Below, piece after piece: positions 1-64,000 of a stretch of DNA of 64,000 nt. Below the pieces are notes generated by a model. It ran no database searches. It had not been told where the DNA came from and worked only from the letters and a program-made list of their open reading frames with translations. Numbering within the stretch: position 1 is the stretch's first letter; each line of letters begins with the position of its first letter. The position numbers and the translations under genes are program-made. This stretch comes from a halophilic archaeon SHRA6 (lineage in GTDB: Archaea; Halobacteriota; Halobacteria; Halobacteriales; Haloferacaceae), in contig SOPS01000001.1 of NCBI GenBank assembly GCA_005239175.1, positions 992,001 to 1,056,000 of the forward strand, read 5' to 3'.

Positions 1-194
1 CGCGAAGGACCAGAGTCCATACAGTCATCACAGGAGCCACCGCAAAACCGCTATCGGCCGCTTGCTCGATTACTCTCTTGAGGCATCCGAGGTCGGTGTG
101 ATTGATACTGCCTTAACGATAATTAAGGACTACATAAGACACCATATACATACATGGAAAATCATTAAGAACCACTGTCGGATAGCAGTAATTG

Positions 195-479
195 ATGCGA
201 TTGCACAGCACCGACGACCTGCTGACAGCCCATGAGTATCCCGCGACAACCACCGAGTTGATCACCGCCTACGGTGACAGCCAGATCGAACTCCAGAACG
301 GAACCGAGACGCTCGGAGATGTACTCTCACGTCTCAGTGAGGAGACCTATCACGATTCGGACGATGCGCGGGCAGCAGTCATGTCGGCGCTGAGCCACAA
401 GGCGATCGGCCGTCGCTTCTACAGCGACCGCGACCAGTACGCCCTCGGCGAGAACGGTCACGATCCGGTGTCGTTCTGA
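195..479 (+). CDS. DUF5789-like small haloarchaeal protein
   Basis: Encodes an acidic protein of 94 residues. The N-terminal half (HEYPATTTELITAYG, then LQNGTETLGDVLSRL) matches the pattern I know from the haloarchaeal DUF5789 family, in which a region of a few dozen residues recalls DUF2795-type domains. Function is unknown. A TTG lies directly before the ATG at 195; the ATG is preferred because the family begins with Met-Arg-Leu. The upstream 194 bases are AT-richer and contain no gene I can support. The gene stands alone, converging on the DUF5784 gene. Confidence 0.75.
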   Translation: MRLHSTDDLLTAHEYPATTTELITAYGDSQIELQNGTETLGDVLSRLSEETYHDSDDARAAVMSALSHKAIGRRFYSDRDQYALGENGHDPVSF

Positions 480-563
480 AGCCGACGACGAGCGCCAACA
501 ACAACTTTTTCGATCAATTTCGTCCAGTAGCAGCAGCTGTGGGGGCGACGCTGCGCTGACCGG

Positions 564-1619
564 CTACTCGCTGCGGTTCGAAAAGATGGCAGCGATGTCC
601 AGCGGCATCCGGCCGATCGTGTATCCCTCGTAGGAGCCGTCCGGACGGGCGCGGAAGACGATCGCCGGCTTGTGTCGGACCGCAGGCTGTTCGGCGAGCA
701 CGGCAGCCCAGTCGTCATCGGGAAACGACGAGCAATCGACACAGAGGACGACGCCGCCGGCGTGATGGGTAAGCTGGCCGCTGGTTTTCGACTCCGCGGT
801 GTCTCGAACCGCCGTCACCGGCGAGTTGGCCGATCGACGGTTCGGCGGCAGCGGACGGGTGACTTCAACGAGGACACCGTCGCTGCCGTCGGAATCAATC
901 GGGTCCGCGCGGTAGTCGATCGAGTGGCCGGTCGTCACCGCAATTTCGGGCGTGATCTCATAGCCAGCGTCGACGAGGAGTCGGCCGACGACAAACTCGC
1001 CCATCGCCGCGGCCATTCGGGTTCGATCGAGGTACTGTGAGGTGCCAAGCTTGCCGGCCATCACGTCGCGGTGGGGATCGAGCGCGCCCGTGTTCAAGAA
1101 TGACTCGAAGAATTCAAGGGCGGCGTCTCGGGTCGTGTCGGGGAAGCCAGCGTGGTGCTCCGAAAAGAACTGCCGTGTCGTCTCACGGCCGTCCTTCGAA
1201 AGGAACACTGGCAGAAAGAACCACGAGATGTGCGGATACGATTCGAGCCACGGGGACTCTTCGTGGAGTTGTTTGAGCAGTTCGCGTTGGGCCCACCGGG
1301 CGATCGGATACGGCACCTCCTCGAAGCCGTACTTGTTGGTCCGCCACAGTGTTTCGGGCGTTTCGGTATTCCCGAGCCAGTAGCCTGCTGGGGCAGCGTC
1401 GACGCCGTCAGGGCCAATGTCTCCATCACTCCAGCAAAACAGCGCGATGTCGCCGTTGTCCATCTCGAACCGTCGTGCCTCGTAGCCAGACGGTGCCGAG
1501 AAGTGCGGCGATCGCTGTGTCGCACCGAGATTGCGATCCAGCGGCTCGAAGAGGTCGCGGTTGACCCGATCGGGGGTCCACGACCCGCGAGCGTATCGGA
1601 AGCGAAGCGGCTTTGCCAC
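564..1619 (-). CDS. DUF5784 family protein
   Basis: A 351-residue soluble protein of unknown function, recognised as haloarchaeal DUF5784 from its N-terminal LRFRYARGSWTPDRV, then a central EARRFEMDNGDIALFCW and a C-terminal nuclease-like-looking core (EITPEIAVTTGHSIDYRAD, then VLVEVTRP) where an acidic-lysine arrangement would be expected for restriction-like folds; that fold idea is only inference. The longest frame begins at 1685, but its first 22 residues are not acidic and do not look like the family. The GTG at 1617-1619 gives the usual short N-terminus, so it is chosen. It is divergent from the DUF5786 gene, with about 115 bases of AT-rich shared promoter between them. Confidence 0.75.
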   Translation of the reverse strand: MAKPLRFRYARGSWTPDRVNRDLFEPLDRNLGATQRSPHFSAPSGYEARRFEMDNGDIALFCWSDGDIGPDGVDAAPAGYWLGNTETPETLWRTNKYGFEEVPYPIARWAQRELLKQLHEESPWLESYPHISWFFLPVFLSKDGRETTRQFFSEHHAGFPDTTRDAALEFFESFLNTGALDPHRDVMAGKLGTSQYLDRTRMAAAMGEFVVGRLLVDAGYEITPEIAVTTGHSIDYRADPIDSDGSDGVLVEVTRPLPPNRRSANSPVTAVRDTAESKTSGQLTHHAGGVVLCVDCSSFPDDDWAAVLAEQPAVRHKPAIVFRARPDGSYEGYTIGRMPLDIAAIFSNRSE

Positions 1620-1733
1620 AGATAGGCCCAGTCGTCTAACGCAGAAACGTGTTTGGATCGCCGCGCATGTATATATAATGAACATTCACAACCGTTAGAT
1701 ATATAGCGGACAGTTTCCAAGTCAAGGTATACC

Positions 1734-1907
1734 ATGTCAATGGGTGCCTACGACGAAGATGAACACGAGCGGCGCGAACAGAAGACGAGTACGATCGACG
1801 CGGATTTCGATAGTGGTCGACCAGAGTACGAGGGAACGGTGTCCTACGACACCGGCGAGTCCGCAGAGGCACTATTGGACCAGTTCAAACAGCTCCAAGG
1901 TAAGTGA
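1734..1907 (+). CDS. DUF5786 family small protein
   Basis: A 57-residue acidic protein beginning MSMGAYDEDEHERREQ and ending with LLDQFKQLQGK. This start and the spaced pattern EYEGTVSYDTGES are characteristic of the haloarchaeal DUF5786 family, which is of unknown function and nearly universal in the class. It is divergently paired with the DUF5784 gene; TATA-like tracts (tatatataatg near 1670 and gatatatag near 1699) lie in the shared upstream region. Confidence 0.85.
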   Translation: MSMGAYDEDEHERREQKTSTIDADFDSGRPEYEGTVSYDTGESAEALLDQFKQLQGK

Positions 1908-2017
1908 ACGGCGACGATTTTGTTCGCTGTGTTTCTGCTGCGTACCAGTGAGAGAGGGTAGTTTCGCGATCGAAAGGGGAATCGAAACGGACCATAATAG
2001 CGATTGGTCTATTTCTG

Positions 2018-2911
2018 TTAGGGCGAACCGTCATCCGGTGAGTGAACCGCATCCCATCCTGGCGTCTCCGGGGCGCCTTCGACGGTTTCGATCGCACCCG
2101 GGTCATCGATCGCAGCGGTTGACCCGTGGGAGTCCGCGCGGTCAGCCCACAGCTGGATTGACCGGCCGACCCACGAGTCAGCGCTGGCCGCGCGATCGCG
2201 GTAGCGATCGGCCGCCGCCTCGTTGATCTCGATCGTTCCGGGGCTTGATCCACAGGCGACACCGACGAAGCGGGCACGATCGTCGTCGGTCAGCTCGGCC
2301 GCGGCAAGCCGGGAAACGACGCCCGAAAGCTCGTCGGGATCGGGATACACGAACACAGTCGTTCCAACCGCAGCCGAGAACGTCGGGTCTACATCCGCGG
2401 GCGGCGTCGAATCGAGCAGTCGTTTTGGCCCGCCGATCGCCGTTTCGACGCGCTCGCACTCGGTTTCGCGCTCCAGTTGGAGGTTGTAGCCGGGGTAGAC
2501 GCGACACGTATTTGGATACAGCTCCGAGTCGTGGATTCGACACTGCAGCGTCTCGGGATCGAGAAAACAACAGGCGGGGAGCCACCGCCGCTCGCCGTCG
2601 AACGGGGCAACGGCCTTCGTGGGTTTGCGAAGGCCAAGGTAGAACACGGGACGATTGCCGATCGCCGCGAGCGCAACCCCATCGACGCGAACGCTGTCGT
2701 CGTCGGGCCCGGCTTCGAACAGTCGAGGGGTCATCGCGTCGCCGTAGCCGGCGTCAACGAGCGATCGTGCCTCGCCGCTGCGAAGCGGGACGAGGTTGTA
2801 GGTGTCGTCGATCGGCGGGCGTTCACCGCCGTGTTCTCCAGACAACGGGACGTCCGCAAGCGGACGCCAGTCGATGCAACAGCCAGCACAGCCCTCGCAG
2901 TTGACGTCCAT
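2018..2911 (-). CDS. YkgJ family cysteine cluster protein
   Basis: 297 residues. Starts with MDVNCEGCAGCCIDWRP, a CxxCxxCC metal-binding signature (YkgJ/UPF0153 family), and continues with further cysteines in CCFLDPETLQCRIH and YPNTCRVYPG, the usual second half of the cluster. These cysteines are expected to bind Zn or an Fe-S centre. The biological role is not known. The frame is open to 3001, but the ATG at 2909-2911 places the cysteine motif at residue 5 as in relatives. Divergent from the small zinc-ribbon-like gene at 3049. Confidence 0.8.
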   Translation of the reverse strand: MDVNCEGCAGCCIDWRPLADVPLSGEHGGERPPIDDTYNLVPLRSGEARSLVDAGYGDAMTPRLFEAGPDDDSVRVDGVALAAIGNRPVFYLGLRKPTKAVAPFDGERRWLPACCFLDPETLQCRIHDSELYPNTCRVYPGYNLQLERETECERVETAIGGPKRLLDSTPPADVDPTFSAAVGTTVFVYPDPDELSGVVSRLAAAELTDDDRARFVGVACGSSPGTIEINEAAADRYRDRAASADSWVGRSIQLWADRADSHGSTAAIDDPGAIETVEGAPETPGWDAVHSPDDGSP

Positions 2912-3048
2912 ATCCGTGCTACGATCGGCGAGCGCATAACGCTTGATCCGGACTAGGCGATCGCCTGGTCGAGATTTTGTGTCGGCGGATCGCTCGAACA
3001 ACCCAGCTGATCGGATGGATTCATACCGATTCGGCCCCTACAGGAGAT

Positions 3049-3270
3049 ATGACGAGTCGGCGCTGTGACGGCTGTGACACCAAGGTAAAGATCGCCGGCG
3101 GGATCGGCGATCTGTGGAGCCTCAGCTGGGGACCGACCGGGGGGATGTTGTTAGAGCTTGCAGACGGGAGCGATCACTTCCTCTGTCTGGACTGTGTCGA
3201 TCGGCTGCCGGACGATCGCGAGCCGACAGCTGCAGATGTGGACGCGCTGCGGGTACCTGACGAGGAGTGA
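3049..3270 (+). CDS. small zinc-ribbon-like protein
   Basis: 73 residues with two CxxC pairs: RRCDGCDTKV near the N-terminus and FLCLDCVDRL in the C-terminal half, which should form a single zinc site. Between them lies IAGGIGDLWSL. I recognise this as a conserved haloarchaeal small protein of unknown function, not a named family I can be sure of. The ATG at 3049 follows an AGGAG at 3042-3046, a plausible ribosome-binding site. It is upstream of, and co-directional with, the helicase gene 72 bases later. Confidence 0.7.
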   Translation: MTSRRCDGCDTKVKIAGGIGDLWSLSWGPTGGMLLELADGSDHFLCLDCVDRLPDDREPTAADVDALRVPDEE

Positions 3271-3342
3271 TCGAGGCGGCTGCGTGCGGGGTTCGAGCCT
3301 GGGACCCGCAGGCTTTTGCCCGCGGACGCGCCACTGTGTTTC

Positions 3343-5178
3343 GTGCAACCGTCGCGGATCTACGAGGCGTTTCCGGCCCCGAGCTACCGCGGCGCACAAA
3401 AGGAGGCGCTGTCGGATATCAAAGCCGCCTTTGAGGCTGGCAACGACGTAGTGTTGGTCCGCGCGCCAACTGGCAGCGGCAAGTCGCTGCTCGCGCGGGC
3501 GATCATGGGCTGTGCGCGATCCCTCCAGGAGGCTGACCCATCCCAGGCCACAGGTGCGTACTACACCACCCCACAAGTATCTCAACTCGACGACGTGGCC
3601 GAAGACGACCTCTTGGCTGATTTCAACGTGATTCGAGGAAAAAGCAACTACACGTGCATTCTACCGGACGAACACGACACGCCGGTCAACCAGGCACCCT
3701 GTGCCCGCCAGCAAGGGTTCGACTGCACGGTGAAACACCGCTGTCCGTACTACTCCGATCGCGCGATCGCCTCTGGGCGCGAAATCGCCGCGATGACGCT
3801 CGCGTACTTCATGCAAACGGCAGGTTCGGAGCTGTTTCGCAAACGCGACGTAGTCGTGATCGACGAGGCTCACGGGCTGGCCGAGTGGGCCGAGATGTAC
3901 GCGACGATCGAGCTCTCACCCGATCGCGTTCCCGTGTGGGACGGCCTCACCGTGCCGGATGTCCACGCAGCGGACGATCCGCTCGATCGAACGGTGCGGT
4001 TCGCTGAGTCGCTCGTTGGCGTCTGCTCGCGGGCGAAAGACGCGCTGACCGGTCGCCCGGAGCTCTCCGCCCAGGAGGTTGCCCGGCGCGATCGGCTGAA
4101 CGAACTTATTTCGGAGCTGAAGTGGTTTGTCGAGGACTATCGCGATATCGACAGCCCGACCACGTGGGTCGTCGATCAGGCCGGCGGGGCGGGTTCGCCG
4201 CTGTCGATCAAGCCGCTGGATCCGGCCCGGTACCTCCACCACACGGTGTGGGACCGGGGGAATACGTTCGCGCTGTTGTCCGCGACAATCCTCAACAAGG
4301 CCGCGTTTTGTCGTGGGGTCGGACTCGATCCCTCGCGGGTGGCGCTCGTCGACGTCGAACACACGTTTCCGCTGGAGAATCGTCCGCTGTACGACGTGAC
4401 ACAGGGGAAGATGACGTACGAACACCGTGAGGAGACGATCCCGAAGATCGCGCGGACGATCGTCCAGCTCATGGCCGCCCACCCAGATGAGAAGGGAATC
4501 GTCCACGCACACTCGTACGGGATTGCAGCCGACCTCGTTTCCAATCTCGAACAGTTCGGGGTCGGCGCGCGGGTTCGAAGCCACGAGGCGGCCGATCGCG
4601 ACGCCGCACTCGAAGCGTGGAAGGCGACGAGCGCACCGGACGTGTTCGTTTCGGTGAAGATGGAAGAGGCGTTGGACCTGCGAGACGAGCTCGCGCGGTG
4701 GCAGGTGTTGTGCAAAGCGCCGTATCTCAACACGAACGACTCTCGGGTCGCCCGGCGCCTGGAAGACGGCCAGTGGGCGTGGTACCACCGTGCCGCGCTG
4801 CGGACGGTCATACAGGGCTGTGGTCGCGTTGTCCGCGCCCCAGACGACTACGGTGCGACCTACCTCGCGGATTCGAGTTTGTTGGACCTGTTCGATCGCG
4901 CCCGCTCAGACATGCCGCCGTGGTTCGCTGACGCGGTCGATCGGCTTGACGCGCCGTCACTTCCAGAGTTCGATCCAGCGGGCGCACTAGCCGCGTACGA
5001 CACCGAACCCGGAGTTGCGGGGCGCTCGGAGACAGGCCGGGCTAGAGGGAGAGCAACAGACACCGCGGACCGAGCCAGCGGCTCGGCGGATCGACAGGGG
5101 GGCGATGACAGCCAGGAGGGAGCGCCAACTGGCCGCCGCAAACGCCACCCGCTATCGGACGTGTGGGGCGACGGTTAG
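3343..5178 (+). CDS. Fe-S superfamily 2 DNA helicase (XPD/DinG-like)
   Basis: 611 residues. Helicase domain 1 carries Walker A APTGSGKS (about residues 41-48) and a DEAH box in VVIDEAHGLAEW (about 174-177). Four cysteines between them (about residues 105, 120, 128, 134) are placed as in the Fe-S domain of XPD/Rad3/FancJ and DinG helicases, which unwind DNA 5' to 3'. A C-terminal domain contains the motif VI-like VIQGCGRVVRAPDDYG. The last ~70 residues are low-complexity and charged. GTG at 3343 is chosen over a TTG at 3316 because it starts just before the conserved PSRIYEAFPAPSYR. The role in repair or replication is inferred from the family. The stop overlaps the convergent small gene by four bases. 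Confidence 0.85.
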   Translation: MQPSRIYEAFPAPSYRGAQKEALSDIKAAFEAGNDVVLVRAPTGSGKSLLARAIMGCARSLQEADPSQATGAYYTTPQVSQLDDVAEDDLLADFNVIRGKSNYTCILPDEHDTPVNQAPCARQQGFDCTVKHRCPYYSDRAIASGREIAAMTLAYFMQTAGSELFRKRDVVVIDEAHGLAEWAEMYATIELSPDRVPVWDGLTVPDVHAADDPLDRTVRFAESLVGVCSRAKDALTGRPELSAQEVARRDRLNELISELKWFVEDYRDIDSPTTWVVDQAGGAGSPLSIKPLDPARYLHHTVWDRGNTFALLSATILNKAAFCRGVGLDPSRVALVDVEHTFPLENRPLYDVTQGKMTYEHREETIPKIARTIVQLMAAHPDEKGIVHAHSYGIAADLVSNLEQFGVGARVRSHEAADRDAALEAWKATSAPDVFVSVKMEEALDLRDELARWQVLCKAPYLNTNDSRVARRLEDGQWAWYHRAALRTVIQGCGRVVRAPDDYGATYLADSSLLDLFDRARSDMPPWFADAVDRLDAPSLPEFDPAGALAAYDTEPGVAGRSETGRARGRATDTADRASGSADRQGGDDSQEGAPTGRRKRHPLSDVWGDG

Positions 5179-5258
5179 AGTAACGTCACGCCCCACGCGA
5201 CCATCGAGCTCACCATCAGGAACGCGAAAAAGATCGCGAAGAGCTGTGATCGGTCCAT
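5175..5258 (-). CDS. 27-residue single-pass membrane peptide
   Basis: Reading the minus strand from the ATG at 5256-5258 gives MDRSQLFAIFFAFLM and then VSSMVAWGVTLL before TAA. It has a charged N-terminus and one hydrophobic helix, so it would be a single membrane anchor or signal-like peptide. I have the impression that similar MDR-initiated mini-membrane proteins recur in haloarchaea. The stop overlaps the helicase stop by four bases on the opposite strand. Function unknown; too short for normal gene callers, and the coding claim is moderate. Confidence 0.5.
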   Translation of the reverse strand: MDRSQLFAIFFAFLMVSSMVAWGVTLL

Positions 5259-5513
5259 ATTTTACCTAACTTTGCGGATACGCTTAGAACCTCCGGAGCG
5301 CCTATCAACGCTGAGAGATGGAGCGAATATCGACGAACGTCTACGCCGATCGGAGACCGTGGGAGATAATTCATAATGTTTGTTAATGTAGTATTTATTT
5401 GGCCAATTATATTTCTTTTTCTAATCGTTTTGTAAACCTCTATCTGTATTTTATGATCGTCTTGCTACTGTGTCTCACGATAGTTTTACATACGTCCCAT
5501 ACACAGTAAGTGT

Positions 5514-5708
5514 ATGGCGACACACGGTCTCCAAACCGCACTGACGCTGTACCGCAGCGGAACGTACTCACTCGAGCAGGCGGCCGCCAAGGCCGGCCGA
5601 TCGGAAGCCGCGTTCCGCCGTGTACTCGATCGGTACGGTATCGACCATACGGAGGCCGATCGCCGCGATCCCGCTGGCGCAACCGAGCAGCCGCTCAAGG
5701 CCGACTGA
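5514..5708 (+). CDS. small helix-turn-helix-like protein
   Basis: 64 residues: TALTLYRSGTYSLEQAAAKAGRSEAAFRRVLDRYGI reads like a short helical DNA-binding (UPF0175/HTH-like) unit of the type common in haloarchaeal small proteins. The C-terminus is charged and disordered. It is preceded by about 250 AT-rich bases (5259-5513) with several TATA-like tracts and no gene that I can see. A regulatory role is inference. Confidence 0.6.
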   Translation: MATHGLQTALTLYRSGTYSLEQAAAKAGRSEAAFRRVLDRYGIDHTEADRRDPAGATEQPLKAD

Positions 5709-5760
5709 GTAGTCGTTTCTTTCTCAGTTATTTTCTCAGGACCCGATCGTCCAGCGACGC

Positions 5761-6879
5761 CTACAGCTCGTCTCCGTCGGCGGGGATGATGTAGACGCCC
5801 GATCGATCCTTCAACACAGAAACGGTGGTCGTCTCGTGAGTCACAAACGACGGCCGATAGACAGTGATCGACTCATAGGTTTCTGGATCGAGGATCTGGA
5901 CCGCATGGTCGTCTTCGATCGCAACAACCGTCGTTTCGACGGCCTCGGAAACCTCACCGATCTTTCGCGCATCTGGCGCGGTGCCGTCCTCACGCGAGCC
6001 AGTGTACCGATCGCCGCCAGCGAGACGCGTGCCTTTCAGCGTCCCACGCGCGCTCGTGACGAGAACCGGTCCGTCTCCGTCTTTTGGATCGATCACGTCG
6101 CCGGCAGTGTAGCGCGGGAGCCGCACGACAAATGTAACTCGGTACACCTCGTTGCCGTCGCCGTCTTCGGTCACGAGTGTCGGGTGATTGTTGATCGTGC
6201 CGCCGAGAGCATCACGAATTCGTGAGGCCGCTCCCTGTCCGAGCTGGTTCGTCGACAGCTGGATATCGGCGCCGTCGTCAGTCCGATCGACGGTAGAGAT
6301 AAACGCGTTTCTGTCACCCGTCGCCTCGCGATCAGCTACATACGACTCCGCGAGCGCGATCGCCTTGTCGACTTCAGCCTCGGTGGGCGTGCGCCCGTCC
6401 GCGCGGAGCTGAATTTCGCTGGCGTAGTAGCCGCCGGCGATCCGTCCGCAGCGATCACATGAACCGTACGAGAGCTTCACGGGGACGGTGATCTCGGCGT
6501 CGATCGGTGTCTCGCGGACAACACCGCTGAACGCACAGTGCATCCGGATCGTGGTCTCGTCGACCTGTTCGGGCTCGACGACCCACTCGACGTCGCGGGC
6601 GTTCACGTGAACCGACAGCGCCTCGGTAACTTCCTCGATCGCCACGTCCGTGTAGTCGCGCGCGCCAACGTCGACCCAGCGGTTGCCGCGCTCGATCGCC
6701 CCACAGCCCGAACAGACGTGGACCTGCACGCGGTCTGGGGCATCAACCAGTGCAAAATCCTCGAAGTAACACGCATCACAGAGGGCAGCTTCCCGGCCGC
6801 GTGGCTCGCCGGGCAGCGGTTCCGCGCGATCGGGGATTGACGCCCCACAGCGCGGACAGAACTCGCGTGCGTCGCTCAT
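5761..6879 (-). CDS. NMD3 family ribosomal export/assembly protein
   Basis: 372 residues. The N-terminus has FCPRCGASIPD, LCDACYFEDF and VCSGCGAIERG, followed later by SCDRCGRIAGGYY: paired CxxC motifs giving the zinc-binding region of the NMD3 family. In eukaryotes NMD3 is the adaptor for nuclear export of the large subunit; the archaeal protein is thought to act in late large-subunit maturation, together with eIF6, also encoded in this window at 35.2 kb. The ATG at 6877-6879 is chosen because MSDAREFCPRCG is the family start; the longer frame to 6927 is not supported. Confidence 0.8.
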   Translation of the reverse strand: MSDAREFCPRCGASIPDRAEPLPGEPRGREAALCDACYFEDFALVDAPDRVQVHVCSGCGAIERGNRWVDVGARDYTDVAIEEVTEALSVHVNARDVEWVVEPEQVDETTIRMHCAFSGVVRETPIDAEITVPVKLSYGSCDRCGRIAGGYYASEIQLRADGRTPTEAEVDKAIALAESYVADREATGDRNAFISTVDRTDDGADIQLSTNQLGQGAASRIRDALGGTINNHPTLVTEDGDGNEVYRVTFVVRLPRYTAGDVIDPKDGDGPVLVTSARGTLKGTRLAGGDRYTGSREDGTAPDARKIGEVSEAVETTVVAIEDDHAVQILDPETYESITVYRPSFVTHETTTVSVLKDRSGVYIIPADGDEL

Positions 6880-6940
6880 ACCAGCTATAGTCGAGCGACC
6901 CGGATAAGCGACGCGAAAGCCGCCCACAGCCGCGGCGTGG

Positions 6941-7564
6941 TCACCCCTCGAGGTACTCGATCGCCTCCTCGTCTGTCACCTGCGTGAAATCACGGAAGTG
7001 GTGCCCAACCGCGACGAACGGCTGTGGCGTCTCGACGACGACGACCTCGTCGGCCGACGACTGCAGCGCTGCAACGACCTCGGCGGGTGCAACGGGGACC
7101 GCTAACACGACGCGATCGGCGCCGGCCGCCTGCAGCTGTCGAAGACACGCCCGAGCAGTCGCCCCTGTCGCAACTCCGTCGTCGACCAACACGACGGTCA
7201 ACCCCGAGAGGTCACCAACGGCCTCGCTCGGATACTGCTCGGCTTTTTGTTGAGCGGCCTCGGCTTCTTCTGCGCGAGTGCGATCGATGTACTCCTCGGA
7301 GACCGACAGCCGCGAAACGAGCTCGTCGTTGAGCCAGAGGCTGCCGTCGGCGGCGACCGCGCCGAGTGCCAGCTCGGGATTGTTCGGCGCGCCGAGCTTT
7401 GAGGCGATGACGACATCGAGCGGAACACCAAAGTGGTCGGCAACTGGCCGAGCGACGGGCAGTCCGCCGCGGGGGATGCCGAAGACGCGATCGGGGCGAA
7501 TCTCTTTCCGATCGAGTCGTTCCGCGAGCTGTTCACCGGCCGCATAGCGGGTTTCGAATGTCAT
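6941..7564 (-). CDS. phosphoribosyltransferase family protein
   Basis: 207 residues with the type I phosphoribosyltransferase PRPP-binding loop VVLVDDGVATGAT and an N-terminal VFGIPRGGLPVA followed by VVIASKLGAP. This pattern is that of the family annotated as predicted phosphoribosyltransferases rather than a specific purine salvage enzyme, so the substrate base is unknown. Start at the ATG 7562-7564 (MTFETRYAAGEQLAERL); upstream codons in the same frame are not acidic. It is 16 bases downstream of the epimerase gene and probably cotranscribed with it. Confidence 0.8.
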   Translation of the reverse strand: MTFETRYAAGEQLAERLDRKEIRPDRVFGIPRGGLPVARPVADHFGVPLDVVIASKLGAPNNPELALGAVAADGSLWLNDELVSRLSVSEEYIDRTRAEEAEAAQQKAEQYPSEAVGDLSGLTVVLVDDGVATGATARACLRQLQAAGADRVVLAVPVAPAEVVAALQSSADEVVVVETPQPFVAVGHHFRDFTQVTDEEAIEYLEG

Positions 7565-7580
7565 GGTTTCGATTGTAGGG

Positions 7581-8480
7581 TCAGGTGTCGTACAGGACTG
7601 GTTTGTCGACTTGTTCGTCGGCTGCGGACCGCCAGCTGTGGCTCGGCTGCCAGCCGAACAGCGCCTCGGCTTTTTGCATCGAGAAGGCGCCCTCGTCGCC
7701 CGCAAGCCCGATCGTTTCGGGTACCGACCCGAAACACGTCTCGAACAGGTCGACGGTCGGACGATCGAAGTAGTTCTCTAAGGCCATTGCGTGGACGGCC
7801 TCGTGGGTGGCCGATGGGAGGGGGTTGTCGACGGCGGTCGAAACGAGGTCGGCGACGTCACGAACGTCAATGTATGCCCAGAAGTTGCCGTCCCCAGAGG
7901 AGACGTCCGCGAGCTGCTCGGGCTCGCGGCAGTGGTACTCGCCGGGGTACTGGATCCACGACGGCCGGATCGAGATTGCCGAAACCCCGTGCTTTCGTGC
8001 GACCATTGAGGCGATCTCTTCGGCGACGACCTTGCCGGTCCCATAGGGATCTTCAGGGCGTTTCGGCTCGGACTCGACGATCGGCACGCGATCAGGGTGC
8101 TCGCCGTCGCGACCGAACGCGTAGCCGTAGACGCTCTCACTGGAGGCGTTGACAATGTTTGCGTCCGCGCGGCCCGCGGCGGTGAGCACGTTGTACGCGG
8201 TGATCGTGTTGGTCTCGTACACCTCCCCGCCTGAATGTCTCGTTGGCGAGGGATGCGCAGCCCAGTGGACCACGTGGTCGGGTTCGAGTTCGCCGACGAG
8301 ATCGTAGGCGCGACCACGATCTGTCAGGTCTGCCGCCCGAAAATCGATGCTGTCGGCCGGCGAGACCTCGAATCCGGGGTGGGTGAGATCGACACACCAG
8401 ACGAAGTGCTCCTCGGCGAGCCGATCGACGATCCATCGACCCGATCGCCCCAGCCCGCCAGTAACCATGACAGTGTCCAT
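7581..8480 (-). CDS. NAD-dependent epimerase/dehydratase family protein
   Basis: 299 residues, extended short-chain dehydrogenase type. A Rossmann NAD site VTGGLGRSGRW lies near the N-terminus, ASSESVYGYA carries the catalytic Ser/Thr region and PYGTGKVVAEE supplies the Tyr-xxx-Lys pair. Members act on nucleotide sugars or related sugar acids. The substrate cannot be told from sequence. Start chosen at the ATG 8478-8480, immediately before the Rossmann motif. Divergent from htpX, with about 150 bases between. Confidence 0.85.
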   Translation of the reverse strand: MDTVMVTGGLGRSGRWIVDRLAEEHFVWCVDLTHPGFEVSPADSIDFRAADLTDRGRAYDLVGELEPDHVVHWAAHPSPTRHSGGEVYETNTITAYNVLTAAGRADANIVNASSESVYGYAFGRDGEHPDRVPIVESEPKRPEDPYGTGKVVAEEIASMVARKHGVSAISIRPSWIQYPGEYHCREPEQLADVSSGDGNFWAYIDVRDVADLVSTAVDNPLPSATHEAVHAMALENYFDRPTVDLFETCFGSVPETIGLAGDEGAFSMQKAEALFGWQPSHSWRSAADEQVDKPVLYDT

Positions 8481-8597
8481 ATGTCGTCGTTGTCCGGCAC
8501 GTGGGATAAATACCACGCGCGCACGGTCTGTCACGCGCCAACTATCTGGCCACCGACCGTGCGACGGCAGCCAACTGTGTCGATCGTGCTCCGGTAG

Positions 8598-8607
8598 CCT
8601 TTATGCC
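8598..8607 (+). promoter_or_regulatory. likely TATA box for htpX
   Basis: The tract cctttatgcc sits about 25-30 bases upstream of the htpX ATG at 8629. That is the usual archaeal box A distance to a transcription start at or near the start codon, so the transcript would be leaderless or nearly so. Based on position and composition only. Confidence 0.4.
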
Positions 8608-8628
8608 GACGAACGGCTACTGTTTGGT

Positions 8629-9501
8629 ATGAAATGGAGTACAGACTGGGGGCTTCGTGGTCGCATGGCGATCACGATGTTCCTCCTTTTTGCGCTGTAC
8701 ATCGTCTTTCTCGGATTCCTCGTCGGTTCCGGGATGATTGGGATGACGGGTGCGATCGTGATCTTGGGATTGTTCTCGTTCGTCCAGTACTACTACAGCG
8801 ATCGTATCGCGCTCTACAGCATGGGGGCAAAAGAAGTCAGCCCAGAGGAACAGCCGGAGCTCCACCGAATGGTCGATCGGCTCTCCCAACAGGCTGACCT
8901 GCCGAAGCCGACGGTCGCGATCGCGAATACACCGGTTCCGAACGCCTTTGCGACCGGGCGGAATCAAAAGAATGCGACCGTTGCGGTCACGAGCGGGCTG
9001 ATGCAGACACTCAATCAAGAGGAACTCGAAGGCGTCCTCGCGCACGAACTCGCACATATCAAGAACCGTGACGTAATGGTGATGACGATCGCGTCGTTCC
9101 TCTCGTCGATCGCCTTCCTCATCGTCCGGTGGGGGTGGCTCTTTGCGGGCAACGACCGCAACGCGCCGCCGGTATGGGTGGCGATCGCCGTGTCGCTGCT
9201 CGTGTGGGTCGTCTCGTTCCTGCTCATTCGGCTCCTCAGCCGCTACCGCGAGTACGTCGCCGATCGCGGTGCTGCCGCAATCACCGGTAACCCCGCAGCA
9301 CTGGCATCTGCACTCATGTCGATCAACGGCCGGATGGACCGCGTGCCCCAGGAAGATCTCCGCGAACAGGCCGAGATGAACGCGTTCTTCATCTTCCCGA
9401 TCCGATCGGGCTTCATCGGCCGGATCGCAAGCACGCACCCGCCGATGGAAAAACGCATCGAGCGACTCCGCGAGATGGAACGCGAACTGGCGACGGCCTG
9501 A
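8629..9501 (+). CDS. htpX: HtpX family membrane zinc metalloprotease
   Basis: 290 residues. Two N-terminal membrane helices (about residues 12-55), a cytoplasmic HELAH zinc site at residues 139-143, then another pair of hydrophobic segments (about 155-195), and YREYVADRGAAAITG, which carries the third zinc ligand region. HtpX proteases degrade misfolded membrane proteins in membrane stress responses. ATG at 8629 is the family-like start; a much longer open frame upstream (to 8347) is antisense to the epimerase gene and not coding. The next gene is pspAB, the usual haloarchaeal partner. Confidence 0.92.
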   Translation: MKWSTDWGLRGRMAITMFLLFALYIVFLGFLVGSGMIGMTGAIVILGLFSFVQYYYSDRIALYSMGAKEVSPEEQPELHRMVDRLSQQADLPKPTVAIANTPVPNAFATGRNQKNATVAVTSGLMQTLNQEELEGVLAHELAHIKNRDVMVMTIASFLSSIAFLIVRWGWLFAGNDRNAPPVWVAIAVSLLVWVVSFLLIRLLSRYREYVADRGAAAITGNPAALASALMSINGRMDRVPQEDLREQAEMNAFFIFPIRSGFIGRIASTHPPMEKRIERLREMERELATA

Positions 9502-9552
9502 GCAAAAAATAGTCCGTCGCGCCTTTGTTTCTCGCCCGCGTACGTCATCACA

Positions 9553-10158
9553 ATGGGCGTGTTTGATACGATCCGGTCAGTACTCGGTGTCCGCGCGGAG
9601 GCAGATGCGACCCGCGAGGCGGACCCCGAGGACCTGTTCGGCATGTCGACGGCATATATGACGATGGAAGCCGATCTCGGCTACGAAAACGCTGGAGCGG
9701 CGGCGTTGTGTTTTTCCGCGGTCGATAGCACCGACTTCGGCGAGATGGTCGAGGAGGTCGAAGCGATCCTCGAGGCCGGCGAAGAAGAGACCGGCACGAC
9801 GTTTCGGAAACACCTCGATCATCACGGCTACAACTGGGTGATCCTCGAGGATTCCGACCCCGAGGACCTGCTGACGAGTATCCACTTCGCGGCGGACACG
9901 TTCATCGAAAAGGGGTACGGCTCGCGCTTGCTCGCAGCGGTCTTTGCGTTCGACAAGGGAGATCATCACGCTTACTGGATCTACTCGTTCCGCCGGGGGG
10001 CGTACTACCCATTCGTGCCGACCGGCTCCAGCACGCGCGACACAAAGACCGAATTCAAACTCCAATCCGTCCTCGACGGGGAGCTGGGAATCGAGTCCGA
10101 CGAAAGCTACTGGTACCCCTTGTGGCCCGATCGCGCGGGCGACTACCCGTGGGAGTGA
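9553..10158 (+). CDS. pspAB: PspA-associated protein PspAB
   Basis: 201 residues, mixed alpha/beta and acidic, starting MGVFDTIRSVLGVRAEAD. The sequence (EDLFGMSTAYMTMEADLGY, KGYGSRLLAAVFAF, AYWIYSFRRGAYYPF) fits the family annotated PspA-associated protein PspAB, and its place directly after htpX supports this. It is believed to work in envelope stress with HtpX and PspA-like proteins; the exact action is not known. Probably cotranscribed with htpX (51-base gap). Confidence 0.8.
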   Translation: MGVFDTIRSVLGVRAEADATREADPEDLFGMSTAYMTMEADLGYENAGAAALCFSAVDSTDFGEMVEEVEAILEAGEEETGTTFRKHLDHHGYNWVILEDSDPEDLLTSIHFAADTFIEKGYGSRLLAAVFAFDKGDHHAYWIYSFRRGAYYPFVPTGSSTRDTKTEFKLQSVLDGELGIESDESYWYPLWPDRAGDYPWE

Positions 10159-10302
10159 GCACCACCAGCAGTGACAATTCGTGCGAATAGATAGCATGAC
10201 GTACGGTCCCGTAGCGAACGTGTAGCTGACCGATAGCTACCAGCGCGGGCCAAAGAACGGACGATCGACCGGTGAAAATTTCACTTTCACTCTACAGTAA
10301 AC

Positions 10303-10312
10303 GATGCTTTAT
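10303..10312 (+). promoter_or_regulatory. likely TATA box for radA
   Basis: gctttatgta lies about 30 bases before the ATG at 10339. An imperfect palindrome gtgaaaatttcac lies further upstream at 10272-10284 in the BRE/regulator region. Assigned by spacing and composition only. Confidence 0.4.
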
Positions 10313-10338
10313 GTACGGTGCCGAATAAAGAAGAATAT

Positions 10339-11370
10339 ATGCCAGAAGACGATCTCGAATCCCTGCCAGGTGTTGGGCCCGCAACCGCTGATAAACTGAT
10401 CGAAAACGGCTACGATAGCTTCCAGAGCGTTGCAGTCGCCAGCCCCGGCGAACTGTCGAACAAGGCCGACATCGGCGACAGCACGGCTGCAGATATCATC
10501 AACGCTGCACGTGATACCGCCGATGTCGGTGGCTTCGAGACGGGCGCGGCCGTGCTCGAGCGCCGCGAACAGATCGGCAAGCTCTCCTGGCAGATCCCCG
10601 AGATCGACGAGATGCTCGGCGGCGGCTTAGAGACCCAGTCGATCACCGAGGTCTACGGCGAGTTCGGTTCCGGCAAATCGCAGGTCACCCACCAGATGGC
10701 GGTCAACGTCCAGCTACCGAAAGAACACGGTGGCCTTCGCGGATCGTGTATCTTTATCGACTCAGAGGATACCTTCCGCCCCGAGCGGATCGACGACATG
10801 GTTCGAGGCCTCGAAGACGAGCTGATCGAAGCCACGCTGGCCGACCGCGAAATCGAAGGCAGCATCGACAACGAGGAGACGATGACAGAACTCGTCGAGT
10901 CGTTCCTCGATCGCATCCACGTCGCGAAAGCGTTCAACTCCAACCACCAGATCCTCCTCGCCGAGAAGGCAAAAGAGCTCGCGGGCGAGCACGAAGAGAC
11001 CGAGTGGCCCGTCCGGATGGTCTGTGTCGACTCGCTGACCGCCCACTTCCGCGCGGAGTACGTCGGCCGGGGACAGTTGGCCGATCGCCAACAGAAACTG
11101 AACAAACACCTCCACGATCTAATGCGAATTGGGGATCTGTTCAACACGAGCATCCTCGTGACGAACCAGGTCGCGTCGAACCCTGATTCGTACTTCGGCG
11201 ATCCAACCCAGCCGATCGGCGGCAACATCCTCGGACACACCTCGACGTTCCGGATGTATCTCCGCAAGTCGAAGGGGAACAAACGGATCGTCCGACTCGT
11301 CGACGCTCCAAATCTCGCAGACGGTGAGGGCGTGATGCGGGTCGAAGGCGCTGGCTTGAAACCCGAGTAA
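10339..11370 (+). CDS. radA: DNA repair and recombination protein RadA
   Basis: 343 residues, the usual haloarchaeal length. N-terminal helix-hairpin-helix ([15 protein letters not shown]), then the RecA/Rad51 ATPase core with Walker A GEFGSGKS at about 107-114, Walker B-type [11 protein letters not shown] and the [16 protein letters not shown] loop 2 region. RadA forms nucleoprotein filaments on single-stranded DNA for homologous recombination. No intein is present, unlike in some haloarchaea. Start: the ATG at 10339 ([11 protein letters not shown]) fits the family better than the GTG at 10318. Confidence 0.96.
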
Positions 11371-11742
11371 CGATCGCTCACACGCGTTCGCGAGTCGAAC
11401 CCGAAACGACAGCCTGTTGATTTTTTGCGCGCACCCTTGAGACTGAGCAGCCGCGTCGAGTAAGAAAGTGATATAAATATAACATTACAGCTGTCAAATA
11501 GTCAGGCAACATTTGTCACTCATCTCGGCGAAACAGTACCTTATATTCATTGTACCCATCCTTATATGAGACGATCGTTGGGTTATACAATAGAAAATTT
11601 CTGTTCTTCAACGATTACCCTTATATGTATCGCTTCCATGAGCTACAGGTGTGATAGAGCACACAAACATGATGCAGAAACGCAAATTACCGTGTGATTG
11701 TCCAGAGAATAGTAAAGCTAGCAGTCGTATTGAGGTGATCGT
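11371..11742 (+). other. AT-rich promoter region upstream of amt
   Basis: About 370 bases without a gene. It is AT-rich compared with its flanks and has two similar boxes, ccttatatga near 11560 and cccttatatg near 11619, that look like archaeal TATA boxes, and a near-palindrome agaaaatttct near 11591. It ends in gaggtgat at 11732-11739, matching the anti-Shine-Dalgarno end of 16S rRNA, three bases before the amt ATG. Nitrogen-dependent control of amt-glnK from here is likely by analogy with other archaea, but no known operator was identified. Confidence 0.5.
11732..11739 (+). promoter_or_regulatory. strong Shine-Dalgarno site of amt
   Basis: gaggtgat is complementary to the conserved 3' end of 16S rRNA over eight bases and lies just ahead of the ATG at 11743, fixing this start. 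Such a canonical site implies a leadered transcript, in contrast to htpX and radA. Confidence 0.6.
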
Positions 11743-13065
11743 ATGAGCGTCGCGATGCAGGTCGATCCGGCGGTGCTGGTCGAGGGGATCAACCTGATGT
11801 GGGTTGCACTCGTGTGCTTCCTCATCTTCTTCATGCACGCAGGCTTCGCGATGCTGGAGGCAGGACAGGTTCGGTCGAAGAACGTCGCAAACCAGCTGAC
11901 CAAGAACCTCCTGACGTGGAGTGTTGGGGTAATCGCGTACTTCTTTGTTGGCTTCGCGATCGAAGGGCTCGTCGGTGCGTACACCGGCGGTGGCTCGCTG
12001 GGGATCGGCGAGGCATTTGGTATCATCTCGCCTGAAAACGGAAACGACTGGATTGGCTGGCTCTTCGGTGCGGTGTTCGCAATGACCGCCGCGACGATCG
12101 TCTCCGGGGCGGTCGCCGGCCGCGCAAAGCTTCGTGCGTACGTGACGTACACAATCTTGCTTGCAGGCGTCATCTACCCAGTTGTCGTCGGCCTGACCTG
12201 GGCAGGTGGCTTCCTTGCCTCGTTCGGCTACTACGACTTCGCCGGCGGAATGATCGTCCACGGAATGGGCGGTATTGCTGGGCTCACCGCAGCATACGTG
12301 ATCGGTCCGCGCATGGGCCGGTACGCTGAGGACGGATCGACGAACGTTATTCCCGGCCACTCGATGACCTTCGCAGTCCTCGGGACGCTCATTCTCGCGT
12401 TCGGCTGGTACGGCTTCAACGTCGGGACGACCGCGACCGTCTTTGCGGTCGAGGGCGGGGAACTCGTCCTCGACGGCTACGCGGTCGTCGGCCGCGTTGC
12501 GTTTGCAACGACCGTTGGGATGGCTGCGGGTGCGATCGGCGCGGCAGCCGCGTCGCTGTACCTCTCTGGGAAGGTCGACACGCTGTACGTCGCCAATGGG
12601 ATCCTCGCCGGCCTCGTCGGCGTGACCGGAATCGCGGACGGGATCACCTGGTGGGGGACGATCGCGGTCGGACTCATCTGCGGGCTGCAGCTTCCGCTGG
12701 TCTTCGAGTTCGTCAGCGACAAGATGAAGATTGACGACGTCTGTGCGGTCTTCCCGGTCCACGGCACTGCTGGTGTGATCGGTGTTCTCGCGTTCCCGTT
12801 CGTTGCAGTAAGCGGGTTTTCGGTGTCGGTGCTCATTGAGCAGGTCGTCTTTGTTGCGGTTGTGACCGTCTGGACGGTTGCCGCGACCGCCGCAGTCTTC
12901 GGCGTGTTCAAGGCGATGGGACAGGCCCGTGTCTCCCCAGAGCACGAACGCGAGGGCCTCGACCTCTCCGAGCACGGCGTCGACACCTACCCCGAATTCG
13001 GCAAGCCGGAGACGGCCGCCGACGGTGGCTCTGTCCGTACTGACGGAGGTGAGGTCGATGAGTGA
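11743..13065 (+). CDS. amt: ammonium transporter (Amt/MEP/Rh family)
   Basis: 440 residues with about eleven membrane helices. Typical Amt motifs are present: [17 protein letters not shown] carrying the first pore histidine, [11 protein letters not shown], and [13 protein letters not shown] with the second conserved histidine region. It carries ammonium/ammonia across the membrane. The C-terminal tail after about residue 390 is charged and cytosolic, where GlnK binds. The last eight bases overlap glnK, so the two are translationally coupled, the standard arrangement for a PII-controlled transporter. Confidence 0.95.
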
Positions 13066-13414
13066 AGAAAGCGAAATCAAGATGATTACGACGATCATCC
13101 GCCCCGAAAAGCTCGGTGCGGTCAAACAGGCGCTCGCAGAGGCAGGCGCGCCCTCGCTGACGGTGACGAACGTCTCCGGGCGGGGCAGCCAGCCCGCGAA
13201 GAAAGGCAGCTGGCGCGGCGAGGAGTACACGGTCGACCTCCACCAGAAGGTCAAAATCGAGTGTGTGATCGCCGATGTGCCCGTCGGAGATGTCGTGGAT
13301 GCGATCCGCGAGGCCGCAAACACCGGCGAACCAGGCGATGGAAAGATCTTCGTCCTGCCCGTCGACGACGCGATCCAGGTCCGGACGGGTAAGACCGGCA
13401 CGGAGGCGGTGTAA
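13058..13414 (+). CDS. glnK: PII family nitrogen regulatory protein GlnK
   Basis: 118 residues. Contains the PII T-loop segment ([21 protein letters not shown]) with a tyrosine at the tip position, and the C-terminal signature [19 protein letters not shown]. GlnK senses ATP/ADP and 2-oxoglutarate and blocks Amt when nitrogen is plentiful. The start at 13058 follows a strong ggaggtga (13045-13052) within the end of amt. Its T-loop is slightly longer than in bacterial PII because of the lysine-rich AKKGS insert, which I know from archaeal GlnK proteins. Confidence 0.93.
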
Positions 13415-13490
13415 TCACGACGGCGCGCCTCACTCGCCGAGACTAACTGACTGTACAGCATCCCAAACGACCCGAAGTCGTCTATCATGC

Positions 13491-13511
13491 CTCCCGGTCG
13501 AATTCCGGGAG
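13491..13511 (+). terminator. GC-rich hairpin after glnK
   Basis: ctcccgg and ccgggag form a perfect 7-bp stem with a 7-base loop (tcgaatt), lying between the glnK stop and hemL. No T-tract follows, so it may be an RNA-processing or regulatory hairpin and not a terminator. Seen in sequence; function unknown. Confidence 0.25.
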
Positions 13512-13608
13512 CACCGTTCTCACCAGACACAGAGCGACAGCATCGGCTCGCAGAGGCTGTCGGCGACGCTCCAGAACGCCTTTCTCGTCGGCGATCGAAG
13601 CGTCGTGT

Positions 13609-14946
13609 ATGAATCACGATCGCTCCAGAGCGCTGTACGATCGAGCGCTCTCGGTGCTCGCAGGGGGGGTCAACTCCTCGGTTCGGGCGACGATGCCGTA
13701 CCCGTTTTTTATCAGCCGCGGTGACGGCGGACACGTCGTCGACGCTGACGGCAACCGCTACATCGACTACGTGATGGGCTACGGGCCGCTGTTGTACGGC
13801 CACGACGTCCCAGAACCGGTGCAGGCGGCGATCCAATCGCACGCCTCAGCGGGGCCGATGTACGGCGCACCGACCGAAATCGAGGTCGACCACGCCGAGT
13901 TCGTCGCCAGACACGTCCCGAGTGTCGAGATGATCCGATTCGTCAACTCGGGGACTGAGGCAACGGTGTCCGCGGTTCGGTTGGCTCGCGGCTACACCGA
14001 TCGCGACAAGATTGTCGTCATGCAGGGCGGCTACCACGGCGCACAGGAATCAACGCTCGTTGAGGGGACCCCAGAGAACCCCCACCCGAGCACTGCGGGA
14101 ATCCCAGAGAGTTTTGCACAGCACACCATTCCGGTGCCGTTCAACGACGAGGCGGCGATTCGGGAGGTATTCGAGAAACACGGCGCAGAGATCGCCGGTG
14201 TCCTCGTCGAGCCAATCCTCGCAAATATGGGAATCGTGATGCCCGTCGACGGCTACCACGAAACCCTCCGGGAGCTGTGTGACGACCACGGCGCGCTGTT
14301 GATTTTCGACGAGGTCATCACCGGCTTTCGGGTCGGTGGGCTCGGCTGTGCGCAGTCGAAATTCGGCGTGACGCCGGACGTGACGACGTTCGGGAAGATC
14401 ATCGGCGGGGGGTTCCCCGTCGGGGCGATCGGCGGCCGCGCAGAGATCATCGAACACTTCACCCCCTCGGGAGATGTCTTCCAGTCAGGGACGTTCTCCG
14501 GGCATCCGGTAACCATGGCTGCTGGCTTGGCGTACCTCGAATACGCCGCCGAACACGACGTCTACGAGCACATCAACGCCCTCGGCGATCGACTTCGCCG
14601 GGGGATTTCGGATATCGTCGCCGACCAGGCCCCAGAGTACACGGTGGTCGGGACCGACAGCATGTTCAAAACGATCTTCACCCGCGAGGGTCCCGACGAT
14701 CGCGACGGCCACTGTGCGGCCGGCTGTACACAGAATCCCGAGTGCCCACGCTACGGGCTCTGTCCGAAGACCGGCGCGGACGTGGCACGCGCAGAGACCG
14801 ATCGCTGGGAGCGGATTTTCTGGCAGGAGATGAAAGAGCAGGGAATTTTCCTCACTGCCAATCAGTTCGAATCGCAGTTCGTCTCCTACGCACACACAGA
14901 CGAAGACGTCGATCGGACGCTCGAAGCGTACAAAGAAGCAATCTGA
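13609..14946 (+). CDS. hemL: glutamate-1-semialdehyde 2,1-aminomutase
   Basis: 445 residues. Class III aminotransferase fold with the PLP lysine K263 in [18 protein letters not shown], and the [11 protein letters not shown] aspartate that binds the pyridine ring. Converts glutamate-1-semialdehyde to 5-aminolevulinate, the first dedicated tetrapyrrole precursor in the C5 pathway. Between residues 361 and 390 it carries four cysteines (369, 373, 379, 385), a potential metal site that bacterial enzymes lack; I recall it in other haloarchaeal HemL proteins. Followed by hemC, cobA and hemD, all co-directional with short gaps or overlaps. Confidence 0.95.
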
Positions 14947-15024
14947 GCGGACAGAGATCACCAATACGTGTGCGGGCGATCGCGAACTGCAGGCCTTTTC
15001 CCTCCCGGTATCAGATCGTAGCGT

Positions 15025-16137
15025 ATGACCACAGACGCAGACAACGGCCTCCGCCTCGCGACGCGCGGCTCTGATCTCGCCCGCCGGCAGGCCGCAGGCG
15101 TCCAGTCGTCGCTGTCGACGCGACGGCGGACCGTGACGCTCACCGAGGTGTCGACCCGAGGCGACGAGATCCGCGACGAGCTTATCAGTCGGCTGGGCAA
15201 GACCGGGGCGTTCGTCCGATCGCTCGACGAGAAGGTGCTCTCTGGCGAACTCGATGCAGCGGTTCACTCGATGAAGGACATGCCGACGGAGATGCCAGAT
15301 GAGCTCGTCGTCGCCGGCGTTCCGGATCGTGCTCCCGCCGGAGACGTGCTTGTGACCCCCGACGGCACCACCCTCGATCGACTGCCACAGGGAGCGACCG
15401 TCGGCACCTCGTCGTTGCGCCGAACCGCCCAGCTGCTTGCAAACCGGGCGGATCTTGAGGTCGTGCCGCTTCGGGGCAACGTCGACACGCGAGTACAGAA
15501 GCTCCTCGCGCCGACCCTGCAGCGCGAACACGAGGCACGCTTGGAGGCCGACAGCGATCACACGGACGACGCCGAGTCCGAAGCCGAGGACAACGAGTTC
15601 GATCAGACCGCAGCGGAGTGGTTCCAGACGCTGTCAGAACTCGAACGGGAGGCACTCGGCCGGACTGTCGACACGGAACTCGACGCGATCGTCCTCGCAG
15701 AAGCTGGCCTCAAGCGACTGGGATTGCTCGATCAGTTGGAGACCGAGCGGCTCGATCGCCGCGAGTTCGTTCCCGCGCCCGGTCAGGGTGCGATCGCGGT
15801 TACCGCGACCGATCCTGAGACGATCGAGACGATCCGCAGTGGAATCGATCATCCACAGACACGGGTCGAGACAACCGTCGAGCGAACGGTGCTGTCTGAA
15901 CTTGGTGGGGGCTGTATCGCGCCGATCGGCGTAAGCGCGATTGTACAGGGCGAACACGTCCAGACTCACGCCAGAATTCTGTCGACGGACGGCACCGAAG
16001 AGGTGTCCGCGAGCGAGGATCTGGACGTGGAATCGCACCCTGAAGCGGCGGTGGCGTTCGCAAAACGGCTGCGGGCGGAGGGCGCGGCTGAATTGATCGA
16101 GGCAGCCACGAAAGAGGCCGAACGGGACGATGACTGA
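15025..16137 (+). CDS. hemC: hydroxymethylbilane synthase (porphobilinogen deaminase)
   Basis: 370 residues, longer than the usual 300-320. N-terminal LRLATRGSDLARRQA, catalytic-region AAVHSMKDMPTEMPD, GTSSLRRTAQL and PAPGQGAIAV, and Cys297 in LGGGCIAPIGV that would hold the dipyrromethane cofactor. It polymerises four porphobilinogens. The extra length is mostly an acidic insert at about residues 166-217 (EARLEADSDHTDDAESEAED and following), a plausible halophilic surface loop. Overlaps cobA by eight bases. Confidence 0.95.
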   Translation: MTTDADNGLRLATRGSDLARRQAAGVQSSLSTRRRTVTLTEVSTRGDEIRDELISRLGKTGAFVRSLDEKVLSGELDAAVHSMKDMPTEMPDELVVAGVPDRAPAGDVLVTPDGTTLDRLPQGATVGTSSLRRTAQLLANRADLEVVPLRGNVDTRVQKLLAPTLQREHEARLEADSDHTDDAESEAEDNEFDQTAAEWFQTLSELEREALGRTVDTELDAIVLAEAGLKRLGLLDQLETERLDRREFVPAPGQGAIAVTATDPETIETIRSGIDHPQTRVETTVERTVLSELGGGCIAPIGVSAIVQGEHVQTHARILSTDGTEEVSASEDLDVESHPEAAVAFAKRLRAEGAAELIEAATKEAERDDD

Positions 16138-16930
16138 GAACACGAAAGACGGCGACAGGAGTGCAGACGAATCAACGGGAATGGTCTATCTCGTCGGCAG
16201 CGGTCCGGGCGACCCAGATCTGCTAACAGTGAAAGCAAAACGACTGCTCGAGACCGCCGAGGTGGTCTTACACGACAAGCTTCCCGGCCCGGATATTATT
16301 GGGATGATTCCGGAGAGCAACCGCGAAGACGTGGGCAAGCGTGCCGGCGGCGAGTGGACGCCCCAAGAGTACACCAACCGCCGGCTCGTCGAACTCGCAA
16401 CGGCGGGTAAAACTGTCGTTCGGCTCAAGGGCGGTGACCCGTTCGTCTTCGGCCGCGGCGGCGAGGAGATGGAACACCTCGCCGAGAACGGCGTGCCCTT
16501 CGAGGTCGTGCCGGGAATCACCTCTGCGATCGCCGGTCCTGGAGTCGCGGGTATCCCGGTCACCCACCGCGATCACGTCTCGAGCGTCTCGTTCGTGACG
16601 GGCCATGAGGATCCCACGAAGAACGAGTCTGCGATCGACTGGGGAGCGCTCGCAGCGACCGGCGGGACGCTCGTCGTGTTGATGGGCGTGGGAAAGCTCC
16701 CGCTGTATACTGACGCACTCCTCGAGGCGGGGATGGCTCCCGAGACGCCGGTTGCACTCGTCGAGCGGGCGACCTGGCCGGACATGCGCGTCGCGACCGG
16801 AACGCTCGAATCGATCGTCGGTGTCCGCGACGAGGCGGGGATCGAACCGCCAGCAATCACCGTCATCGGCGAGGTTGCAGCCACGCGCGATCAGGTGCTC
16901 GAATTTCTTCAGAATGGGGAACAGCAATGA
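16130..16930 (+). CDS. cobA: uroporphyrinogen-III C-methyltransferase
   Basis: 266 residues. SAM-dependent tetrapyrrole methylase: VYLVGSGPGDPDLLTVKA near the N-terminus, VVRLKGGDPFVFGRGGEE, and VVPGITSAIAGPGVAGIPVTHR are the family signatures. Methylates uroporphyrinogen III at C2 and C7 to precorrin-2, leading to sirohaem, cobalamin and, in archaea, haem by the alternative route. The start at 16130 overlaps hemC and the stop overlaps hemD by four bases, so the three enzymes are coupled at the branch point. Confidence 0.94.
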   Translation: MTENTKDGDRSADESTGMVYLVGSGPGDPDLLTVKAKRLLETAEVVLHDKLPGPDIIGMIPESNREDVGKRAGGEWTPQEYTNRRLVELATAGKTVVRLKGGDPFVFGRGGEEMEHLAENGVPFEVVPGITSAIAGPGVAGIPVTHRDHVSSVSFVTGHEDPTKNESAIDWGALAATGGTLVVLMGVGKLPLYTDALLEAGMAPETPVALVERATWPDMRVATGTLESIVGVRDEAGIEPPAITVIGEVAATRDQVLEFLQNGEQQ

Positions 16931-17667
16931 CCGATCGCCCCCGCGTGGCTGTCTTCCGCCCAGACGACGAGCGGATTGACGCCGCAGTCAAGACGTTCGA
17001 ATCGCTCGGGGTCGACGCCGTCGCAGATCCGATGTTGGCGATCGAACCGACAGGGACGCTGCCGGGATCGGACGCCGAGTTCGTCGTCTTCACTAGCAAA
17101 ACCGGCGTGGAGCTGGTCGCCGAAGCCGGCTGGAATCCCGGCGACGCGACACTCTGTGTTATCGGCCCGAAGACCGCCGACGCGGCCCGTGCGGTGGGCT
17201 GGACCGTCGACGTTGTCCCCGAGACGTTCACCTCCGCAGGACTGGTCGAGGCACTGGCCGAGCAGATTCAGGGCGCACACGTCGAGGTTGCCCGCAGCGA
17301 CCACGGCAGCGACGTCCTGCTTGCGGGCCTCGACGACGCCGGTGCCAACGTGACCGAAACAGTGTTGTACCGGCTGTCGATCCCTGAGTCAGCAGGTCGA
17401 TCGATCGAACTCGCCGTGGCAGGCGACCTCGACGGCGCGGCATTCACTTCCTCGCTCACGGTTGAACACTTCCTCTCGGTCGCGGATCGAACCGACGACC
17501 GCGCGGCCGCGATCGCCGGGTTGGAGAATGCCGTCGTCGGCGCGATCGGGCCCCCGACTGCCGAAACCGCCGCGGCAGCTGGAATCGACGTGGATGTGGT
17601 TCCAGACGCGGCGACGTTCGACGCGCTGGCCGAGGCGGTTTCGAAGGCGATCACCGACGACGAATAA
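16927..17667 (+). CDS. hemD: uroporphyrinogen-III synthase
   Basis: 246 residues, poorly conserved family. The two-domain HemD pattern is visible: FVVFTSKTGVELV in domain 1, LLAGLDDAGANVTETVLYRLS in the interdomain link, AAFTSSLTVEHFL and VVGAIGPPTAETAAAAGIDVDVVP in domain 2. Cyclises and inverts ring D of hydroxymethylbilane to make uroporphyrinogen III. The C-terminal coding end is tandemly duplicated just past the stop (17632-17703). Convergent with mcm. Confidence 0.88.
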   Translation: MTDRPRVAVFRPDDERIDAAVKTFESLGVDAVADPMLAIEPTGTLPGSDAEFVVFTSKTGVELVAEAGWNPGDATLCVIGPKTADAARAVGWTVDVVPETFTSAGLVEALAEQIQGAHVEVARSDHGSDVLLAGLDDAGANVTETVLYRLSIPESAGRSIELAVAGDLDGAAFTSSLTVEHFLSVADRTDDRAAAIAGLENAVVGAIGPPTAETAAAAGIDVDVVPDAATFDALAEAVSKAITDDE

Positions 17668-17703
17668 GAGGCGGTTCCAAAAGCGATCACCGACCGAGAA
17701 TAG
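17632..17703 (+). repeat. 36-bp tandem duplication of the hemD 3' end
   Basis: Bases 17632-17667 (last eleven codons plus the TAA of hemD) are repeated at 17668-17703, where the second copy ends in TAG in the same register. By eye, 29 of 36 positions match. The copy is in frame and carries its own stop, so the duplication extended past the original stop or was read through before a stop arose. It sits in the 40 bases before the convergent mcm stop. Confidence 0.75.
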
Positions 17704-17707
17704 GCGG

Positions 17708-20700
17708 CTACGTCGTCCGGAGATAGTCCTGGGTGGGCTCGTACACCTCGCCCTTCCGGCGAAGCTTTTCAATTTCTTTTTCGGCTTTGGTTTGGTCCAT
17801 CCCGATCTCACCGGCGCGTTCGAGGATTTCGTCGATCGGCGCACCCTCCTCGTACTCCGCTTCGATGTCAGCGATGAGGCTTTTGATGTTCTTGATCCGA
17901 TCGCGCTGGCTTTTCGAGGTGCCCGTCTCGACGACGTCGGCATCGAACTCCCCGGTTTCGGGATCGACGCCGATGTCCTGCAGACACGAGCGGACGATGT
18001 CGATCACGCGCGTTGCGTCTTCGGGCTCGACAGTGTCCGACAGGCGGATGCGTGCGCTCGCCTCCGAGAGCCTGACGAGTGCCTCAAGCTTTCGGGCGGT
18101 GACCGGAACCGGCGCGTCCTCATCGGCTCCTTTGGCCCGAAGATCGACATAGAAGTCCCGGATCGCCTCCTTTGCCTCGTCTGTCATCGTCGGGAAGCAG
18201 CTCCGCTTGGCGTGGGCGATGTACTTTCTGAGGAGTTCGGCGTCGATCTCGGGGGCAACTTCCTCTGTCACTTCGTCGACCTGCGCTTGAGTGAACTCGG
18301 AGGTCGTGAGCCGCTCGCGTTGGGTGTTCAGCTCCCCGGCGTAGTTCGTTTTGAGGATGTGCTCGGCGAGGTTGGCGTCGTGGTCGGGATCGGGCTGATC
18401 TGTGACGGTGAAGATCAGATCGAACCGCGAGATCAACGCCGGCTCGAGGTCGATCTGCTCGCCGATCGGCTCGTAGCGATCGAACCGGCCGTACTTGGGG
18501 TTCGCCGCGCCGAGCAGCGAGCACCGCGATTTGAGTGTCGCGTTAATTCCGGCCTTCGAGACGCTGATCTGCTGTTGTTCGAGCGCCTCGTGCATCGCAG
18601 ATCGGTCCTCTGAGTTGTGGACGACCATGCCGTTGGCGACGAAGTTGTGCGTCTCCTCGACGGTGAGATCGTAGACCTTCGGATCGGGTCGATCCGCCAC
18701 AGTCGACGCATCAACCCGGGAGACTGAGGCGACGCGCCGGTAGGTCACGTCGGCTTGAGGTTCTTTGGGCTGGTCAGGCTCGTACCTATCGATCGCCGTT
18801 TCCGCTGACTCGGAGGCGACAACGGAGCCACCGTCCGTGGCCGTGGCTGGTGACTGCGTCGGACGGTCGTCGGGAACGTACACCCGATCGCCCGCCTCAA
18901 GCGCTGCGGCCGGCCGTTCGATCCGCTCGCCGTCTTCGTAGACAAAGAACGGATGATCGGGCGTCGACGTAAGCGACTCGCCAGATTCGAGTGTCACCGC
19001 CGTAAGTTCCTCGGGCGCGTCGTACTCGTGGACCGCCGTTACCGATCGGCGGACGAGCCGACCCGCCTCGGTCATCGTCCACACGTCGAAATCGACATCG
19101 CGGATTGTGCGACCGTTCGGGAGTGGCTCGATCGCGCCTGTGGTGGCGGCCTCCTCCGCAATAGCCTCGATCCGTTTGCGTTGGCCGTCGCCGAGTCGGA
19201 CGAGCGTGTCCCCGGTCACACAGCGCATCTTGTCTAACTCGTCGACAGCGGCGATTCCTTTGTCTGCCAGAACGAGCGCGCCGGCTTCGAGCGTCCACTG
19301 CTGGCCGTCGCCGAAATCATCGCGTACAGCTGCTGCGGTGTTGTGCGTAATCACGCCGTTGGCGACGAAGTTGTGCGTCTCCGGGACGGTCAGGTCGTAG
19401 ACCTCCTTCCGCCCGGTGTCTTCGATCGAAACGACCTCGTCCCACCGGAGTTGCGCGTCGATGGCTTCCTCGACGATCGCGTGAGCCTCGCCCAGATCGA
19501 GATCTGCACACATCGCCGTCGCGCGCGATCGAGAGGGATTGTCTCCGCGGGTCAGATTCGTATGATACGACCCTGCTGGTATGTCCACGGCTTCAAGCGC
19601 AGAGCCAACCGGGAGTTTCTCGCCCCGTCGATCGGTATCTTCGACAACCTCTTGGAGCGCTTTTGCTTTGACCGACGCGCCGAACCCAATCCGATCCGCG
19701 AAGCGATCGAGATTTCGGCCGTAGATCGCAAGATGGGTCTGTACCGCTTTGGTCTCGATCGTCGGCCCGGAGTCGAGTTCGTACGTGCCGCGGCGATCGC
19801 GGTCGCGGGTTCGTGAACGGATACCGTACGTTTCGAGCATGAGCTGTACCTGTCGGGCAAGTTCGGGGCTGATCGTCGAGAACTGGACGCTCGATCCGCC
19901 GTCGGTTCGCCCACACACCGAGCCGTCAGCATCGAACAACCCCTGGAGGAATGCGTCGGCGTGTTCGGCCGTCGTCAGCCGCGGATTGAGCGCTAACTCG
20001 TCTTTCGGTGTCCGCATCCCAAGGTTTGCGAACCACCGCGCGATCGTGATGCTCTGGATCCGAATGCACGGGACTCGCCCGTCTTGACGCTCGATCGCGA
20101 CCGACTTGTCGAACTGCGATTCGATGATCGACGCGGCTCGGTTCAAAATTTCCTCGTCGCTGTTCGAGATCCGAACCATGCCACGGTTGTCGTCCCGCCG
20201 ATCAAGCGCGATGTCGCCGTCACCGAAGACCAGACCGACAAGATAGAGCAACTCCTCATCGAACTCGGTTGGAATGTTGATGCTGTCGCCGTGGTTGACC
20301 ATCGCCCGATCGATCGTAATATCGTCAAAATCCGCGTCGATCGCCGCAAGAATTCGACCAAGTCGATCCCGCGGGAGGTGTCTGTTCGACAGCGAATCGT
20401 AAATAAAGTCCTCTGACAGTCCGATCGCAGCCGCTGCATCCCGAAGCGTGCCGAACGTCGCGGTGAGCTCACGGCGAAGGAACTCGAGAGATTCTGCGGT
20501 CGGCTTGAGTTTCTCGGTGGTCAACCCGAGGAAGTCTGATACCGGCGGCGTCGATCGATCGACGGCGTCGTATTTCGGCACCGCGACGTGATCGCCGGGT
20601 TCGACATCCGACATCGATCGCCACTCAAGACCCTCGTCACTACAGACGAGCACTGGCGTGTTAACCGACGTTTCGAGCCGCTTGCCGTGGGCAGTTTCGA

Positions 20701-22510
20701 GGCGACGGCATGGCTTTTTCGGCATCCGCCACACGTGAGAACTCGATCGGCGGTCGATCGAGCCAGCGTCGCGGTTGTACGTGTAGAGGCCGTATTCAGC
20801 TTCAGCCGGTACGTTCTCATCGACCGGCTTGGGGTGATGTTCGTGGGCGAGTTCACGGATCGGACGCAGTCCGTCGTCGGTGTGGATCAGCGTATCACCG
20901 GTGACACAAAGCCCCGCCGAAGATGAGCCTTTCCCAGAGGTGTACACCGATCGCGGGGCGATATTCTGGATGTACGAGAGCATCTGGGAGTTGTGCGAGA
21001 CGACTTCGTTCGTGAGGTAGGTGTGTGTTCCCTCGATTTCGAGATCGTACACCCACGCCTCGTTGGGCTCGTAGCGGTCGATCGAGGCGATTTGATCCCA
21101 CCGAACGCTTTGAGACACTGACGTCGTGGGCGATCGAGACGCGGTCCCCCCATCTGCGATCGCTACCGGTGCGGTAGCGATTCGATCGCCAACGCTGAGC
21201 CGATCGGCCCGTCGAGCAACGTGACCGCCTGCGGTGGGGACAAAAAGCGGGTGCGACGGCGTGACCTCGAGTTCGCGGCCGGCGTCAGTTCGGATCCGGT
21301 ACATCGTGTCGGGGGTCTCGCGCTTCCAGACTTTTGTCGCGGTCGCCGGCGCGATCGTCCCGTCAGCGTGGAGCGACGGCACCTCGATGGCAACGTCGTC
21401 CCACACGCCGTCGTCGATCGGTTTTGGATCGGTTAGATTTGGTTCGACGAGTTCGCGGATTGGAGCCGATCGTCCGTCTGCAAGGGTGACCGCGGTGTCT
21501 CCTGAGACGCACTTGCCGGTCCCCGGATCGCCGATCAACAGCATGTGCAGGTCGCCACGGATCCGCGAGCCGTCAGGGAGGTGTTTGGTGACGCCCGAAA
21601 ACAGCTGTAAGATCATCGCGAGCTTCTCCTCGTCGTAGCCGTAGATCGACGGCGCGACCGAGGCGACCATCTTTTCGTAAATGTCGGGGTCCGAAGAGAG
21701 TTCGACGATCTCGGTCACGTCCTCCTCAGAGATGTCCATGTCTTCGAACTCCTCGTCCTCGACAGTAATCGAGACGCCGTCCATGTAGAGATCGAACAGC
21801 GCGGATTTCTCCTGCCCGTCCGACATCTGCTCGATGTGTAACACCCCGACGACAGTGACATGGTCGCCTGGAGTCACCTTCCCGGTGATGTCGTCTTCGA
21901 TGTTGATGTCGATGCTTTGAGGGGTTTCGCCGCCGCGAAGTCCTTCGGGGCTCTCTTGGACCCGAATCTTCTGGGCGTCGATGAATTCGGATTGATCAAA
22001 GTTGATGCGGAACGGCCCCTGTCGCTCACAGCCTTGACACTCGTGGGGCTCTTGGAAGCCGCCGTCGGCCTGCGGAATGTACGTCATCGTGCCACAGCGT
22101 TGGCACTCGAAGGCCGCCTCGGTGATCTTCGGCCGGACGTCGGTTGCCTTGCGGACGATTCCCTGTACCGCGATCAGCGTACCGATGTGATCGTCGTGGA
22201 CCCGAATGTTTCGGATGTCGATCGTTCCCGGGAGATTTCGCATCCGGACGTGAGCGTTGCCGAGTTTGACATCTGCAGGGAGGTCGAACAGCCGTAGTCC
22301 CTCTTCAGCGTACTCGGTGAGCTGGTCGGGTTTCGCCCGAAAGTCCTCCGCGAGGTCACGATCGAATCGGTACAGATCGTCGTAGTCGATGTACAGCGAT
22401 CGCTGCTCGTTCGGGTACCGCTGGGCGAGTTTCCCGATCTCATCCCGGTAGTACCCCCGATAGAACTGAATGAACCGCTCCGTGAGGTCCTGGTTTCCCG
22501 CCTGAGCCAT
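17708..22510 (-). CDS. mcm: replicative helicase MCM with three inteins
   Basis: 1600 residues, of which about 700 are MCM and 900 are inteins. The N-terminal domain has a zinc finger (C136, C139, C158, C161) and the OB fold. The AAA+ core has Walker A GDPGTGK-S interrupted by intein 1 after K333, GSSSAGL-T interrupted by intein 2 after L534, and Walker B LADKGIAAVDELDKMR interrupted by intein 3 after R1096. The arginine-finger region ALISRFDLIF and a C-terminal winged helix follow. Once spliced, exteins of 333, 27, 39 and 301 residues give the normal haloarchaeal length. MCM is the hexameric replicative DNA helicase. All inteins must be removed because each breaks the ATPase site or its neighbour. 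Confidence 0.95.
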   Translation of the reverse strand: MAQAGNQDLTERFIQFYRGYYRDEIGKLAQRYPNEQRSLYIDYDDLYRFDRDLAEDFRAKPDQLTEYAEEGLRLFDLPADVKLGNAHVRMRNLPGTIDIRNIRVHDDHIGTLIAVQGIVRKATDVRPKITEAAFECQRCGTMTYIPQADGGFQEPHECQGCERQGPFRINFDQSEFIDAQKIRVQESPEGLRGGETPQSIDINIEDDITGKVTPGDHVTVVGVLHIEQMSDGQEKSALFDLYMDGVSITVEDEEFEDMDISEEDVTEIVELSSDPDIYEKMVASVAPSIYGYDEEKLAMILQLFSGVTKHLPDGSRIRGDLHMLLIGDPGTGKCVSGDTAVTLADGRSAPIRELVEPNLTDPKPIDDGVWDDVAIEVPSLHADGTIAPATATKVWKRETPDTMYRIRTDAGRELEVTPSHPLFVPTAGGHVARRADRLSVGDRIATAPVAIADGGTASRSPTTSVSQSVRWDQIASIDRYEPNEAWVYDLEIEGTHTYLTNEVVSHNSQMLSYIQNIAPRSVYTSGKGSSSAGLCVTGDTLIHTDDGLRPIRELAHEHHPKPVDENVPAEAEYGLYTYNRDAGSIDRRSSSHVWRMPKKPCRRLETAHGKRLETSVNTPVLVCSDEGLEWRSMSDVEPGDHVAVPKYDAVDRSTPPVSDFLGLTTEKLKPTAESLEFLRRELTATFGTLRDAAAAIGLSEDFIYDSLSNRHLPRDRLGRILAAIDADFDDITIDRAMVNHGDSINIPTEFDEELLYLVGLVFGDGDIALDRRDDNRGMVRISNSDEEILNRAASIIESQFDKSVAIERQDGRVPCIRIQSITIARWFANLGMRTPKDELALNPRLTTAEHADAFLQGLFDADGSVCGRTDGGSSVQFSTISPELARQVQLMLETYGIRSRTRDRDRRGTYELDSGPTIETKAVQTHLAIYGRNLDRFADRIGFGASVKAKALQEVVEDTDRRGEKLPVGSALEAVDIPAGSYHTNLTRGDNPSRSRATAMCADLDLGEAHAIVEEAIDAQLRWDEVVSIEDTGRKEVYDLTVPETHNFVANGVITHNTAAAVRDDFGDGQQWTLEAGALVLADKGIAAVDELDKMRCVTGDTLVRLGDGQRKRIEAIAEEAATTGAIEPLPNGRTIRDVDFDVWTMTEAGRLVRRSVTAVHEYDAPEELTAVTLESGESLTSTPDHPFFVYEDGERIERPAAALEAGDRVYVPDDRPTQSPATATDGGSVVASESAETAIDRYEPDQPKEPQADVTYRRVASVSRVDASTVADRPDPKVYDLTVEETHNFVANGMVVHNSEDRSAMHEALEQQQISVSKAGINATLKSRCSLLGAANPKYGRFDRYEPIGEQIDLEPALISRFDLIFTVTDQPDPDHDANLAEHILKTNYAGELNTQRERLTTSEFTQAQVDEVTEEVAPEIDAELLRKYIAHAKRSCFPTMTDEAKEAIRDFYVDLRAKGADEDAPVPVTARKLEALVRLSEASARIRLSDTVEPEDATRVIDIVRSCLQDIGVDPETGEFDADVVETGTSKSQRDRIKNIKSLIADIEAEYEEGAPIDEILERAGEIGMDQTKAEKEIEKLRRKGEVYEPTQDYLRTT
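18614..19222 (-). other. intein 3 of MCM (mini-intein, after Walker B)
   Basis: Residues 1097-1299 (203 aa). Begins CVTGDTLVRLGDG, contains the block B TPDHPFFV, ends VYDLTVEETHNFVANGMVVHN, followed by Ser1300. No endonuclease motifs. Its two terminal regions closely resemble those of intein 2 (both start CVTGDTL and share VYDLTV.ETHNFVANG), suggesting recent common ancestry. Inserted after DELDKMR of Walker B. Confidence 0.92.
19340..20908 (-). other. intein 2 of MCM (with LAGLIDADG endonuclease)
   Basis: Residues 535-1057 (523 aa). Begins CVTGDTLIHTDDG, ends VYDLTVPETHNFVANGVITHN, followed by Thr1058. Contains two dodecapeptide motifs of a homing endonuclease, LYLVGLVFGDGDI (about 755-767) and LQGLFDADGSV (about 855-865), so it may still be mobile. 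It sits between GSSSAGL and T in the sensor/loop region. Full-length bifunctional intein. Confidence 0.93.
20990..21511 (-). other. intein 1 of MCM (mini-intein, in Walker A)
   Basis: Residues 334-507 (174 aa). Starts with Cys in CVSGDTAVTLADG (block A), block B TPSHPLFV, ends with block F/G VYDLEIEGTHTYLTNEVVSHN, with Ser508 as the first C-extein residue. No LAGLIDADG endonuclease is present and its length is that of a mini-intein. It splits GDPGTGK from S in the P-loop. Boundaries were set from the splice residues C..HN/S. Confidence 0.93.
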
Positions 22511-22669
22511 TGGAAATAGGGTATGTCGTCATCACGTATGAACCTCAGCATCTCTCAATATACCCGAACGTTTGTGGTGTGGACGATCAGTGAGGCTGAC
22601 GATCGATGAGTGGAGAAAACCGCCGGAATAATCGCAAACGCGATCGCTCTGGCGTGTGAGAAAGTGAAG

Positions 22670-22742
22670 TGGGTTCGCCCAGATTTGAACTGGGGTTACA
22701 ACGTCCCAAACGTCGAAGGATACCAAGCTACCCCACGAACCC
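22670..22742 (-). tRNA. tRNA-Pro (anticodon UGG)
   Basis: On the minus strand a 73-nt cloverleaf can be folded: acceptor GGGTTCG pairs with CGAACCC (discriminator A), D arm with GGTA, anticodon stem CGACG/CGTTG enclosing loop TTTGGGA, so the anticodon is TGG, and T arm CCCAG-TTCAAAT-CTGGG. No intron and no encoded CCA. Located between mcm and a lipoprotein gene, same strand as both. Confidence 0.93.
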
Positions 22743-22830
22743 GTAGCCTATCGTTGCGCCGTTTTGATCTAAAGGGTTTCGTTCTCGGGACGGCCACGCG
22801 ATCGGCTGACACGCGATGTGGGCGGTGCAC

Positions 22831-25071
22831 TCATTCGTCCGGGGCAAGCGTCGACAGCACAAACCCCCACGGTACGTCGACAGCTTCGTCACCGAATCCC
22901 TGTTCGAACGCGTAGCCGTCACCATCCTGCGGATCGGCTGTCTCGGGGTGTGTCGTAACAATGAATCGCATGGTGCTGCGCTCACCGGGATCGTACGCCG
23001 TGGTACTCCGGCCCCGGACGATCGACTCGTGGGGAAGAAACGTCGGTTCCCACCAGCCTGAGTCGGTTCGATCGACGAACCCTGGCGCGTACCCGGCCGC
23101 AGGAAGGAGAATCAGTCGTCGTCCCGCCGGTCCAAGGCCGACATACGAAGCGAATGGCCAGCGCCGCATCGATGTGATCAGTGATCGCTCGTCGGTGACA
23201 TTCTCAAGTGTCACCTCAATCAGGCCCGGATGGGTGTCGGTGACCGGTGCAAGCACGTCAATGGTGAACCGACCCATGAATGCCTCGGGAAGCGCCACCT
23301 CGTCGGCGACCACAAGATCATGCACGATCGCTCCGTCGTCGGTCCCCCGATCGACAAGGTCGACCGTACCCGTTACCGAAAGCTGCCAGCCGTCGTCGTC
23401 TCCCCCATCCTCGGGAAACAGCGTCTGCTCGATGGAAAATTCGTACGTCCCTGGCAGAATACCGTGCGTCTCATCCGAAATCGAGTAGGTTTCGCCCACC
23501 GTGTCGCCAGGCTGGATCTCTGTCGAGAGGCCGATACTGTTCACGCCTGTAATCCCAAGGTGAGGGCTGGTATGCACATGGCTACTCTCTTCGTAGGCTG
23601 GCGTCCAGGCAACGAGGTGCCGCGCATCATTGTGTAGCGAGAAGATGCCGAAGGGTTCCGGAGCACCGGTGTTGAAACTGAGTACCTCATCACCCACATT
23701 CTCAATGGCAAGCGAGATCGACACCGTTTCGTCCGCATCGACACGATCGCCGTCGATCGCGAACGAAACATCTACTGGGGCGTCTTGGTCAACAGTGACA
23801 TCCCATTCTGAACGCACGTCAAAGCCACCCATGCCGAAAGAAAAGTCAGTCTCGGCGTAGGTCGGCTCCGGTGGGGCCGCTCCGCGATCAGGGATCGGCT
23901 CTGCATCCGACGGCCACACACCGGCATGACCGTCTCCTGACTCGATCGCCATCACTCGACCGCCAACACTCACGTACAGCGTTTCGTCAGCGATCGCAGG
24001 GCTACTCACCGGCCACTGGAACCGAAGCCACCACTCGAGCGTTCCTGTTTCGCGATCGAATGCGTATATCCGGGTACGCGTGGTGACGTAGACCGTCTTC
24101 TCGGTCCCGACAGCGCTCCCGCCTCCGAGATGGTCATCCCCGTAGGTCCACTCAGCCTCGCCGGTCGCAGCAGCCACGGCGAAAACCCGACCAATCCACT
24201 CGTCGTCTTCTCGTTGCCGGCCTGCGAAATAGAGTGTGTCATCGATCGCAGCGATATCCGTGTGACGAAAGCTTCCGGGAAGCGTCCACTCACGATCGCC
24301 GGTCGCAACATCGTGGGCGAATAGATCGCCGCGCGTGCCAACGAAGACGGTCCCGTTTGCGACAGTCGGTGGCCCGCCAGCTCGATCGATTTCTTTTTTC
24401 CACTCGGTCTCACCTGTCTCGGCGTCGAGCGCGAGCAGATCGGCGTTCCCAACGGCGAAGACACGTCCGTCAGCTACTGTCGGGGTCGTAATCGTGTGGA
24501 TCTCGCGACGCCAGCGTCTTTCTCCGGTCGCCCCGTCCAGTGCAACAAGTGGGCCACCTCCACCCGCAGCAGCGAAAACGGTGTCATCGGCGAATGCGAG
24601 CCCCCACGAGGTATCGAGGTGGTCCATCCACTCCTGTTCGCCCGTCTCGGCGTTGAGCGCGTACACCCCACTCGCTGACGCGTAGACGGTTCCATCGGTG
24701 ACCGCGAGGGCGCGTTCAATATCGTCGCCGATCGGTGCCTCCCATTGGGTGTCACCAGTGGGCTGATCGAACGCAACAACCGACTGGTTTTGAAGGCCAG
24801 TTCCGGCGTATATCGTCCCGTCCTCGATGACCGGAGCCGTCGAGAGCCCCCACGTGTTGCTCCACCAACGGATCCGCCCACCACCATCCGGGCCAGCCAT
24901 GGCTGTGGCCCCGGTGTGTGCGGCGTCAGCCTGGAATTGGCGCCATTCGCTGCTCACGTTGTCGGAGGAGGGGGTGGGATCAGTGCTCGAATCGTCGATC
25001 TCACCGAGACACCCGGTGAAGAGGGCGACACCTCCAGTCGTCGCCCCAGACAGCAGCGTTCTGCGGTGCAT
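22831..25071 (-). CDS. Tat-type lipoprotein with PQQ-like beta-propeller
   Basis: 746 residues. The N-terminus MHRRTLLSGATTGGVALFTGC has twin arginines at 3-4, a hydrophobic stretch and a lipobox with Cys21, so it is probably exported by Tat and lipid-anchored at the cell surface. Residues about 40-400 are repeated propeller blades (VVAFDQPTGDTQWEAPIG, YALNAETGEQEWMDHL, LALDAETGETEWKKEI and others). The C-terminal ~340 residues include a beta-sandwich resembling BsuPI-type domains (ISLAIENVGDEVLSFNTGAP). No PQQ-dehydrogenase catalytic residues were recognised, so it is likely a binding or structural propeller, not an enzyme. The next gene downstream of tRNA-Pro is on the same strand. Confidence 0.8.
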   Translation of the reverse strand: MHRRTLLSGATTGGVALFTGCLGEIDDSSTDPTPSSDNVSSEWRQFQADAAHTGATAMAGPDGGGRIRWWSNTWGLSTAPVIEDGTIYAGTGLQNQSVVAFDQPTGDTQWEAPIGDDIERALAVTDGTVYASASGVYALNAETGEQEWMDHLDTSWGLAFADDTVFAAAGGGGPLVALDGATGERRWRREIHTITTPTVADGRVFAVGNADLLALDAETGETEWKKEIDRAGGPPTVANGTVFVGTRGDLFAHDVATGDREWTLPGSFRHTDIAAIDDTLYFAGRQREDDEWIGRVFAVAAATGEAEWTYGDDHLGGGSAVGTEKTVYVTTRTRIYAFDRETGTLEWWLRFQWPVSSPAIADETLYVSVGGRVMAIESGDGHAGVWPSDAEPIPDRGAAPPEPTYAETDFSFGMGGFDVRSEWDVTVDQDAPVDVSFAIDGDRVDADETVSISLAIENVGDEVLSFNTGAPEPFGIFSLHNDARHLVAWTPAYEESSHVHTSPHLGITGVNSIGLSTEIQPGDTVGETYSISDETHGILPGTYEFSIEQTLFPEDGGDDDGWQLSVTGTVDLVDRGTDDGAIVHDLVVADEVALPEAFMGRFTIDVLAPVTDTHPGLIEVTLENVTDERSLITSMRRWPFASYVGLGPAGRRLILLPAAGYAPGFVDRTDSGWWEPTFLPHESIVRGRSTTAYDPGERSTMRFIVTTHPETADPQDGDGYAFEQGFGDEAVDVPWGFVLSTLAPDE

Positions 25072-25229
25072 ACGTGAACGTAACCCTTCAATTCAAAAAT
25101 GGTTCTGTAGACACAAACATCGATCGTACATACCGGTGAACCGACTACGGCGATTTGTGTTCTAACTCCTGTGAGCAACCGATCTGAGAGTGAAGACACA
25201 GTTGGTGCGAATCAGGAGCGTCCCCGTAC

Positions 25230-26294
25230 TCAGATCGATACTGCGTACAGACTATCGTCATTGCTGCCAAAGTAGAGTGTCTCGTCTACGAGCGTCGGTG
25301 ACTCGTGTACTGTCCCGTCAGTTTCAAACAGCCACTGTCGTTCACCGGACGTGCGATCGAGTGCATAGACCCCTGCGGCGGTGGGCCCGCCAGCACCAAT
25401 GTAGAGTGTCTCGTCCGCAATCACCGGGGAGGAGTTGTAAATGGTGCCGCCGGTTTCGAACGTCCACACTTCGTCTCCCGTTTCGGCCTCAAGCGCATAC
25501 ACCGTCCCGTCAGCACTGCCGACATACACCGTCTGATCGAGGACTGTGGGCGAGGACTGGACGCGATCGGCTGTCTCGAACGACCACTGTTCTGTTCCAT
25601 CCTGTCGGTCGAGCGCATACAGCTGCGAATCGTAACTCCCGACATAGAGCGTCTCATTCCACCGTGCGACCGCACTATTCACGTAATCACCGGTCCCATA
25701 GCGCCATTCTTCCTGTCCATTTTCAGTCCGAACGGCATACACATTCCCGTCGTTGGAGCCAACATACAGCAGTTCCGCATCAAGAACGGCACGCGAAAGA
25801 ATATCATCACCTGGTGCGTCAAAGTGCCAGTTCGGCTCACCAGTCTCTCGAGAGAGCGCAAAGAGCGTATTACTCCCTCCGCTTCCGATGAAGACCGTCT
25901 CCTCAGTAACTGTTGGTGTTGCACCGACGTATCCCTCGGTATCGAATTCCCACGTTTGTTCTCCGTCTTCTTTGGTTATCGCGTAGACGTACCCGTCCCA
26001 ACTGCCACTGTACACCTGCTGCTGTCTGACGATCGGAGACCCAGCAACGCTGGCAGCGGTCTGAAACTGCCACACTTCGTTGCCGGAGTCAACGTCCACT
26101 GCGTAGACGCTCCCGTCTCGACTTCCAGTATACACGAATCCGTCGTCGACGGCGGGAATTGATGTCACACTATCGCCCGTCTCAAACGTCCATTTCAGAC
26201 GGGTTTCGGAGCCGCTGGCGTCGAACGCGTGACAGCCACTGAAGAGTGTGGCTCCGCCAGCACCGACCCCAGCGAGAAATCCACGGCGGTTCAT
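25230..26294 (-). CDS. second Tat-type lipoprotein with PQQ-like beta-propeller
   Basis: 354 residues. MNRRGFLAGVGAGGATLFSGC shows twin arginines at 3-4 and a lipobox with Cys21, the same layout as the neighbouring 746-residue lipoprotein. The remainder is about seven to eight blades of the repeat YAVDVDSGNEVWQFQT / YALDRQDGTEQWSFETA / YALEAETGDEVWTFETGG, ending with YFGSNDDSLYAVSI. It lacks the C-terminal sandwich of its neighbour. Start is the ATG at 26292-26294. Both genes probably arose by duplication and may be cotranscribed (158-base gap). Confidence 0.8.
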   Translation of the reverse strand: MNRRGFLAGVGAGGATLFSGCHAFDASGSETRLKWTFETGDSVTSIPAVDDGFVYTGSRDGSVYAVDVDSGNEVWQFQTAASVAGSPIVRQQQVYSGSWDGYVYAITKEDGEQTWEFDTEGYVGATPTVTEETVFIGSGGSNTLFALSRETGEPNWHFDAPGDDILSRAVLDAELLYVGSNDGNVYAVRTENGQEEWRYGTGDYVNSAVARWNETLYVGSYDSQLYALDRQDGTEQWSFETADRVQSSPTVLDQTVYVGSADGTVYALEAETGDEVWTFETGGTIYNSSPVIADETLYIGAGGPTAAGVYALDRTSGERQWLFETDGTVHESPTLVDETLYFGSNDDSLYAVSI

Positions 26295-26563
26295 AGCGAA
26301 ATGTTTGAAACAAATCAAGTTATACTCCGCGAACTGTCAAACAACTATTTTATTTATCGCACGGCGAGAGAGCACAGCGCACGCAAAATATCCGATTATA
26401 GTGGCTGATCGCGGGTATGCTGGTGTGGCGGTACGGGCGATCGATGATACTAGGTCACCGGTAGACGGAGACACACTGTCGTAACCGCTTATCGAGTTGA
26501 AACGGTTGTGAGCCTGCGCGATCTTTTAGCTGATTCACCAGATCAGGCCAAGACAAGGGCTAT
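26295..26563. other. AT-rich intergenic stretch, no gene seen
   Basis: Contains short poor frames and scattered TATA-like tracts (caactattttatttatcg near 26340) that could serve the lipoprotein gene on the minus strand. No open frame or RNA that I can support. Confidence 0.4.
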
Positions 26564-26858
26564 GTCGTCACTCCTCGCGTTGCTCGGAGATGACGGGCAC
26601 GATGGGATCCTCGAGAGCGAAGCGATCGAGGGTGAATCGTGCTCTGAGCGAACAGAATGAGCGAACGAGTACGATGGGATTCGAACCCCGGTCGCTCACG
26701 GTGTTCGCTCCCTGCTTCGAATCCCTGCGTCGTCACTCCTCGCTTCGCTCGGAGATGACGGGCACGATGGGATCCTCGAGAGCGAAGCGATCGAGGGTAC
26801 ATCGTGGCCGTGAGTGAACGCAGTGAACGAACGGGCACGATGGGATTCGAACCCACGA
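26564..26858. repeat. direct repeat tract next to tRNA-Arg
   Basis: Two copies of a 70-bp unit, 26564-26633 and 26729-26798, differ at only two positions (cgcgttgctc versus cgcttcgctc). Each continues into a tract ending in a tRNA-like acgatgggattcgaaccc, so the whole repeat is about 125 bp with 165-166 bp spacing. Each unit includes a small inverted repeat, cctcga...tcgagg. The second copy runs directly into the genuine tRNA-Arg 3' end, the first into a degraded copy of that end. This is typical of a duplication at a tRNA 3' end and could be the scar of an integrated element. Confidence 0.75.
26664..26690 (-). pseudogene. tRNA-Arg 3'-end fragment
   Basis: The plus-strand sequence acgatgggattcgaaccc (26671-26688) is identical to the end of the real tRNA-Arg gene 166 bases away, but the acceptor differs (gagtacg versus gggcacg) and the sequence past the T arm is unrelated. 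It is a non-functional partial copy of the T arm and acceptor, in the same orientation as the gene. Confidence 0.7.
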
Positions 26859-26936
26859 CCGTCGGATCGCTCCCCACCACAGCGATGCTGCGGCGGTTAG
26901 AAGTCCGACGCTCTATCCAGACTGAGCTACGTGCCC
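26832..26936 (-). tRNA. tRNA-Arg (anticodon UCU) with intron
   Basis: On the minus strand: acceptor GGGCACG/CGTGCCC with discriminator G, D arm TAGCTCAGTCTGGATAGAG, anticodon stem TCGGA/TCCGA, loop C-TTCTA-A with anticodon TCT, T arm GTGGG-TTCGAAT-CCCAT. A 30-nt insert lies between positions 37 and 38. Removing it gives a 75-nt mature tRNA including discriminator. The intron folds into a canonical bulge-helix-bulge, so this is functional and not an interrupted pseudogene. Confidence 0.92.
26868..26897 (-). other. tRNA-Arg intron (bulge-helix-bulge)
   Basis: 30 nt between positions 37 and 38. In RNA: intron A, then CCGCCGCAGC-AUC-GCUGUGGUGG (10-bp hairpin with a 3-nt loop), then GGAG which pairs with exon CUUC (32-35) to give the central 4-bp helix, and CG before A38. 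The two 3-nt bulges, UA-A and CG-A, are cut after their second base. This matches the motif of the archaeal tRNA splicing endonuclease without exceptions. Confidence 0.9.
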
Positions 26937-27046
26937 CTGTGCGATCGATCGCTGTCCGGCAGTAAAAACGACGCGATTCGCCCTCATACGACCCGAGCAG
27001 CGACCGGAACAGCACATCTAAGGCCGTCCTGCCGGTATCAATCGGT

Positions 27047-27631
27047 ATGCGCGTAGTTGGAACCGTCGGACTTCCCGGCAGCGGGAAAGGCGAGATTGCG
27101 GCGGTCGCGGCCGAGCACGACATCCCCGTGATCACGATGGGCGATGTGATCAGACAGGCCTGTCGCGATCGCGGCCTCGACCCCACAGAACACCACGGCG
27201 AGATGGCCCAAACCCTCCGGGAGGAAAACGGTCCCGCGGCGGTCGCCGAGCGATCGCTCCCGATGATTGAGGCGGCGATCGACGCTCACGAGGCCGAAAC
27301 CGTCCTCATCGATGGGCTGCGATCGCTCGTCGAGGTCGAAACCTTCGAGGCCGCCTTCGGCGATGCGTTCACGCTCGTCAGCGTCGAGGCGCCCTTCGAT
27401 CTGCGGGCCGAACGGCTCGCCGAACGAGGCCGCGACGCCTCCGATCGCGATCTCGAATCGCTCAGGGCCCGCGACGCCCGCGAGCTTGAACTCGGCGTCG
27501 GCGAAGTGATGGATCGGGCAGACGTAACAATCGAAAACACCGACACGCTCGAAGCGTTCCACGATCGCGCCGAGGCAGTGTTGCTGGGAGAACCAGCAAA
27601 AACAGCCGGACAGACGGGGGAAGAACAATGA
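27047..27631 (+). CDS. UPF0200 family P-loop kinase-like protein
   Basis: 194 residues. N-terminal Walker A VGTVGLPGSGKGEIA, ITMGDVIRQACRDRGL and FTLVSVEAPFDLRAERL are features of the adenylate-kinase-like dephospho-CoA kinase superfamily that archaeal databases list as UPF0200. Its true substrate is unproven. The stop overlaps the following UPF0201 gene by four bases; the two are a conserved archaeal pair. Confidence 0.8.
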   Translation: MRVVGTVGLPGSGKGEIAAVAAEHDIPVITMGDVIRQACRDRGLDPTEHHGEMAQTLREENGPAAVAERSLPMIEAAIDAHEAETVLIDGLRSLVEVETFEAAFGDAFTLVSVEAPFDLRAERLAERGRDASDRDLESLRARDARELELGVGEVMDRADVTIENTDTLEAFHDRAEAVLLGEPAKTAGQTGEEQ

Positions 27632-28062
27632 TTTACAGCATCGACGTCGAAATCGAGACCCCGCTGTACGACACCGAGGTGACCGATCGCGTCCGAGATG
27701 CGATCGGGACCGTCTTTCCGAAAGCCGACGTCGAAGTCAAACCCGGCCGGGTCGTCGCTGAAACTCACAGCCTCGATGCATTTTCGGACGTGCTCTTCGA
27801 ACAGGAGATCCTCGACACCGCCAGACGGCGGTTCCGGGCGAACATGACCGAGGACGGCTTTTCGTTCTCGTTGAAAAAACAGGCCGCTTTCGAGGGTGTT
27901 GTCAACTTCGCGGTCGGGAACCCAGACGAACTCGGAGACATCGACGTGACTGTGACCGTCCGAGAACCCGACGTGGAGTCGTTTATTGACTACATCGCCC
28001 CGCCGACCGAGGACGGAACGCCGATCGATCCCGACGCGAGAACCCGCGGCGATCGGCGGTAA
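27628..28062 (+). CDS. UPF0201 family RNA-binding-like protein
   Basis: 144 residues. Starts MIYSIDVEIETPLYDTEVTDRV; the rest (VKPGRVVAETHSLDAFSDVLFEQEILDTARRRF) is the archaeal UPF0201 domain, related in structure to ribosomal protein L5-like folds and regarded as a likely RNA binder. The C-terminal 25 residues are charged and probably disordered. Coupled to the UPF0200 gene by overlap. Confidence 0.8.
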   Translation: MIYSIDVEIETPLYDTEVTDRVRDAIGTVFPKADVEVKPGRVVAETHSLDAFSDVLFEQEILDTARRRFRANMTEDGFSFSLKKQAAFEGVVNFAVGNPDELGDIDVTVTVREPDVESFIDYIAPPTEDGTPIDPDARTRGDRR

Positions 28063-28065
28063 CAG

Positions 28066-28168
28066 CCGATCGCAGTGGACGAAGGATACGACAGCCGGTC
28101 GCGGTGGCCACGGAGACACGATGTCCAACTGCGGTGGACGCGATGACACGACGTCCGATCGCAGCGCT
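28066..28168. repeat. degenerate 29-30 bp tandem repeat
   Basis: Between two convergent genes. Units start at 28066, 28095, 28125 and (partial) 28155, each beginning cc(g/a)(a/g)(t/c)..gc(a/g)gtgg and ending gacacgac/gatgt or similar. Units 2 and 3 match well, units 1 and 4 less so. No coding potential or array-like uniform spacers, so not CRISPR. Possibly a terminator or replication-slippage tract. Confidence 0.5.
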
Positions 28169-29150
28169 ACATCGGGATCGCGAGCAACAACACGACCGAC
28201 AGCGAAATGAACACGAGTTTCAATGCGGTGTTGACGACGATCACCTTGGTGCCGAACTCTGCGCCCCAGATGCCGTACTGAAACGGAATCGATCGCTTGA
28301 ACGTCGACACCGCAAAGGAGACGATGCTGCCGAGCAGCAGCGTCGCGACCGCCTGCAACGGCGTAAACGGATCCCCGAGCATCGGAGCGAGCGTCGCCGC
28401 TCCCGCAGTCGTGTCGAACGTGTACACCGCGATAACCGCGACTGCTTCGATCGGCAGCCCGACGATCGCCGCGATTGGATCTGCAACACCAGTTATTGAC
28501 TGCACGTCGTACTGGGTGATGAGTACCGTCACGACCGTGTAGACGACGATAAGCCGGGGAACGAGCCGGCGCAGTGTCGGAGCCGTCCGCTCCCACGCGC
28601 TCGCGAGCCGATCGCGCGTGGATGCCTGCTCCTCGTCGAGTTCGTCGGGATCGAGTTGGACGTCGACATTAATATTGGCCGACGAAAGCAACACGGCGCC
28701 GGCGAGGATCCCGACGAGCGTGATCGCGAGCGCGATTGCTGCCCGCATCCCAACGTAGAAGCCGCCGACGCGCCACCCGAGGATCGGGATCAACACCGGG
28801 ATGTAGAAGGTGAACACGTGCTGGGCAAACCCGAAGAACGTGTTCATCGTCACCGCGACGAGCGTCGCACGGTCATCCATGTATCCCGATTCGCGCAGGT
28901 CGGCGAGCATCGCGTACCCAGCCGTCGTCGACGCAGTCGTGGTGAGGATCGCGGTTCCGACCTCATCAGGGAGGTTCGCGGGGTCGGTGAGATACCGCGA
29001 GAGTCCCGCGATCCGCTGAACGAGCCCAAACGCAACCGCGACGTTCGCCGCGTAGACGGCAACCGCGATAAGCACCGCAATCCGAAGCACCCGAGCCAAG
29101 ATATCCGGCAACAGCCCAACGATGTCGGCGAGGAGGACGATCGAGTGCAC
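28167..29150 (-). CDS. nucleoside-recognition (Gate) domain membrane protein
   Basis: 327 residues with eight or so hydrophobic segments. Two related halves contain YLTDPANLPDEVGTAILTTTAS and similar membrane loops typical of Gate/nucleoside-recognition proteins, a family of predicted transporters. The central loop (about residues 170-195, NVDVQLDPDELDEEQAS) is acidic and cytosolic. The substrate is unknown. The GTG at 29148-29150 gives a compact start; the TTG at 29174 is less likely. Divergent from surE with about 95 bases between. Confidence 0.75.
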   Translation of the reverse strand: MHSIVLLADIVGLLPDILARVLRIAVLIAVAVYAANVAVAFGLVQRIAGLSRYLTDPANLPDEVGTAILTTTASTTAGYAMLADLRESGYMDDRATLVAVTMNTFFGFAQHVFTFYIPVLIPILGWRVGGFYVGMRAAIALAITLVGILAGAVLLSSANINVDVQLDPDELDEEQASTRDRLASAWERTAPTLRRLVPRLIVVYTVVTVLITQYDVQSITGVADPIAAIVGLPIEAVAVIAVYTFDTTAGAATLAPMLGDPFTPLQAVATLLLGSIVSFAVSTFKRSIPFQYGIWGAEFGTKVIVVNTALKLVFISLSVVLLLAIPM

Positions 29151-29245
29151 AGCCGAACGTTTGCAGGCGGTCAAAAAAGGGACACCGATTTGTGCCGTGG
29201 ATTGCTCTCGATCGGCTTTTGTCCACGGCGATCCACAGACAAGTG

Positions 29246-30064
29246 ATGAGCGAGCTGCGCGTGTTGTTGACGAACGACGATGGGATCGAAAGCCCAGGAC
29301 TGCAAGCGCTCTACGATGAACTCAGCGAGATTGCAGCCGTGACTGCCGTCGCGCCAGCAGAGAATCAAAGCGGCGTGGGTCGATCGAGAAGTGGGATTGG
29401 CCACAGCGAGCCAGCGGTCGACGTGCGCGAACACGACCTCGGCTACGCGGTTTCGGGAACGCCTGCCGACTGTGCGGCCTTCGGGTTGCGATCGCTCCCC
29501 AATATCGGGTTCGACCTCGTCGTCTCGGGCTGTAACGTCGGCCCGAACGTCGGTTCGTACATCCTTGGCCACTCGGGGACTGTCGGCGCGGCGGTCGAGG
29601 CAGCGTTTCTCGGCGTGCCAGCAATTGCCGTCTCCGCGTACGATCCAGAGACATTCTTCCCCGAAGACGGCGAGTTTGTAGCGGCCGCAGAGACGACCCG
29701 TACGGTAGTCGAACAGGCGCTCGATCAAGGTGTGTATGAGACAGCAGATGTCCTCAACCTGAACGTCAGAGCAGACGCACGGACCCCGCTTCGTCCAACG
29801 CAGCCGCTTGCGGATTACGACACTACAGTCGAGACGAACGGCGACGCCCGGGCAGCGTTCGAAAACAGCTACTGGGCGGCGAACTCGGTGGGGCCTGACG
29901 GGATCCCCGATTTCGAGACGTACCGCGACGCGTATCCAGCGTGGAGCGATCGCGCTGCGATCGTCAACGGGGAAGGAAGTCTCACAGCGCTGTCAGTGCC
30001 ACAGACACCGCTGTCGACCGAGATTGTCGAACCGATCGTCGCGGCGCACAACGGTCAGGTCTGA
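29246..30064 (+). CDS. surE: 5'/3'-nucleotidase SurE
   Basis: 272 residues. The N-terminal VLLTNDDGIESPGLQALY is the SurE metal site (Asp-Asp of NDDG), followed by VTAVAPAENQSGVGRS, SGTPADCA and VVSGCNVGPNVG, all SurE hallmarks. Metal-dependent nucleoside monophosphate phosphatase, implicated in stationary-phase survival in bacteria. ATG at 29246 fits family starts; an upstream frame to 29192 is unsupported. Followed by a membrane protein gene 75 bases downstream. Confidence 0.93.
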   Translation: MSELRVLLTNDDGIESPGLQALYDELSEIAAVTAVAPAENQSGVGRSRSGIGHSEPAVDVREHDLGYAVSGTPADCAAFGLRSLPNIGFDLVVSGCNVGPNVGSYILGHSGTVGAAVEAAFLGVPAIAVSAYDPETFFPEDGEFVAAAETTRTVVEQALDQGVYETADVLNLNVRADARTPLRPTQPLADYDTTVETNGDARAAFENSYWAANSVGPDGIPDFETYRDAYPAWSDRAAIVNGEGSLTALSVPQTPLSTEIVEPIVAAHNGQV

Positions 30065-30139
30065 ACTGGGATCCACCCGATCACGGAAATAGATGCTGGG
30101 ACCAAATCGTTTTAGTATCTGTTAATATTTCTGACTGAC

Positions 30140-30901
30140 ATGTCGACGACTACCGTTCGTGGAACTGTCGCTGGGCTGGGTAACCGGGCGAACCCGGCGT
30201 TTGCCGGGGCCGTCGTCGCGATCCCGATCGCCGCGCTGGGGTACGCACTCACCGTCGCCACCGTCCAGGGGCACACCTATGTCCACGTTATGACCGGAGT
30301 ACTGTGGACAGGGATCGACCTGTTCATGGGCATCGTACTCGGGCCAGTTATCGGGGGATTAGACGACGAGCAGAGCGCCGCGCTTTTCACGCGTCTCACG
30401 CCGAAGACGGCCTTTTTGTTGCCATCACTGGCGTTCGTGACGATCGCCAGTGGGATCGCACTGGCGCTGCGAATCGGCGTCTTTCCCAACGCTGGCCCGT
30501 GGCTCGCGCTTTTCACCGCGGCCAACGTCATACCGATTCTTGTGGTGTTCGGCTGGCGATTGAATACGTTCGGTGATCGACGCTGGCAGGTGCTTTTCGC
30601 TCTCGGAACCGTCGGCTCAATCGTGTGGGTTGGGACCACGATCGGCGCACTCGAGATGACCGAACCGACCATCGTGGTTGCGCTTGCGATCGTGACCATT
30701 CTGTCGGTACAGGGGTTCGGGTTTCTCCTTCCGGGTGAGCTTCGGATGTACCGCGAGATGCGATCGCCGGCGCCGGACGCGTCGATTATCGCATCGATCG
30801 GCAAACAAAACGCAATGCTCGGCGGCGTGCAGGGACTCTTTCAGCTGCTTTTGATCCTCGATATGGTGTATCTCCGCTACGGCGGGTTCCCGTTCCTGTG
30901 A
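30140..30901 (+). CDS. integral membrane protein of unknown function
   Basis: 253 residues with about seven membrane helices. The segment HTYVHVMTGVLWTGIDLFMGI, with histidine plus GVLWxG, recalls CopD/PuuD-like membrane proteins in which such histidines bind haem or copper, but that is a weak resemblance. No other recognised domain. It follows surE on the same strand and converges on the SRP54 gene. Confidence 0.6.
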   Translation: MSTTTVRGTVAGLGNRANPAFAGAVVAIPIAALGYALTVATVQGHTYVHVMTGVLWTGIDLFMGIVLGPVIGGLDDEQSAALFTRLTPKTAFLLPSLAFVTIASGIALALRIGVFPNAGPWLALFTAANVIPILVVFGWRLNTFGDRRWQVLFALGTVGSIVWVGTTIGALEMTEPTIVVALAIVTILSVQGFGFLLPGELRMYREMRSPAPDASIIASIGKQNAMLGGVQGLFQLLLILDMVYLRYGGFPFL

Positions 30902-30952
30902 AGAGACTCCACTCGCGATCGAGTACGTACAAAAGCCAGTAGGGAGACGGAA

Positions 30953-32344
30953 TCAGTCGCCGAACGGCCCCATACCGCCGAGGCCGCCGCCGCCACCGCC
31001 GCCTTTCTGGAGCTTTTTCATCATGCGCTGCATGTCGCCGTCGCCCATCCCGCTGAACTGCGAGAGCGTGCGATCCATCATTTTGTGTTGGCTCAACAGT
31101 TCTCTGACGGTCTCCTCGTCGGTCCCCGACCCGCGGGCGATGCGTTCGATCTGGGCGGCCCCGATCGACTGCGGCTCTTCGAGTTCATCATCTGTCATTG
31201 AGTCCATGATGACCTCGAAGCGACGCATGCGATCTTGGGTAACGTCCATCGCGTTGTCGGGCAGTTGATCCATGATGCCGCCGCCGAGTCCGGGGATCAT
31301 GTCCATCACCTGATCGAGCGGCCCCATCTTGTTCATTGCCTCCATCTGTTTTTGCATGTCCTTGAGGGTGAACGAGCCCTCCATGATGGATTCGGGATCC
31401 CAGTCTTCGTCTTCGGCCTGGGTTTCGGCCATCGCGCGTTCGACGCGCTCGGAGAGCTGTTTGAGGTCACCCATCCCGAGCAGCCGCGAGATGAAGCCGT
31501 TCGGCTCAAAGCGTTCGATATCCTGAACCGTTTCGCCGGTTCCGAGGAAGGCGATCGACGAGTCAGTCTCGTTGACGGCCGTCAGCGCGCCCCCACCTTT
31601 GGCGGTCCCATCAAGTTTGGTGATGACGACGCCGCCGATACCGATCGATTCGTCGAATTCGCGCGCCTGCTGTTTCGCCCCCTGCCCGATCGCCGCGTCG
31701 AGCACGAGCAGGCTGATGTCAGGTGACACCGCGTCCTCGATCTGTTCGATTTCGTCGATCAGATCGTCCTCTAAGGCGTGCCGCCCCGCTGTGTCAACGA
31801 TGTGAACATCAGCATCGGCGGTCGCTTCGAGGCCGTCGCGGGCGATCTGGACCGGATCGCTGCCGTCTGGATCGCCGTAGAAGTCGACCTCCGCGCGCTC
31901 GCACATCTGTTTGGCCTGATCGTACGCGCCGGGGCGGAACGTATCCGTCTGAATGACTGCCGGGCGGAGCCCTTTCTTCGAGAACCACCACGCCATCTTT
32001 GCCGCGGTCGTCGTCTTCCCAGAGCCTTGCAACCCCGCGAGCATGATCGTCTGCGGCTCTAACGGCAGCTCCGTGGAGTCGCCGACAAGGTCGACCATCT
32101 CCTCGTAGACGACCTTCAGCACCTGATCGCGCGCAGTCGTCCCGGCGGCGGGCTCTTCCTCTAAGGCCCGCTGTTTGATGTTCTCCGAGAGGTTCATCAC
32201 CAATCCGACATCGACGTCGGCTTGCAGCAGCGATCGCTGGATCTGCTTTACCACCTCGTCGATATCTTCCTCGTCGATGCGGGATTTCCCGCGGAGGTCA
32301 TCGAGCGTTCCCCGCAGGGAACTGCCCAGATCGTCGAGTACCAT
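30953..32344 (-). CDS. signal recognition particle protein SRP54
   Basis: 463 residues. N domain (residues 1-85), then the GTPase G domain with G1 [16 protein letters not shown]3 [10 protein letters not shown] and G4 [14 protein letters not shown], then a methionine-rich M domain ([41 protein letters not shown]) ending in a glycine run. Binds SRP RNA and signal peptides and delivers ribosomes to the membrane together with FtsY, which is encoded about 1 kb further on. Single gene, promoter on its 5' side at 32345-32419. Confidence 0.96.
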
Positions 32345-32419
32345 TTGATTACTCTAGGCGCACCCACGGCTAAATGCTTGTTCGTCCGGACGACTCGGGT
32401 GTCTACAAAAGAGGGCACC

Positions 32420-33163
32420 TCAGTCGCGCTCGACAAATCGATCGAGCACAACAGCCCAATCGTACGAAAGATACCGCAGCCGTGGCTGCGCCCCTGGCGG
32501 AACCTGCTCGTATCGCTCAAGCATCGATCGCAGGCCAGATCGACCGCCGAAATCCCCGCGGTACCACAGACAGAGCCGGGGTAGCCGTGCGACGTTCGAC
32601 TCCGCATCGTACTGAACCGTCGAATCGAGGTACGATCGCGCAGCCGCGTCTAGCTGGTCGTCAAGATCACCAGGCGTGTAGGCAGCGATCGGCGGACAGC
32701 TGGCCGCCCCACAGTTGAGTGCGAACTGGATTCGGTAGTCCACGTCGTCGAGTGCCCACTGAGACACCGCGTTCGAGTAGAAGGGCCACGGGACGTAGCC
32801 GAGCCCGTATGGCCACTGTTCGCCGCGAATGATTCCGTGTTCGATCGCGTCGAGGCTCAGCCGCTCGCCCGCGATCTCGACGAGATCGGCAGTAAAGAAC
32901 GATCGTTTGTCCGCCAGCCGATCGGGGTCTTCCCGGAGTTCAAGCTGGGCGATCGCGTTGTACACGTTGAGCCAAAACGCAGTCGCCGCGTCGGGATCGT
33001 CGACAAGCCCGTCGATCGCCGCGCGGTCGTACGTTGCGAGCTCCTCACGAAGCCACCCAGTCGGCTCGCCCGTTCGAACCGCACGAAGCAGTCGTTCGGA
33101 TCGTTCCGCAACCGCCCGCGGATTTGACGGATCGAGGGTGTCAGGCGTCGAGAGGGACGTCAC
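32420..33163 (-). CDS. DUF547 domain protein
   Basis: 247 residues. Contains AFWLNVYNAIAQLELRE, RIQFALNCGAASCPPIAAY and YDWAVVLDRF, the pattern of DUF547, a family of unknown function that looks papain-like because of a Cys in GAASCPP and nearby His/Asp. Catalysis has not been shown. No signal peptide. Located between the SRP54 and FtsY genes, all on the minus strand. Confidence 0.75.
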   Translation of the reverse strand: MTSLSTPDTLDPSNPRAVAERSERLLRAVRTGEPTGWLREELATYDRAAIDGLVDDPDAATAFWLNVYNAIAQLELREDPDRLADKRSFFTADLVEIAGERLSLDAIEHGIIRGEQWPYGLGYVPWPFYSNAVSQWALDDVDYRIQFALNCGAASCPPIAAYTPGDLDDQLDAAARSYLDSTVQYDAESNVARLPRLCLWYRGDFGGRSGLRSMLERYEQVPPGAQPRLRYLSYDWAVVLDRFVERD

Positions 33164-33275
33164 ACCAAGGATACGATTGCAAGGAATAAAAAGCGTCGCA
33201 GGCTGTGCAGCGGCGGTGAACGGCCGTCGATCGGCGGCGCAAAGTCACAGCCGAAAAGATCGAAGCGGGGTGCTG

Positions 33276-34433
33276 TCACTCAGTCTCGCCGAGGAGCCGA
33301 TCGACCAACAGCTCAGGATCGAACCGTTCGAGGTCGTCGTACCCCTGCCCGACACCGAGGAACAAAATGGGCTTGCCGGTGACGTACGCGATCGAGATCG
33401 CCGCACCCCCTGAGGAGTCGGCGTCGGCTTTCGTGAGAATGGCCCCGTCGATTTCGGCGGCCTCGTTGAACTTTTTCGCCCGCTGGACCGCATCCTGGCC
33501 GGCGACGGCCTCGTCGACGAACAGTGTCATATCCGGGTCGACCACGCGGCCGATCTTTTCGAGTTGGGCCATCAGATCGTCGCTCGTGTGGAGCCGGCCG
33601 GCCGTATCGCCCAACACGACGTCGATGTCGTTCGATTCGGCGTACTTGACGCCGTCGTACAGCACCGCGGCTGGATCGCCGCCCTGTTCGTGGCTGATGA
33701 GCTTGCGATCGAGGTTTTCGGCGTGTTTTTGGATCTGCTCGTTCGCGCCTGCCCGGTAGGTGTCACCGTTTGCGAGCACGACCGAGTAGCCGCGATCGGC
33801 CAGATACTCCGACAGTTTGGCGATGCTTGTCGTCTTGCCGACCCCGTTGACACCGGTAAAGATGATCGTCACGGGTTTGTCCGCCGCCGCGATCCGCTCG
33901 TCGAAGTCGAACTGACCAACCTGAATGACGTCTAACAGCGCGTCGTGGAGCGCACGCTCGACCAGTTCGCCGGTCGTGTCGACCTGCTTTCTGGTCTCGC
34001 CGATCATCTTCTCGCGGATCGTCTCGAGGATCTCTTCTGCGACACTCATCTCGACATCGCTTTCGAGCAGCGCCATCTCCAGCTCCCACAGCGGGTCTTC
34101 GAGGTCTTCTTCCTCGATGATGATCTTTCCAGTTGCGAATGCTGCGGCGCGTTTGAAGGCGCTTGGTCCGTCGTCCTCGTCAGTCTCCACAGTGTCCTCG
34201 GCGCTCGCAGACGCCGCTACAGACTCGTCGGTATCTTCGGTCGTCGTGGCAGCCGCAGCCCCACTCGACGGATCTACAGCCGTCTCTGCACTATCGGGTT
34301 CGTCGCGTGCTGGGTCTTGCGCTGATTCCGCCGCTGCGTTCTCCTGATCGGCTGCCTCTTCGGCCTTCTTGTCAGCGGTCTCTTCGACGCTGCTGCGAAA
34401 CGAACTCAGCTTGTCTTTCAGTCCGTCGAACAC
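33276..34433 (-). CDS. ftsY: signal recognition particle receptor FtsY
   Basis: 385 residues. Starts at a GTG (34431-34433), eight bases after the prefoldin alpha stop. Acidic, low-complexity N-terminal region of about 90 residues, then NG domain: FTGVNGVGKTTSIAKL (G1), VVLGDTAGRLHTSDDLM (G3), GAILTKADADSSGGAA (G4), ending FLGVGQGYDDLERFD. Docks SRP54-ribosome complexes at the membrane. A longer frame reading up to 34658 overlaps prefoldin and is rejected. Confidence 0.94.
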   Translation of the reverse strand: MFDGLKDKLSSFRSSVEETADKKAEEAADQENAAAESAQDPARDEPDSAETAVDPSSGAAAATTTEDTDESVAASASAEDTVETDEDDGPSAFKRAAAFATGKIIIEEEDLEDPLWELEMALLESDVEMSVAEEILETIREKMIGETRKQVDTTGELVERALHDALLDVIQVGQFDFDERIAAADKPVTIIFTGVNGVGKTTSIAKLSEYLADRGYSVVLANGDTYRAGANEQIQKHAENLDRKLISHEQGGDPAAVLYDGVKYAESNDIDVVLGDTAGRLHTSDDLMAQLEKIGRVVDPDMTLFVDEAVAGQDAVQRAKKFNEAAEIDGAILTKADADSSGGAAISIAYVTGKPILFLGVGQGYDDLERFDPELLVDRLLGETE

Positions 34434-34440
34434 GGTTTCC

Positions 34441-34902
34441 CTACTCGTCTTCGCCCTGCATCTGCTGCATCTGCTGCATCTGTTGTTGTTGCAGCTGCTG
34501 TTGCATCTGCTGGGCCTGTTGTTCGAGCTGTTCGCTCTCGGATTCGAGCTCGTCGATCTCGCTTTCGACGTCGGCGATACGATCGTCCAGTGACTCGCGT
34601 TTGCGTTCGAGGGTTGCAGTCGCACCGGATTGGTCCTGTTCGGCCGCGTAGCCGCCACCGAGGCTCACGACAATCTCGTCGATGTCTTGGACCGCTGCAC
34701 GGACGTACGCGCCGCCGCCCAGCGGCACCTGCACCGTCGAGCCGCTCTCGAGGGTGTTGATCGCCTCGGTCGCCTCGTCGATCTCGGTTTGTTCGGTCCG
34801 CAGCGAATCAATCTCGTCTTCGAGCTCTTCGATCTCCGCGTCGATTGCCTGCAACTCTTGGGAGAGCTGTTGGAGCTGCTGTTGACCGCCGCCACCCATC
34901 AT
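34441..34902 (-). CDS. pfdA: prefoldin subunit alpha
   Basis: 153 residues. Two coiled coils (about residues 5-45 and 95-140) flank a beta hairpin region (STVQVPLGGGAYVRAAVQD, VVSLGGGYAAEQD). The C-terminus is a Gln/Met-rich run (QQMQQQLQQQQMQQMQQMQ). Prefoldin is a hexameric co-chaperone that hands unfolded proteins to the thermosome. The start overlaps the L20a gene's stop by four bases; part of the conserved cluster L39e-L31e-eIF6-L20a-pfdA-ftsY. Confidence 0.92.
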   Translation of the reverse strand: MMGGGGQQQLQQLSQELQAIDAEIEELEDEIDSLRTEQTEIDEATEAINTLESGSTVQVPLGGGAYVRAAVQDIDEIVVSLGGGYAAEQDQSGATATLERKRESLDDRIADVESEIDELESESEQLEQQAQQMQQQLQQQQMQQMQQMQGEDE

Positions 34903-35075
34903 GCAGCCGTCACGTCCGTTATTTCGATCTGGGTTCGTTTGAGGCCGTGCTCGCTGCCGAGCTGGGAGAGAATATGCTCTTCGGCGACCGACGCGTTCTC
35001 GGCGTCGATCTCTTTGGTGAACTCCTGGTGGCCGCCGCGTGCGGCGAACTGTCCACTAACGGTAAATTGGCTCAT
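34899..35075 (-). CDS. 50S ribosomal protein L20a (L18Ae/LX)
   Basis: 58 residues: MSQFTVSGQFAARGG then HQEFTKEIDAENASVAEEH and ILSQLGSEHGLKRTQI ending EITDVTAA. This is the archaeal L18Ae (LX) protein of the large subunit, well below the usual size cut-off. Start from the ATG at 35073-35075; the stop overlaps the prefoldin start, giving coupled translation. The position between eIF6 and prefoldin alpha is conserved across archaea and supports the call. Confidence 0.9.
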   Translation of the reverse strand: MSQFTVSGQFAARGGHQEFTKEIDAENASVAEEHILSQLGSEHGLKRTQIEITDVTAA

Positions 35076-35181
35076 ACAGGGAAAATCCGGGAGCGAGCGG
35101 GAAGAATCTTCCTACTCCGTATCCTGAATGAAAACGGTTACCACGCGGGGAACTGCGCCACGACGCTATGCACGCGAGCGG

Positions 35182-35847
35182 CTAGTCGAGATACCCGAGG
35201 GTATCCTCAATCCGACCGAGTTCGGGCCCAGTCGTATCGGTGCCGACAATATAGCCCGTATCGTTGGCAATGAGTCCCGAGCCGATCAGCGGGCCGCCGT
35301 AGTTGATCGTCCCAAGATCGGCGTACACGTCGAGGTGGGCTTCGAGCGCTTCGAGCTCTGGCTCACGCGCTTTCGGGTGACAGAGCACGCCCTCGTTTGT
35401 CGCGACAGCCGCAGTCCCGACAGTTTTGACATCGCCGATGTCACCACGCTGGACGGGAACATCGAGCGCCTCACGAATCGTCGTCACCGCCTCCCGAGAG
35501 AGATCGGGATGAACGTACGCGCCGTAGTCGTTCGCGAGGATCACGTTGCCGGCCGCGTTGATCTTGCCCGGGAGTTCCGTCAGCGGCACGTCGATCGCGG
35601 CCTCGATGCGATCGCGCTCAGTATCCGTGAGCCGGCTCGAGACGAGGAGGCCGCTCTCGTTGCCGACCGCGAGCGCGCCAACCGTCCCGGAGCCCCCGAT
35701 CGTCGTTGCGACGACCGGTACCGACAGCTCATCGGCCATCGAATCGAGCAGCTCATCATCGAGGTCACGCCGAGCGAGGAGAACGTCGTTCGTCGTCCGG
35801 CAGAACACGCCAACGTACGACGAGCCGGCGACGGATGTGCGGAGCAC
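35182..35847 (-). CDS. eif6: translation initiation factor aIF6
   Basis: 221 residues. Five repeats of the pentein fold are visible, with [22 protein letters not shown] and [37 protein letters not shown], and [19 protein letters not shown]. Binds the large subunit and prevents premature joining with the small subunit; in archaea its release follows maturation, with NMD3 as a partner in the eukaryotic system. Follows L31e with a five-base gap. Confidence 0.95.
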
Positions 35848-35852
35848 GGTGC

Positions 35853-36128
35853 TTAGGCCGATTCGGCTTCGACGATCGCGTCGCCGTCCTCGACGAACCG
35901 CGCGGCGCGAACCCGAAGCTTACTCGGGGGGTTTTGTCTGCCGTTCGCCCAGACGGCCTCGTTGATCGAGGGGTCGAGGCGAACATCGTCCGCATCGACC
36001 GAGAAGTGCTTCGCGAGATGATCGCGGATGATCCGCATCGCGTAGTCGGCGCGCTTTTGGACGGGCTTTTGCTTCGCGTCACGAAGCGGGACCGTTACGA
36101 CGCGCTCTTCGAAGTCGCTGGTGCTCAT
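35853..36128 (-). CDS. 50S ribosomal protein L31e
   Basis: 91 residues. [34 protein letters not shown] and [22 protein letters not shown] are standard for L31e of archaeal and eukaryotic large subunits. Its ATG overlaps the L39e stop by one base, so the two are made together. Part of the L39e-L31e-eIF6 cluster. Confidence 0.95.
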
Positions 36129-36280
36129 TATTCGTCAGTGTCGCTCCGGCGCCAGTTGCGACGCTTCGGATTGCGGGTTACCTGCATGTCGGTCTTCAGC
36201 ATGACCCACGTTGGGACACGCGAATTCTGGCGTTCGAGCTTCGCCAGCCGCTTCTTTTTCGCCTTCGATTTTTTACCCAT
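36128..36280 (-). CDS. 50S ribosomal protein L39e
   Basis: 50 residues: [19 protein letters not shown], then [21 protein letters not shown] and a WRRSDTDE tail. This small, very basic protein lines the exit tunnel. The ATG at 36278-36280 gives the universal MGKKSK start; the frame continues upstream but is not coding. First gene in the cluster that continues with L31e. Confidence 0.95.
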
Positions 36281-36383
36281 AGTGGCATATCCTATCCATG
36301 CGCGGCTTAAAATCCTGTCCATCCGGTTCGAGCCATGCGATCGAGACACAGCGTATGGGGCGTCCGACGCGCACCAGCCCTGA

Positions 36384-38360
36384 TTAGAACTTCGCCAAGA
36401 GCCGATCGTAAAACTCGCTGTCAGCCGCCTCATCGGAGAGCTTCTCGACGATCAGTTCCGGTGTCGATCGCGCCAGGTGATCTTTGCGGGGAGACCTGTC
36501 GACCTGCAACTCGCCGTCTTCGAGTCCCGTGGCGCGAATGCCGTCGACCGCGATCGGCACCGACGCCGCATCGCGGATCTCACCGGCGAGGTGGGAAACG
36601 AATACGCCCGTCGTCTCCGTCTCTGCGAGCGCCTCAAGTATCCCGGCAATGATCTTCGCTGAGGCCCCGGGTTCGGTGATGCTTTCGAGTTCGTCGACGA
36701 GCACGAGTCGGCCAGTTGCGCCGTCGACAAGCTCGGCAAAGTCACGCAGTGTTGCCTCGAACGCGCCTGCGTCGAGGGTCCCCTGTGATTTACCGTAGTA
36801 GTGGAGTTCGCTGAACCGCCGGATTTCGGCGCGATCGGCAGGGACGGGAAACCCCATGTGCGCCAGGACGACGATAAGCCCGACGAGGTCGAGCGTCGAG
36901 GTCTTCCCGCCGGAGTTCACACCCGACAAGAGCGTGACCCCAGAGACGCTGTAGCTGACCGGTTCGACCGCCTCAAACGAAACGTCGAGCAGTGGCGATC
37001 GACCACCCTCAATTGCGAAGCCGTCGTCCTCGACGATCGTCGGGAGGGTACACTCGAAGTCTCGTGCGAACGAGGCGATTGCCAGTTCGACATCCAGTTC
37101 TAAGGCGTCTCGGACGAGCGTCTCGACGGGCTCTCGCAGCGCCGCGAGGTCTGCAGCGAGTTCCGCCTTGAGTCTCGCTGCGTGGCGATCCCGAGCAGCA
37201 GTCAGCTCCGTGCGAAGCCGACTCGTCGCGTCCGATCGCGGCTCGACCGGAAACGTCGGCTCGCCGTCGAAGATCGCGGCGGCAAGCTCGGTCTCAGCGT
37301 CACAGAGCCGCAAACTGTCGATCAGGTGCTCACGAGCCTTCTCGAGGGCAGTATCGTACTCGTCGGCAAGCTCTCTGGAAAGCAACGAGTCCACTCGTGC
37401 GCCCTGTTCGACGAGCGAGAGGAAGTCCTGGCCCTCGATCGTCACGTCGCGTTCGCGGATCGCAGTCCGGAGATGGTCGTCGGCGACAGACGTTGCCGTA
37501 CTGACGGCCGCGTCGAGGTCGTCAACGGCCACCGACAGCCGGTCGAGTTCGTCGTCGCCGGCGATCGTCCCGTCCGCGTCGACGCCCGACAGGGCTGATC
37601 GAAGCGCTCGGAGATCACAGGCAGGGTCGAGATCGGCCGCCTCATGGACGGCAATCGCGGCCTCGATCCGATCGCGGTTCGTCGCAAAGAACGTGAGCAG
37701 CCGTTCGGGCGCCACGAGTTCGGGTTGGGAGAGCGCGTCGGGTTCAACCCGGACGTCGCCAGTTAGATCGAGCCCGGCGAACGCCTCGTCAAGGACGATC
37801 ACAGTCGAATACGATCGAGCCAACTCGTTGATATCGCGGGCGTCTTCGATCGTTTCGACGGAGATCTCGGGGTACGCCGACTGGGCAGCAGCGTAGCTCT
37901 CGCCGTCTCGAGTCGCCAAACAGCGATCGCGGATTCGGAGTCCTGTCGGCGTTGCAAGCGGCTCGACGCCGCCGAGTGCCTCACGGATCGCAGGCGTTGG
38001 CTCGCGATCCATGGCCTCAGAAACAGTCGCCTGGGCCGCTTCGATCCGCGATCGTTTCGCACTCGGGTAGAACGTCTGGAGTCGTTTTGTTGCGTACGTC
38101 GTCACAGCGCGCGCTTGGACCAAAGAGAGCGCGTCCGCGTAGATCGACTTCGCTCGATCGGTCGAGACGAATCCGCCAGGATCGTCGTGACGCCGCTGGA
38201 TCGCGCCTCGGGCGATACGTGCCGCACGACCCTCTGAGATTCCCGAAACCGACGAGAGCGCGAGCACGTCGCCGGCCTCGATCACCGCCTCGGGATCATC
38301 GAGTTCGGCGAGCGCCCGCGCGGTTTTTTCGCCAACGCCGGGGATCGATTCGAGCTCCAT
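36384..38360 (-). CDS. MutS-related ATPase with helix-hairpin-helix
   Basis: 658 residues. The N-terminus has HhH motifs ([20 protein letters not shown] and [15 protein letters not shown]). The C-terminal third is a MutS-type ABC ATPase with Walker [17 protein letters not shown] (GVNSGGKTS) and Walker [20 protein letters not shown]. The coiled region between resembles the connector and clamp of MutS2/MutS5-type proteins. There is no mismatch-recognition domain I and no Smr nuclease domain, so it fits the archaeal MutS-like group whose role is unclear. Divergent from larE-like gene with 90 bases between. Confidence 0.78.
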
Positions 38361-38450
38361 CCGTGGGAGAGGTTTTTCCGGATCGTATCAAAAGCTTGCG
38401 GGTCGATCGCATGACCATGTGCTTTTGCGTGCGGCTGCCGAAAGCGCGCT

Positions 38451-39311
38451 ATGGACGTTTCCGAAAAAGCCGACGCCGCAAGGCAGGCACTTGCCGAGCG
38501 GGATGGCGTCGTGATCGCCTTTTCGGGCGGCGTAGATTCGAGTCTCGTCGCCGCACTGGCGTACGACGCCCTCGGCGAGGATGCGATCGCCTGTACCGCA
38601 AAAAGCGAGACGCTCCCCGACGCTGAGCTCGAGGAGGCGATCGAGGTCGCCGAAGAGATCGGAATCACCCACGAGATCGTCGAGTTCTCGGAGCTGGAGA
38701 ATCCAGACTTCGTGGCCAACGACGGCGATCGGTGTTATCACTGCCGGACGATGCGACTCGGGAAGATGTACGAGGTCGCCCGCGATCTGGGAATCGACAC
38801 GGTCTGTGACGGAACGAACGCGTCCGATCCGGGCGAGGGTCACCGGCCCGGCCTGCGGGCAGTCGACGAATTGGAAGTCTTTTCACCGCTTTTGGCACAC
38901 GACATCACCAAAGACGAGGTCCGAACACTGGCAGAGAGATACGGCCTGTCGGTAGCTGACAAGCCGTCGATGGCGTGTCTATCATCGCGGATTCCGACAG
39001 GGCTGGAAGTGACCGAAGAACGTCTCACACGGGTCGAAAAGGCTGAGCGGGTTCTGCGAACGTGGGGATTTTCGCAGTTTCGGGTGCGCGATCACGACGG
39101 ACTGGCCCGGATCGAAGTCGCCCGCGAGGAGTTCGAGGCGGCGCTGGATCCGGCGTTCATCGAGGCCGCCCGTGAGCACCTCCTCGATATTGGGTTCGAT
39201 CACGTGACGCTCGATCTGGACGGGTATCGGACAGGGAGCGTGAGCCCAGCGACGGACGCATACGACGAGGCGACCACAGACGTGTTGTCTCGATCGTACC
39301 CGTCCAAGTGA
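38451..39311 (+). CDS. LarE-like ATP-dependent sulfur transferase
   Basis: 286 residues. PP-loop SGGVDSS at residues 25-31, CYHCR at 95-99 and MACLSSRIPTG with Cys176. Proteins of this family insert sulfur during synthesis of the nickel-pincer cofactor of lactate racemase or in related sulfur transfer. Some LarE proteins use a single sacrificial cysteine, others bind a [4Fe-4S] cluster by three cysteines; the two cysteines of CxxC plus Cys176 here fit the three-cysteine type. No larB or larC is seen nearby, so the true pathway may differ. Known relation to tRNA thiolation enzymes leaves that alternative open. Confidence 0.7.
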   Translation: MDVSEKADAARQALAERDGVVIAFSGGVDSSLVAALAYDALGEDAIACTAKSETLPDAELEEAIEVAEEIGITHEIVEFSELENPDFVANDGDRCYHCRTMRLGKMYEVARDLGIDTVCDGTNASDPGEGHRPGLRAVDELEVFSPLLAHDITKDEVRTLAERYGLSVADKPSMACLSSRIPTGLEVTEERLTRVEKAERVLRTWGFSQFRVRDHDGLARIEVAREEFEAALDPAFIEAAREHLLDIGFDHVTLDLDGYRTGSVSPATDAYDEATTDVLSRSYPSK

Positions 39312-39368
39312 GTCAATGATACGTCATAATTGTTGAATATTTCATAATATCAAAGGATTTAAATTACG

Positions 39369-41477
39369 GTGGGTACTGAACGACGTGTGACTCTGGTTGG
39401 GGAAACGGGAACGCCGATCGGGTTCGAGGTCGATGGCGACTCGGTCGTGGTCAAGGATACTGTTGACGGCGGATCGCTGCGAATCGATGCGATCGGCAGT
39501 GACGGGTTTCAGCCCGCGTTAACCGATCGGTTTATGTTTCCAGTTGATGCGGCGATCTCGTGTACGGCCGAGAAGGTACGGGTGCATATTAACAAGCATG
39601 TGCGTGTCCGCGATGAAAGCGGAGAAGACATGGGAGAGCTAACTAAGTCACCGTGGAAACGACAATTGGGGACCCACAGCCTCGATATCGGTGCAGAAGT
39701 GAAGGTGTTTGTCCGATTTTTCGAGACGCCGATGTCAGCCAGGTATATCGACTCAGACCAATTCGGCATGGTAGTCGAGGCAACCGTTCCCAAGCTTGCA
39801 ACTATCCTTATCGGCGCACGATCAACACATACAGAGCCGGCAGGGACAATCACCGTCCCAAACGATCCGCACGCGCTGATGGAAGCTGTGTCGCATCTCG
39901 GATCGTCGATCAAGGAGTTCTCTGCGGAGCGATCGTGGCCGTCGCTCCGTGGACATCCCCCCCGGATAACGATTGGAGACAGTCTGTCGATTCCCCCCTC
40001 AATACAGAAACCAGAAACCGGAGTCCGCATTACCGTCCCGCCGAACCTCGCAGACATCTATCGGATCGCCCCGCTAGCGTTCTATTTGGGGGCAACAGTT
40101 GAGCCGGGTGAGACGGCCGCATTGCACCTCGACACAGGCTACAGCGAGCCCTTCAAGGAAAGAGATGGGTCGATCGAACCGGCAGTCGACGAGCTGTTAC
40201 GACGCTGTCTGTTCCTCGATACGCTCGTTCGTATCGGCGGCTACTACTCACTGCCTCGATACGAGTACGACGCGCTTGGGGACGGTCTTCCGTTTTATCC
40301 GCCAAACCTCTACGATCGATCGATTTCCGAGCAACTCATGGAGTATCTTGAGGTTCCCTACGAACAGATTGAGCCGTACGTTCCGACGTGGTCGATGACG
40401 GCAACTCTTCGAAGCCGTATCGACGATGCAGAACTGTTGACTCATGTTTGTAACGTGCTCGGTACGGTGCATGTTGAAAATGAAATACCAGCCAAACGAA
40501 GCGCCCGCACACGGGTATTTGATGCAGAGGGGATCGATGGGTACAGTGCGGGGACGATTCCACCGGGCGGTACAGCCCTTTCGATCCCAGCATTTGAACG
40601 CGGACTTGCGTACGAACATCCCACCGAAGAAACGGTCTCGTTCGGTCTCGTTCTCGACGATGCAACGCAGGCACAATCAGTGCGCGCTGCTATAGAAAGC
40701 GAGACGACACTTGTGGAGCCCGAACAAGTTGATATTGTCAGAAAACCGAGCAAAAAGGCGGTTGCGACGCTACTCGAGGCGAATCACGATTTTGTGTACT
40801 GTGTCCCACCAGTCACCGAGGGATCCATCGAGTGTATTGACGGACACGTGTCGAAAGATCACGGAGGATCGAGCCCCCCAGCCGTCTGGATGTCGTCAGA
40901 GGTTGGTTCGGAGGGAAGGGATAGACAATCTTTCGAGCCAGATGGATTCGTTTCGATCGACGTTGCTGACTCAGTGGGCGTTCAGGAGTTGATTAACGTC
41001 ATCGAACTAATCCGCTATGGCTTTCCAGTCGCCGCCGGCCTATCGATCGCGCTGGGTATGGGCCGCGTACGATTTTATGGCAACAGCAATCGTGAGGTAG
41101 TCCAAGCAAAATATAGAGCTACAGCGGAACTCATCTGCATCCAATCAGAAACCCCGAATACCCACTATGCGTCTATAGGCTCGCCTCCAACGCCAAACCT
41201 TCCACTCGGCGTCGCGCATCGGCTATCTGATCAACCACAATTGAAACCAACACAACAAGAATATCAACTACAAGGAACGGTCGCCCCGTATCCGCTGCCA
41301 TGGCCCACAGAGAGAGTTAAAACGTTCTTGTGTGATACGGATCTGCCATGTCTGTTCAACGATCGACTCCTGCTCGGATATCAGTCGGTATCCGAAGCAC
41401 AGATCGAACAGTGGGCGAAAGAAGCGATCGAACGTCGAAACGACGGCACTGCGGGAGAGTCAGTATGCAACCCATAG
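39369..41477 (+). CDS. uncharacterised 702-residue protein, possible degenerate CHAT domain
   Basis: 702 residues from a GTG start, cytoplasmic (no signal or membrane segment). It has no domain I can name with certainty. I recognise the general layout of a large haloarchaeal family (N-terminal beta-rich part, LRGHPPRITIGDSLSIP at about 193-209, YVPTWSMTATL, then a C-terminal CHAT/caspase-like part). In that family I remember a Y-x-GH motif and an N-A-C motif as catalytic. At the aligned places here the sequence reads FVYCVPPVTEGSIECIDGH (from residue 475) and VWMSSEVGSE, so the histidine and cysteine would be lost. The C-terminal GFPVAAGLSIALGMGRVRFYG fits the end of a CHAT fold. Base composition is AT-richer than its neighbours. 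The CHAT idea is inference from memory. Confidence 0.55.
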   Translation: MGTERRVTLVGETGTPIGFEVDGDSVVVKDTVDGGSLRIDAIGSDGFQPALTDRFMFPVDAAISCTAEKVRVHINKHVRVRDESGEDMGELTKSPWKRQLGTHSLDIGAEVKVFVRFFETPMSARYIDSDQFGMVVEATVPKLATILIGARSTHTEPAGTITVPNDPHALMEAVSHLGSSIKEFSAERSWPSLRGHPPRITIGDSLSIPPSIQKPETGVRITVPPNLADIYRIAPLAFYLGATVEPGETAALHLDTGYSEPFKERDGSIEPAVDELLRRCLFLDTLVRIGGYYSLPRYEYDALGDGLPFYPPNLYDRSISEQLMEYLEVPYEQIEPYVPTWSMTATLRSRIDDAELLTHVCNVLGTVHVENEIPAKRSARTRVFDAEGIDGYSAGTIPPGGTALSIPAFERGLAYEHPTEETVSFGLVLDDATQAQSVRAAIESETTLVEPEQVDIVRKPSKKAVATLLEANHDFVYCVPPVTEGSIECIDGHVSKDHGGSSPPAVWMSSEVGSEGRDRQSFEPDGFVSIDVADSVGVQELINVIELIRYGFPVAAGLSIALGMGRVRFYGNSNREVVQAKYRATAELICIQSETPNTHYASIGSPPTPNLPLGVAHRLSDQPQLKPTQQEYQLQGTVAPYPLPWPTERVKTFLCDTDLPCLFNDRLLLGYQSVSEAQIEQWAKEAIERRNDGTAGESVCNP

Positions 41478-41504
41478 TCTTTCCACGATCCGATCGAGTG
41501 AGCA

Positions 41505-42137
41505 TTATCGATCGGTATCACGATACGCCGTATCGTTCTCCGAGACGATCGAAACGTTTCCATTCGCCGTATCGACGGCCAATTCGTTGATTGCCCCGTT
41601 TCCCTGCGCTTGATCCATCACTGTTTCGACAATATCGAGCCCTTTCTGTCGGCCCAGTACCTGATACAGCGATCCACCGTGGGTGACGACGATGACGGTT
41701 TCCGCACTATCAAGTGAGTCGACGAGCCGATCGAACGCAGCGAGAACCCGCTTTCGGTGGTCAATAAAGCTCTCACCGCTCTCTGGGCGGGCAAGGGCCG
41801 CCGGATAGCCGGAGGTGCCGATCGCGAACTCCGGATAGCCGCTGAATAGCTCGCGATAGCTGAGCCCCTGAAAGGCACCGAAGTCCCGCTCGCGCCATCC
41901 TGTGGACGGTTCGACTGAGACCCCGGTCTTGCGGGCGATCGGTCGAGCGGTCTCCAGCGTCCGTCGAAGGTCCGACGCAATGAGTCGATCAACATCGTAT
42001 CGCGATTCGATCGCAGCCGCGAGCGAAACAGCCTGTTCGCGGCCGCGGCCGTTCAGCGGCACCGCGGCCCATCCCTGTACCCGGCGATCGCGATTCCACG
42101 CGGTTTCGCCGTGTCTCACCAGCACGATCGTCGCCAT
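41505..42137 (-). CDS. histidine phosphatase family protein
   Basis: 210 residues. The catalytic phosphohistidine motif LVRHGETAWN is at the N-terminus, the second pair ASDLRRTLETARPIA and VVTHGGSLYQVLG complete the phosphoglycerate mutase-like active site. It may act on sugar or nucleotide phosphates, or be a cobalamin pathway phosphatase (CobC-like); no way to decide from sequence. ATG at 42135-42137 is right before the motif. Divergent from the glutaredoxin gene. Confidence 0.85.
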   Translation of the reverse strand: MATIVLVRHGETAWNRDRRVQGWAAVPLNGRGREQAVSLAAAIESRYDVDRLIASDLRRTLETARPIARKTGVSVEPSTGWRERDFGAFQGLSYRELFSGYPEFAIGTSGYPAALARPESGESFIDHRKRVLAAFDRLVDSLDSAETVIVVTHGGSLYQVLGRQKGLDIVETVMDQAQGNGAINELAVDTANGNVSIVSENDTAYRDTDR

Positions 42138-42196
42138 ACCGACACCAGGGCAAGCCGATTCGTAACGCTTGCGTCCGAGCACAACGAACCACGAGT

Positions 42197-42448
42197 ATGA
42201 GCGACCCAATCGCGGTTACCGTCTACTCTCGGGAAAACTGCCATCTCTGTGTGGAGGCAAAAGAGACGATCCACCGGGTCAGCGAGGAGACGGGAACGCC
42301 GATCGAACTCTCGGAAATAGATGTGGACACCGACGAAGCGCTCCGCGAGCGCTACGGGGAGCGGGTCCCGTACGTGATGATCGAGGGGCGTCCAGCGTAC
42401 AAATACCGCGTAGACGAAGCCGACCTTCGCGATCGGTTCGATCGATAG
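42197..42448 (+). CDS. glutaredoxin family protein
   Basis: 83 residues with thioredoxin-fold active site CHLC in TVYSRENCHLCVEAKE and the cis-proline in ERVPYVMIEG. The CxxC with His-Leu differs from the CPYC of classical glutaredoxins but is common among archaeal small thioredoxin-like proteins. Likely a thiol-disulfide reductase. Gene is compact and divergent from the histidine phosphatase, converging on tatCo. Confidence 0.85.
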   Translation: MSDPIAVTVYSRENCHLCVEAKETIHRVSEETGTPIELSEIDVDTDEALRERYGERVPYVMIEGRPAYKYRVDEADLRDRFDR

Positions 42449-42464
42449 CTGCCGCGTGGCGGGG

Positions 42465-43943
42465 TCAGTTGCCGGTCCAGCGCAGCAGCGCGAGCGTCCC
42501 TTCGAAGAGGACGATCATCGTGAGCGCGATGATGATCGGAGCCATCCCGGTCGGATCGACCGCGGTGAAGGTGAACGCGATCCCGACGAACAGCCCCCAG
42601 AAGATGAGCCGCTTGTTTTCGAGCCACTGTCTGGTGACGAGCCCCATCATAATCGCAAGCATCATGAACAGCGGAATCTGGAAAATGATCGCCATGTAGC
42701 CCATGAGCGCGAGCATCATCGCAAACGTCTCGCGCAGGCCGAAGGCGACCGAGGCCGCGTCGGTCGTGTAGGTGGTAAAGTAGTTGAAGACGAACGGAAG
42801 GATGATGAAATGGGCGAATAACACGCCGACGATCGCAAGGACGAGGCTCGTTGGGACGGATGCGAGGTAGTAGCGGCGCTCGTTGCGATACAGTCCGGGT
42901 TTCATGAACCGATACGTCTGGTACACGAACACAGGGAGCCCGATGAGGAGACCGGCGAGTCCGGCGACTTTGAGTTTTGTTAGAATGAATTCGAGCGGAC
43001 CATATATCCGCGGGGCGTTAACCTCGGGATTCGGAATGTGGGTGCCCCAGAGGTAGTTGACGAGGTCCGGCGAGTAGGGATACGCGATGAGCGTTGCGAT
43101 CCCACCGAAGAGGAAGACGACGCCGAGCCGCCGCATCATCTCGTTGATGTGGTCTGCAAGCGGCATCTCCTCGTCCTCTTCAGGTGCGGAGATGAACTCG
43201 TCGTCCTCATCATCGCCGAGGTCAGACACCACACTCTCGTCGGCATCCGTCCCGCGATCGATCTCCTCGACGACACCGGCAGATGCCGTTGAGCCGCCAT
43301 CTGTTGACGGGGTGTCCCCGTCTGTATCTGCTTCGATGGCGTCCTCGTCTACATCTGAGTCTGCTGCGTCCTCGTCTACATCTGAGTCTGCTGCGTCCTC
43401 GTCTACATCTGAGTCTGCTGCGTCCTCGTCTACATCTGAGTCTGCTGCGTCCTCGTCTACATCTGAGTCTGCTGCGTCCTCGTCTACATCTGAGTCTGCT
43501 GCGTCCTCGTCTACATCTGAGTCTGCTGCGTCCTCGTCTACATCTGAGTCTGCTGCGTCCTCGTCTACATCTGAGTCTGCTGCGTCCTCGTCTACATCTG
43601 AGTCTGCTGCGTCCTCGTCTGGATCTGTGTCTGCGGTGTCTTCGTCTTCTGTTTCTGCGTCTGGCTCCAAATCCACTGCATCATCGTCTGTTTCTGCGGT
43701 ATCTCCCGCCAGATCAGAGCGATCGCCAGCGTCTGCGACATCCTCAGCTGGATCCGCAGCGCTGTCCCCGGTGGTGTTCTGCTCAGTATTCTCTTCGCCA
43801 TCGGGCTGTCGATCGGTATCGTCGCCGTCCTGTCGATCGGTGTCGTCATCTGCGGACTGCGCAGAGCCGTCGCTCACGTCGTCGGGAGCAGAACCGGACT
43901 CTGCGGTGGGATCGGCTGGTGGACGATCCGACTCGTCGGGCAT
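42465..43943 (-). CDS. tatC: twin-arginine translocase TatC (TatCo) with acidic N-terminal extension
   Basis: 492 residues. The last ~230 residues are a standard TatC: MPLADHINEMMRRLGVVF from residue 260, six membrane helices, and RFMKPGLYRNERRYY in the first cytosolic loop. TatC is the receptor for twin-arginine signal peptides, which the two propeller lipoproteins and the TRAP binding protein in this window carry. The first 259 residues form a highly acidic, repetitive extension, including ten tandem nine-residue units (DEDAADSDV). It may extend into the cytosol as a charged brush. Divergent from tatCt with 148 bases between. Confidence 0.93.
   Translation of the reverse strand: MPDESDRPPADPTAESGSAPDDVSDGSAQSADDDTDRQDGDDTDRQPDGEENTEQNTTGDSAADPAEDVADAGDRSDLAGDTAETDDDAVDLEPDAETEDEDTADTDPDEDAADSDVDEDAADSDVDEDAADSDVDEDAADSDVDEDAADSDVDEDAADSDVDEDAADSDVDEDAADSDVDEDAADSDVDEDAADSDVDEDAIEADTDGDTPSTDGGSTASAGVVEEIDRGTDADESVVSDLGDDEDDEFISAPEEDEEMPLADHINEMMRRLGVVFLFGGIATLIAYPYSPDLVNYLWGTHIPNPEVNAPRIYGPLEFILTKLKVAGLAGLLIGLPVFVYQTYRFMKPGLYRNERRYYLASVPTSLVLAIVGVLFAHFIILPFVFNYFTTYTTDAASVAFGLRETFAMMLALMGYMAIIFQIPLFMMLAIMMGLVTRQWLENKRLIFWGLFVGIAFTFTAVDPTGMAPIIIALTMIVLFEGTLALLRWTGN
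43342..43620 (-). repeat. 27-bp tandem repeat inside tatCo
   Basis: The motif tctgctgcg (plus strand) recurs every 27 bases at 43360, 43387, 43414, 43441, 43468, 43495, 43522, 43549, 43576 and 43603: ten copies with no visible change. On the coding strand each unit encodes DEDAADSDV, so the array is in frame and lengthens the acidic extension of TatCo. The identical units imply recent expansion; copy number may vary between strains. Confidence 0.93.
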
Positions 43944-44091
43944 TCGCTAGTACTTCGACACCGTGTCGTTATAGGCCTTTTCGGATCGAGCCAGCAATCG
44001 ACCGGCCAGGGATCGGCGATCGACGACTCGAGAACGCCGCGGACAGCCGAGAGAAAAAGTTGATAACGACGAACCGACTTTTGTCGGATAT

Positions 44092-46296
44092 ATGTCCAGC
44101 GCGCTCGACGAAGACACCCAGCAAACGCTGATGGAGGGTCGTGATACGCTATTTGCGATACTCCGATCGGCGCAAAAGGACCTCCAGAAGGTCTTCGTCG
44201 TCTTTTTGATCGGCTTTTTGGCGACGTTTTGGACCCTGCGGACGTACATCTGGGACTGGCTTCGCGGGATTACTGAATCACGCATGCGCGCGGAGGTTGG
44301 CGAGAGCTTCGACATCATCGCGACGACACCGTTCGACGTCATCCTTTTGCAGGCAAAAATCGGGCTGATCGTCGGCGTGCTCATCGCGATACCGGCGCTT
44401 TTGTACTTTACCAGGGACGCACTCAGAGAGCGCGGCTACTGGCCGCAGACACCGATTCCGCGCTGGAAGGTTGCACTCGTTGCCACGTTCGCCGTCGCGC
44501 TGTTTGCCGGCGGTGCCGCCTACGGATTTGGCGTGTTCTTCCCGTTCATGTTCGGCTTTTTGGCCGGCTTCGGCTTCGACGCTGGCTTCGCGCCGACCTA
44601 CTCGATCGTCATGTGGACGGAGTTCATTGTGCTTTTGACCATCTCGTTTGGGTTGGCCGCCCAGATGCCGCTTTTCATCACCGCGCTGTCGTACGCCGAG
44701 ATCGTCCCCTACGAGACGTTCCGCGACAAGTGGCGCCACGCGGTCGTCGGCATCTTCGTGTTCGGGGCGTTCTTTTCGCCGCCTGATCCGTTCACCCAGA
44801 TCATGTGGGCGGTCCCGTTGATGGTGCTGTACGGGAGTAGTCTCTATCTCGCGAAGATCGTCGTCACCGCGAAGCGCGCCGGCGCGCGGGTTCGCGTCAG
44901 ATCGATCGCGCGATCGCACTGGAACGTGCTCACCGGGCTATTTGTCGCTGGGATGGCGGTCATCTACGGCTACCACGAGTACGGCGGGCGGACCGCAACG
45001 AACGATCTGCTCGCGTGGGCAGACAGTAGCTACCGAATCCTGCCGCCGGACGCCGGAATCGCATCCGCAGAGGTGTCGTTACTACTGTACGGCGCAATCG
45101 CGGGCGCGATCCTCGCAACCGCCGGGCTCGCGTACTACGTGTACGTCGCCCTCGAAGCCGAAGTCGAACCTGCTGGGACAGCGATGGGCGATCCAACGGC
45201 GATCGACCTTGCATCGCTCGACGCTGCCGGGATCCGTGCGGCACCGCCGGAGGCGTTTGCTGACCTGACAGAGGACGAGGCAATGGGCTACGCCGGCGCA
45301 GCTCTCGAAGCGGACGATGCGGAAAAAGCGCAGGCGATAGTCGATCGCTTCGATGAGACCGAACACCTCCGGGAGTCCGAGGACGGCGACGAGGGCAGTG
45401 AGGACGAGCGCGCCGAAGCCGAAACGACCGAGGCCGGCGGCGGGCTCGGCGATCGGACCTCGAGAGCGGGCGACACCTTCCTCGCGGAGTTGACTGACGG
45501 CGAAACCGATTCGGATGACATCGGCGGCTACTACACCGACATCGTCTTCATTCTCAACAGCCTCCGATCGCGATCGTTCCGGATCGTGCTCACATTCATT
45601 ATCGTGATGGGTGGCGTGTTCGCGTGGCTGTACAGCGGCGGCCTGCGAGACGTCCGTGTTGACTTCTATCAGCGGCTTCCCGAGGAAGTGACCGCAGACT
45701 CGATCGGCGTCATCACCCTCCATCCCGTCGAGGCGCTGATCTTCATGGTGAAGTTCTCCGTCCTGGCTGGCGTGTTTGTCACGCTGCCGGTAATCGCCTA
45801 CTACGCGTGGCCGTCGCTGCGTGAGTTAGGCGTCGTCAGAGGGCACCAGCGATCGATCTTCATCTGGACGGGCGCGTTGGCCGGCGGGATGCTCGGCGGC
45901 TTCGCGCTTGGCTATTCGATCATCGCCCCAGTGACGATCTCGTTCCTCGCCGCGGACGCGCTCTCGGCGGGCATGATCATCAGCTACCGGATCAACGACT
46001 TCATGTGGCTCATCATCTTCACGACGATCGGGATCGGCTTCCTCGCGGACATCCCGATCTTGATGGTGCTTCTCAACAGTGCGGGGATACCCTACAATTC
46101 GATGCGCAAGCGCTGGCGAGAGGTGTTCATCACGATGTTGACGCTCGCAGCGGTGTTCACACCCGCAGACATCATTACGATGTTCCTCGTGACGATTCCG
46201 CTGCTTTTCGCCTACGGCGTGGGACTTGCGGTTGTGTTCCTCGTGACGTTCGGTGGGCGGCGAGATCTGGCACCCCCAGCGGAGTTCATCTCCTAG
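44092..46296 (+). CDS. TatC-domain fusion protein (TatCt)
   Basis: 734 residues containing two TatC-like domains joined in one chain, the haloarchaeal TatCt form. Domain 1 (residues ~25-340) begins with LMEGRDTLFAILRSAQKDLQKV and has about six to eight helices; the middle linker (about 350-480) is acidic (LTEDEAMGYAGAALEAD, EDGDEGSEDERAEAE); domain 2 (about 485-734) begins NSLRSRSFRIVLTFI and has another six or so helices. Haloarchaea depend on Tat for many secreted proteins. The promoter would lie in the divergent region with tatCo. Confidence 0.9.
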   Translation: MSSALDEDTQQTLMEGRDTLFAILRSAQKDLQKVFVVFLIGFLATFWTLRTYIWDWLRGITESRMRAEVGESFDIIATTPFDVILLQAKIGLIVGVLIAIPALLYFTRDALRERGYWPQTPIPRWKVALVATFAVALFAGGAAYGFGVFFPFMFGFLAGFGFDAGFAPTYSIVMWTEFIVLLTISFGLAAQMPLFITALSYAEIVPYETFRDKWRHAVVGIFVFGAFFSPPDPFTQIMWAVPLMVLYGSSLYLAKIVVTAKRAGARVRVRSIARSHWNVLTGLFVAGMAVIYGYHEYGGRTATNDLLAWADSSYRILPPDAGIASAEVSLLLYGAIAGAILATAGLAYYVYVALEAEVEPAGTAMGDPTAIDLASLDAAGIRAAPPEAFADLTEDEAMGYAGAALEADDAEKAQAIVDRFDETEHLRESEDGDEGSEDERAEAETTEAGGGLGDRTSRAGDTFLAELTDGETDSDDIGGYYTDIVFILNSLRSRSFRIVLTFIIVMGGVFAWLYSGGLRDVRVDFYQRLPEEVTADSIGVITLHPVEALIFMVKFSVLAGVFVTLPVIAYYAWPSLRELGVVRGHQRSIFIWTGALAGGMLGGFALGYSIIAPVTISFLAADALSAGMIISYRINDFMWLIIFTTIGIGFLADIPILMVLLNSAGIPYNSMRKRWREVFITMLTLAAVFTPADIITMFLVTIPLLFAYGVGLAVVFLVTFGGRRDLAPPAEFIS

Positions 46297-46310
46297 CTGG
46301 CGTGGGCGGA

Positions 46311-47000
46311 TTAGCTCGCAAATAGCCGCCGATCGGCCCGCTCGTGATCGGCCGACGCAATGTCGATCGAGGGGGCGAACGGCGTCATGTCGTCGGTCGA
46401 GCGGTCCGCGCTGTCGGCGACGACGTCTGCGATCGTCTCCTGGAGGTCAGCAAGGATCTGTTGAGCGTCAGTGTGACCAACCGAAAGGAGCCGCTGGGCC
46501 GCCCCAAGCAGTCCCGTCACGAAGCCGTGACAACAGAGGAGACACGCCGTCCGCTGCTCAATCCCCGCAAGCGCGGTGGTGACACCGAGGACAACCGCGT
46601 GGTTCCCATCGGCTGATCCCGACGCGATTTGGTCGTCGAAGCGATCGAGAAGCGGTTCGTCCCTGAGATCACGCTGGAGTGACAGGAGCCGCTCGCCGGA
46701 TTGCTGTGCGCTGGTACGGAGTTCGGCAGCCAGGGTGACGGCGGTGAGCCGGCGATCGACCGCACAGATTCTATCGAGATCAGCATCGCAGGCGGCCTCG
46801 TGGGCGGCCCGTAGCGCGACGAGGTCGGCGGGGCCGAGCTGGTGGCGAAGGTACGTTTCGAGGAGGGGCTGGAGATCGTCGGCTTCGGTTATCCGGTCCT
46901 CGTTGACGAACTGTTCCAGTCCATAGGAGATCGAATACGTGCCGATCGGAAGGAAGGAATCAGCCAGCCGAAACGCCTCGAGCGTCGATGACTGGGTCAT
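46311..47000 (-). CDS. ureF: urease accessory protein UreF
   Basis: 229 residues. LEAFRLADSFLPIGTYSISYGLEQFV is the N-terminal UreF signature, and the helical remainder fits. UreF joins UreD and UreG on the apoenzyme to fit nickel and carbamate into the active site. It is the last gene of the urease operon; its ATG overlaps the ureE stop by four bases and its 3' end is 14 bases from the convergent tatCt stop. Confidence 0.93.
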   Translation of the reverse strand: MTQSSTLEAFRLADSFLPIGTYSISYGLEQFVNEDRITEADDLQPLLETYLRHQLGPADLVALRAAHEAACDADLDRICAVDRRLTAVTLAAELRTSAQQSGERLLSLQRDLRDEPLLDRFDDQIASGSADGNHAVVLGVTTALAGIEQRTACLLCCHGFVTGLLGAAQRLLSVGHTDAQQILADLQETIADVVADSADRSTDDMTPFAPSIDIASADHERADRRLFAS

Positions 47001-47737
47001 TTACGGGAGTCCTCCGCGGTCGTCTGTCGACCCGAACTGTGTGGCTGTGTATCGGTTGTCGATTGAGTGCGCTCGTCATGGCCATGGTGGGTGCGATCGT
47101 CGTCGCGACTTTCATCGTGAGTGTGATTGCTGTCGTGGCCGTGATGGCCGTGATCCCCGCCGTCGTGACTATGACCATGATTGCCGTCATCGTGACTGTG
47201 GCCGTGATCGCCGCCGCCGTGGCTATGACTGTGATCGCCGCCGCCGTGATTGTGGCCGTGATCGGGTCCGGCCGCATCGTCGAAGATCGTCGGCGAGACG
47301 GTCACGTACTGTGTATGGACATCTTCGGGGACGAGTCCATCAATCGCGGTGTCCATCCGTGTCCTGTCATCAGTAACGGGAAACAGTGCCGTCGAGCCGC
47401 GAACAGCGAGGTCCCAGTGGCGGTTCCCGAGTGCGTGGCCGATCTCGAGCGCGGCGATCGGAGAGACGTCGCTGTCGGCGAAGTCCAACGCGAGCGCCTC
47501 GATCGAGGCGAGTTCGACAAGAACGAGCGTGCCGTCTTCTGCCTCGAGAACGTCGCCATCTGCGAGATCGCGACCCACAACGATGCCGAGATCCTGGCCG
47601 TCGGCCGATTCGGTTCGGACCCGTGATCGCTGCCGTTCGAGGTCCGAGAGGACAACCGTGATCGCCTCGCCAGCAGTCAGCTGCTCGTCGACGGCAGGGT
47701 CATCGCGGTGGCCGAGGTAGGTGTCAGCAACGAGCAT
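46997..47737 (-). CDS. ureE: urease nickel metallochaperone UreE
   Basis: 246 residues, long for UreE because of a His/Asp/Gly-rich tail of about 80 residues (DHGHSHDDGNHGHSHDGG and like units), which should bind nickel. The N-terminal and middle domains contain LGHRDDPAVDEQLTAGE and IGHALGNRHWDLAV with the conserved metal-binding histidine region. Start at 47735-47737 overlaps ureD by one base. Delivers Ni to the UreDFG complex. Confidence 0.92.
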   Translation of the reverse strand: MLVADTYLGHRDDPAVDEQLTAGEAITVVLSDLERQRSRVRTESADGQDLGIVVGRDLADGDVLEAEDGTLVLVELASIEALALDFADSDVSPIAALEIGHALGNRHWDLAVRGSTALFPVTDDRTRMDTAIDGLVPEDVHTQYVTVSPTIFDDAAGPDHGHNHGGGDHSHSHGGGDHGHSHDDGNHGHSHDGGDHGHHGHDSNHTHDESRDDDRTHHGHDERTQSTTDTQPHSSGRQTTAEDSRK

Positions 47738-48636
47738 CAGCACTTCCTCCCGACGGGTGCGGACGCCCCGAGTAGCGTCGATCGTGCGCGATCCCACGCC
47801 GCGTGTAACGCCGCATCGACCGTTTCAGCCCGATCGCCCAGCGCGCGGACGACAACACCGGCCTCGATTGGGAGTTCGGTCGCCGCCGCCCGAGCCGTAC
47901 ACCCAGAAACCGCGTCGTGAAGCGATGTCGAGAGCGCGTCGGTCTCGCGCTCAGGCGCCACAACAAATAGCGTCCCGTACACTGATGCGTCGCCGAACAG
48001 CCCTGGAGCGGTCGGATCGCCCTCCTCTGGGGCGAGATGTGTCGTGTCCTCGAACAGGAGGCGATCGCGATTGCGCACTCGAACCCGAGTGCGGTACCGC
48101 TCGAACTCGAAGCGTTCCCCGCGAGCGAGCCGTCCGGGGACGATGATGTCACCGAGCACGGCGATCGACTCTGGAGCGAGTTCGACAGAGAGATCCTGAT
48201 GGAATCGAGCGTCCGCATGGAGGATCGTCGGTTCAGGGAGATATTCGAGATAGCCGCCCTGCCCGACAGACAGACGCAACTCAGCGGCCCCGTAGTTGTG
48301 CTGCATCGATTGGACCTTCGTCGAGCTCTGAGTCGAGACGTGTGCGAACGCGCCAGGATCGACATCGATCGTTACGTCGTGGCGATCGCCCTGTGCGATC
48401 CCGCCGGTCGCCGATTGGACGAACACCGTCGCAACGTCGTCGTGGGGATCGTGCGCGAGCGTCCCAGAGAGGTGAAACGGGGCGCGTGCGTAGTCTTCGA
48501 CAAGCGCGGTCCGTCCGTCGGTTGGCGCAAACCGGAGTCGAAGGATACCGTCCTTGCCGGGCGAGCCGACTGACGCCTGCGGAACCGCCTCGGTAGCGTA
48601 ATCAGCAAACGAAGGGTGCGGTGCGTTCGATGCCAT
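47737..48636 (-). CDS. ureD: urease accessory protein UreD
   Basis: 299 residues. Motifs include FVQSATGGIAQGDRHDVTIDV, STKVQSMQHNYGAAELRLSVG and LEYLPEPTILHADARFHQDL, all typical of UreD/UreH, the scaffold protein that binds urease directly. A GTG lies just before the ATG at 48636; the ATG is used. Start and ureG stop overlap by a base. Confidence 0.92.
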   Translation of the reverse strand: MASNAPHPSFADYATEAVPQASVGSPGKDGILRLRFAPTDGRTALVEDYARAPFHLSGTLAHDPHDDVATVFVQSATGGIAQGDRHDVTIDVDPGAFAHVSTQSSTKVQSMQHNYGAAELRLSVGQGGYLEYLPEPTILHADARFHQDLSVELAPESIAVLGDIIVPGRLARGERFEFERYRTRVRVRNRDRLLFEDTTHLAPEEGDPTAPGLFGDASVYGTLFVVAPERETDALSTSLHDAVSGCTARAAATELPIEAGVVVRALGDRAETVDAALHAAWDRARSTLLGASAPVGRKC

Positions 48637-49259
48637 CACGCGAAGAGCACACCCTCCTGCAGGTGAGCCAAGACGTCGTCAATCCCTTGGTCGTCTTTGC
48701 AGTTCGTACAGACGAACGGGCCGTCACGGACGGCCGCAGCGTCGCGTTTCATCAGATCGAGGTCGGCACCGACATGCGGGGCAAGATCGGTTTTGTTGAT
48801 CACGAGCAGATCACAGTCGACGACGCCCGGACCGCGTTTTCGCGGAATGTCGTCGCCTTCTGCGACACTGATCACGTACAGCGAGTAGTCTGCGAGTTCG
48901 GGGTTGAACGTCGCCGCAAGGTTGTCGCCGCCGCTTTCGACGAGCACGAGATCCAACTCCGGATGCGCAGCGAGGAAGCGATCGATCTGCTGGAGGTTCA
49001 TCGAGGGGTCCTCACGGATGCCCGTATGCGGGCACGCACCGGTCTCGACGCCGGCGACGAGGTCTCCGGGAACGATACCCTCGAAGCGATCGCGGAGCCG
49101 ATCGGCGTCCGCCTGGGTGAGAATGTCGTTGGCGATCACGCCAACGTCGAGGCCAGCCTCTCGGAGCCGTGGGACCATCTGGGTGAGCAGTGACGTTTTC
49201 CCCGAGCCGACAGGGCCGCCAATTCCCACCGTCGCGACATCCCGGTGTGTGAGGCTCAT
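48636..49259 (-). CDS. ureG: urease accessory GTPase UreG
   Basis: 207 residues. P-loop [17 protein letters not shown], then ECGD-like metal region and [15 protein letters not shown] as the G4 motif, typical of UreG. GTP hydrolysis drives nickel insertion. Overlaps the upstream ureA by four bases. Confidence 0.95.
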
Positions 49260-49594
49260 TGCTCTGCCTCGTCTGCAGTGCCGACGCTGTCAGATCGGAT
49301 CGGATCGTGGACGGTGACGAGCTTCGTCCCGTCGGGGAACATCGGCTCGACCTGGATCATGTCGATCATTTCCGGGACGCCGTCCATGACGTCCTCACGG
49401 CCCAGAAGCTGTGACGCGCCGGCGCGGATCTCCGCGACGGATTCGCCGTCGCGGCCGCGTTCGATGCACCAGTCGCTGATGTATGCGACCGCTTCTGGGT
49501 GGTTCAGCGGGACGCCGCGTTCCATGCGGCGACGCGCGAGCTCCGCGGCGGTGAAAACAGTGAGTCGTTCTTGTTCTTTTGGTGTGAGTTTCAT
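49256..49594 (-). CDS. ureA: urease subunit gamma (UreA)
   Basis: 112 residues: [22 protein letters not shown], then [19 protein letters not shown] and [21 protein letters not shown] are the family hallmarks. Structural subunit of the urease trimer. Overlaps ureC by four bases and ureG by four bases. Confidence 0.96.
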
Positions 49595-51297
49595 AGGACG
49601 TATCGTTGGGTAAGTGGCAGTTCGGCGGCCGGTTCGCAGGTAATGTGTTCGCCGTCAACCATGACGTCGAACGTTTCTGGATCGATCTCAATGTCGTCCG
49701 GACAGTACGTGTTGTGCAGCATATCGGATTTTGCCAGCGTGCGAGCGCCCTCGATCGGTACGACCGGAGTGTCGAGGCCGTACGTTTCGCCGACGTTCGC
49801 CTCTGCAGCCGCCGGAGAGACAAACGAAAGCGACAGTGCGTGTTTCGCTTTACCCATCGCGCCGGCGCGCTCGCGCTGGATGATCGGCTCACAGGTCATG
49901 AGCGATCCGTTGGCCTCGCCCATCTCCGAGTGGACCGGGAAGCCGCCTTTGAACACCATCGCGGGTTTGATCCCGAAGAAGGCAGGATCCCACAGCACGA
50001 TGTCGGCGACCTTTCCGGGTTCGAGTGAACCGACGTAGCTGTCGATGCCCGCGGTGATCGCCTGGTTGATCGTGTACTTCGCGATGTAGCGTTTGATCCG
50101 GGCGTTGTCCGCGCCGGTGTCCTCGTCTTCGGTGAGCGGCCCTCGCTGGGACTTCATCTTCGAGGCCGTCTGCCAGGTCCGCGGGACGACTTCAGCCATC
50201 CGGCCCATCGCCTGGGAGTCGGAGGTCATCATCGAGATTGCACCGAGATCGTGCAATACATCCTCGGCAGCGATCGTTTCCGAGCGGACCCGCGACTCGG
50301 CGAACGCGACGTCTTCTGGGACGTCGGGATTCAGGTGGTGACAGACCATCACCATGTCGAGGTGTTCGTCGAACGTGTTGTCGGTGTACGGCATCGAGGG
50401 GTTCGTCGAGGAGGGGAGCATGTTCGGCTCGCCGACCATCTCCATGATATCAGGCGCGTGTCCGCCGCCAGCACCCTCGATGTGGAACAGGTGCATCGTG
50501 CGGCCGTCGACAGCGTCGAAGGTATTCTCGACGAACCCGGCCTCGTTAAGCGTGTCAGTGTGCATACACACCTGTATGTCCTCTTCATCGGCGACTGAGA
50601 GGGCGGTATCGATCGCCTCTGGCATCGACCCCCAGTCCTCGTGGAGCTTCAACGCGCACGCACCGGCATCGATCTGCTCGTACAGCGGTTCAGGCTTCGA
50701 GGCGTTTCCCTTCCCGTAAAAGCCGACGTTGACGGGCCACGCCTCCGCAGCTTGGAGAAAGCGTTTGATGTTTTCCGGACCGGTGGTCGTCGTGGTCGCA
50801 CCGCCGCCGTAGCCGCCGCCGAGCATCGTCGTGATCCCTGCGGCGAGGGCGTGTTCGTGCAACTGTGCGGAGTTCCAGTGGACGTGGATGTCGAGCGCGC
50901 CGGCGGTGACGATTTTCCCCTCCGCGGGATACGCGTCCGTAGAGGGCCCGACGACCATGTCGACGCCGTCCATCGTATCTGGGTTGCCAGCCTTGCCGAT
51001 ACCCGCGATCTTCCCGTTTCTGATGCCGATGTCGGCAGCGACGATTCCGAGGACTGGATCGATGATTGTCGCATTCGTCAACACCCAATCGAGTGCGCCT
51101 TCGGCCTGCGTGACCCCCGGAGCCATGCCAAGCCCGTCGCGAAGCGTCTTTCCACCGCCGAAGACGGCCTCGTCGCCGCGGGTCCGGAGATCGCGTTCGA
51201 CTTTCGCGAACAACTCGGTGTCGCCGAGCCGGACCCGATCGCCTTCCGTCGGCCCGTAGAGGGCGGCGTAGTCGTCACGATCGATCGTCCGCGTCAT
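49591..51297 (-). CDS. ureC: urease subunit alpha (UreC)
   Basis: 568 residues, usual length. Nickel site: [19 protein letters not shown] with the HxH pair, and the carbamylated lysine in [37 protein letters not shown] carries the flap histidine region. Hydrolyses urea to ammonia and carbamate. The gene overlaps ureB and ureA by four bases each; operon order ureB-ureC-ureA is as in other haloarchaea. Confidence 0.97.
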
Positions 51298-51716
51298 TCG
51301 TCGTCCTCCGCAGCCGTGTCTTCTGCGGCCGTGTCCTCCGCAGCCGTGTCGCCGAAGCCGGCCGCCCGAGCGCGCGCTACTGCCTCGGTCGGGTCGACGT
51401 CGACGCTGCCGTTGACGAGTCCGTTCATCCCGTGGGCAACGCGCTTGCCGCCGATCGCAACCAGCTCAACGGTTCGGCGATCGCCGGGCTCAAATCGGAC
51501 GGCGGTGCCCGCGGGAATGTTCAATCGCATCCCGAAGGCGGCCTCGCGATCGAACGCAAGCGCCGCGTTGGCTTCGAAGAAGTGAAAGTGCGAGCCGACC
51601 TGCACCGGGCGATCGCCAGTGTTGCCGACGAGCACCGACACAGTCTCGCGGCCCTCGTTCAACGTGAGCTCACCATCGGCTGTTTTGATCTCACCGGGGA
51701 CAAGATCGCTCGTCAT
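51294..51716 (-). CDS. ureB: urease subunit beta (UreB)
   Basis: 140 residues. [37 protein letters not shown] is diagnostic of the beta subunit. The C-terminus carries three repeats of DTAAE encoded by a 15-bp tandem repeat at 51304-51348, before the final DDE. First gene of ureBCAGDEF; its upstream 163 bases (51717-51879) are AT-rich with TATA-like tracts and should hold the operon promoter. Confidence 0.95.
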
Positions 51717-51879
51717 GGGACCTCCACCACGTCACGCGGTCGTAGGTGTCTATTCGACATATACGACTGCATTGAGAGACGTTAGGTAAACTGATTTGTT
51801 TCGGTGCAATTACCGCCATGCTTCGATCTACTGCCGGAATAAATAACGAAATGCTATGTACAAGTGAACGTTCGTTTTA

Positions 51880-52083
51880 TTATTGGCTTCCCTCATCAAG
51901 ACGGGCTTTCGCTTCCGCAACTGTCAGTGGAATCGGCTCGCTGTCCGCAAAAAGGCGGACGACCTGCAGCACTTCGAGCCCACATGTGGCAAACAGGTCC
52001 GTGTCGGTGAGCACCGTCCGGGTCGAGGCGTCTGCAGCGATCATTCTATCGGCGATCGACCGATCGACTAGCTCAGTCCGCAT
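51880..52083 (-). CDS. small hypothetical protein
   Basis: 67 residues beginning MRTELVDRSIADRM and ending LDEGSQ; moderately acidic, mixed helix. No family recognised. It overlaps the end of the preceding reading frame (52073-52252) by 11 bases in a different frame, so the two may be one ancestral gene split by a frameshift or a coupled pair. It is on the same strand as the TRAP transporter that precedes it. Confidence 0.4.
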   Translation of the reverse strand: MRTELVDRSIADRMIAADASTRTVLTDTDLFATCGLEVLQVVRLFADSEPIPLTVAEAKARLDEGSQ

Positions 52084-52252
52084 CCGACGTCACCCTGAGG
52101 CCGCGGCCAATCGCGACCGCAATGAGGACCGTCAACACAGCTCTAACGGTAGCCGGGAAGGAAGCGATCGAATACGAGCGGTGAAAATACTGATGCGATC
52201 GTTCAACGAGTCCAGAGCTACCGTTCGCGCCGTCCAGCCCCAACGAGTCCAC
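52073..52252 (-). CDS. possible small membrane ORF downstream of TRAP permease
   Basis: Reads GTG then 58 further residues ending HRSYSIASFPATVRAVLTV, LIAVAIGRGLRVTSDAD, with one hydrophobic segment. Its start overlaps the last 35 bases of the TRAP permease gene; no ATG is available after the permease stop in this frame. It may be a real coupled gene or an erased N-terminal half of the 67-residue frame that follows. Evidence is weak: a TM-like stretch and plausible codon use only. Confidence 0.3.
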   Translation of the reverse strand: MDSLGLDGANGSSGLVERSHQYFHRSYSIASFPATVRAVLTVLIAVAIGRGLRVTSDAD

Positions 52253-54434
52253 GAATCGCCGAAACGGGCTCGGCCCGGCCGGTGACCGTCTGTAATACGT
52301 ACAGCGCAAGAACTGCACCGAGGGCACCGAATTGGATCATCTGCTCGGGGTGGACCATTGCGACAACGCCGAGGACGAAAAAGCCCACGCGCATCCCGTA
52401 GGTCGCGCCCCGGTTGAAGGTGAAGCGGTAGTTGATGCCGTGGATGATCGCAATCGCTGCAATCATCGCGATGACCCCCGCGGAGATAGACGCATAGTCG
52501 AGTTCACCGGACACCAGTTCGGGGTGATAGACGAACGCGAACGGGAGAACGAAAAGCGGCGCAGAGATCCGAAGTGCCTCCTTGCAGCTCCCCCAGAAGC
52601 CGCCCCCAGAGATCCCACAGGTCACGGCAACACAGGTCGCGATCGGTGGGGTCAGCCCCGCAAGGATCGCCGCGTAGAAGACGAAAAAGTGCGACGCGAG
52701 TTCGGGGATGAAAAACTGGTTGATGAGCGTCGGCGCGATCAACAGCGCGACGACAGTGTAGGCGGCGGTCGTCGGCATGCCCAGTCCGAGCAGGATACAG
52801 ATAACCATCGCCAATATAACCGCGATGATCATCACGCCACCGGAGAGGTCCATGAGCGTGAGTGAGATTGCGGTTGGGACGCCCGTCGCCATGAGGATGT
52901 CGACGACGCCGTTGATCGCCGCGAGGATGATCGCCACCGGCGCGAGGACGACCACACCCTCTCGCGCGCCGTCGATCGTTTGCTTGATTGTGGTGACGAG
53001 CGCTTCTGAGACCGGTTCGTCTTTGATTTTCGCCTGGACGAGCGGGATCGTAATACCGAAGAAGATCATCGCAACCGAGGTCCACAGTGCCGCAGTCATC
53101 ACCGTGTACTGCAAGATGCCGAGGATATAGATGAGGATCGTAAGCGGAACACCGTACTTGATCGTTTCGAGCACGAGCTGTTCGCGGGGCAGCGAGTCAC
53201 CGATGACACCTTCCATCCGAGGATCGTCGATCTGCGGAACTGATACATAGTGAACAGCCATGACGATCGAAACGACGAGGATTGTCGCCGGGATCAACCC
53301 TGCAACGATGACGTCAACGTAGGTAATGCCCGTGATGAGCGACGCCATGATGAACGCGCCAGCGCCCATGACTGGCGGCAGCACCTGTCCAGCTGTTGAG
53401 GCAACCGCCTCGATGCCGCCTGCCGTCTCTGGTTTGATCCCGTTTTCTTTCATGAGTGGGATCGTGAACGAGCCGGTCATCCCCGCGTTCGCGGTCTGGC
53501 TCCCGTTGACCGAACCAATCACCGCGCTCGCGACGACGGCAGTCTGGGCGATGCCCGAGTCGACGTACTTCGCCGATCGGACCGCGAGTCGGAGAATAAG
53601 ATCGAACGCGCCGTAGGCCTTCAACAGCCCCGCGTACAAGAGGAATAACGCGATCCATGCGGCAACAAGCCGAGTCAAGAAGCCGAAGAAACCGTCGGCA
53701 CTCATCACCAAAATGCGGAGCGTTCGGGTGACCGACAGCCCACCGTGGCTTAGCGCACCGGGCATCCACGGGCCCGCAAGCCCGTAGCCGATCCCGACAA
53801 AGACGACCACGAGGAACGTCATGCCGAACGATCGCCACGTCAGGTAGATCATCGCCGCGGTGAAAAATGCGGCGAGGACGAGTTCAGGCTGGGTTGCCCG
53901 GCCGAGCGAATCGACCGCAATCCGCTGATAGTTGAACGTGATGTAGACCGACGTGACCGCAGCGATAATTGCCGATGAGAGTAACAGCGCGACCTCACCG
54001 TACTCACGGTTTTCGATCGGATCGGCAAGCTTCGAAATGATGTACAACACCAGGATGCCGCCTAAAAACGCCACTGCAAACTGTCCGCGCGGCGGTAGTT
54101 GGATCCGCGAGTACCACATGACGCCGACCCAGAACGGAATTGAGCCGTGGATCAACAGAAACCTGAGCTGATCGTGTATACCATCGGTCTGTCGATAGAT
54201 CCCTGCGAGGATGACGATCGAGCCGACTCCAATGAACCCAATCGTTACCGTGGTGGGCAGAACCATCGGGAAGACGAAAAACGCCAGTACCCAGAATGGG
54301 ATCGCACCCACAAGCAATCGGAGTTGGTTTCGGCCGCGACGGCCCTCATAGAAGTCGATCGGCTCTGAGGTGTCGAGCAGGCTCTCGTCGTTCGATTCAG
54401 TCGTATTAGTCGCGGTATCCGTTGGGTCTGACAT
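52218..54434 (-). CDS. TRAP transporter permease (4TM/12TM fusion)
   Basis: 738 residues with about 16 or more membrane helices, a fusion of the small (4 TM) and large (12 TM) TRAP permease components. The N-terminal 30 residues are soluble. The core has signature segments such as VIGSVNGSQTANAGMTGSFTIPLMK and GLGMPTTAAYTVVALLIAPTL and GLTPPIATCVAVTCG. TRAP transporters are Na+-driven importers of carboxylic acids. Together with the TAXI binding protein upstream (83-base gap) it makes one system. Confidence 0.93.
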   Translation of the reverse strand: MSDPTDTATNTTESNDESLLDTSEPIDFYEGRRGRNQLRLLVGAIPFWVLAFFVFPMVLPTTVTIGFIGVGSIVILAGIYRQTDGIHDQLRFLLIHGSIPFWVGVMWYSRIQLPPRGQFAVAFLGGILVLYIISKLADPIENREYGEVALLLSSAIIAAVTSVYITFNYQRIAVDSLGRATQPELVLAAFFTAAMIYLTWRSFGMTFLVVVFVGIGYGLAGPWMPGALSHGGLSVTRTLRILVMSADGFFGFLTRLVAAWIALFLLYAGLLKAYGAFDLILRLAVRSAKYVDSGIAQTAVVASAVIGSVNGSQTANAGMTGSFTIPLMKENGIKPETAGGIEAVASTAGQVLPPVMGAGAFIMASLITGITYVDVIVAGLIPATILVVSIVMAVHYVSVPQIDDPRMEGVIGDSLPREQLVLETIKYGVPLTILIYILGILQYTVMTAALWTSVAMIFFGITIPLVQAKIKDEPVSEALVTTIKQTIDGAREGVVVLAPVAIILAAINGVVDILMATGVPTAISLTLMDLSGGVMIIAVILAMVICILLGLGMPTTAAYTVVALLIAPTLINQFFIPELASHFFVFYAAILAGLTPPIATCVAVTCGISGGGFWGSCKEALRISAPLFVLPFAFVYHPELVSGELDYASISAGVIAMIAAIAIIHGINYRFTFNRGATYGMRVGFFVLGVVAMVHPEQMIQFGALGAVLALYVLQTVTGRAEPVSAIRGLVGAGRRER

Positions 54435-54517
54435 CGTGGTGTCCTAGCACGAAGGCGGGGTTCGTTGGTAGTAGTGCGTTTTGCCGAGCGTTGCCGAAGG
54501 CCGGTTCCGGTGGGGGA

Positions 54518-55561
54518 TTATCCGCGGGTCCACGAGTCGTCCCAGACTCCTTCATCCTCGAAGAAGTTCGCGACGCCCGCGTGGACCTCGAGTTCGGGTA
54601 TGACTGTCTGTGTCATCGCTTCTGGGGAGTACTCGAGGGTAGTCGGATCGGATTCCCGAAGAGTTTCTTCGTGTTCGATCGCCAGCCGACAGACCTCGCG
54701 GGTCGCCTCCGCAGGGATATCCGGGCTAAACGCCCACTGCCCGGCGAGCGACCACGTCACCATCTCGTCGGTAACGTCGGTAACCTCCTGTTCGTACCCA
54801 TACGGCTCGATCTCTTCGAGGATTGCGCCTGGGTGGTCATCGATCGTCTGTTTGAAGTCGTCGTCGACCTCAAGCAGATACAACCCCTCGCCACTCCGGA
54901 CATCGACTTCCTGACACCATCCCGAGAGGTCGACACCGTTCGATCCATACAGACAGAGTGCATCGACACGACCTTCCTCGACGGCACCAGGAATGTCACC
55001 GGTGTCGACGTTGAGGATGTCGTTTTGGTCCCACATATCTGCTTCTTTGATGATTTCTTCGGTGAGCAGCCGCGTCCCGAAGCCGGGCTGGATCGGGTAG
55101 ATCGTGTACCCACCCTCACGGAGGTCCTGTGTGGACTCGACGCCGCTGCCTTCGAGGCCGACCCAGTGAATCTGCAGGGAGGTGAACAAAAAGCCCTGGT
55201 GGGGCAGATCCTCGACGGGCTCTTCTTCGAACGGGCCTTCTTCTGCGAGTGCCTTCGCGAGCGAGTTGTTGTCAACACCCATTGCAGGGATCTGGCCATC
55301 GTCGTACTCGTAGAGGTTCGCCGTCCAGCCGTCAGTTTCCTGAACGGAAATCTCAATCGTATCGCTGTGTTCGCTCGCCGCGCGGGCGAGTGCCTGCCCA
55401 GCGGCCTGTGTCGAAGACCCCGTAGACGTCCCGCCGATCGTAATTGTCGTGACCTCGCCGTCGCCGTTTCCGTCACCTGTACAGCCAGCTAACCCGATAA
55501 CGCCGAGTGTGGCCGCGCCTTTCACTATATCGCGACGTGTGGGTGTTGTCTCTCTCGACAT
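54518..55561 (-). CDS. TAXI-type TRAP transporter solute-binding lipoprotein
   Basis: 347 residues. The signal MSRETTPTRRDIVKGAATL with RR at 9-10 and lipobox Cys27 (LAGC) indicates Tat export and lipid anchoring. The mature protein resembles the TAXI family (TITIGGTSTGSSTQAAGQALARA near the N-terminus, DGWTANLYEYDDGQIPAMGVD in the middle). The substrate cannot be deduced, but the neighbours suggest a carboxylic acid. A TATA-like tataaatata lies near 55590 and is likely its promoter. Confidence 0.88.
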   Translation of the reverse strand: MSRETTPTRRDIVKGAATLGVIGLAGCTGDGNGDGEVTTITIGGTSTGSSTQAAGQALARAASEHSDTIEISVQETDGWTANLYEYDDGQIPAMGVDNNSLAKALAEEGPFEEEPVEDLPHQGFLFTSLQIHWVGLEGSGVESTQDLREGGYTIYPIQPGFGTRLLTEEIIKEADMWDQNDILNVDTGDIPGAVEEGRVDALCLYGSNGVDLSGWCQEVDVRSGEGLYLLEVDDDFKQTIDDHPGAILEEIEPYGYEQEVTDVTDEMVTWSLAGQWAFSPDIPAEATREVCRLAIEHEETLRESDPTTLEYSPEAMTQTVIPELEVHAGVANFFEDEGVWDDSWTRG

Positions 55562-55693
55562 ACATATTTTCCATAATCATTCATCGGTATAAATATACCG
55601 TCACCGGAGAAACAAAACGTCCGATACAGCCCTTCAGAGCGGTATTGAAACCATATAGACATATTTGAATCCGAGTGAATTCACGAGCGGCGG

Positions 55694-57151
55694 TTACAGC
55701 GTGGGGTCGAACGCCGACTCAAGATCGTGCGGCGTGTGTCCACCAGCCGTGCCCGCGCGATCGGCGTACTGTTCGAGTCGCGGGCGGTACGCGGGATCGG
55801 CGATCGCAGTCAACCGATCGGCCCGTTCACGAGGAGAACAACCCCGCAAGTCGGCGACTCCGTGTTCGGTGACCACGATAGAGAGATCGTGTTCTGTGTG
55901 ATCAACATGGGGCGTCATTGGGACGATCCGAGAGATCTCACCATCCGCAGCGGTCGACGGAAGCGCGATAATACCGAGCCGGCAGTTGCGGTTGAAATCC
56001 CCGCCGCCGCCGATCCCGTTGACCACGCGCGATCCCTGGATATGGGTGGCATTGGCGTTGCCGTAGATGTCGACCTCGACGGCGCTGTTGATCCCAACGA
56101 CACCGAATCGTTCGATCAATGCGGGGTTGTTCGAGACGTCCGCCGGCCGGAGGACAACCTGATCGGCGTACCGATCGATATCGTCGAACAGCTGTGTTTG
56201 CCCGGCATCTGAAAGCGCAAGTGACGTGGCACTCGCACCCGACAACAGCCCACTGTCGAGGCTGTCGAGCAGCCCATCCTGAAACACTTCGCCGAAGTAC
56301 CGAACGGTTCGATCGCCGAAGTCGATCGCCGAGAGCGCCCCCATCAACGCATTTCCCATGCTGCCGACTCCGAACTGCAGCTGAACGCTTCGTTCGAGCA
56401 TCGGGTTTCGCCGAATCTCTGCCTCTAGGAACTCCTGAAGATTGTCCGCGATCGCCGCGTCAACAGCCGTCGGGTCGCGGAACTCGTAGGGCGTGTCAGC
56501 CAGATCAGTTTCGACGACGCCGACCAGTGTGTCGGGCTCGAACTCGATCTCGGGGCCGCCGATCCGGCCAGTTGGTGTCGACAGCGGAATTGGGTCGCGA
56601 TCGGGCGGGAGCGTCCGGGTATAGATGTCGTGCACTCGGGCGAGTTCGAGCGGCTGTGCCCGGTTCAGCTCGATAATAAGCCGATCGGCCGCCTCGACGA
56701 ACGCGGGCGTGTTGCCGATCGATGTCGAGGGAACGAACCAGCCGTCGCCGACAGCGATCGCCTCGACGATCGCAACGTCCGGATCACCGAAATCGCCGAG
56801 TCGGACCTCGTCGGCAACCCGCGAGATGTGGCGATCGTGGAACGCGACGGTGCCGTCGTTGATCGCCTCCCGAACCGCCGGGCGGGTCTGGAACGGAAAC
56901 CGTCGGGCGAGTTTGCCGGCTTCGACAAGCGCGTCGTCGACCGTTGCCCCGACGCCACCGCCGCTGATGACGGTGAGCGACAGCTCCTCGTCGCGGTCGG
57001 CGATCGCCGGCGTGACGGCTTTCGGATAGCCAACCCCGCCGAACCCGCTAACAAGGAGGACATCGTCGGGGCCGATCGTGTCTGCGGCTTCTGCCGCCGA
57101 CAGCCGCGGAACTGACGCCTGAATCCGGCCACCATCCGGGTCGAAACTCAT
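55694..57151 (-). CDS. acetyl-CoA hydrolase/transferase family CoA-transferase
   Basis: 485 residues, starting MSFDPDGGRI (ATG 57149-57151). Contains ISGGGVGATVDDALVEAG, LQFGVGSMGNALMGAL and YFGEVFQDGLLDSLDSG, in which E288 is the likely glutamate that forms the CoA thioester, by analogy with the family; HIQGSRVVNGIGGGGDFNRN and THEHGVADL-like SIVVTEHGVADLRG follow. This family covers acetate, succinate, 4-hydroxybutyrate and itaconate CoA-transferases. It overlaps the MaoC gene by four bases, so the two act on the same acyl-CoA. Confidence 0.85.
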   Translation of the reverse strand: MSFDPDGGRIQASVPRLSAAEAADTIGPDDVLLVSGFGGVGYPKAVTPAIADRDEELSLTVISGGGVGATVDDALVEAGKLARRFPFQTRPAVREAINDGTVAFHDRHISRVADEVRLGDFGDPDVAIVEAIAVGDGWFVPSTSIGNTPAFVEAADRLIIELNRAQPLELARVHDIYTRTLPPDRDPIPLSTPTGRIGGPEIEFEPDTLVGVVETDLADTPYEFRDPTAVDAAIADNLQEFLEAEIRRNPMLERSVQLQFGVGSMGNALMGALSAIDFGDRTVRYFGEVFQDGLLDSLDSGLLSGASATSLALSDAGQTQLFDDIDRYADQVVLRPADVSNNPALIERFGVVGINSAVEVDIYGNANATHIQGSRVVNGIGGGGDFNRNCRLGIIALPSTAADGEISRIVPMTPHVDHTEHDLSIVVTEHGVADLRGCSPRERADRLTAIADPAYRPRLEQYADRAGTAGGHTPHDLESAFDPTL

Positions 57152-57759
57152 TCGTCTGGCTCCGACGCGTCCTCGGTTTTGGTTACATCCTCGGGCAGGG
57201 TCCCGATCCCCTCGGGCCATCCCGGCGGCTGTGCGGCCGACGGCTGTGCGTATTCGCGTTTCAACACCATCGGCGTTCGCTCGAGCGAGAGCACCTTCGT
57301 CCCGTCCTGGTTGTACGCCCGAAGCTCCGTGGTGACGATTCCGACGTGGTCTCTCGAGCTGCTCTCGCGTTTTTCGAGCACCTCACTCTCCGCAAAGATC
57401 GTGTCGCCGTGGTACACCGGTGCGTGGTGGCGTATCTTGTCATATCCGAGGTTCGCCGTTGCGTTGATTGAGACGTCGATTACGCTCATCCCGACTGCGA
57501 GCGCGATGACGAACGTTCCGTCAACCAGCCGCTCGCCGAACTCCGTCTCGGCGGCGTACGCCTCGTTGAAGTGCATCGGGTTGAGATTCATTGTGACGTT
57601 CGTCATCCACACGTTGTCAGTTTCGGTGACCGTCCGGCCAAACGGGTGTTTGTACACGTCGCCGACGGTGAAATCCTCGTAGTATCGGCCGTGCCAGCCG
57701 GACACGAGCTGTTTGTTCGTCGCCGATTCCTCGGTGTTGGTTGTGTGATCGTCTGTCAT
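57148..57759 (-). CDS. MaoC-family acyl-CoA hydratase
   Basis: 203 residues, one hot-dog domain. Start at the ATG 57757-57759. DNVWMTNVTMNLNPMHFNEAYAAETEFGERLVDGTF is the hydratase motif but the usual Asp (GDxNPxH) is Asn here (MNLNPMH), with His retained. I associate this TMN-x-NP-x-HF variant with a MaoC subgroup found with C4/C5 dicarboxyl-CoA pathways, so the Asp loss may be a subgroup feature. Probably hydrates an unsaturated acyl-CoA produced by the CoA-transferase. Confidence 0.8.
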   Translation of the reverse strand: MTDDHTTNTEESATNKQLVSGWHGRYYEDFTVGDVYKHPFGRTVTETDNVWMTNVTMNLNPMHFNEAYAAETEFGERLVDGTFVIALAVGMSVIDVSINATANLGYDKIRHHAPVYHGDTIFAESEVLEKRESSSRDHVGIVTTELRAYNQDGTKVLSLERTPMVLKREYAQPSAAQPPGWPEGIGTLPEDVTKTEDASEPDE

Positions 57760-57820
57760 TGGTGGGTAGTTGGGAGTAGTGGTGGAATTCAGGTGGTCAA
57801 CAGTCAGTGCTACGGGATTA

Positions 57821-59257
57821 CTAGTGTGATCGACTACTGTGGCCAACAGCGCCGCGCAGTCGCGCGTAAATCGGCGGGTCAGTGTCGTCGCCCAGCGATC
57901 GGCACGCGGCAATGATCGCCGCACAATCGTCGCCGCCGACGTCCGCTGCCGTCGCGAGTTCCGCAAACTTGGCTTCGATCGTCGACCACGAGAGCGGTCG
58001 TTCGGGCTCCCCGCGGGCGTGTTCGACGAACCGCTCGTGCTGTGTGGATCCATCGTCGACGCGGACACTCGCTGCCCACGTCTCGGGAAATCGCGATTGG
58101 ACGGATTCGCTCGTCGTAACCGTCGTCCGGTCCATCAACCGCCGCATCGTTGGATCGTCGAATCGGTCCTGTGCATCGAGAAACGCGCGCAAGCCTGCGT
58201 CTGCCTCTGTGAGCGCCAGGGCCGCCGCGAACGGCATGCTGAACTGACAGTCGACGAGGTTTGCCGGGCGTCGTTTGGCATCGATCGGCTCGCCAGTCAG
58301 TGTCACGCCCGAGGCGGGCAGATCCACGTGGATCGATTCGATCGTGGCTGGGTCGATCGTTGTGTCAGTAGCGATGTCGAGCAACCCGTCGATCGCCGCA
58401 TGCATGTACCGACAGCATGGGTACGGCTTCAGCGCCGTCTCCCGGACGGCCGCACCGGGCTCGAGCCCATCGAGCACGGACGGATCGGCGTTGTCGGTAT
58501 AGCCGTGAAAGAATCCGTGTGTGCCGGTGAACGGCCGGGTCGCGCCTCGAAAGCCAGCCGCAGCGAGTGTGATCGCTTCGATCGCGCGGGATGCGGCGAG
58601 CCCGGGGTGAAGCCGCTTGTTCCACGCGCCGTTGTCGAGAAACTGCAGTGAGCCCGCCGCCTGGCTGCCGTTGATGCCGAACGCAGCCGAGAGCTCTGAG
58701 GGCGACAGCCCCCACAGCCGCCCGGCCGCAGCGGTCGCGCCGAACGTGCCGCAGGTCGCCGTGATGTGAAACCCGTGGCCGTAGTGTGCGTCGGGGTTGA
58801 CCGCCCGGCCGAATCCGCAGGTCACGTCGTAGCCGACTGCGATCGCCGCGAGTAGTTCGTCGTCCGTGGCACCCGTCGCCTCTGCGGCCGCCATCGCTGC
58901 GGCAATGACCGGTGCACCGGGATGCGACGACGACGATCGGTGGGTGTCGTCGAAATCGAGGCTGTGGGCGTACGTGCCGTTCAATAGCGCGGCCCGGTCG
59001 GGTGCGAGCGACTCACCGGTCGCCAGCGCCGTCGCCCACCCGGTTGCAGGCGCAGAATCGCCAGACATATCCAGTACGGCGATCCCCTGGGCAACACTCG
59101 CGCTCGATTCGGCGATCGCTTCGCCGCCGAGAATGAGACCGATCCAATCCAGCGTCGCCTTGCGGATCGCTTCAACCGTGGAATCCGAAAGAGCCGATCG
59201 GTCCGTTTCCATCGCGTAGCGCGAAAGCCGATCGGCGAGCGAGTCGTCAGTCGTCAC
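57821..59257 (-). CDS. MmgE/PrpD family protein
   Basis: 478 residues from a GTG start at 59255-59257 that overlaps the SDR stop. DRLSRYAMETDRSALSDSTV, LNGTYAHSLDFDDTHRSSSSHPGAPVIAAAMA and YCKPYPCCRYMHAAID-like KPYPCCRYMHAAIDGL are family hallmarks. Members are 2-methylcitrate dehydratase (PrpD), aconitate decarboxylases (that make itaconate) and imidazolone-like or unknown enzymes; they act on tri/dicarboxylates. The exact reaction is unknown here. In operon with SDR, MaoC and CoA-transferase. Confidence 0.85.
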   Translation of the reverse strand: MTTDDSLADRLSRYAMETDRSALSDSTVEAIRKATLDWIGLILGGEAIAESSASVAQGIAVLDMSGDSAPATGWATALATGESLAPDRAALLNGTYAHSLDFDDTHRSSSSHPGAPVIAAAMAAAEATGATDDELLAAIAVGYDVTCGFGRAVNPDAHYGHGFHITATCGTFGATAAAGRLWGLSPSELSAAFGINGSQAAGSLQFLDNGAWNKRLHPGLAASRAIEAITLAAAGFRGATRPFTGTHGFFHGYTDNADPSVLDGLEPGAAVRETALKPYPCCRYMHAAIDGLLDIATDTTIDPATIESIHVDLPASGVTLTGEPIDAKRRPANLVDCQFSMPFAAALALTEADAGLRAFLDAQDRFDDPTMRRLMDRTTVTTSESVQSRFPETWAASVRVDDGSTQHERFVEHARGEPERPLSWSTIEAKFAELATAADVGGDDCAAIIAACRSLGDDTDPPIYARLRGAVGHSSRSH

Positions 59258-60054
59258 GGAAACGCCCCCCGAGACCACCCGCCATCGAGTGCGATTGTCT
59301 CGCCGGTAATAAAGGAGGCATCGTCGCTGGCGAGAAACGCGACGGCCGCACCCAATTCCTCGGGGCGGCCGAGCCGCTGAAGCGGGAGCTCTGCGGCACG
59401 CATCGCTTCGGCCTCCTCGTGGCTCACCCCCTCGGTTTCGGCCAGATAGTCGATCTTTTCGGTAAGTCGCTCGGTGGTAATTCCCCGCGGACACACGCAG
59501 TTGACGCGGACGTCCTCGGGACCATACTCGTTCGCGAGGCTCTTCGAAAGCCCGTAGATTCCCGGTCGGAGCGCGGCCTGGAAGACGTCACCGGCTTTTG
59601 GCTCCGGCGCCGTCGCAGAGACGATGTTGACGATCGAGCCGCCGCCGTCGGCGAGCGCCGGAAGCGCGGCTCGAAGCGTGGCGAACGTGCTCCGAAGCAC
59701 CAGTTCGTACGTCGCGTCGAACTCCTCAACGGAGGTTTCGGCGATCGGCTGCACCGGCGGGCCGCCGTGGTTCGTTACGAGCACGTCCAGCCCCCCGAAC
59801 GCGACGACGGTATCGTCGACCAGTTGTGTAATCTCCTCGGACGATCGGAGGTCACAGACCTGTGTCCTGATCGCATCTGAAGCGGCGTCGGTTTCTGCAA
59901 GGATCGTCTCGCGAGCCGCCGCGAGGTTCTCCGCAGAGCGAGAGGCAATCGTTACGGTCGCCCCAGCATTAACAAGCGCGCTGGCGGCTGCCCGCCCAAG
60001 CCCCTTGCTTGCGGCAGTGAGCAGACAATGCGTGTCGTCGAGGGTTGGTGTCAT
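59254..60054 (-). CDS. short-chain dehydrogenase/reductase
   Basis: 266 residues. Cofactor loop TAASKGLGRAAA (the second glycine of TGxxxGxG replaced by Ala/Ser), NHGGPPVQP in place of NNAG, catalytic Ser in IVNIVSATAP, and Tyr-xxx-Lys in GIYGLSKSLANEYG. Classical SDR with NAD(P) dependence; C-terminus FITGETIALDGGW is the usual motif. The substrate is unknown, likely a hydroxy- or keto-acid intermediate. Its ATG shares one base with the uspA stop, and it overlaps the MmgE/PrpD start by four bases. Confidence 0.9.
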   Translation of the reverse strand: MTPTLDDTHCLLTAASKGLGRAAASALVNAGATVTIASRSAENLAAARETILAETDAASDAIRTQVCDLRSSEEITQLVDDTVVAFGGLDVLVTNHGGPPVQPIAETSVEEFDATYELVLRSTFATLRAALPALADGGGSIVNIVSATAPEPKAGDVFQAALRPGIYGLSKSLANEYGPEDVRVNCVCPRGITTERLTEKIDYLAETEGVSHEEAEAMRAAELPLQRLGRPEELGAAVAFLASDDASFITGETIALDGGWSRGAFP

Positions 60055-60488
60055 CAGTTCGCCACCAAGACAGGGACCTCACTTTTGAGAATAACACCCT
60101 GCGTTACGCTCCCGAACAGCGCCTTGCCGACGGGCGATCGGTTCCGACCCGCAAGCACGATCAGATCCGCGTCGGTGTCGCCTGCAGCCGCAAGAATACT
60201 CTCGACGGCATCACCAGTTACCGCACCAACCCGAGTTTGAAATCCTGCGTCCGCAAGCGTCTCGTATGCCTCGGTCACTGATTCGGGGGTGCCCTGAATC
60301 TCGTCGATTGATTCATTGATCTCGTCGATGATGCTGCCGCCGATTTCGGCGCCGGGCGCGTCGATCGGTTCGTGAACGTGAAAGACCGTCACCTCGATGT
60401 CGTCATCGTCTGGTAGGCGCTGGATCGCATCGAGCTGTCGGCGCGTTCGATCGTGGTCGGCGTCAACCGGGAGCAGAATTCGATACAT
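60054..60488 (-). CDS. universal stress protein (UspA family)
   Basis: 144 residues. MYRILLPVDADHDRTRRQLDA, then DTDADLIVLAGRNRSPVGKALFGSV, which is the ATP-binding glycine-rich loop of the Usp fold, then VILKSEVPVLVAN. Start at the ATG 60486-60488. First gene of the strand-minus cluster uspA-SDR-MmgE-MaoC-CoA-transferase, sharing one base with the next. Probably a stress- or ligand-responsive accessory. Confidence 0.88.
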   Translation of the reverse strand: MYRILLPVDADHDRTRRQLDAIQRLPDDDDIEVTVFHVHEPIDAPGAEIGGSIIDEINESIDEIQGTPESVTEAYETLADAGFQTRVGAVTGDAVESILAAAGDTDADLIVLAGRNRSPVGKALFGSVTQGVILKSEVPVLVAN

Positions 60489-60583
60489 ACCCCGTAATGT
60501 TCGTGATCGTATATCAAAGATGTGTCCCCGGCGAAGTCGTTCCCAACAGGTGCGTTTTACCGCGAAAAGCACGAGCAGCCGGC

Positions 60584-60958
60584 ATGGACGTTATACATAC
60601 CGCGCTGTGGGTCGACGACATTGAGCGGACGATTGAGTTCTACACCGAGGGCCTCGGACTCGAATTGAACTGGGAGTTTACGAGCGATGGCGTACGCAAC
60701 GTCTATCTCGGCGGCGAGCACGGCGAACTGCAGTGCAAATACGATCCCAACGGGAGCAACAAGACGGGCGTAGCCGGTGGATTCGGTCACGTTGCGATCG
60801 GCGTCGAAAGCACCGATGAGGCGTTCGAGCAGCTGTGCAAGCGTGAAGACCCACCGGTTCACGAATCACCAATGACGCTGTCGGCGATCGATCGTCGGGT
60901 CGCGTTCGTTGAGGACCCAGACGGCTACGTCATCGAGCTTGTCGAGCGACTCAACTGA
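60584..60958 (+). CDS. VOC family (glyoxalase-like) protein
   Basis: 124 residues. Two beta-alpha-beta repeats with metal-ligand positions His (VIHTALWVDDIERTIEFY), His (GHVAIGVESTDEAF) and Glu (PDGYVIELVERL). The single-domain length fits glyoxalase I or methylmalonyl-CoA epimerase-like enzymes. Start ATG 60584-60586 (MDVIHTALWV); divergent from uspA. Confidence 0.85.
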   Translation: MDVIHTALWVDDIERTIEFYTEGLGLELNWEFTSDGVRNVYLGGEHGELQCKYDPNGSNKTGVAGGFGHVAIGVESTDEAFEQLCKREDPPVHESPMTLSAIDRRVAFVEDPDGYVIELVERLN

Positions 60959-61008
60959 GATGGCGACTGGGCCGATCGCTGTACAGTTCTGATCGTGCGG
61001 CGACACAG

Positions 61009-61380
61009 TCAGGGCGACCACTCACCGCCGATCCGATCGACGCCCATCAGCTGCTGGCCGGGGTGTTCTGTGAACGCGACCTTGAGATTCGGCTCTGGGA
61101 CACCCCACGCGTCCGCGAGATATCCCATAGTCCGCAGGGCGAACGATCGCTTCAACTCGAAGGGCCGACCGTCGCGAATATCTGCGTCGAGGAACGCGAG
61201 CGGGCCGTCGACCGCACGGCCGATCGCCATCGAATCTGGCGGATGCGATCGAACAACAACTGCGACGTGGCCGGCGGTCGTCCGCATCTCTTCGGTGTAG
61301 AAATCGGTGAGCGTCGCTGTACAGTCGCGTCGTTCGGCGGGCGTCAGTTCGCAGGTCGTATCGAGCGAGAGAAGCGGCAT
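61009..61380 (-). CDS. tautomerase family protein
   Basis: 123 residues. After removal of Met the N-terminal Pro (MPLLSLDTTCELTPAERR) is the catalytic base of the tautomerase/MIF superfamily. TAGHVAVVVRSHPPDSMAIGR fits a MIF-like member. Proteins of this type shift keto-enol double bonds, useful in aromatic or dicarboxylic acid catabolism; the substrate is unknown. It lies between the VOC gene and the MFS gene. Confidence 0.78.
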   Translation of the reverse strand: MPLLSLDTTCELTPAERRDCTATLTDFYTEEMRTTAGHVAVVVRSHPPDSMAIGRAVDGPLAFLDADIRDGRPFELKRSFALRTMGYLADAWGVPEPNLKVAFTEHPGQQLMGVDRIGGEWSP

Positions 61381-61476
61381 GCCCAGAGGATGTGTGACAG
61401 AGAGTATCAGCCTTCAGGTGTCGGCAACGATCGAGTTGCGTACTCGATCGCAGCGGTGAGAGCGATCGGACCTGAA

Positions 61477-62670
61477 CTACTCGGCCCCAGCGGCGGTTTG
61501 CTGGACCGGCGGTTCAGTCCGGATAACCTGGACGACAAAAGCGATTGACAGGCAGCCGAGCCCCGCAAGCAGGAGCCACGCGGCCCGGTAGCCGAACGTG
61601 TCCGCGAGGTAGCCGAATGCCGGCGGCGCGAGCAGTGCTCCCGAGGTCAGCGCGAGCTGTCCGCCGCCGGTTGCGCCGCCCATCTCCTCGGGCGCAACGA
61701 GCGTCGCCATACACGAATAATAGACGCCGGTGAATCCGAGCACAAAGAAACCGAGGCCAACGAGGGCAGCGGTTGCGATGAGGACGCCATCCGCGAGCGC
61801 GACTGCAACGAACAACAGGACGCCAGCAATTGTCTGAACGAGCAGGATCGTCCCGATTGATCGCCGCGGTTCGCCGGGCAATGCGTCAGCGAGCCAGCCG
61901 GTGATCACCCGGCCGACGCTGCCTGAGACCTGCAGCGCTGCGAGGACGACGCCGCCGTAGGCGACTGTCGAGCCGATCGATTCGTCCATGTAGAGGATGG
62001 TGTACCCGGTCGTCGTGAACAGTCCTGCACCGAGAAAAAAGCCCGCAATCGTCAGCGATCGGTAGGGTTTGTTCTGCGCGAGTCGTCGAAAGTCCGGGTA
62101 CGATGCCGTTCCGCTTTCGCTGTCAGTCCGGTAGCCGGCGACGAAGAGCAAAGCGACGAAGAGCCCAACACCCGCAGCAATCCAAAATCCCGCCTGCCAG
62201 AACAACACACCCGCGATCGACGTGACGAACAGCGCGCTGATTCCCGATCCAGCGGTGACGCCGACCTGTTTGATTCCGATCGCAAGATTCTGCCGGCCCG
62301 CCTCGATGTTGTCGAAGATCGCCTTGTTCGTGCCGGGCATCGCCGTTCCGTACAGCGATCCGAGCAGAAACGCCGCCAGAAGCAACGTTGGATACGACCA
62401 CGCCATCGAGACGCCCAGGGCGCCGACAGACAGTCCAAGCAAGCCGACAAAGAGCGTCCGGCGCTCGCCGAATCGATCGGTGATCGCCCCAAGCGGAAGC
62501 AAAAACACCGCATATCCAAGCGTCAGCGACGTGACGACGAGGCCGACGTAAAATCCCGAAAGGCCAAACTCGTCGCGAAAAAACGGCGTCGCCGCGAAGA
62601 TTGAGTAGTAAATGATACTCGCGGCGACCTGCCAGCCCAGAATCATCGAGACGACCCGCCAGTAGCTCAT
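61477..62670 (-). CDS. major facilitator superfamily transporter
   Basis: 397 residues with twelve predicted membrane helices. The loop 2-3 signature ITDRFGERRTLFVGLLG is typical of MFS, repeated in the second half as GWLADALPGEPRRSIGTILL. The substrate is unknown; position next to the carboxylic-acid gene set suggests an organic anion. Starts MSYWRVVSMILGWQ at the ATG 62668-62670. Confidence 0.92.
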   Translation of the reverse strand: MSYWRVVSMILGWQVAASIIYYSIFAATPFFRDEFGLSGFYVGLVVTSLTLGYAVFLLPLGAITDRFGERRTLFVGLLGLSVGALGVSMAWSYPTLLLAAFLLGSLYGTAMPGTNKAIFDNIEAGRQNLAIGIKQVGVTAGSGISALFVTSIAGVLFWQAGFWIAAGVGLFVALLFVAGYRTDSESGTASYPDFRRLAQNKPYRSLTIAGFFLGAGLFTTTGYTILYMDESIGSTVAYGGVVLAALQVSGSVGRVITGWLADALPGEPRRSIGTILLVQTIAGVLLFVAVALADGVLIATAALVGLGFFVLGFTGVYYSCMATLVAPEEMGGATGGGQLALTSGALLAPPAFGYLADTFGYRAAWLLLAGLGCLSIAFVVQVIRTEPPVQQTAAGAE

Positions 62671-62857
62671 CGGGAAGTAATCCGTCCGGCCGCGCTAATA
62701 GTGATAGGTATCCCGGCAACGCAGGGAAATCACCTATGTTGATATATTCTCAAGAGAATCCCCGGATATGCCCAAGATATAGTATCAACTATCCAATGGA
62801 ATTAATATTGTATCAGTCTTAGTATGTTATATAGAGATAGCTTCAGTAACGCCTTAC

Positions 62858-63040
62858 AGCGGCCGCGATGTCACGACTATCGACCAGTTCACTAAACCGA
62901 GTATTGACGAGGAGGACGATACGTGTCCGAACGGTGAGGAATGGTGCGACGGGCCAAACGACGACGATCTCCCGTGCTTCGATCCCGAGCAGGACTACAA
63001 CGTGGGCGGTCAGAATGAACGACGAGAACCGTCGAAATGA
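62858..63040 (+). pseudogene. truncated acidic cysteine-containing ORF remnant
   Basis: The frame from 62858 reads VTTIDQFTKPSIDEEDD, then CPNGEEWCDGPNDDDLPC and ends before TGA at 63038. It has haloarchaeal acidic composition and three cysteines but no ATG, GTG or TTG that opens it upstream; its 5' end is likely lost. The nearest start candidates are in other frames. No family recognised. It overlaps the following ribbon-helix-helix remnant by 26 bases. Confidence 0.4.
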
Positions 63041-63230
63041 GACCGTCACTCTCGCCGTATATCCGGATACCAAAGACGAGTGGGAGCCCACTGCTCAGGA
63101 TGACCCCACGCCGATTCGCTCTCGAAACTCGTCCGCGTTCTCCGCTCACCCCGGCCCCCACCCCTCTCGGTCGCCCCATCACCATTTCTCGACGGGCTGT
63201 TCGGGCGGGAACGTCAGGCGGCGACTGTAA
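63015..63230 (+). pseudogene. frameshifted ribbon-helix-helix (CopG-like) gene
   Basis: From ATG 63015 the frame starts MNDENRRNETVTLAVYPDTK then DEWEPTAQDDP, the usual N-terminus of haloarchaeal ribbon-helix-helix regulators. Past about 63103 the frame degenerates into Pro/His/Ser-rich text. In the +1 frame at the same place it continues PHADSLSKLVRVLRS, matching the expected second part (SLSxLIRV). So a single-base indel near 63103 has broken the gene, giving a non-functional or shortened regulator. Confidence 0.55.
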
Positions 63231-63233
63231 CGC

Positions 63234-63671
63234 TCACGCTTCGATCCAAGTCGCGACACTGGCATCCGGAGTCGTTCCCTGTGGACAAATGACGGTTCCG
63301 GTCTGGTGTCCCCTGGCAGGGACGTGCGTGAACAACAGAGAGCGCTCGACGCTTCCGCATCGAACCACCACTTCGACCGAACTGAGGCCGGTTTCTCCTT
63401 CGTTTTTCAGGCTTACTGTCACGCGAATGCTCTCCGCTTGTGGGCTTTCGGACGGCAACCGCTCGACGGAGTCGATGGTTGCGGTCGGCTCGGCGTCAGT
63501 GGGCGCGACGATGGCCTGCGACGCAATATACCCGAGCAGACCAACGAGCAGGAGGGCGCTTACTATCATAATGCTGGCTTCGAGGAGGTCGCCGCCCGCG
63601 ATCCTCTCTTCGGTCGCGGTGTCGTCGTCTGTCCCGGACACATCCGTCTCGGACAGCTCGTCGGGTGTCAT
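63234..63671 (-). CDS. TIGR02588-like membrane-anchored protein
   Basis: 145 residues. Acidic N-terminus, one membrane helix (ASIMIVSALLLVGLLGYIASQ, about residues 31-51), then a beta-sandwich (RVTVSLKNEGETGLSSVEV) exposed outside. This layout fits TIGR02588, which I recall always next to TIGR02587 membrane proteins. Its start overlaps the upstream gene stop by four bases, as expected for that pair. Confidence 0.55.
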   Translation of the reverse strand: MTPDELSETDVSGTDDDTATEERIAGGDLLEASIMIVSALLLVGLLGYIASQAIVAPTDAEPTATIDSVERLPSESPQAESIRVTVSLKNEGETGLSSVEVVVRCGSVERSLLFTHVPARGHQTGTVICPQGTTPDASVATWIEA

Positions 63672-64000
63672 CCGATGATCACCCGTGCGCCGCTTGCGCC
63701 GACGGCGGCGGGAAATGCGAGGACGACCGTCCGACGCACCCAGGTTGCGACCGGTTCGCTATCGATGCCTCCGAGCGCGACGAGAAGCCCGAAGGCGACG
63801 ACTAGTCCCACCACGGTGACGATACAAGTCTGGCCGACCTGTTGCCAGCGCGAGCGGCCCTGTAGCCGTCGAGACTGGCCGCGGAACTCGAGTTCATAGA
63901 GCATCAGATACGCCACACTAAATGTGACGACGAGGAGTACGCCGATCCGCGTCCAGTCGATCTGCGCGGCGATTAGCCCGATTTCGCCCGTCGGAGAGAT
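63668..64000 (-). CDS. membrane protein, 5' part beyond window (TIGR02587-like)
   Basis: The reading frame is open from the window edge (64000) to the stop at 63668, giving at least 110 residues of hydrophobic sequence (RIGVLLVVTFSVAYLMLYEL, TCIVTVVGLVVAFGLLVALGG). The N-terminal portion is outside the window. Together with the TIGR02588-like gene it forms the known two-gene membrane protein pair. Function unknown. Confidence 0.5.
   Translation of the reverse strand: MSPTGEIGLIAAQIDWTRIGVLLVVTFSVAYLMLYELEFRGQSRRLQGRSRWQQVGQTCIVTVVGLVVAFGLLVALGGIDSEPVATWVRRTVVLAFPAAVGASGARVIIG

Follow-up and report, generated by a model that had tools for sequence, protein, structure and literature searches.

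The window analyzed here, a stretch of 64,000 nucleotides from the genome of the haloarchaeon SHRA6 (3.36 Mb in five contigs, completeness 99.26), carries on its minus strand a tRNA-Arg(UCU) gene that is interrupted by 30 nucleotides. In the Rfam search of the window, all 71 model positions of RF00005 were aligned to 26936-26832 (-), with an insertion in the anticodon loop, and ARAGORN, once introns were allowed, read the same stretch as tRNA-Arg(tct) with a 30-nt intron; in its default mode, the program missed the gene at 26832-26936. Both results bear out the original prediction of a tRNA-Arg(UCU) with a 30-nt insertion at position 37/38, to which the minus strand, then unnamed, can now be added. 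The gene, its parts and its neighbors are as follows:

25230-26318 (-): PQQ-repeat protein gene, beside the tRNA gene
26564-26806 (-): tandem repeats 3' of the tRNA, possible attachment-site remnants (repeat search; comparison with other loci)
26832-26936 (-): tRNA-Arg(UCU) precursor, 105 nt, with intron (RF00005, 60.3 bits; ARAGORN with introns allowed)
26898-26936 (-): 5' exon to tRNA position 37, 39 nt, with the anticodon UCU at 26901-26899
26868-26897 (-): intron, 30 nt, at position 37/38 (ARAGORN and sequence)
26832-26867 (-): 3' exon, 36 nt, starting at tRNA position 38 and ending with the discriminator base (ARAGORN and sequence)
27047-27631 (+): AAA_17-domain protein gene, beside the tRNA gene and divergent from the PQQ-repeat gene

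The insertion lies one base 3' of the anticodon, at the 37/38 site of canonical introns of the bulge-helix-bulge (BHB) kind, and its removal leaves an intact tRNA of 75 nt; intronless genes of four other genomes match this product from end to end at 99% identity. A second tRNA-Arg(UCU), reported by ARAGORN in default mode at 62332-62417 (-), was rejected as false, as it has no Rfam support and is absent from the genome-wide RF00005 matches.

Two further features of the window concern other genes. The MCM helicase gene (1600 aa, 17708-22510, minus strand) contains Intein_splicing in three stretches together with a LAGLIDADG domain, and is interrupted by intein sequence. A match to the 5' ureB sRNA family of Rfam at 50855-51120 (+), with 50.5 bits (cut-off, 40 bits), may simply be due to resemblance to urease coding sequence.

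Other tRNAs and splicing enzymes of the genome

The tRNA inventory of the genome consists of 44 RF00005 matches, all of which were read by ARAGORN, and a single gene among them carries the UCU anticodon. The other arginine tRNAs (CCU, CCG, UCG and GCG) are encoded by separate genes, all intronless. Three of the 44 genes bear introns, namely Arg(UCU), Met(CAU), with 32 nt, and Glu(UUC), with 34 nt. No tRNA-Trp is found among the 44 RF00005 matches, and it should be considered that a long intron may hide this gene from the model.

Two papers on Haloferax volcanii (PMC7714728, PMC2584109) describe three intron-containing tRNAs, all interrupted at 37/38 within an hBHBh' structure: tRNA-Trp(CCA), with 103 nt, tRNA-Met(CAU), with 75 nt, and tRNA-Gln(UUG), with 31 nt. 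The endonuclease of this species is described there as being of the alpha-2 type and strict for hBHBh'. The original prediction had named Trp, Met and Gln as the usual hosts of haloarchaeal tRNA introns, a list which agrees with that of Haloferax volcanii but does not hold for SHRA6, where Gln(UUG) is intronless and where Met(CAU), Glu(UUC) and Arg(UCU) bear introns. When compared to the Haloferax volcanii introns, the Arg(UCU) intron shares the position, the hBHBh' architecture and EndA, and has a length near that of the Gln intron, whereas it differs in its isoacceptor, which lies outside the Haloferax list of three, and has no box C/D guide.

The tRNA-Glu(UUC) gene with its 34-nt intron lies outside the window (G000:C2:453041-453149, locus L043). 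Interrupted or half matches suggest that Glu(UUC) is likewise interrupted in at least 7 of 60 genomes, SHRA6 included (G000, G001, G002, G008, G013, G017 and G029), and at least 45 of the 60 show an uninterrupted full-length match of 91% or more. Judging from sequence among the matches listed, the Glu(UUC) intron is rarer than the Arg(UCU) intron.

The genome also encodes both splicing enzymes that belong with a canonical BHB intron. EndA is represented by one gene, identified by its catalytic domain alone (PF01974, 91 bits, in a 382-aa open frame), and RtcB by one gene, in which PF01139 is found in two stretches of one 498-aa frame.

A potential bulge-helix-bulge at the exon-intron junctions

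The sequence permits the following elements around the junctions:

UCGGA:UCCGA: anticodon stem of the precursor (sequence)
26900-26903 (-): 5' strand, CUUC, of the 4-bp central BHB helix (sequence; paired in 21/21 orthologous introns)
26870-26873 (-): 3' strand, GGAG, of the same helix (sequence; GRAG in 21/21)
26897-26899 (-): 5' bulge, UAA, with the cut expected directly after A37, where the intron begins (sequence)
26867-26869 (-): 3' bulge, CGA, with the cut expected before A38 (sequence)
26874-26896 (-): intronic hairpin, 10 bp with a 3-nt loop (sequence and comparison of 21 introns)

The expected cuts follow the canonical BHB rule, by which the cleavage points lie in both bulges. With two 3-nt bulges, a 4-bp helix and flanking helices, the arrangement is that of hBHBh', and the two bulges, the helix and the 10-bp intronic hairpin of the original prediction are confirmed as a canonical BHB that the sequence allows. 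The prediction had also described the structure as being without any mismatch, which is correct only if wobbles are counted as pairs, as there are three of these, of which the 4-bp helix contains one (U-G) and the intronic hairpin the others (both G-U).

One should consider that folding alone does not prove the BHB, as the unconstrained RNAfold minimum adopts another register. With ViennaRNA energies for the core, the BHB structure has -24.6 kcal/mol and the minimum -26.8 kcal/mol, i.e. the latter is better by 2.2 kcal/mol. The minimum retains the hairpin and the anticodon stem and contains small internal loops in place of the 4-bp helix, the occupancy of which is about 1.5% in unconstrained RNAfold.

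For comparison, we used a set of 21 sequences, consisting of 20 relatives and the SHRA6 genome itself. The central 4-bp helix can pair in all 21 introns, with GRAG on the intron side throughout, and varies only from U-A to U-G; the exon-side CUUC is invariant because it belongs to the anticodon loop and is, therefore, fixed by the tRNA. The intronic hairpin shows covariation, as 9 of its 10 pairs have changed on both sides at least once, and 88.3% of its cells are paired across the 21 introns (11.7% without pairing). When the structure is counted in full, both partners have changed in 52 cells, as compared to 19.4 in shuffles, and the fraction of paired cells over the whole tRNA, 96.7%, falls to 42-51% once the partners are slid by 1-3 columns. 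When the intron itself was shuffled 200,000 times, 9,940 of the products had a possible 4-bp helix and 21 had a 10-bp hairpin at the right place, with none having both. Conservation across the 21 introns is stronger evidence for the BHB than the folding energy, and supports the canonical BHB that the junction sequence makes possible. The BHB intron is real and almost certainly functional.

Distribution of the intron among Halobacteriales

A BLAST survey with the spliced tRNA covered 60 genomes, SHRA6 included, and yielded 30 genomes with full-length intronless genes, 23 in which the gene is interrupted at this site and 7 undecided. The 23 include two genomes outside the set of 20 relatives, G031, counted as intron-bearing from coordinates and model score, and G052, added after later follow-up. 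For a broader view, two covariance models, one with the intron and one without, were run over 392 genomes of the order. When genomes were called by score (at least 96 bits with the intron model, or E ≤ 1e-18 with the intronless model), 123 were intron-bearing, SHRA6 included, at least 192 were intronless, none had both forms and 77 were left unclassified at these limits; the 192 is a lower bound, as some of the unclassified genomes (e.g. G032 and G028) have an intronless gene by BLAST. The places of the intronless genes, listed for part of the 192 genomes, are all 75 nt long.

The limit of 96 bits was set according to what lies on its two sides. Seven intron-model matches at 86-95 bits were examined and none was an Arg gene; six were tRNA-Met(CAU) genes with introns of their own (L256-L259, L265 and L267), and one was tRNA-Lys-like (L266), while the weakest Arg match read had 96.4 bits (L261 in G066). 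In L266 (G129:C12:12808-12919), the anticodon loop CTTTTAA resembles that of tRNA-Lys(UUU) and is followed by an insertion; ARAGORN reads this locus as tRNA-Ser.

Intron-bearing genes are found in 12 families and intronless ones in 9. At the genus level, 23 genera are intron-bearing only, 39 are intronless only and 16 are mixed. The rarity of an Arg(UCU) intron that the original prediction implied does not hold, as the same site is interrupted in 123 of 392 genomes. The comparison of orthologs that it proposed, to see if the intron is commonplace in all haloarchaea, gives a divided answer, i.e. the intron is common but far from universal, with 192 genomes intronless and 77 unclassified. The Arg(UCU) intron of SHRA6 is a new instance of a well-known kind, common in the order.

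When named genomes were scanned by pattern, 84 stretches were obtained, 80 of which are listed. Of these 80, 55 contain the full intron frame, with the same 4-bp helix and an intron length of 25-45 nt. Carrier genera include Haloarcula, Natrialba, Natronomonas, Halorussus, Halolamina, Halobaculum, Haloplanus, Halostella, Haloarchaeobius and Halogeometricum, with Haloarcula argentinensis, Halalkalirubrum salinum, Haloplanus ruber and Halorussus marinus as examples of carrier species. The same intron with the same helix is found in HikBin4, HikBin5 and ALOHA_A2.5_47 (Marine Group IV or related). Among the 25 listed loci without the full frame, 21 are bacterial and are taken as chance matches, and four are archaeal, namely L101, L113, L118 and L161. 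L101 comes from a Marine Group IV record; its intron is visible in L260, and its exon deviates from the strict pattern. When 294 genomes drawn from the phylum were searched with the intron model at E ≤ 1e-14, the 17 with a match all belonged to the order, among the matches listed; as the model contains haloarchaeal exons and the number of genomes outside the order is unstated, this speaks only weakly for absence beyond the order.

The introns of other Halobacteriales agree with that of SHRA6 in tRNA, site, 4-bp helix and bulges, and differ in sequence and length. The 26 aligned introns span 25-80 nt, with 23 of them within 25-33 nt. Two Arg(UCU) introns, of 80 nt (L263 in G157) and 55 nt (L264 in G107), come from one genus (g44) and have the same helix, with extra sequence that is G+C-rich.

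Introns in arginine tRNAs also occur in other lineages, including 'Pae', which we take to be Pyrobaculum aerophilum. The 'Pae' tRNA-Arg is interrupted at 32/33 (PMC2237900), and human pre-tRNA-Arg(UCU) contains an intron as well (PMC12397907); what these share with the SHRA6 gene is an intron in an arginine tRNA, while the lineage and, for 'Pae', the site differ, and no homology is claimed. A review states that introns occur in the genes of every isodecoder tRNA across sequenced archaeal genomes (PMC4090602). No mention of an intron in haloarchaeal tRNA-Arg(UCU) was found in the open-access literature searched, although we do not claim that it is unpublished.

Probable splicing, possible roles and history of the intron

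The gene and its site, the potential BHB with its conservation and covariation, the EndA and RtcB genes and the distribution described above lead us to consider it highly probable that SHRA6 has a functional tRNA-Arg(UCU) with an ordinary BHB intron at 37/38, which is spliced by EndA and RtcB, widely shared and labile. The gene would be transcribed as a precursor, and the substrate of EndA would be the part of it made up of the anticodon stem, the CUUC:GGAG helix flanked by the two 3-nt bulges, and the intronic hairpin. Cleavage by EndA would take place within both bulges, RtcB would join the exons, and the 30-nt intron would be released, probably as a circle. The mature 75-nt tRNA would decode AGA, and AGG too if wobble allows, with a CCU tRNA also being present. 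For the cell, the intron is probably near-neutral; it is mostly inherited vertically and has been lost or regained many times.

A role for the intron has been proposed in print, namely that it is retained as protection of the tRNA gene against viruses or plasmids that use the tRNA as an attachment site (PMC3293823). The repeats downstream of the gene are relevant here. Copies of 78 nt lie at 26564-26641 and 26729-26806, and a 44-nt copy at 26645-26688 matches 26811-26854; the repeats carry pieces of the tRNA 3' end, as attachment-site remnants would, and similar copies are found in other genomes, although all of this lies outside the intron and serves as context. To count such copies, the 3'-most 22 nt of the tRNA were compared, allowing at most 4 mismatches, to the 1000 nt downstream of each gene (only 326 nt for L071, which is intronless). 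Copies were found at 26 of 51 loci, somewhat less often beside intron-bearing genes (8/21) than beside intronless ones (18/30), yet this deficit, counted among loci that are related to one another, does not reach significance (Fisher p = 0.16). Moreover, the compared 22-nt stretch lies 3' of the intron, such that an insertion at 37/38 would leave a site of this kind uninterrupted and the counts offer no support for a protective role. A tyrosine recombinase domain (PF00589) is absent from the 64-kb window, the nearest match on the contig being some 54 kb from the tRNA (C1:964417-964956). We thus regard protection as an unlikely reason for the retention of the intron.

It is considerably less probable still that modification of the precursor requires the intron, be it in the role of guide or of recognition element, in the manner of tRNA-Trp. 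The consensus words of box C and box D are RTGATGA and CTGA, respectively. When these exact words were searched for in the 26 introns, none contained both, the box C word was present in one and the box D word in none. In addition, most of these introns (23 of 26) are just 25-33 nt long and 192 of the 392 genomes scored as intronless. The precedent is the Haloferax tRNA-Trp intron, which carries a box C/D guide, with modification preceding splicing (PMC2584109), but even there deletion of the intron has proved possible (PMC7714728, PMC4090602). Finally, the notion that the gene is a decaying copy and its insertion an unspliced accident can practically be dismissed: the BHB is not favored by RNAfold alone and the evidence here comes from sequence, but this is the sole UCU gene found in the genome, its cloverleaf is intact and the helix is conserved across genera with compensatory changes.

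Returning to an ordinary, spliced BHB intron as the preferred explanation, we considered its history on a tree of the RpoA' protein. This is a one-gene tree from a quick search, in which the two Marine Group IV rows serve as the root and 25 of 74 inner branches are open. It includes 77 of 80 genomes (there was no match in G042, while G015 and G058 were excluded for having matches in pieces; one of two matches was used for G047). The tree requires 14 changes of intron state, whereas shuffled labels require a mean of 26.1 and, over 300 trials, never fewer than 21; once two long-branch rows are removed, these values become 12, 25.3 and 19, respectively. As there are fewer changes than with shuffled labels, yet still 12-14 of them, the intron is inherited but labile. 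A loss-only history from an intron-bearing root takes 19 steps and a gain-only history 18, or 19 and 15 without the two long-branch rows, such that the step counts on this one-gene tree lean, if at all, towards gain.

Marine Group IV (Hikarchaeia) is the sister group of the haloarchaea. Given the common site, the common form and the presence of the intron in Marine Group IV, we judge an old intron that was lost repeatedly to be somewhat more likely, although convergent gain would face identical structural demands, so that a common form is also compatible with it. We give slightly less than an even chance to the more specific history in which the intron predates the split of haloarchaea and Marine Group IV and has since disappeared through repeated, precise losses, perhaps over a dozen of them and often within a genus.

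Should this history of an old intron and repeated loss be true, tRNA-Arg(UCU) would be among the best natural series for the removal and regain of an archaeal tRNA intron, and for asking if the change spreads by horizontal exchange of the tRNA gene, e.g. with integrating elements. As the insertion is present in some and absent from other species of one genus, in otherwise near-identical tRNAs, the rates at which archaea lose and gain introns could be measured cleanly here, and the same series suits a test of the proposal that such introns protect tRNA genes from integration. As a single gene, the SHRA6 locus is of small weight, but it corrects the impression that haloarchaeal tRNA introns are confined to Trp, Met and Gln.
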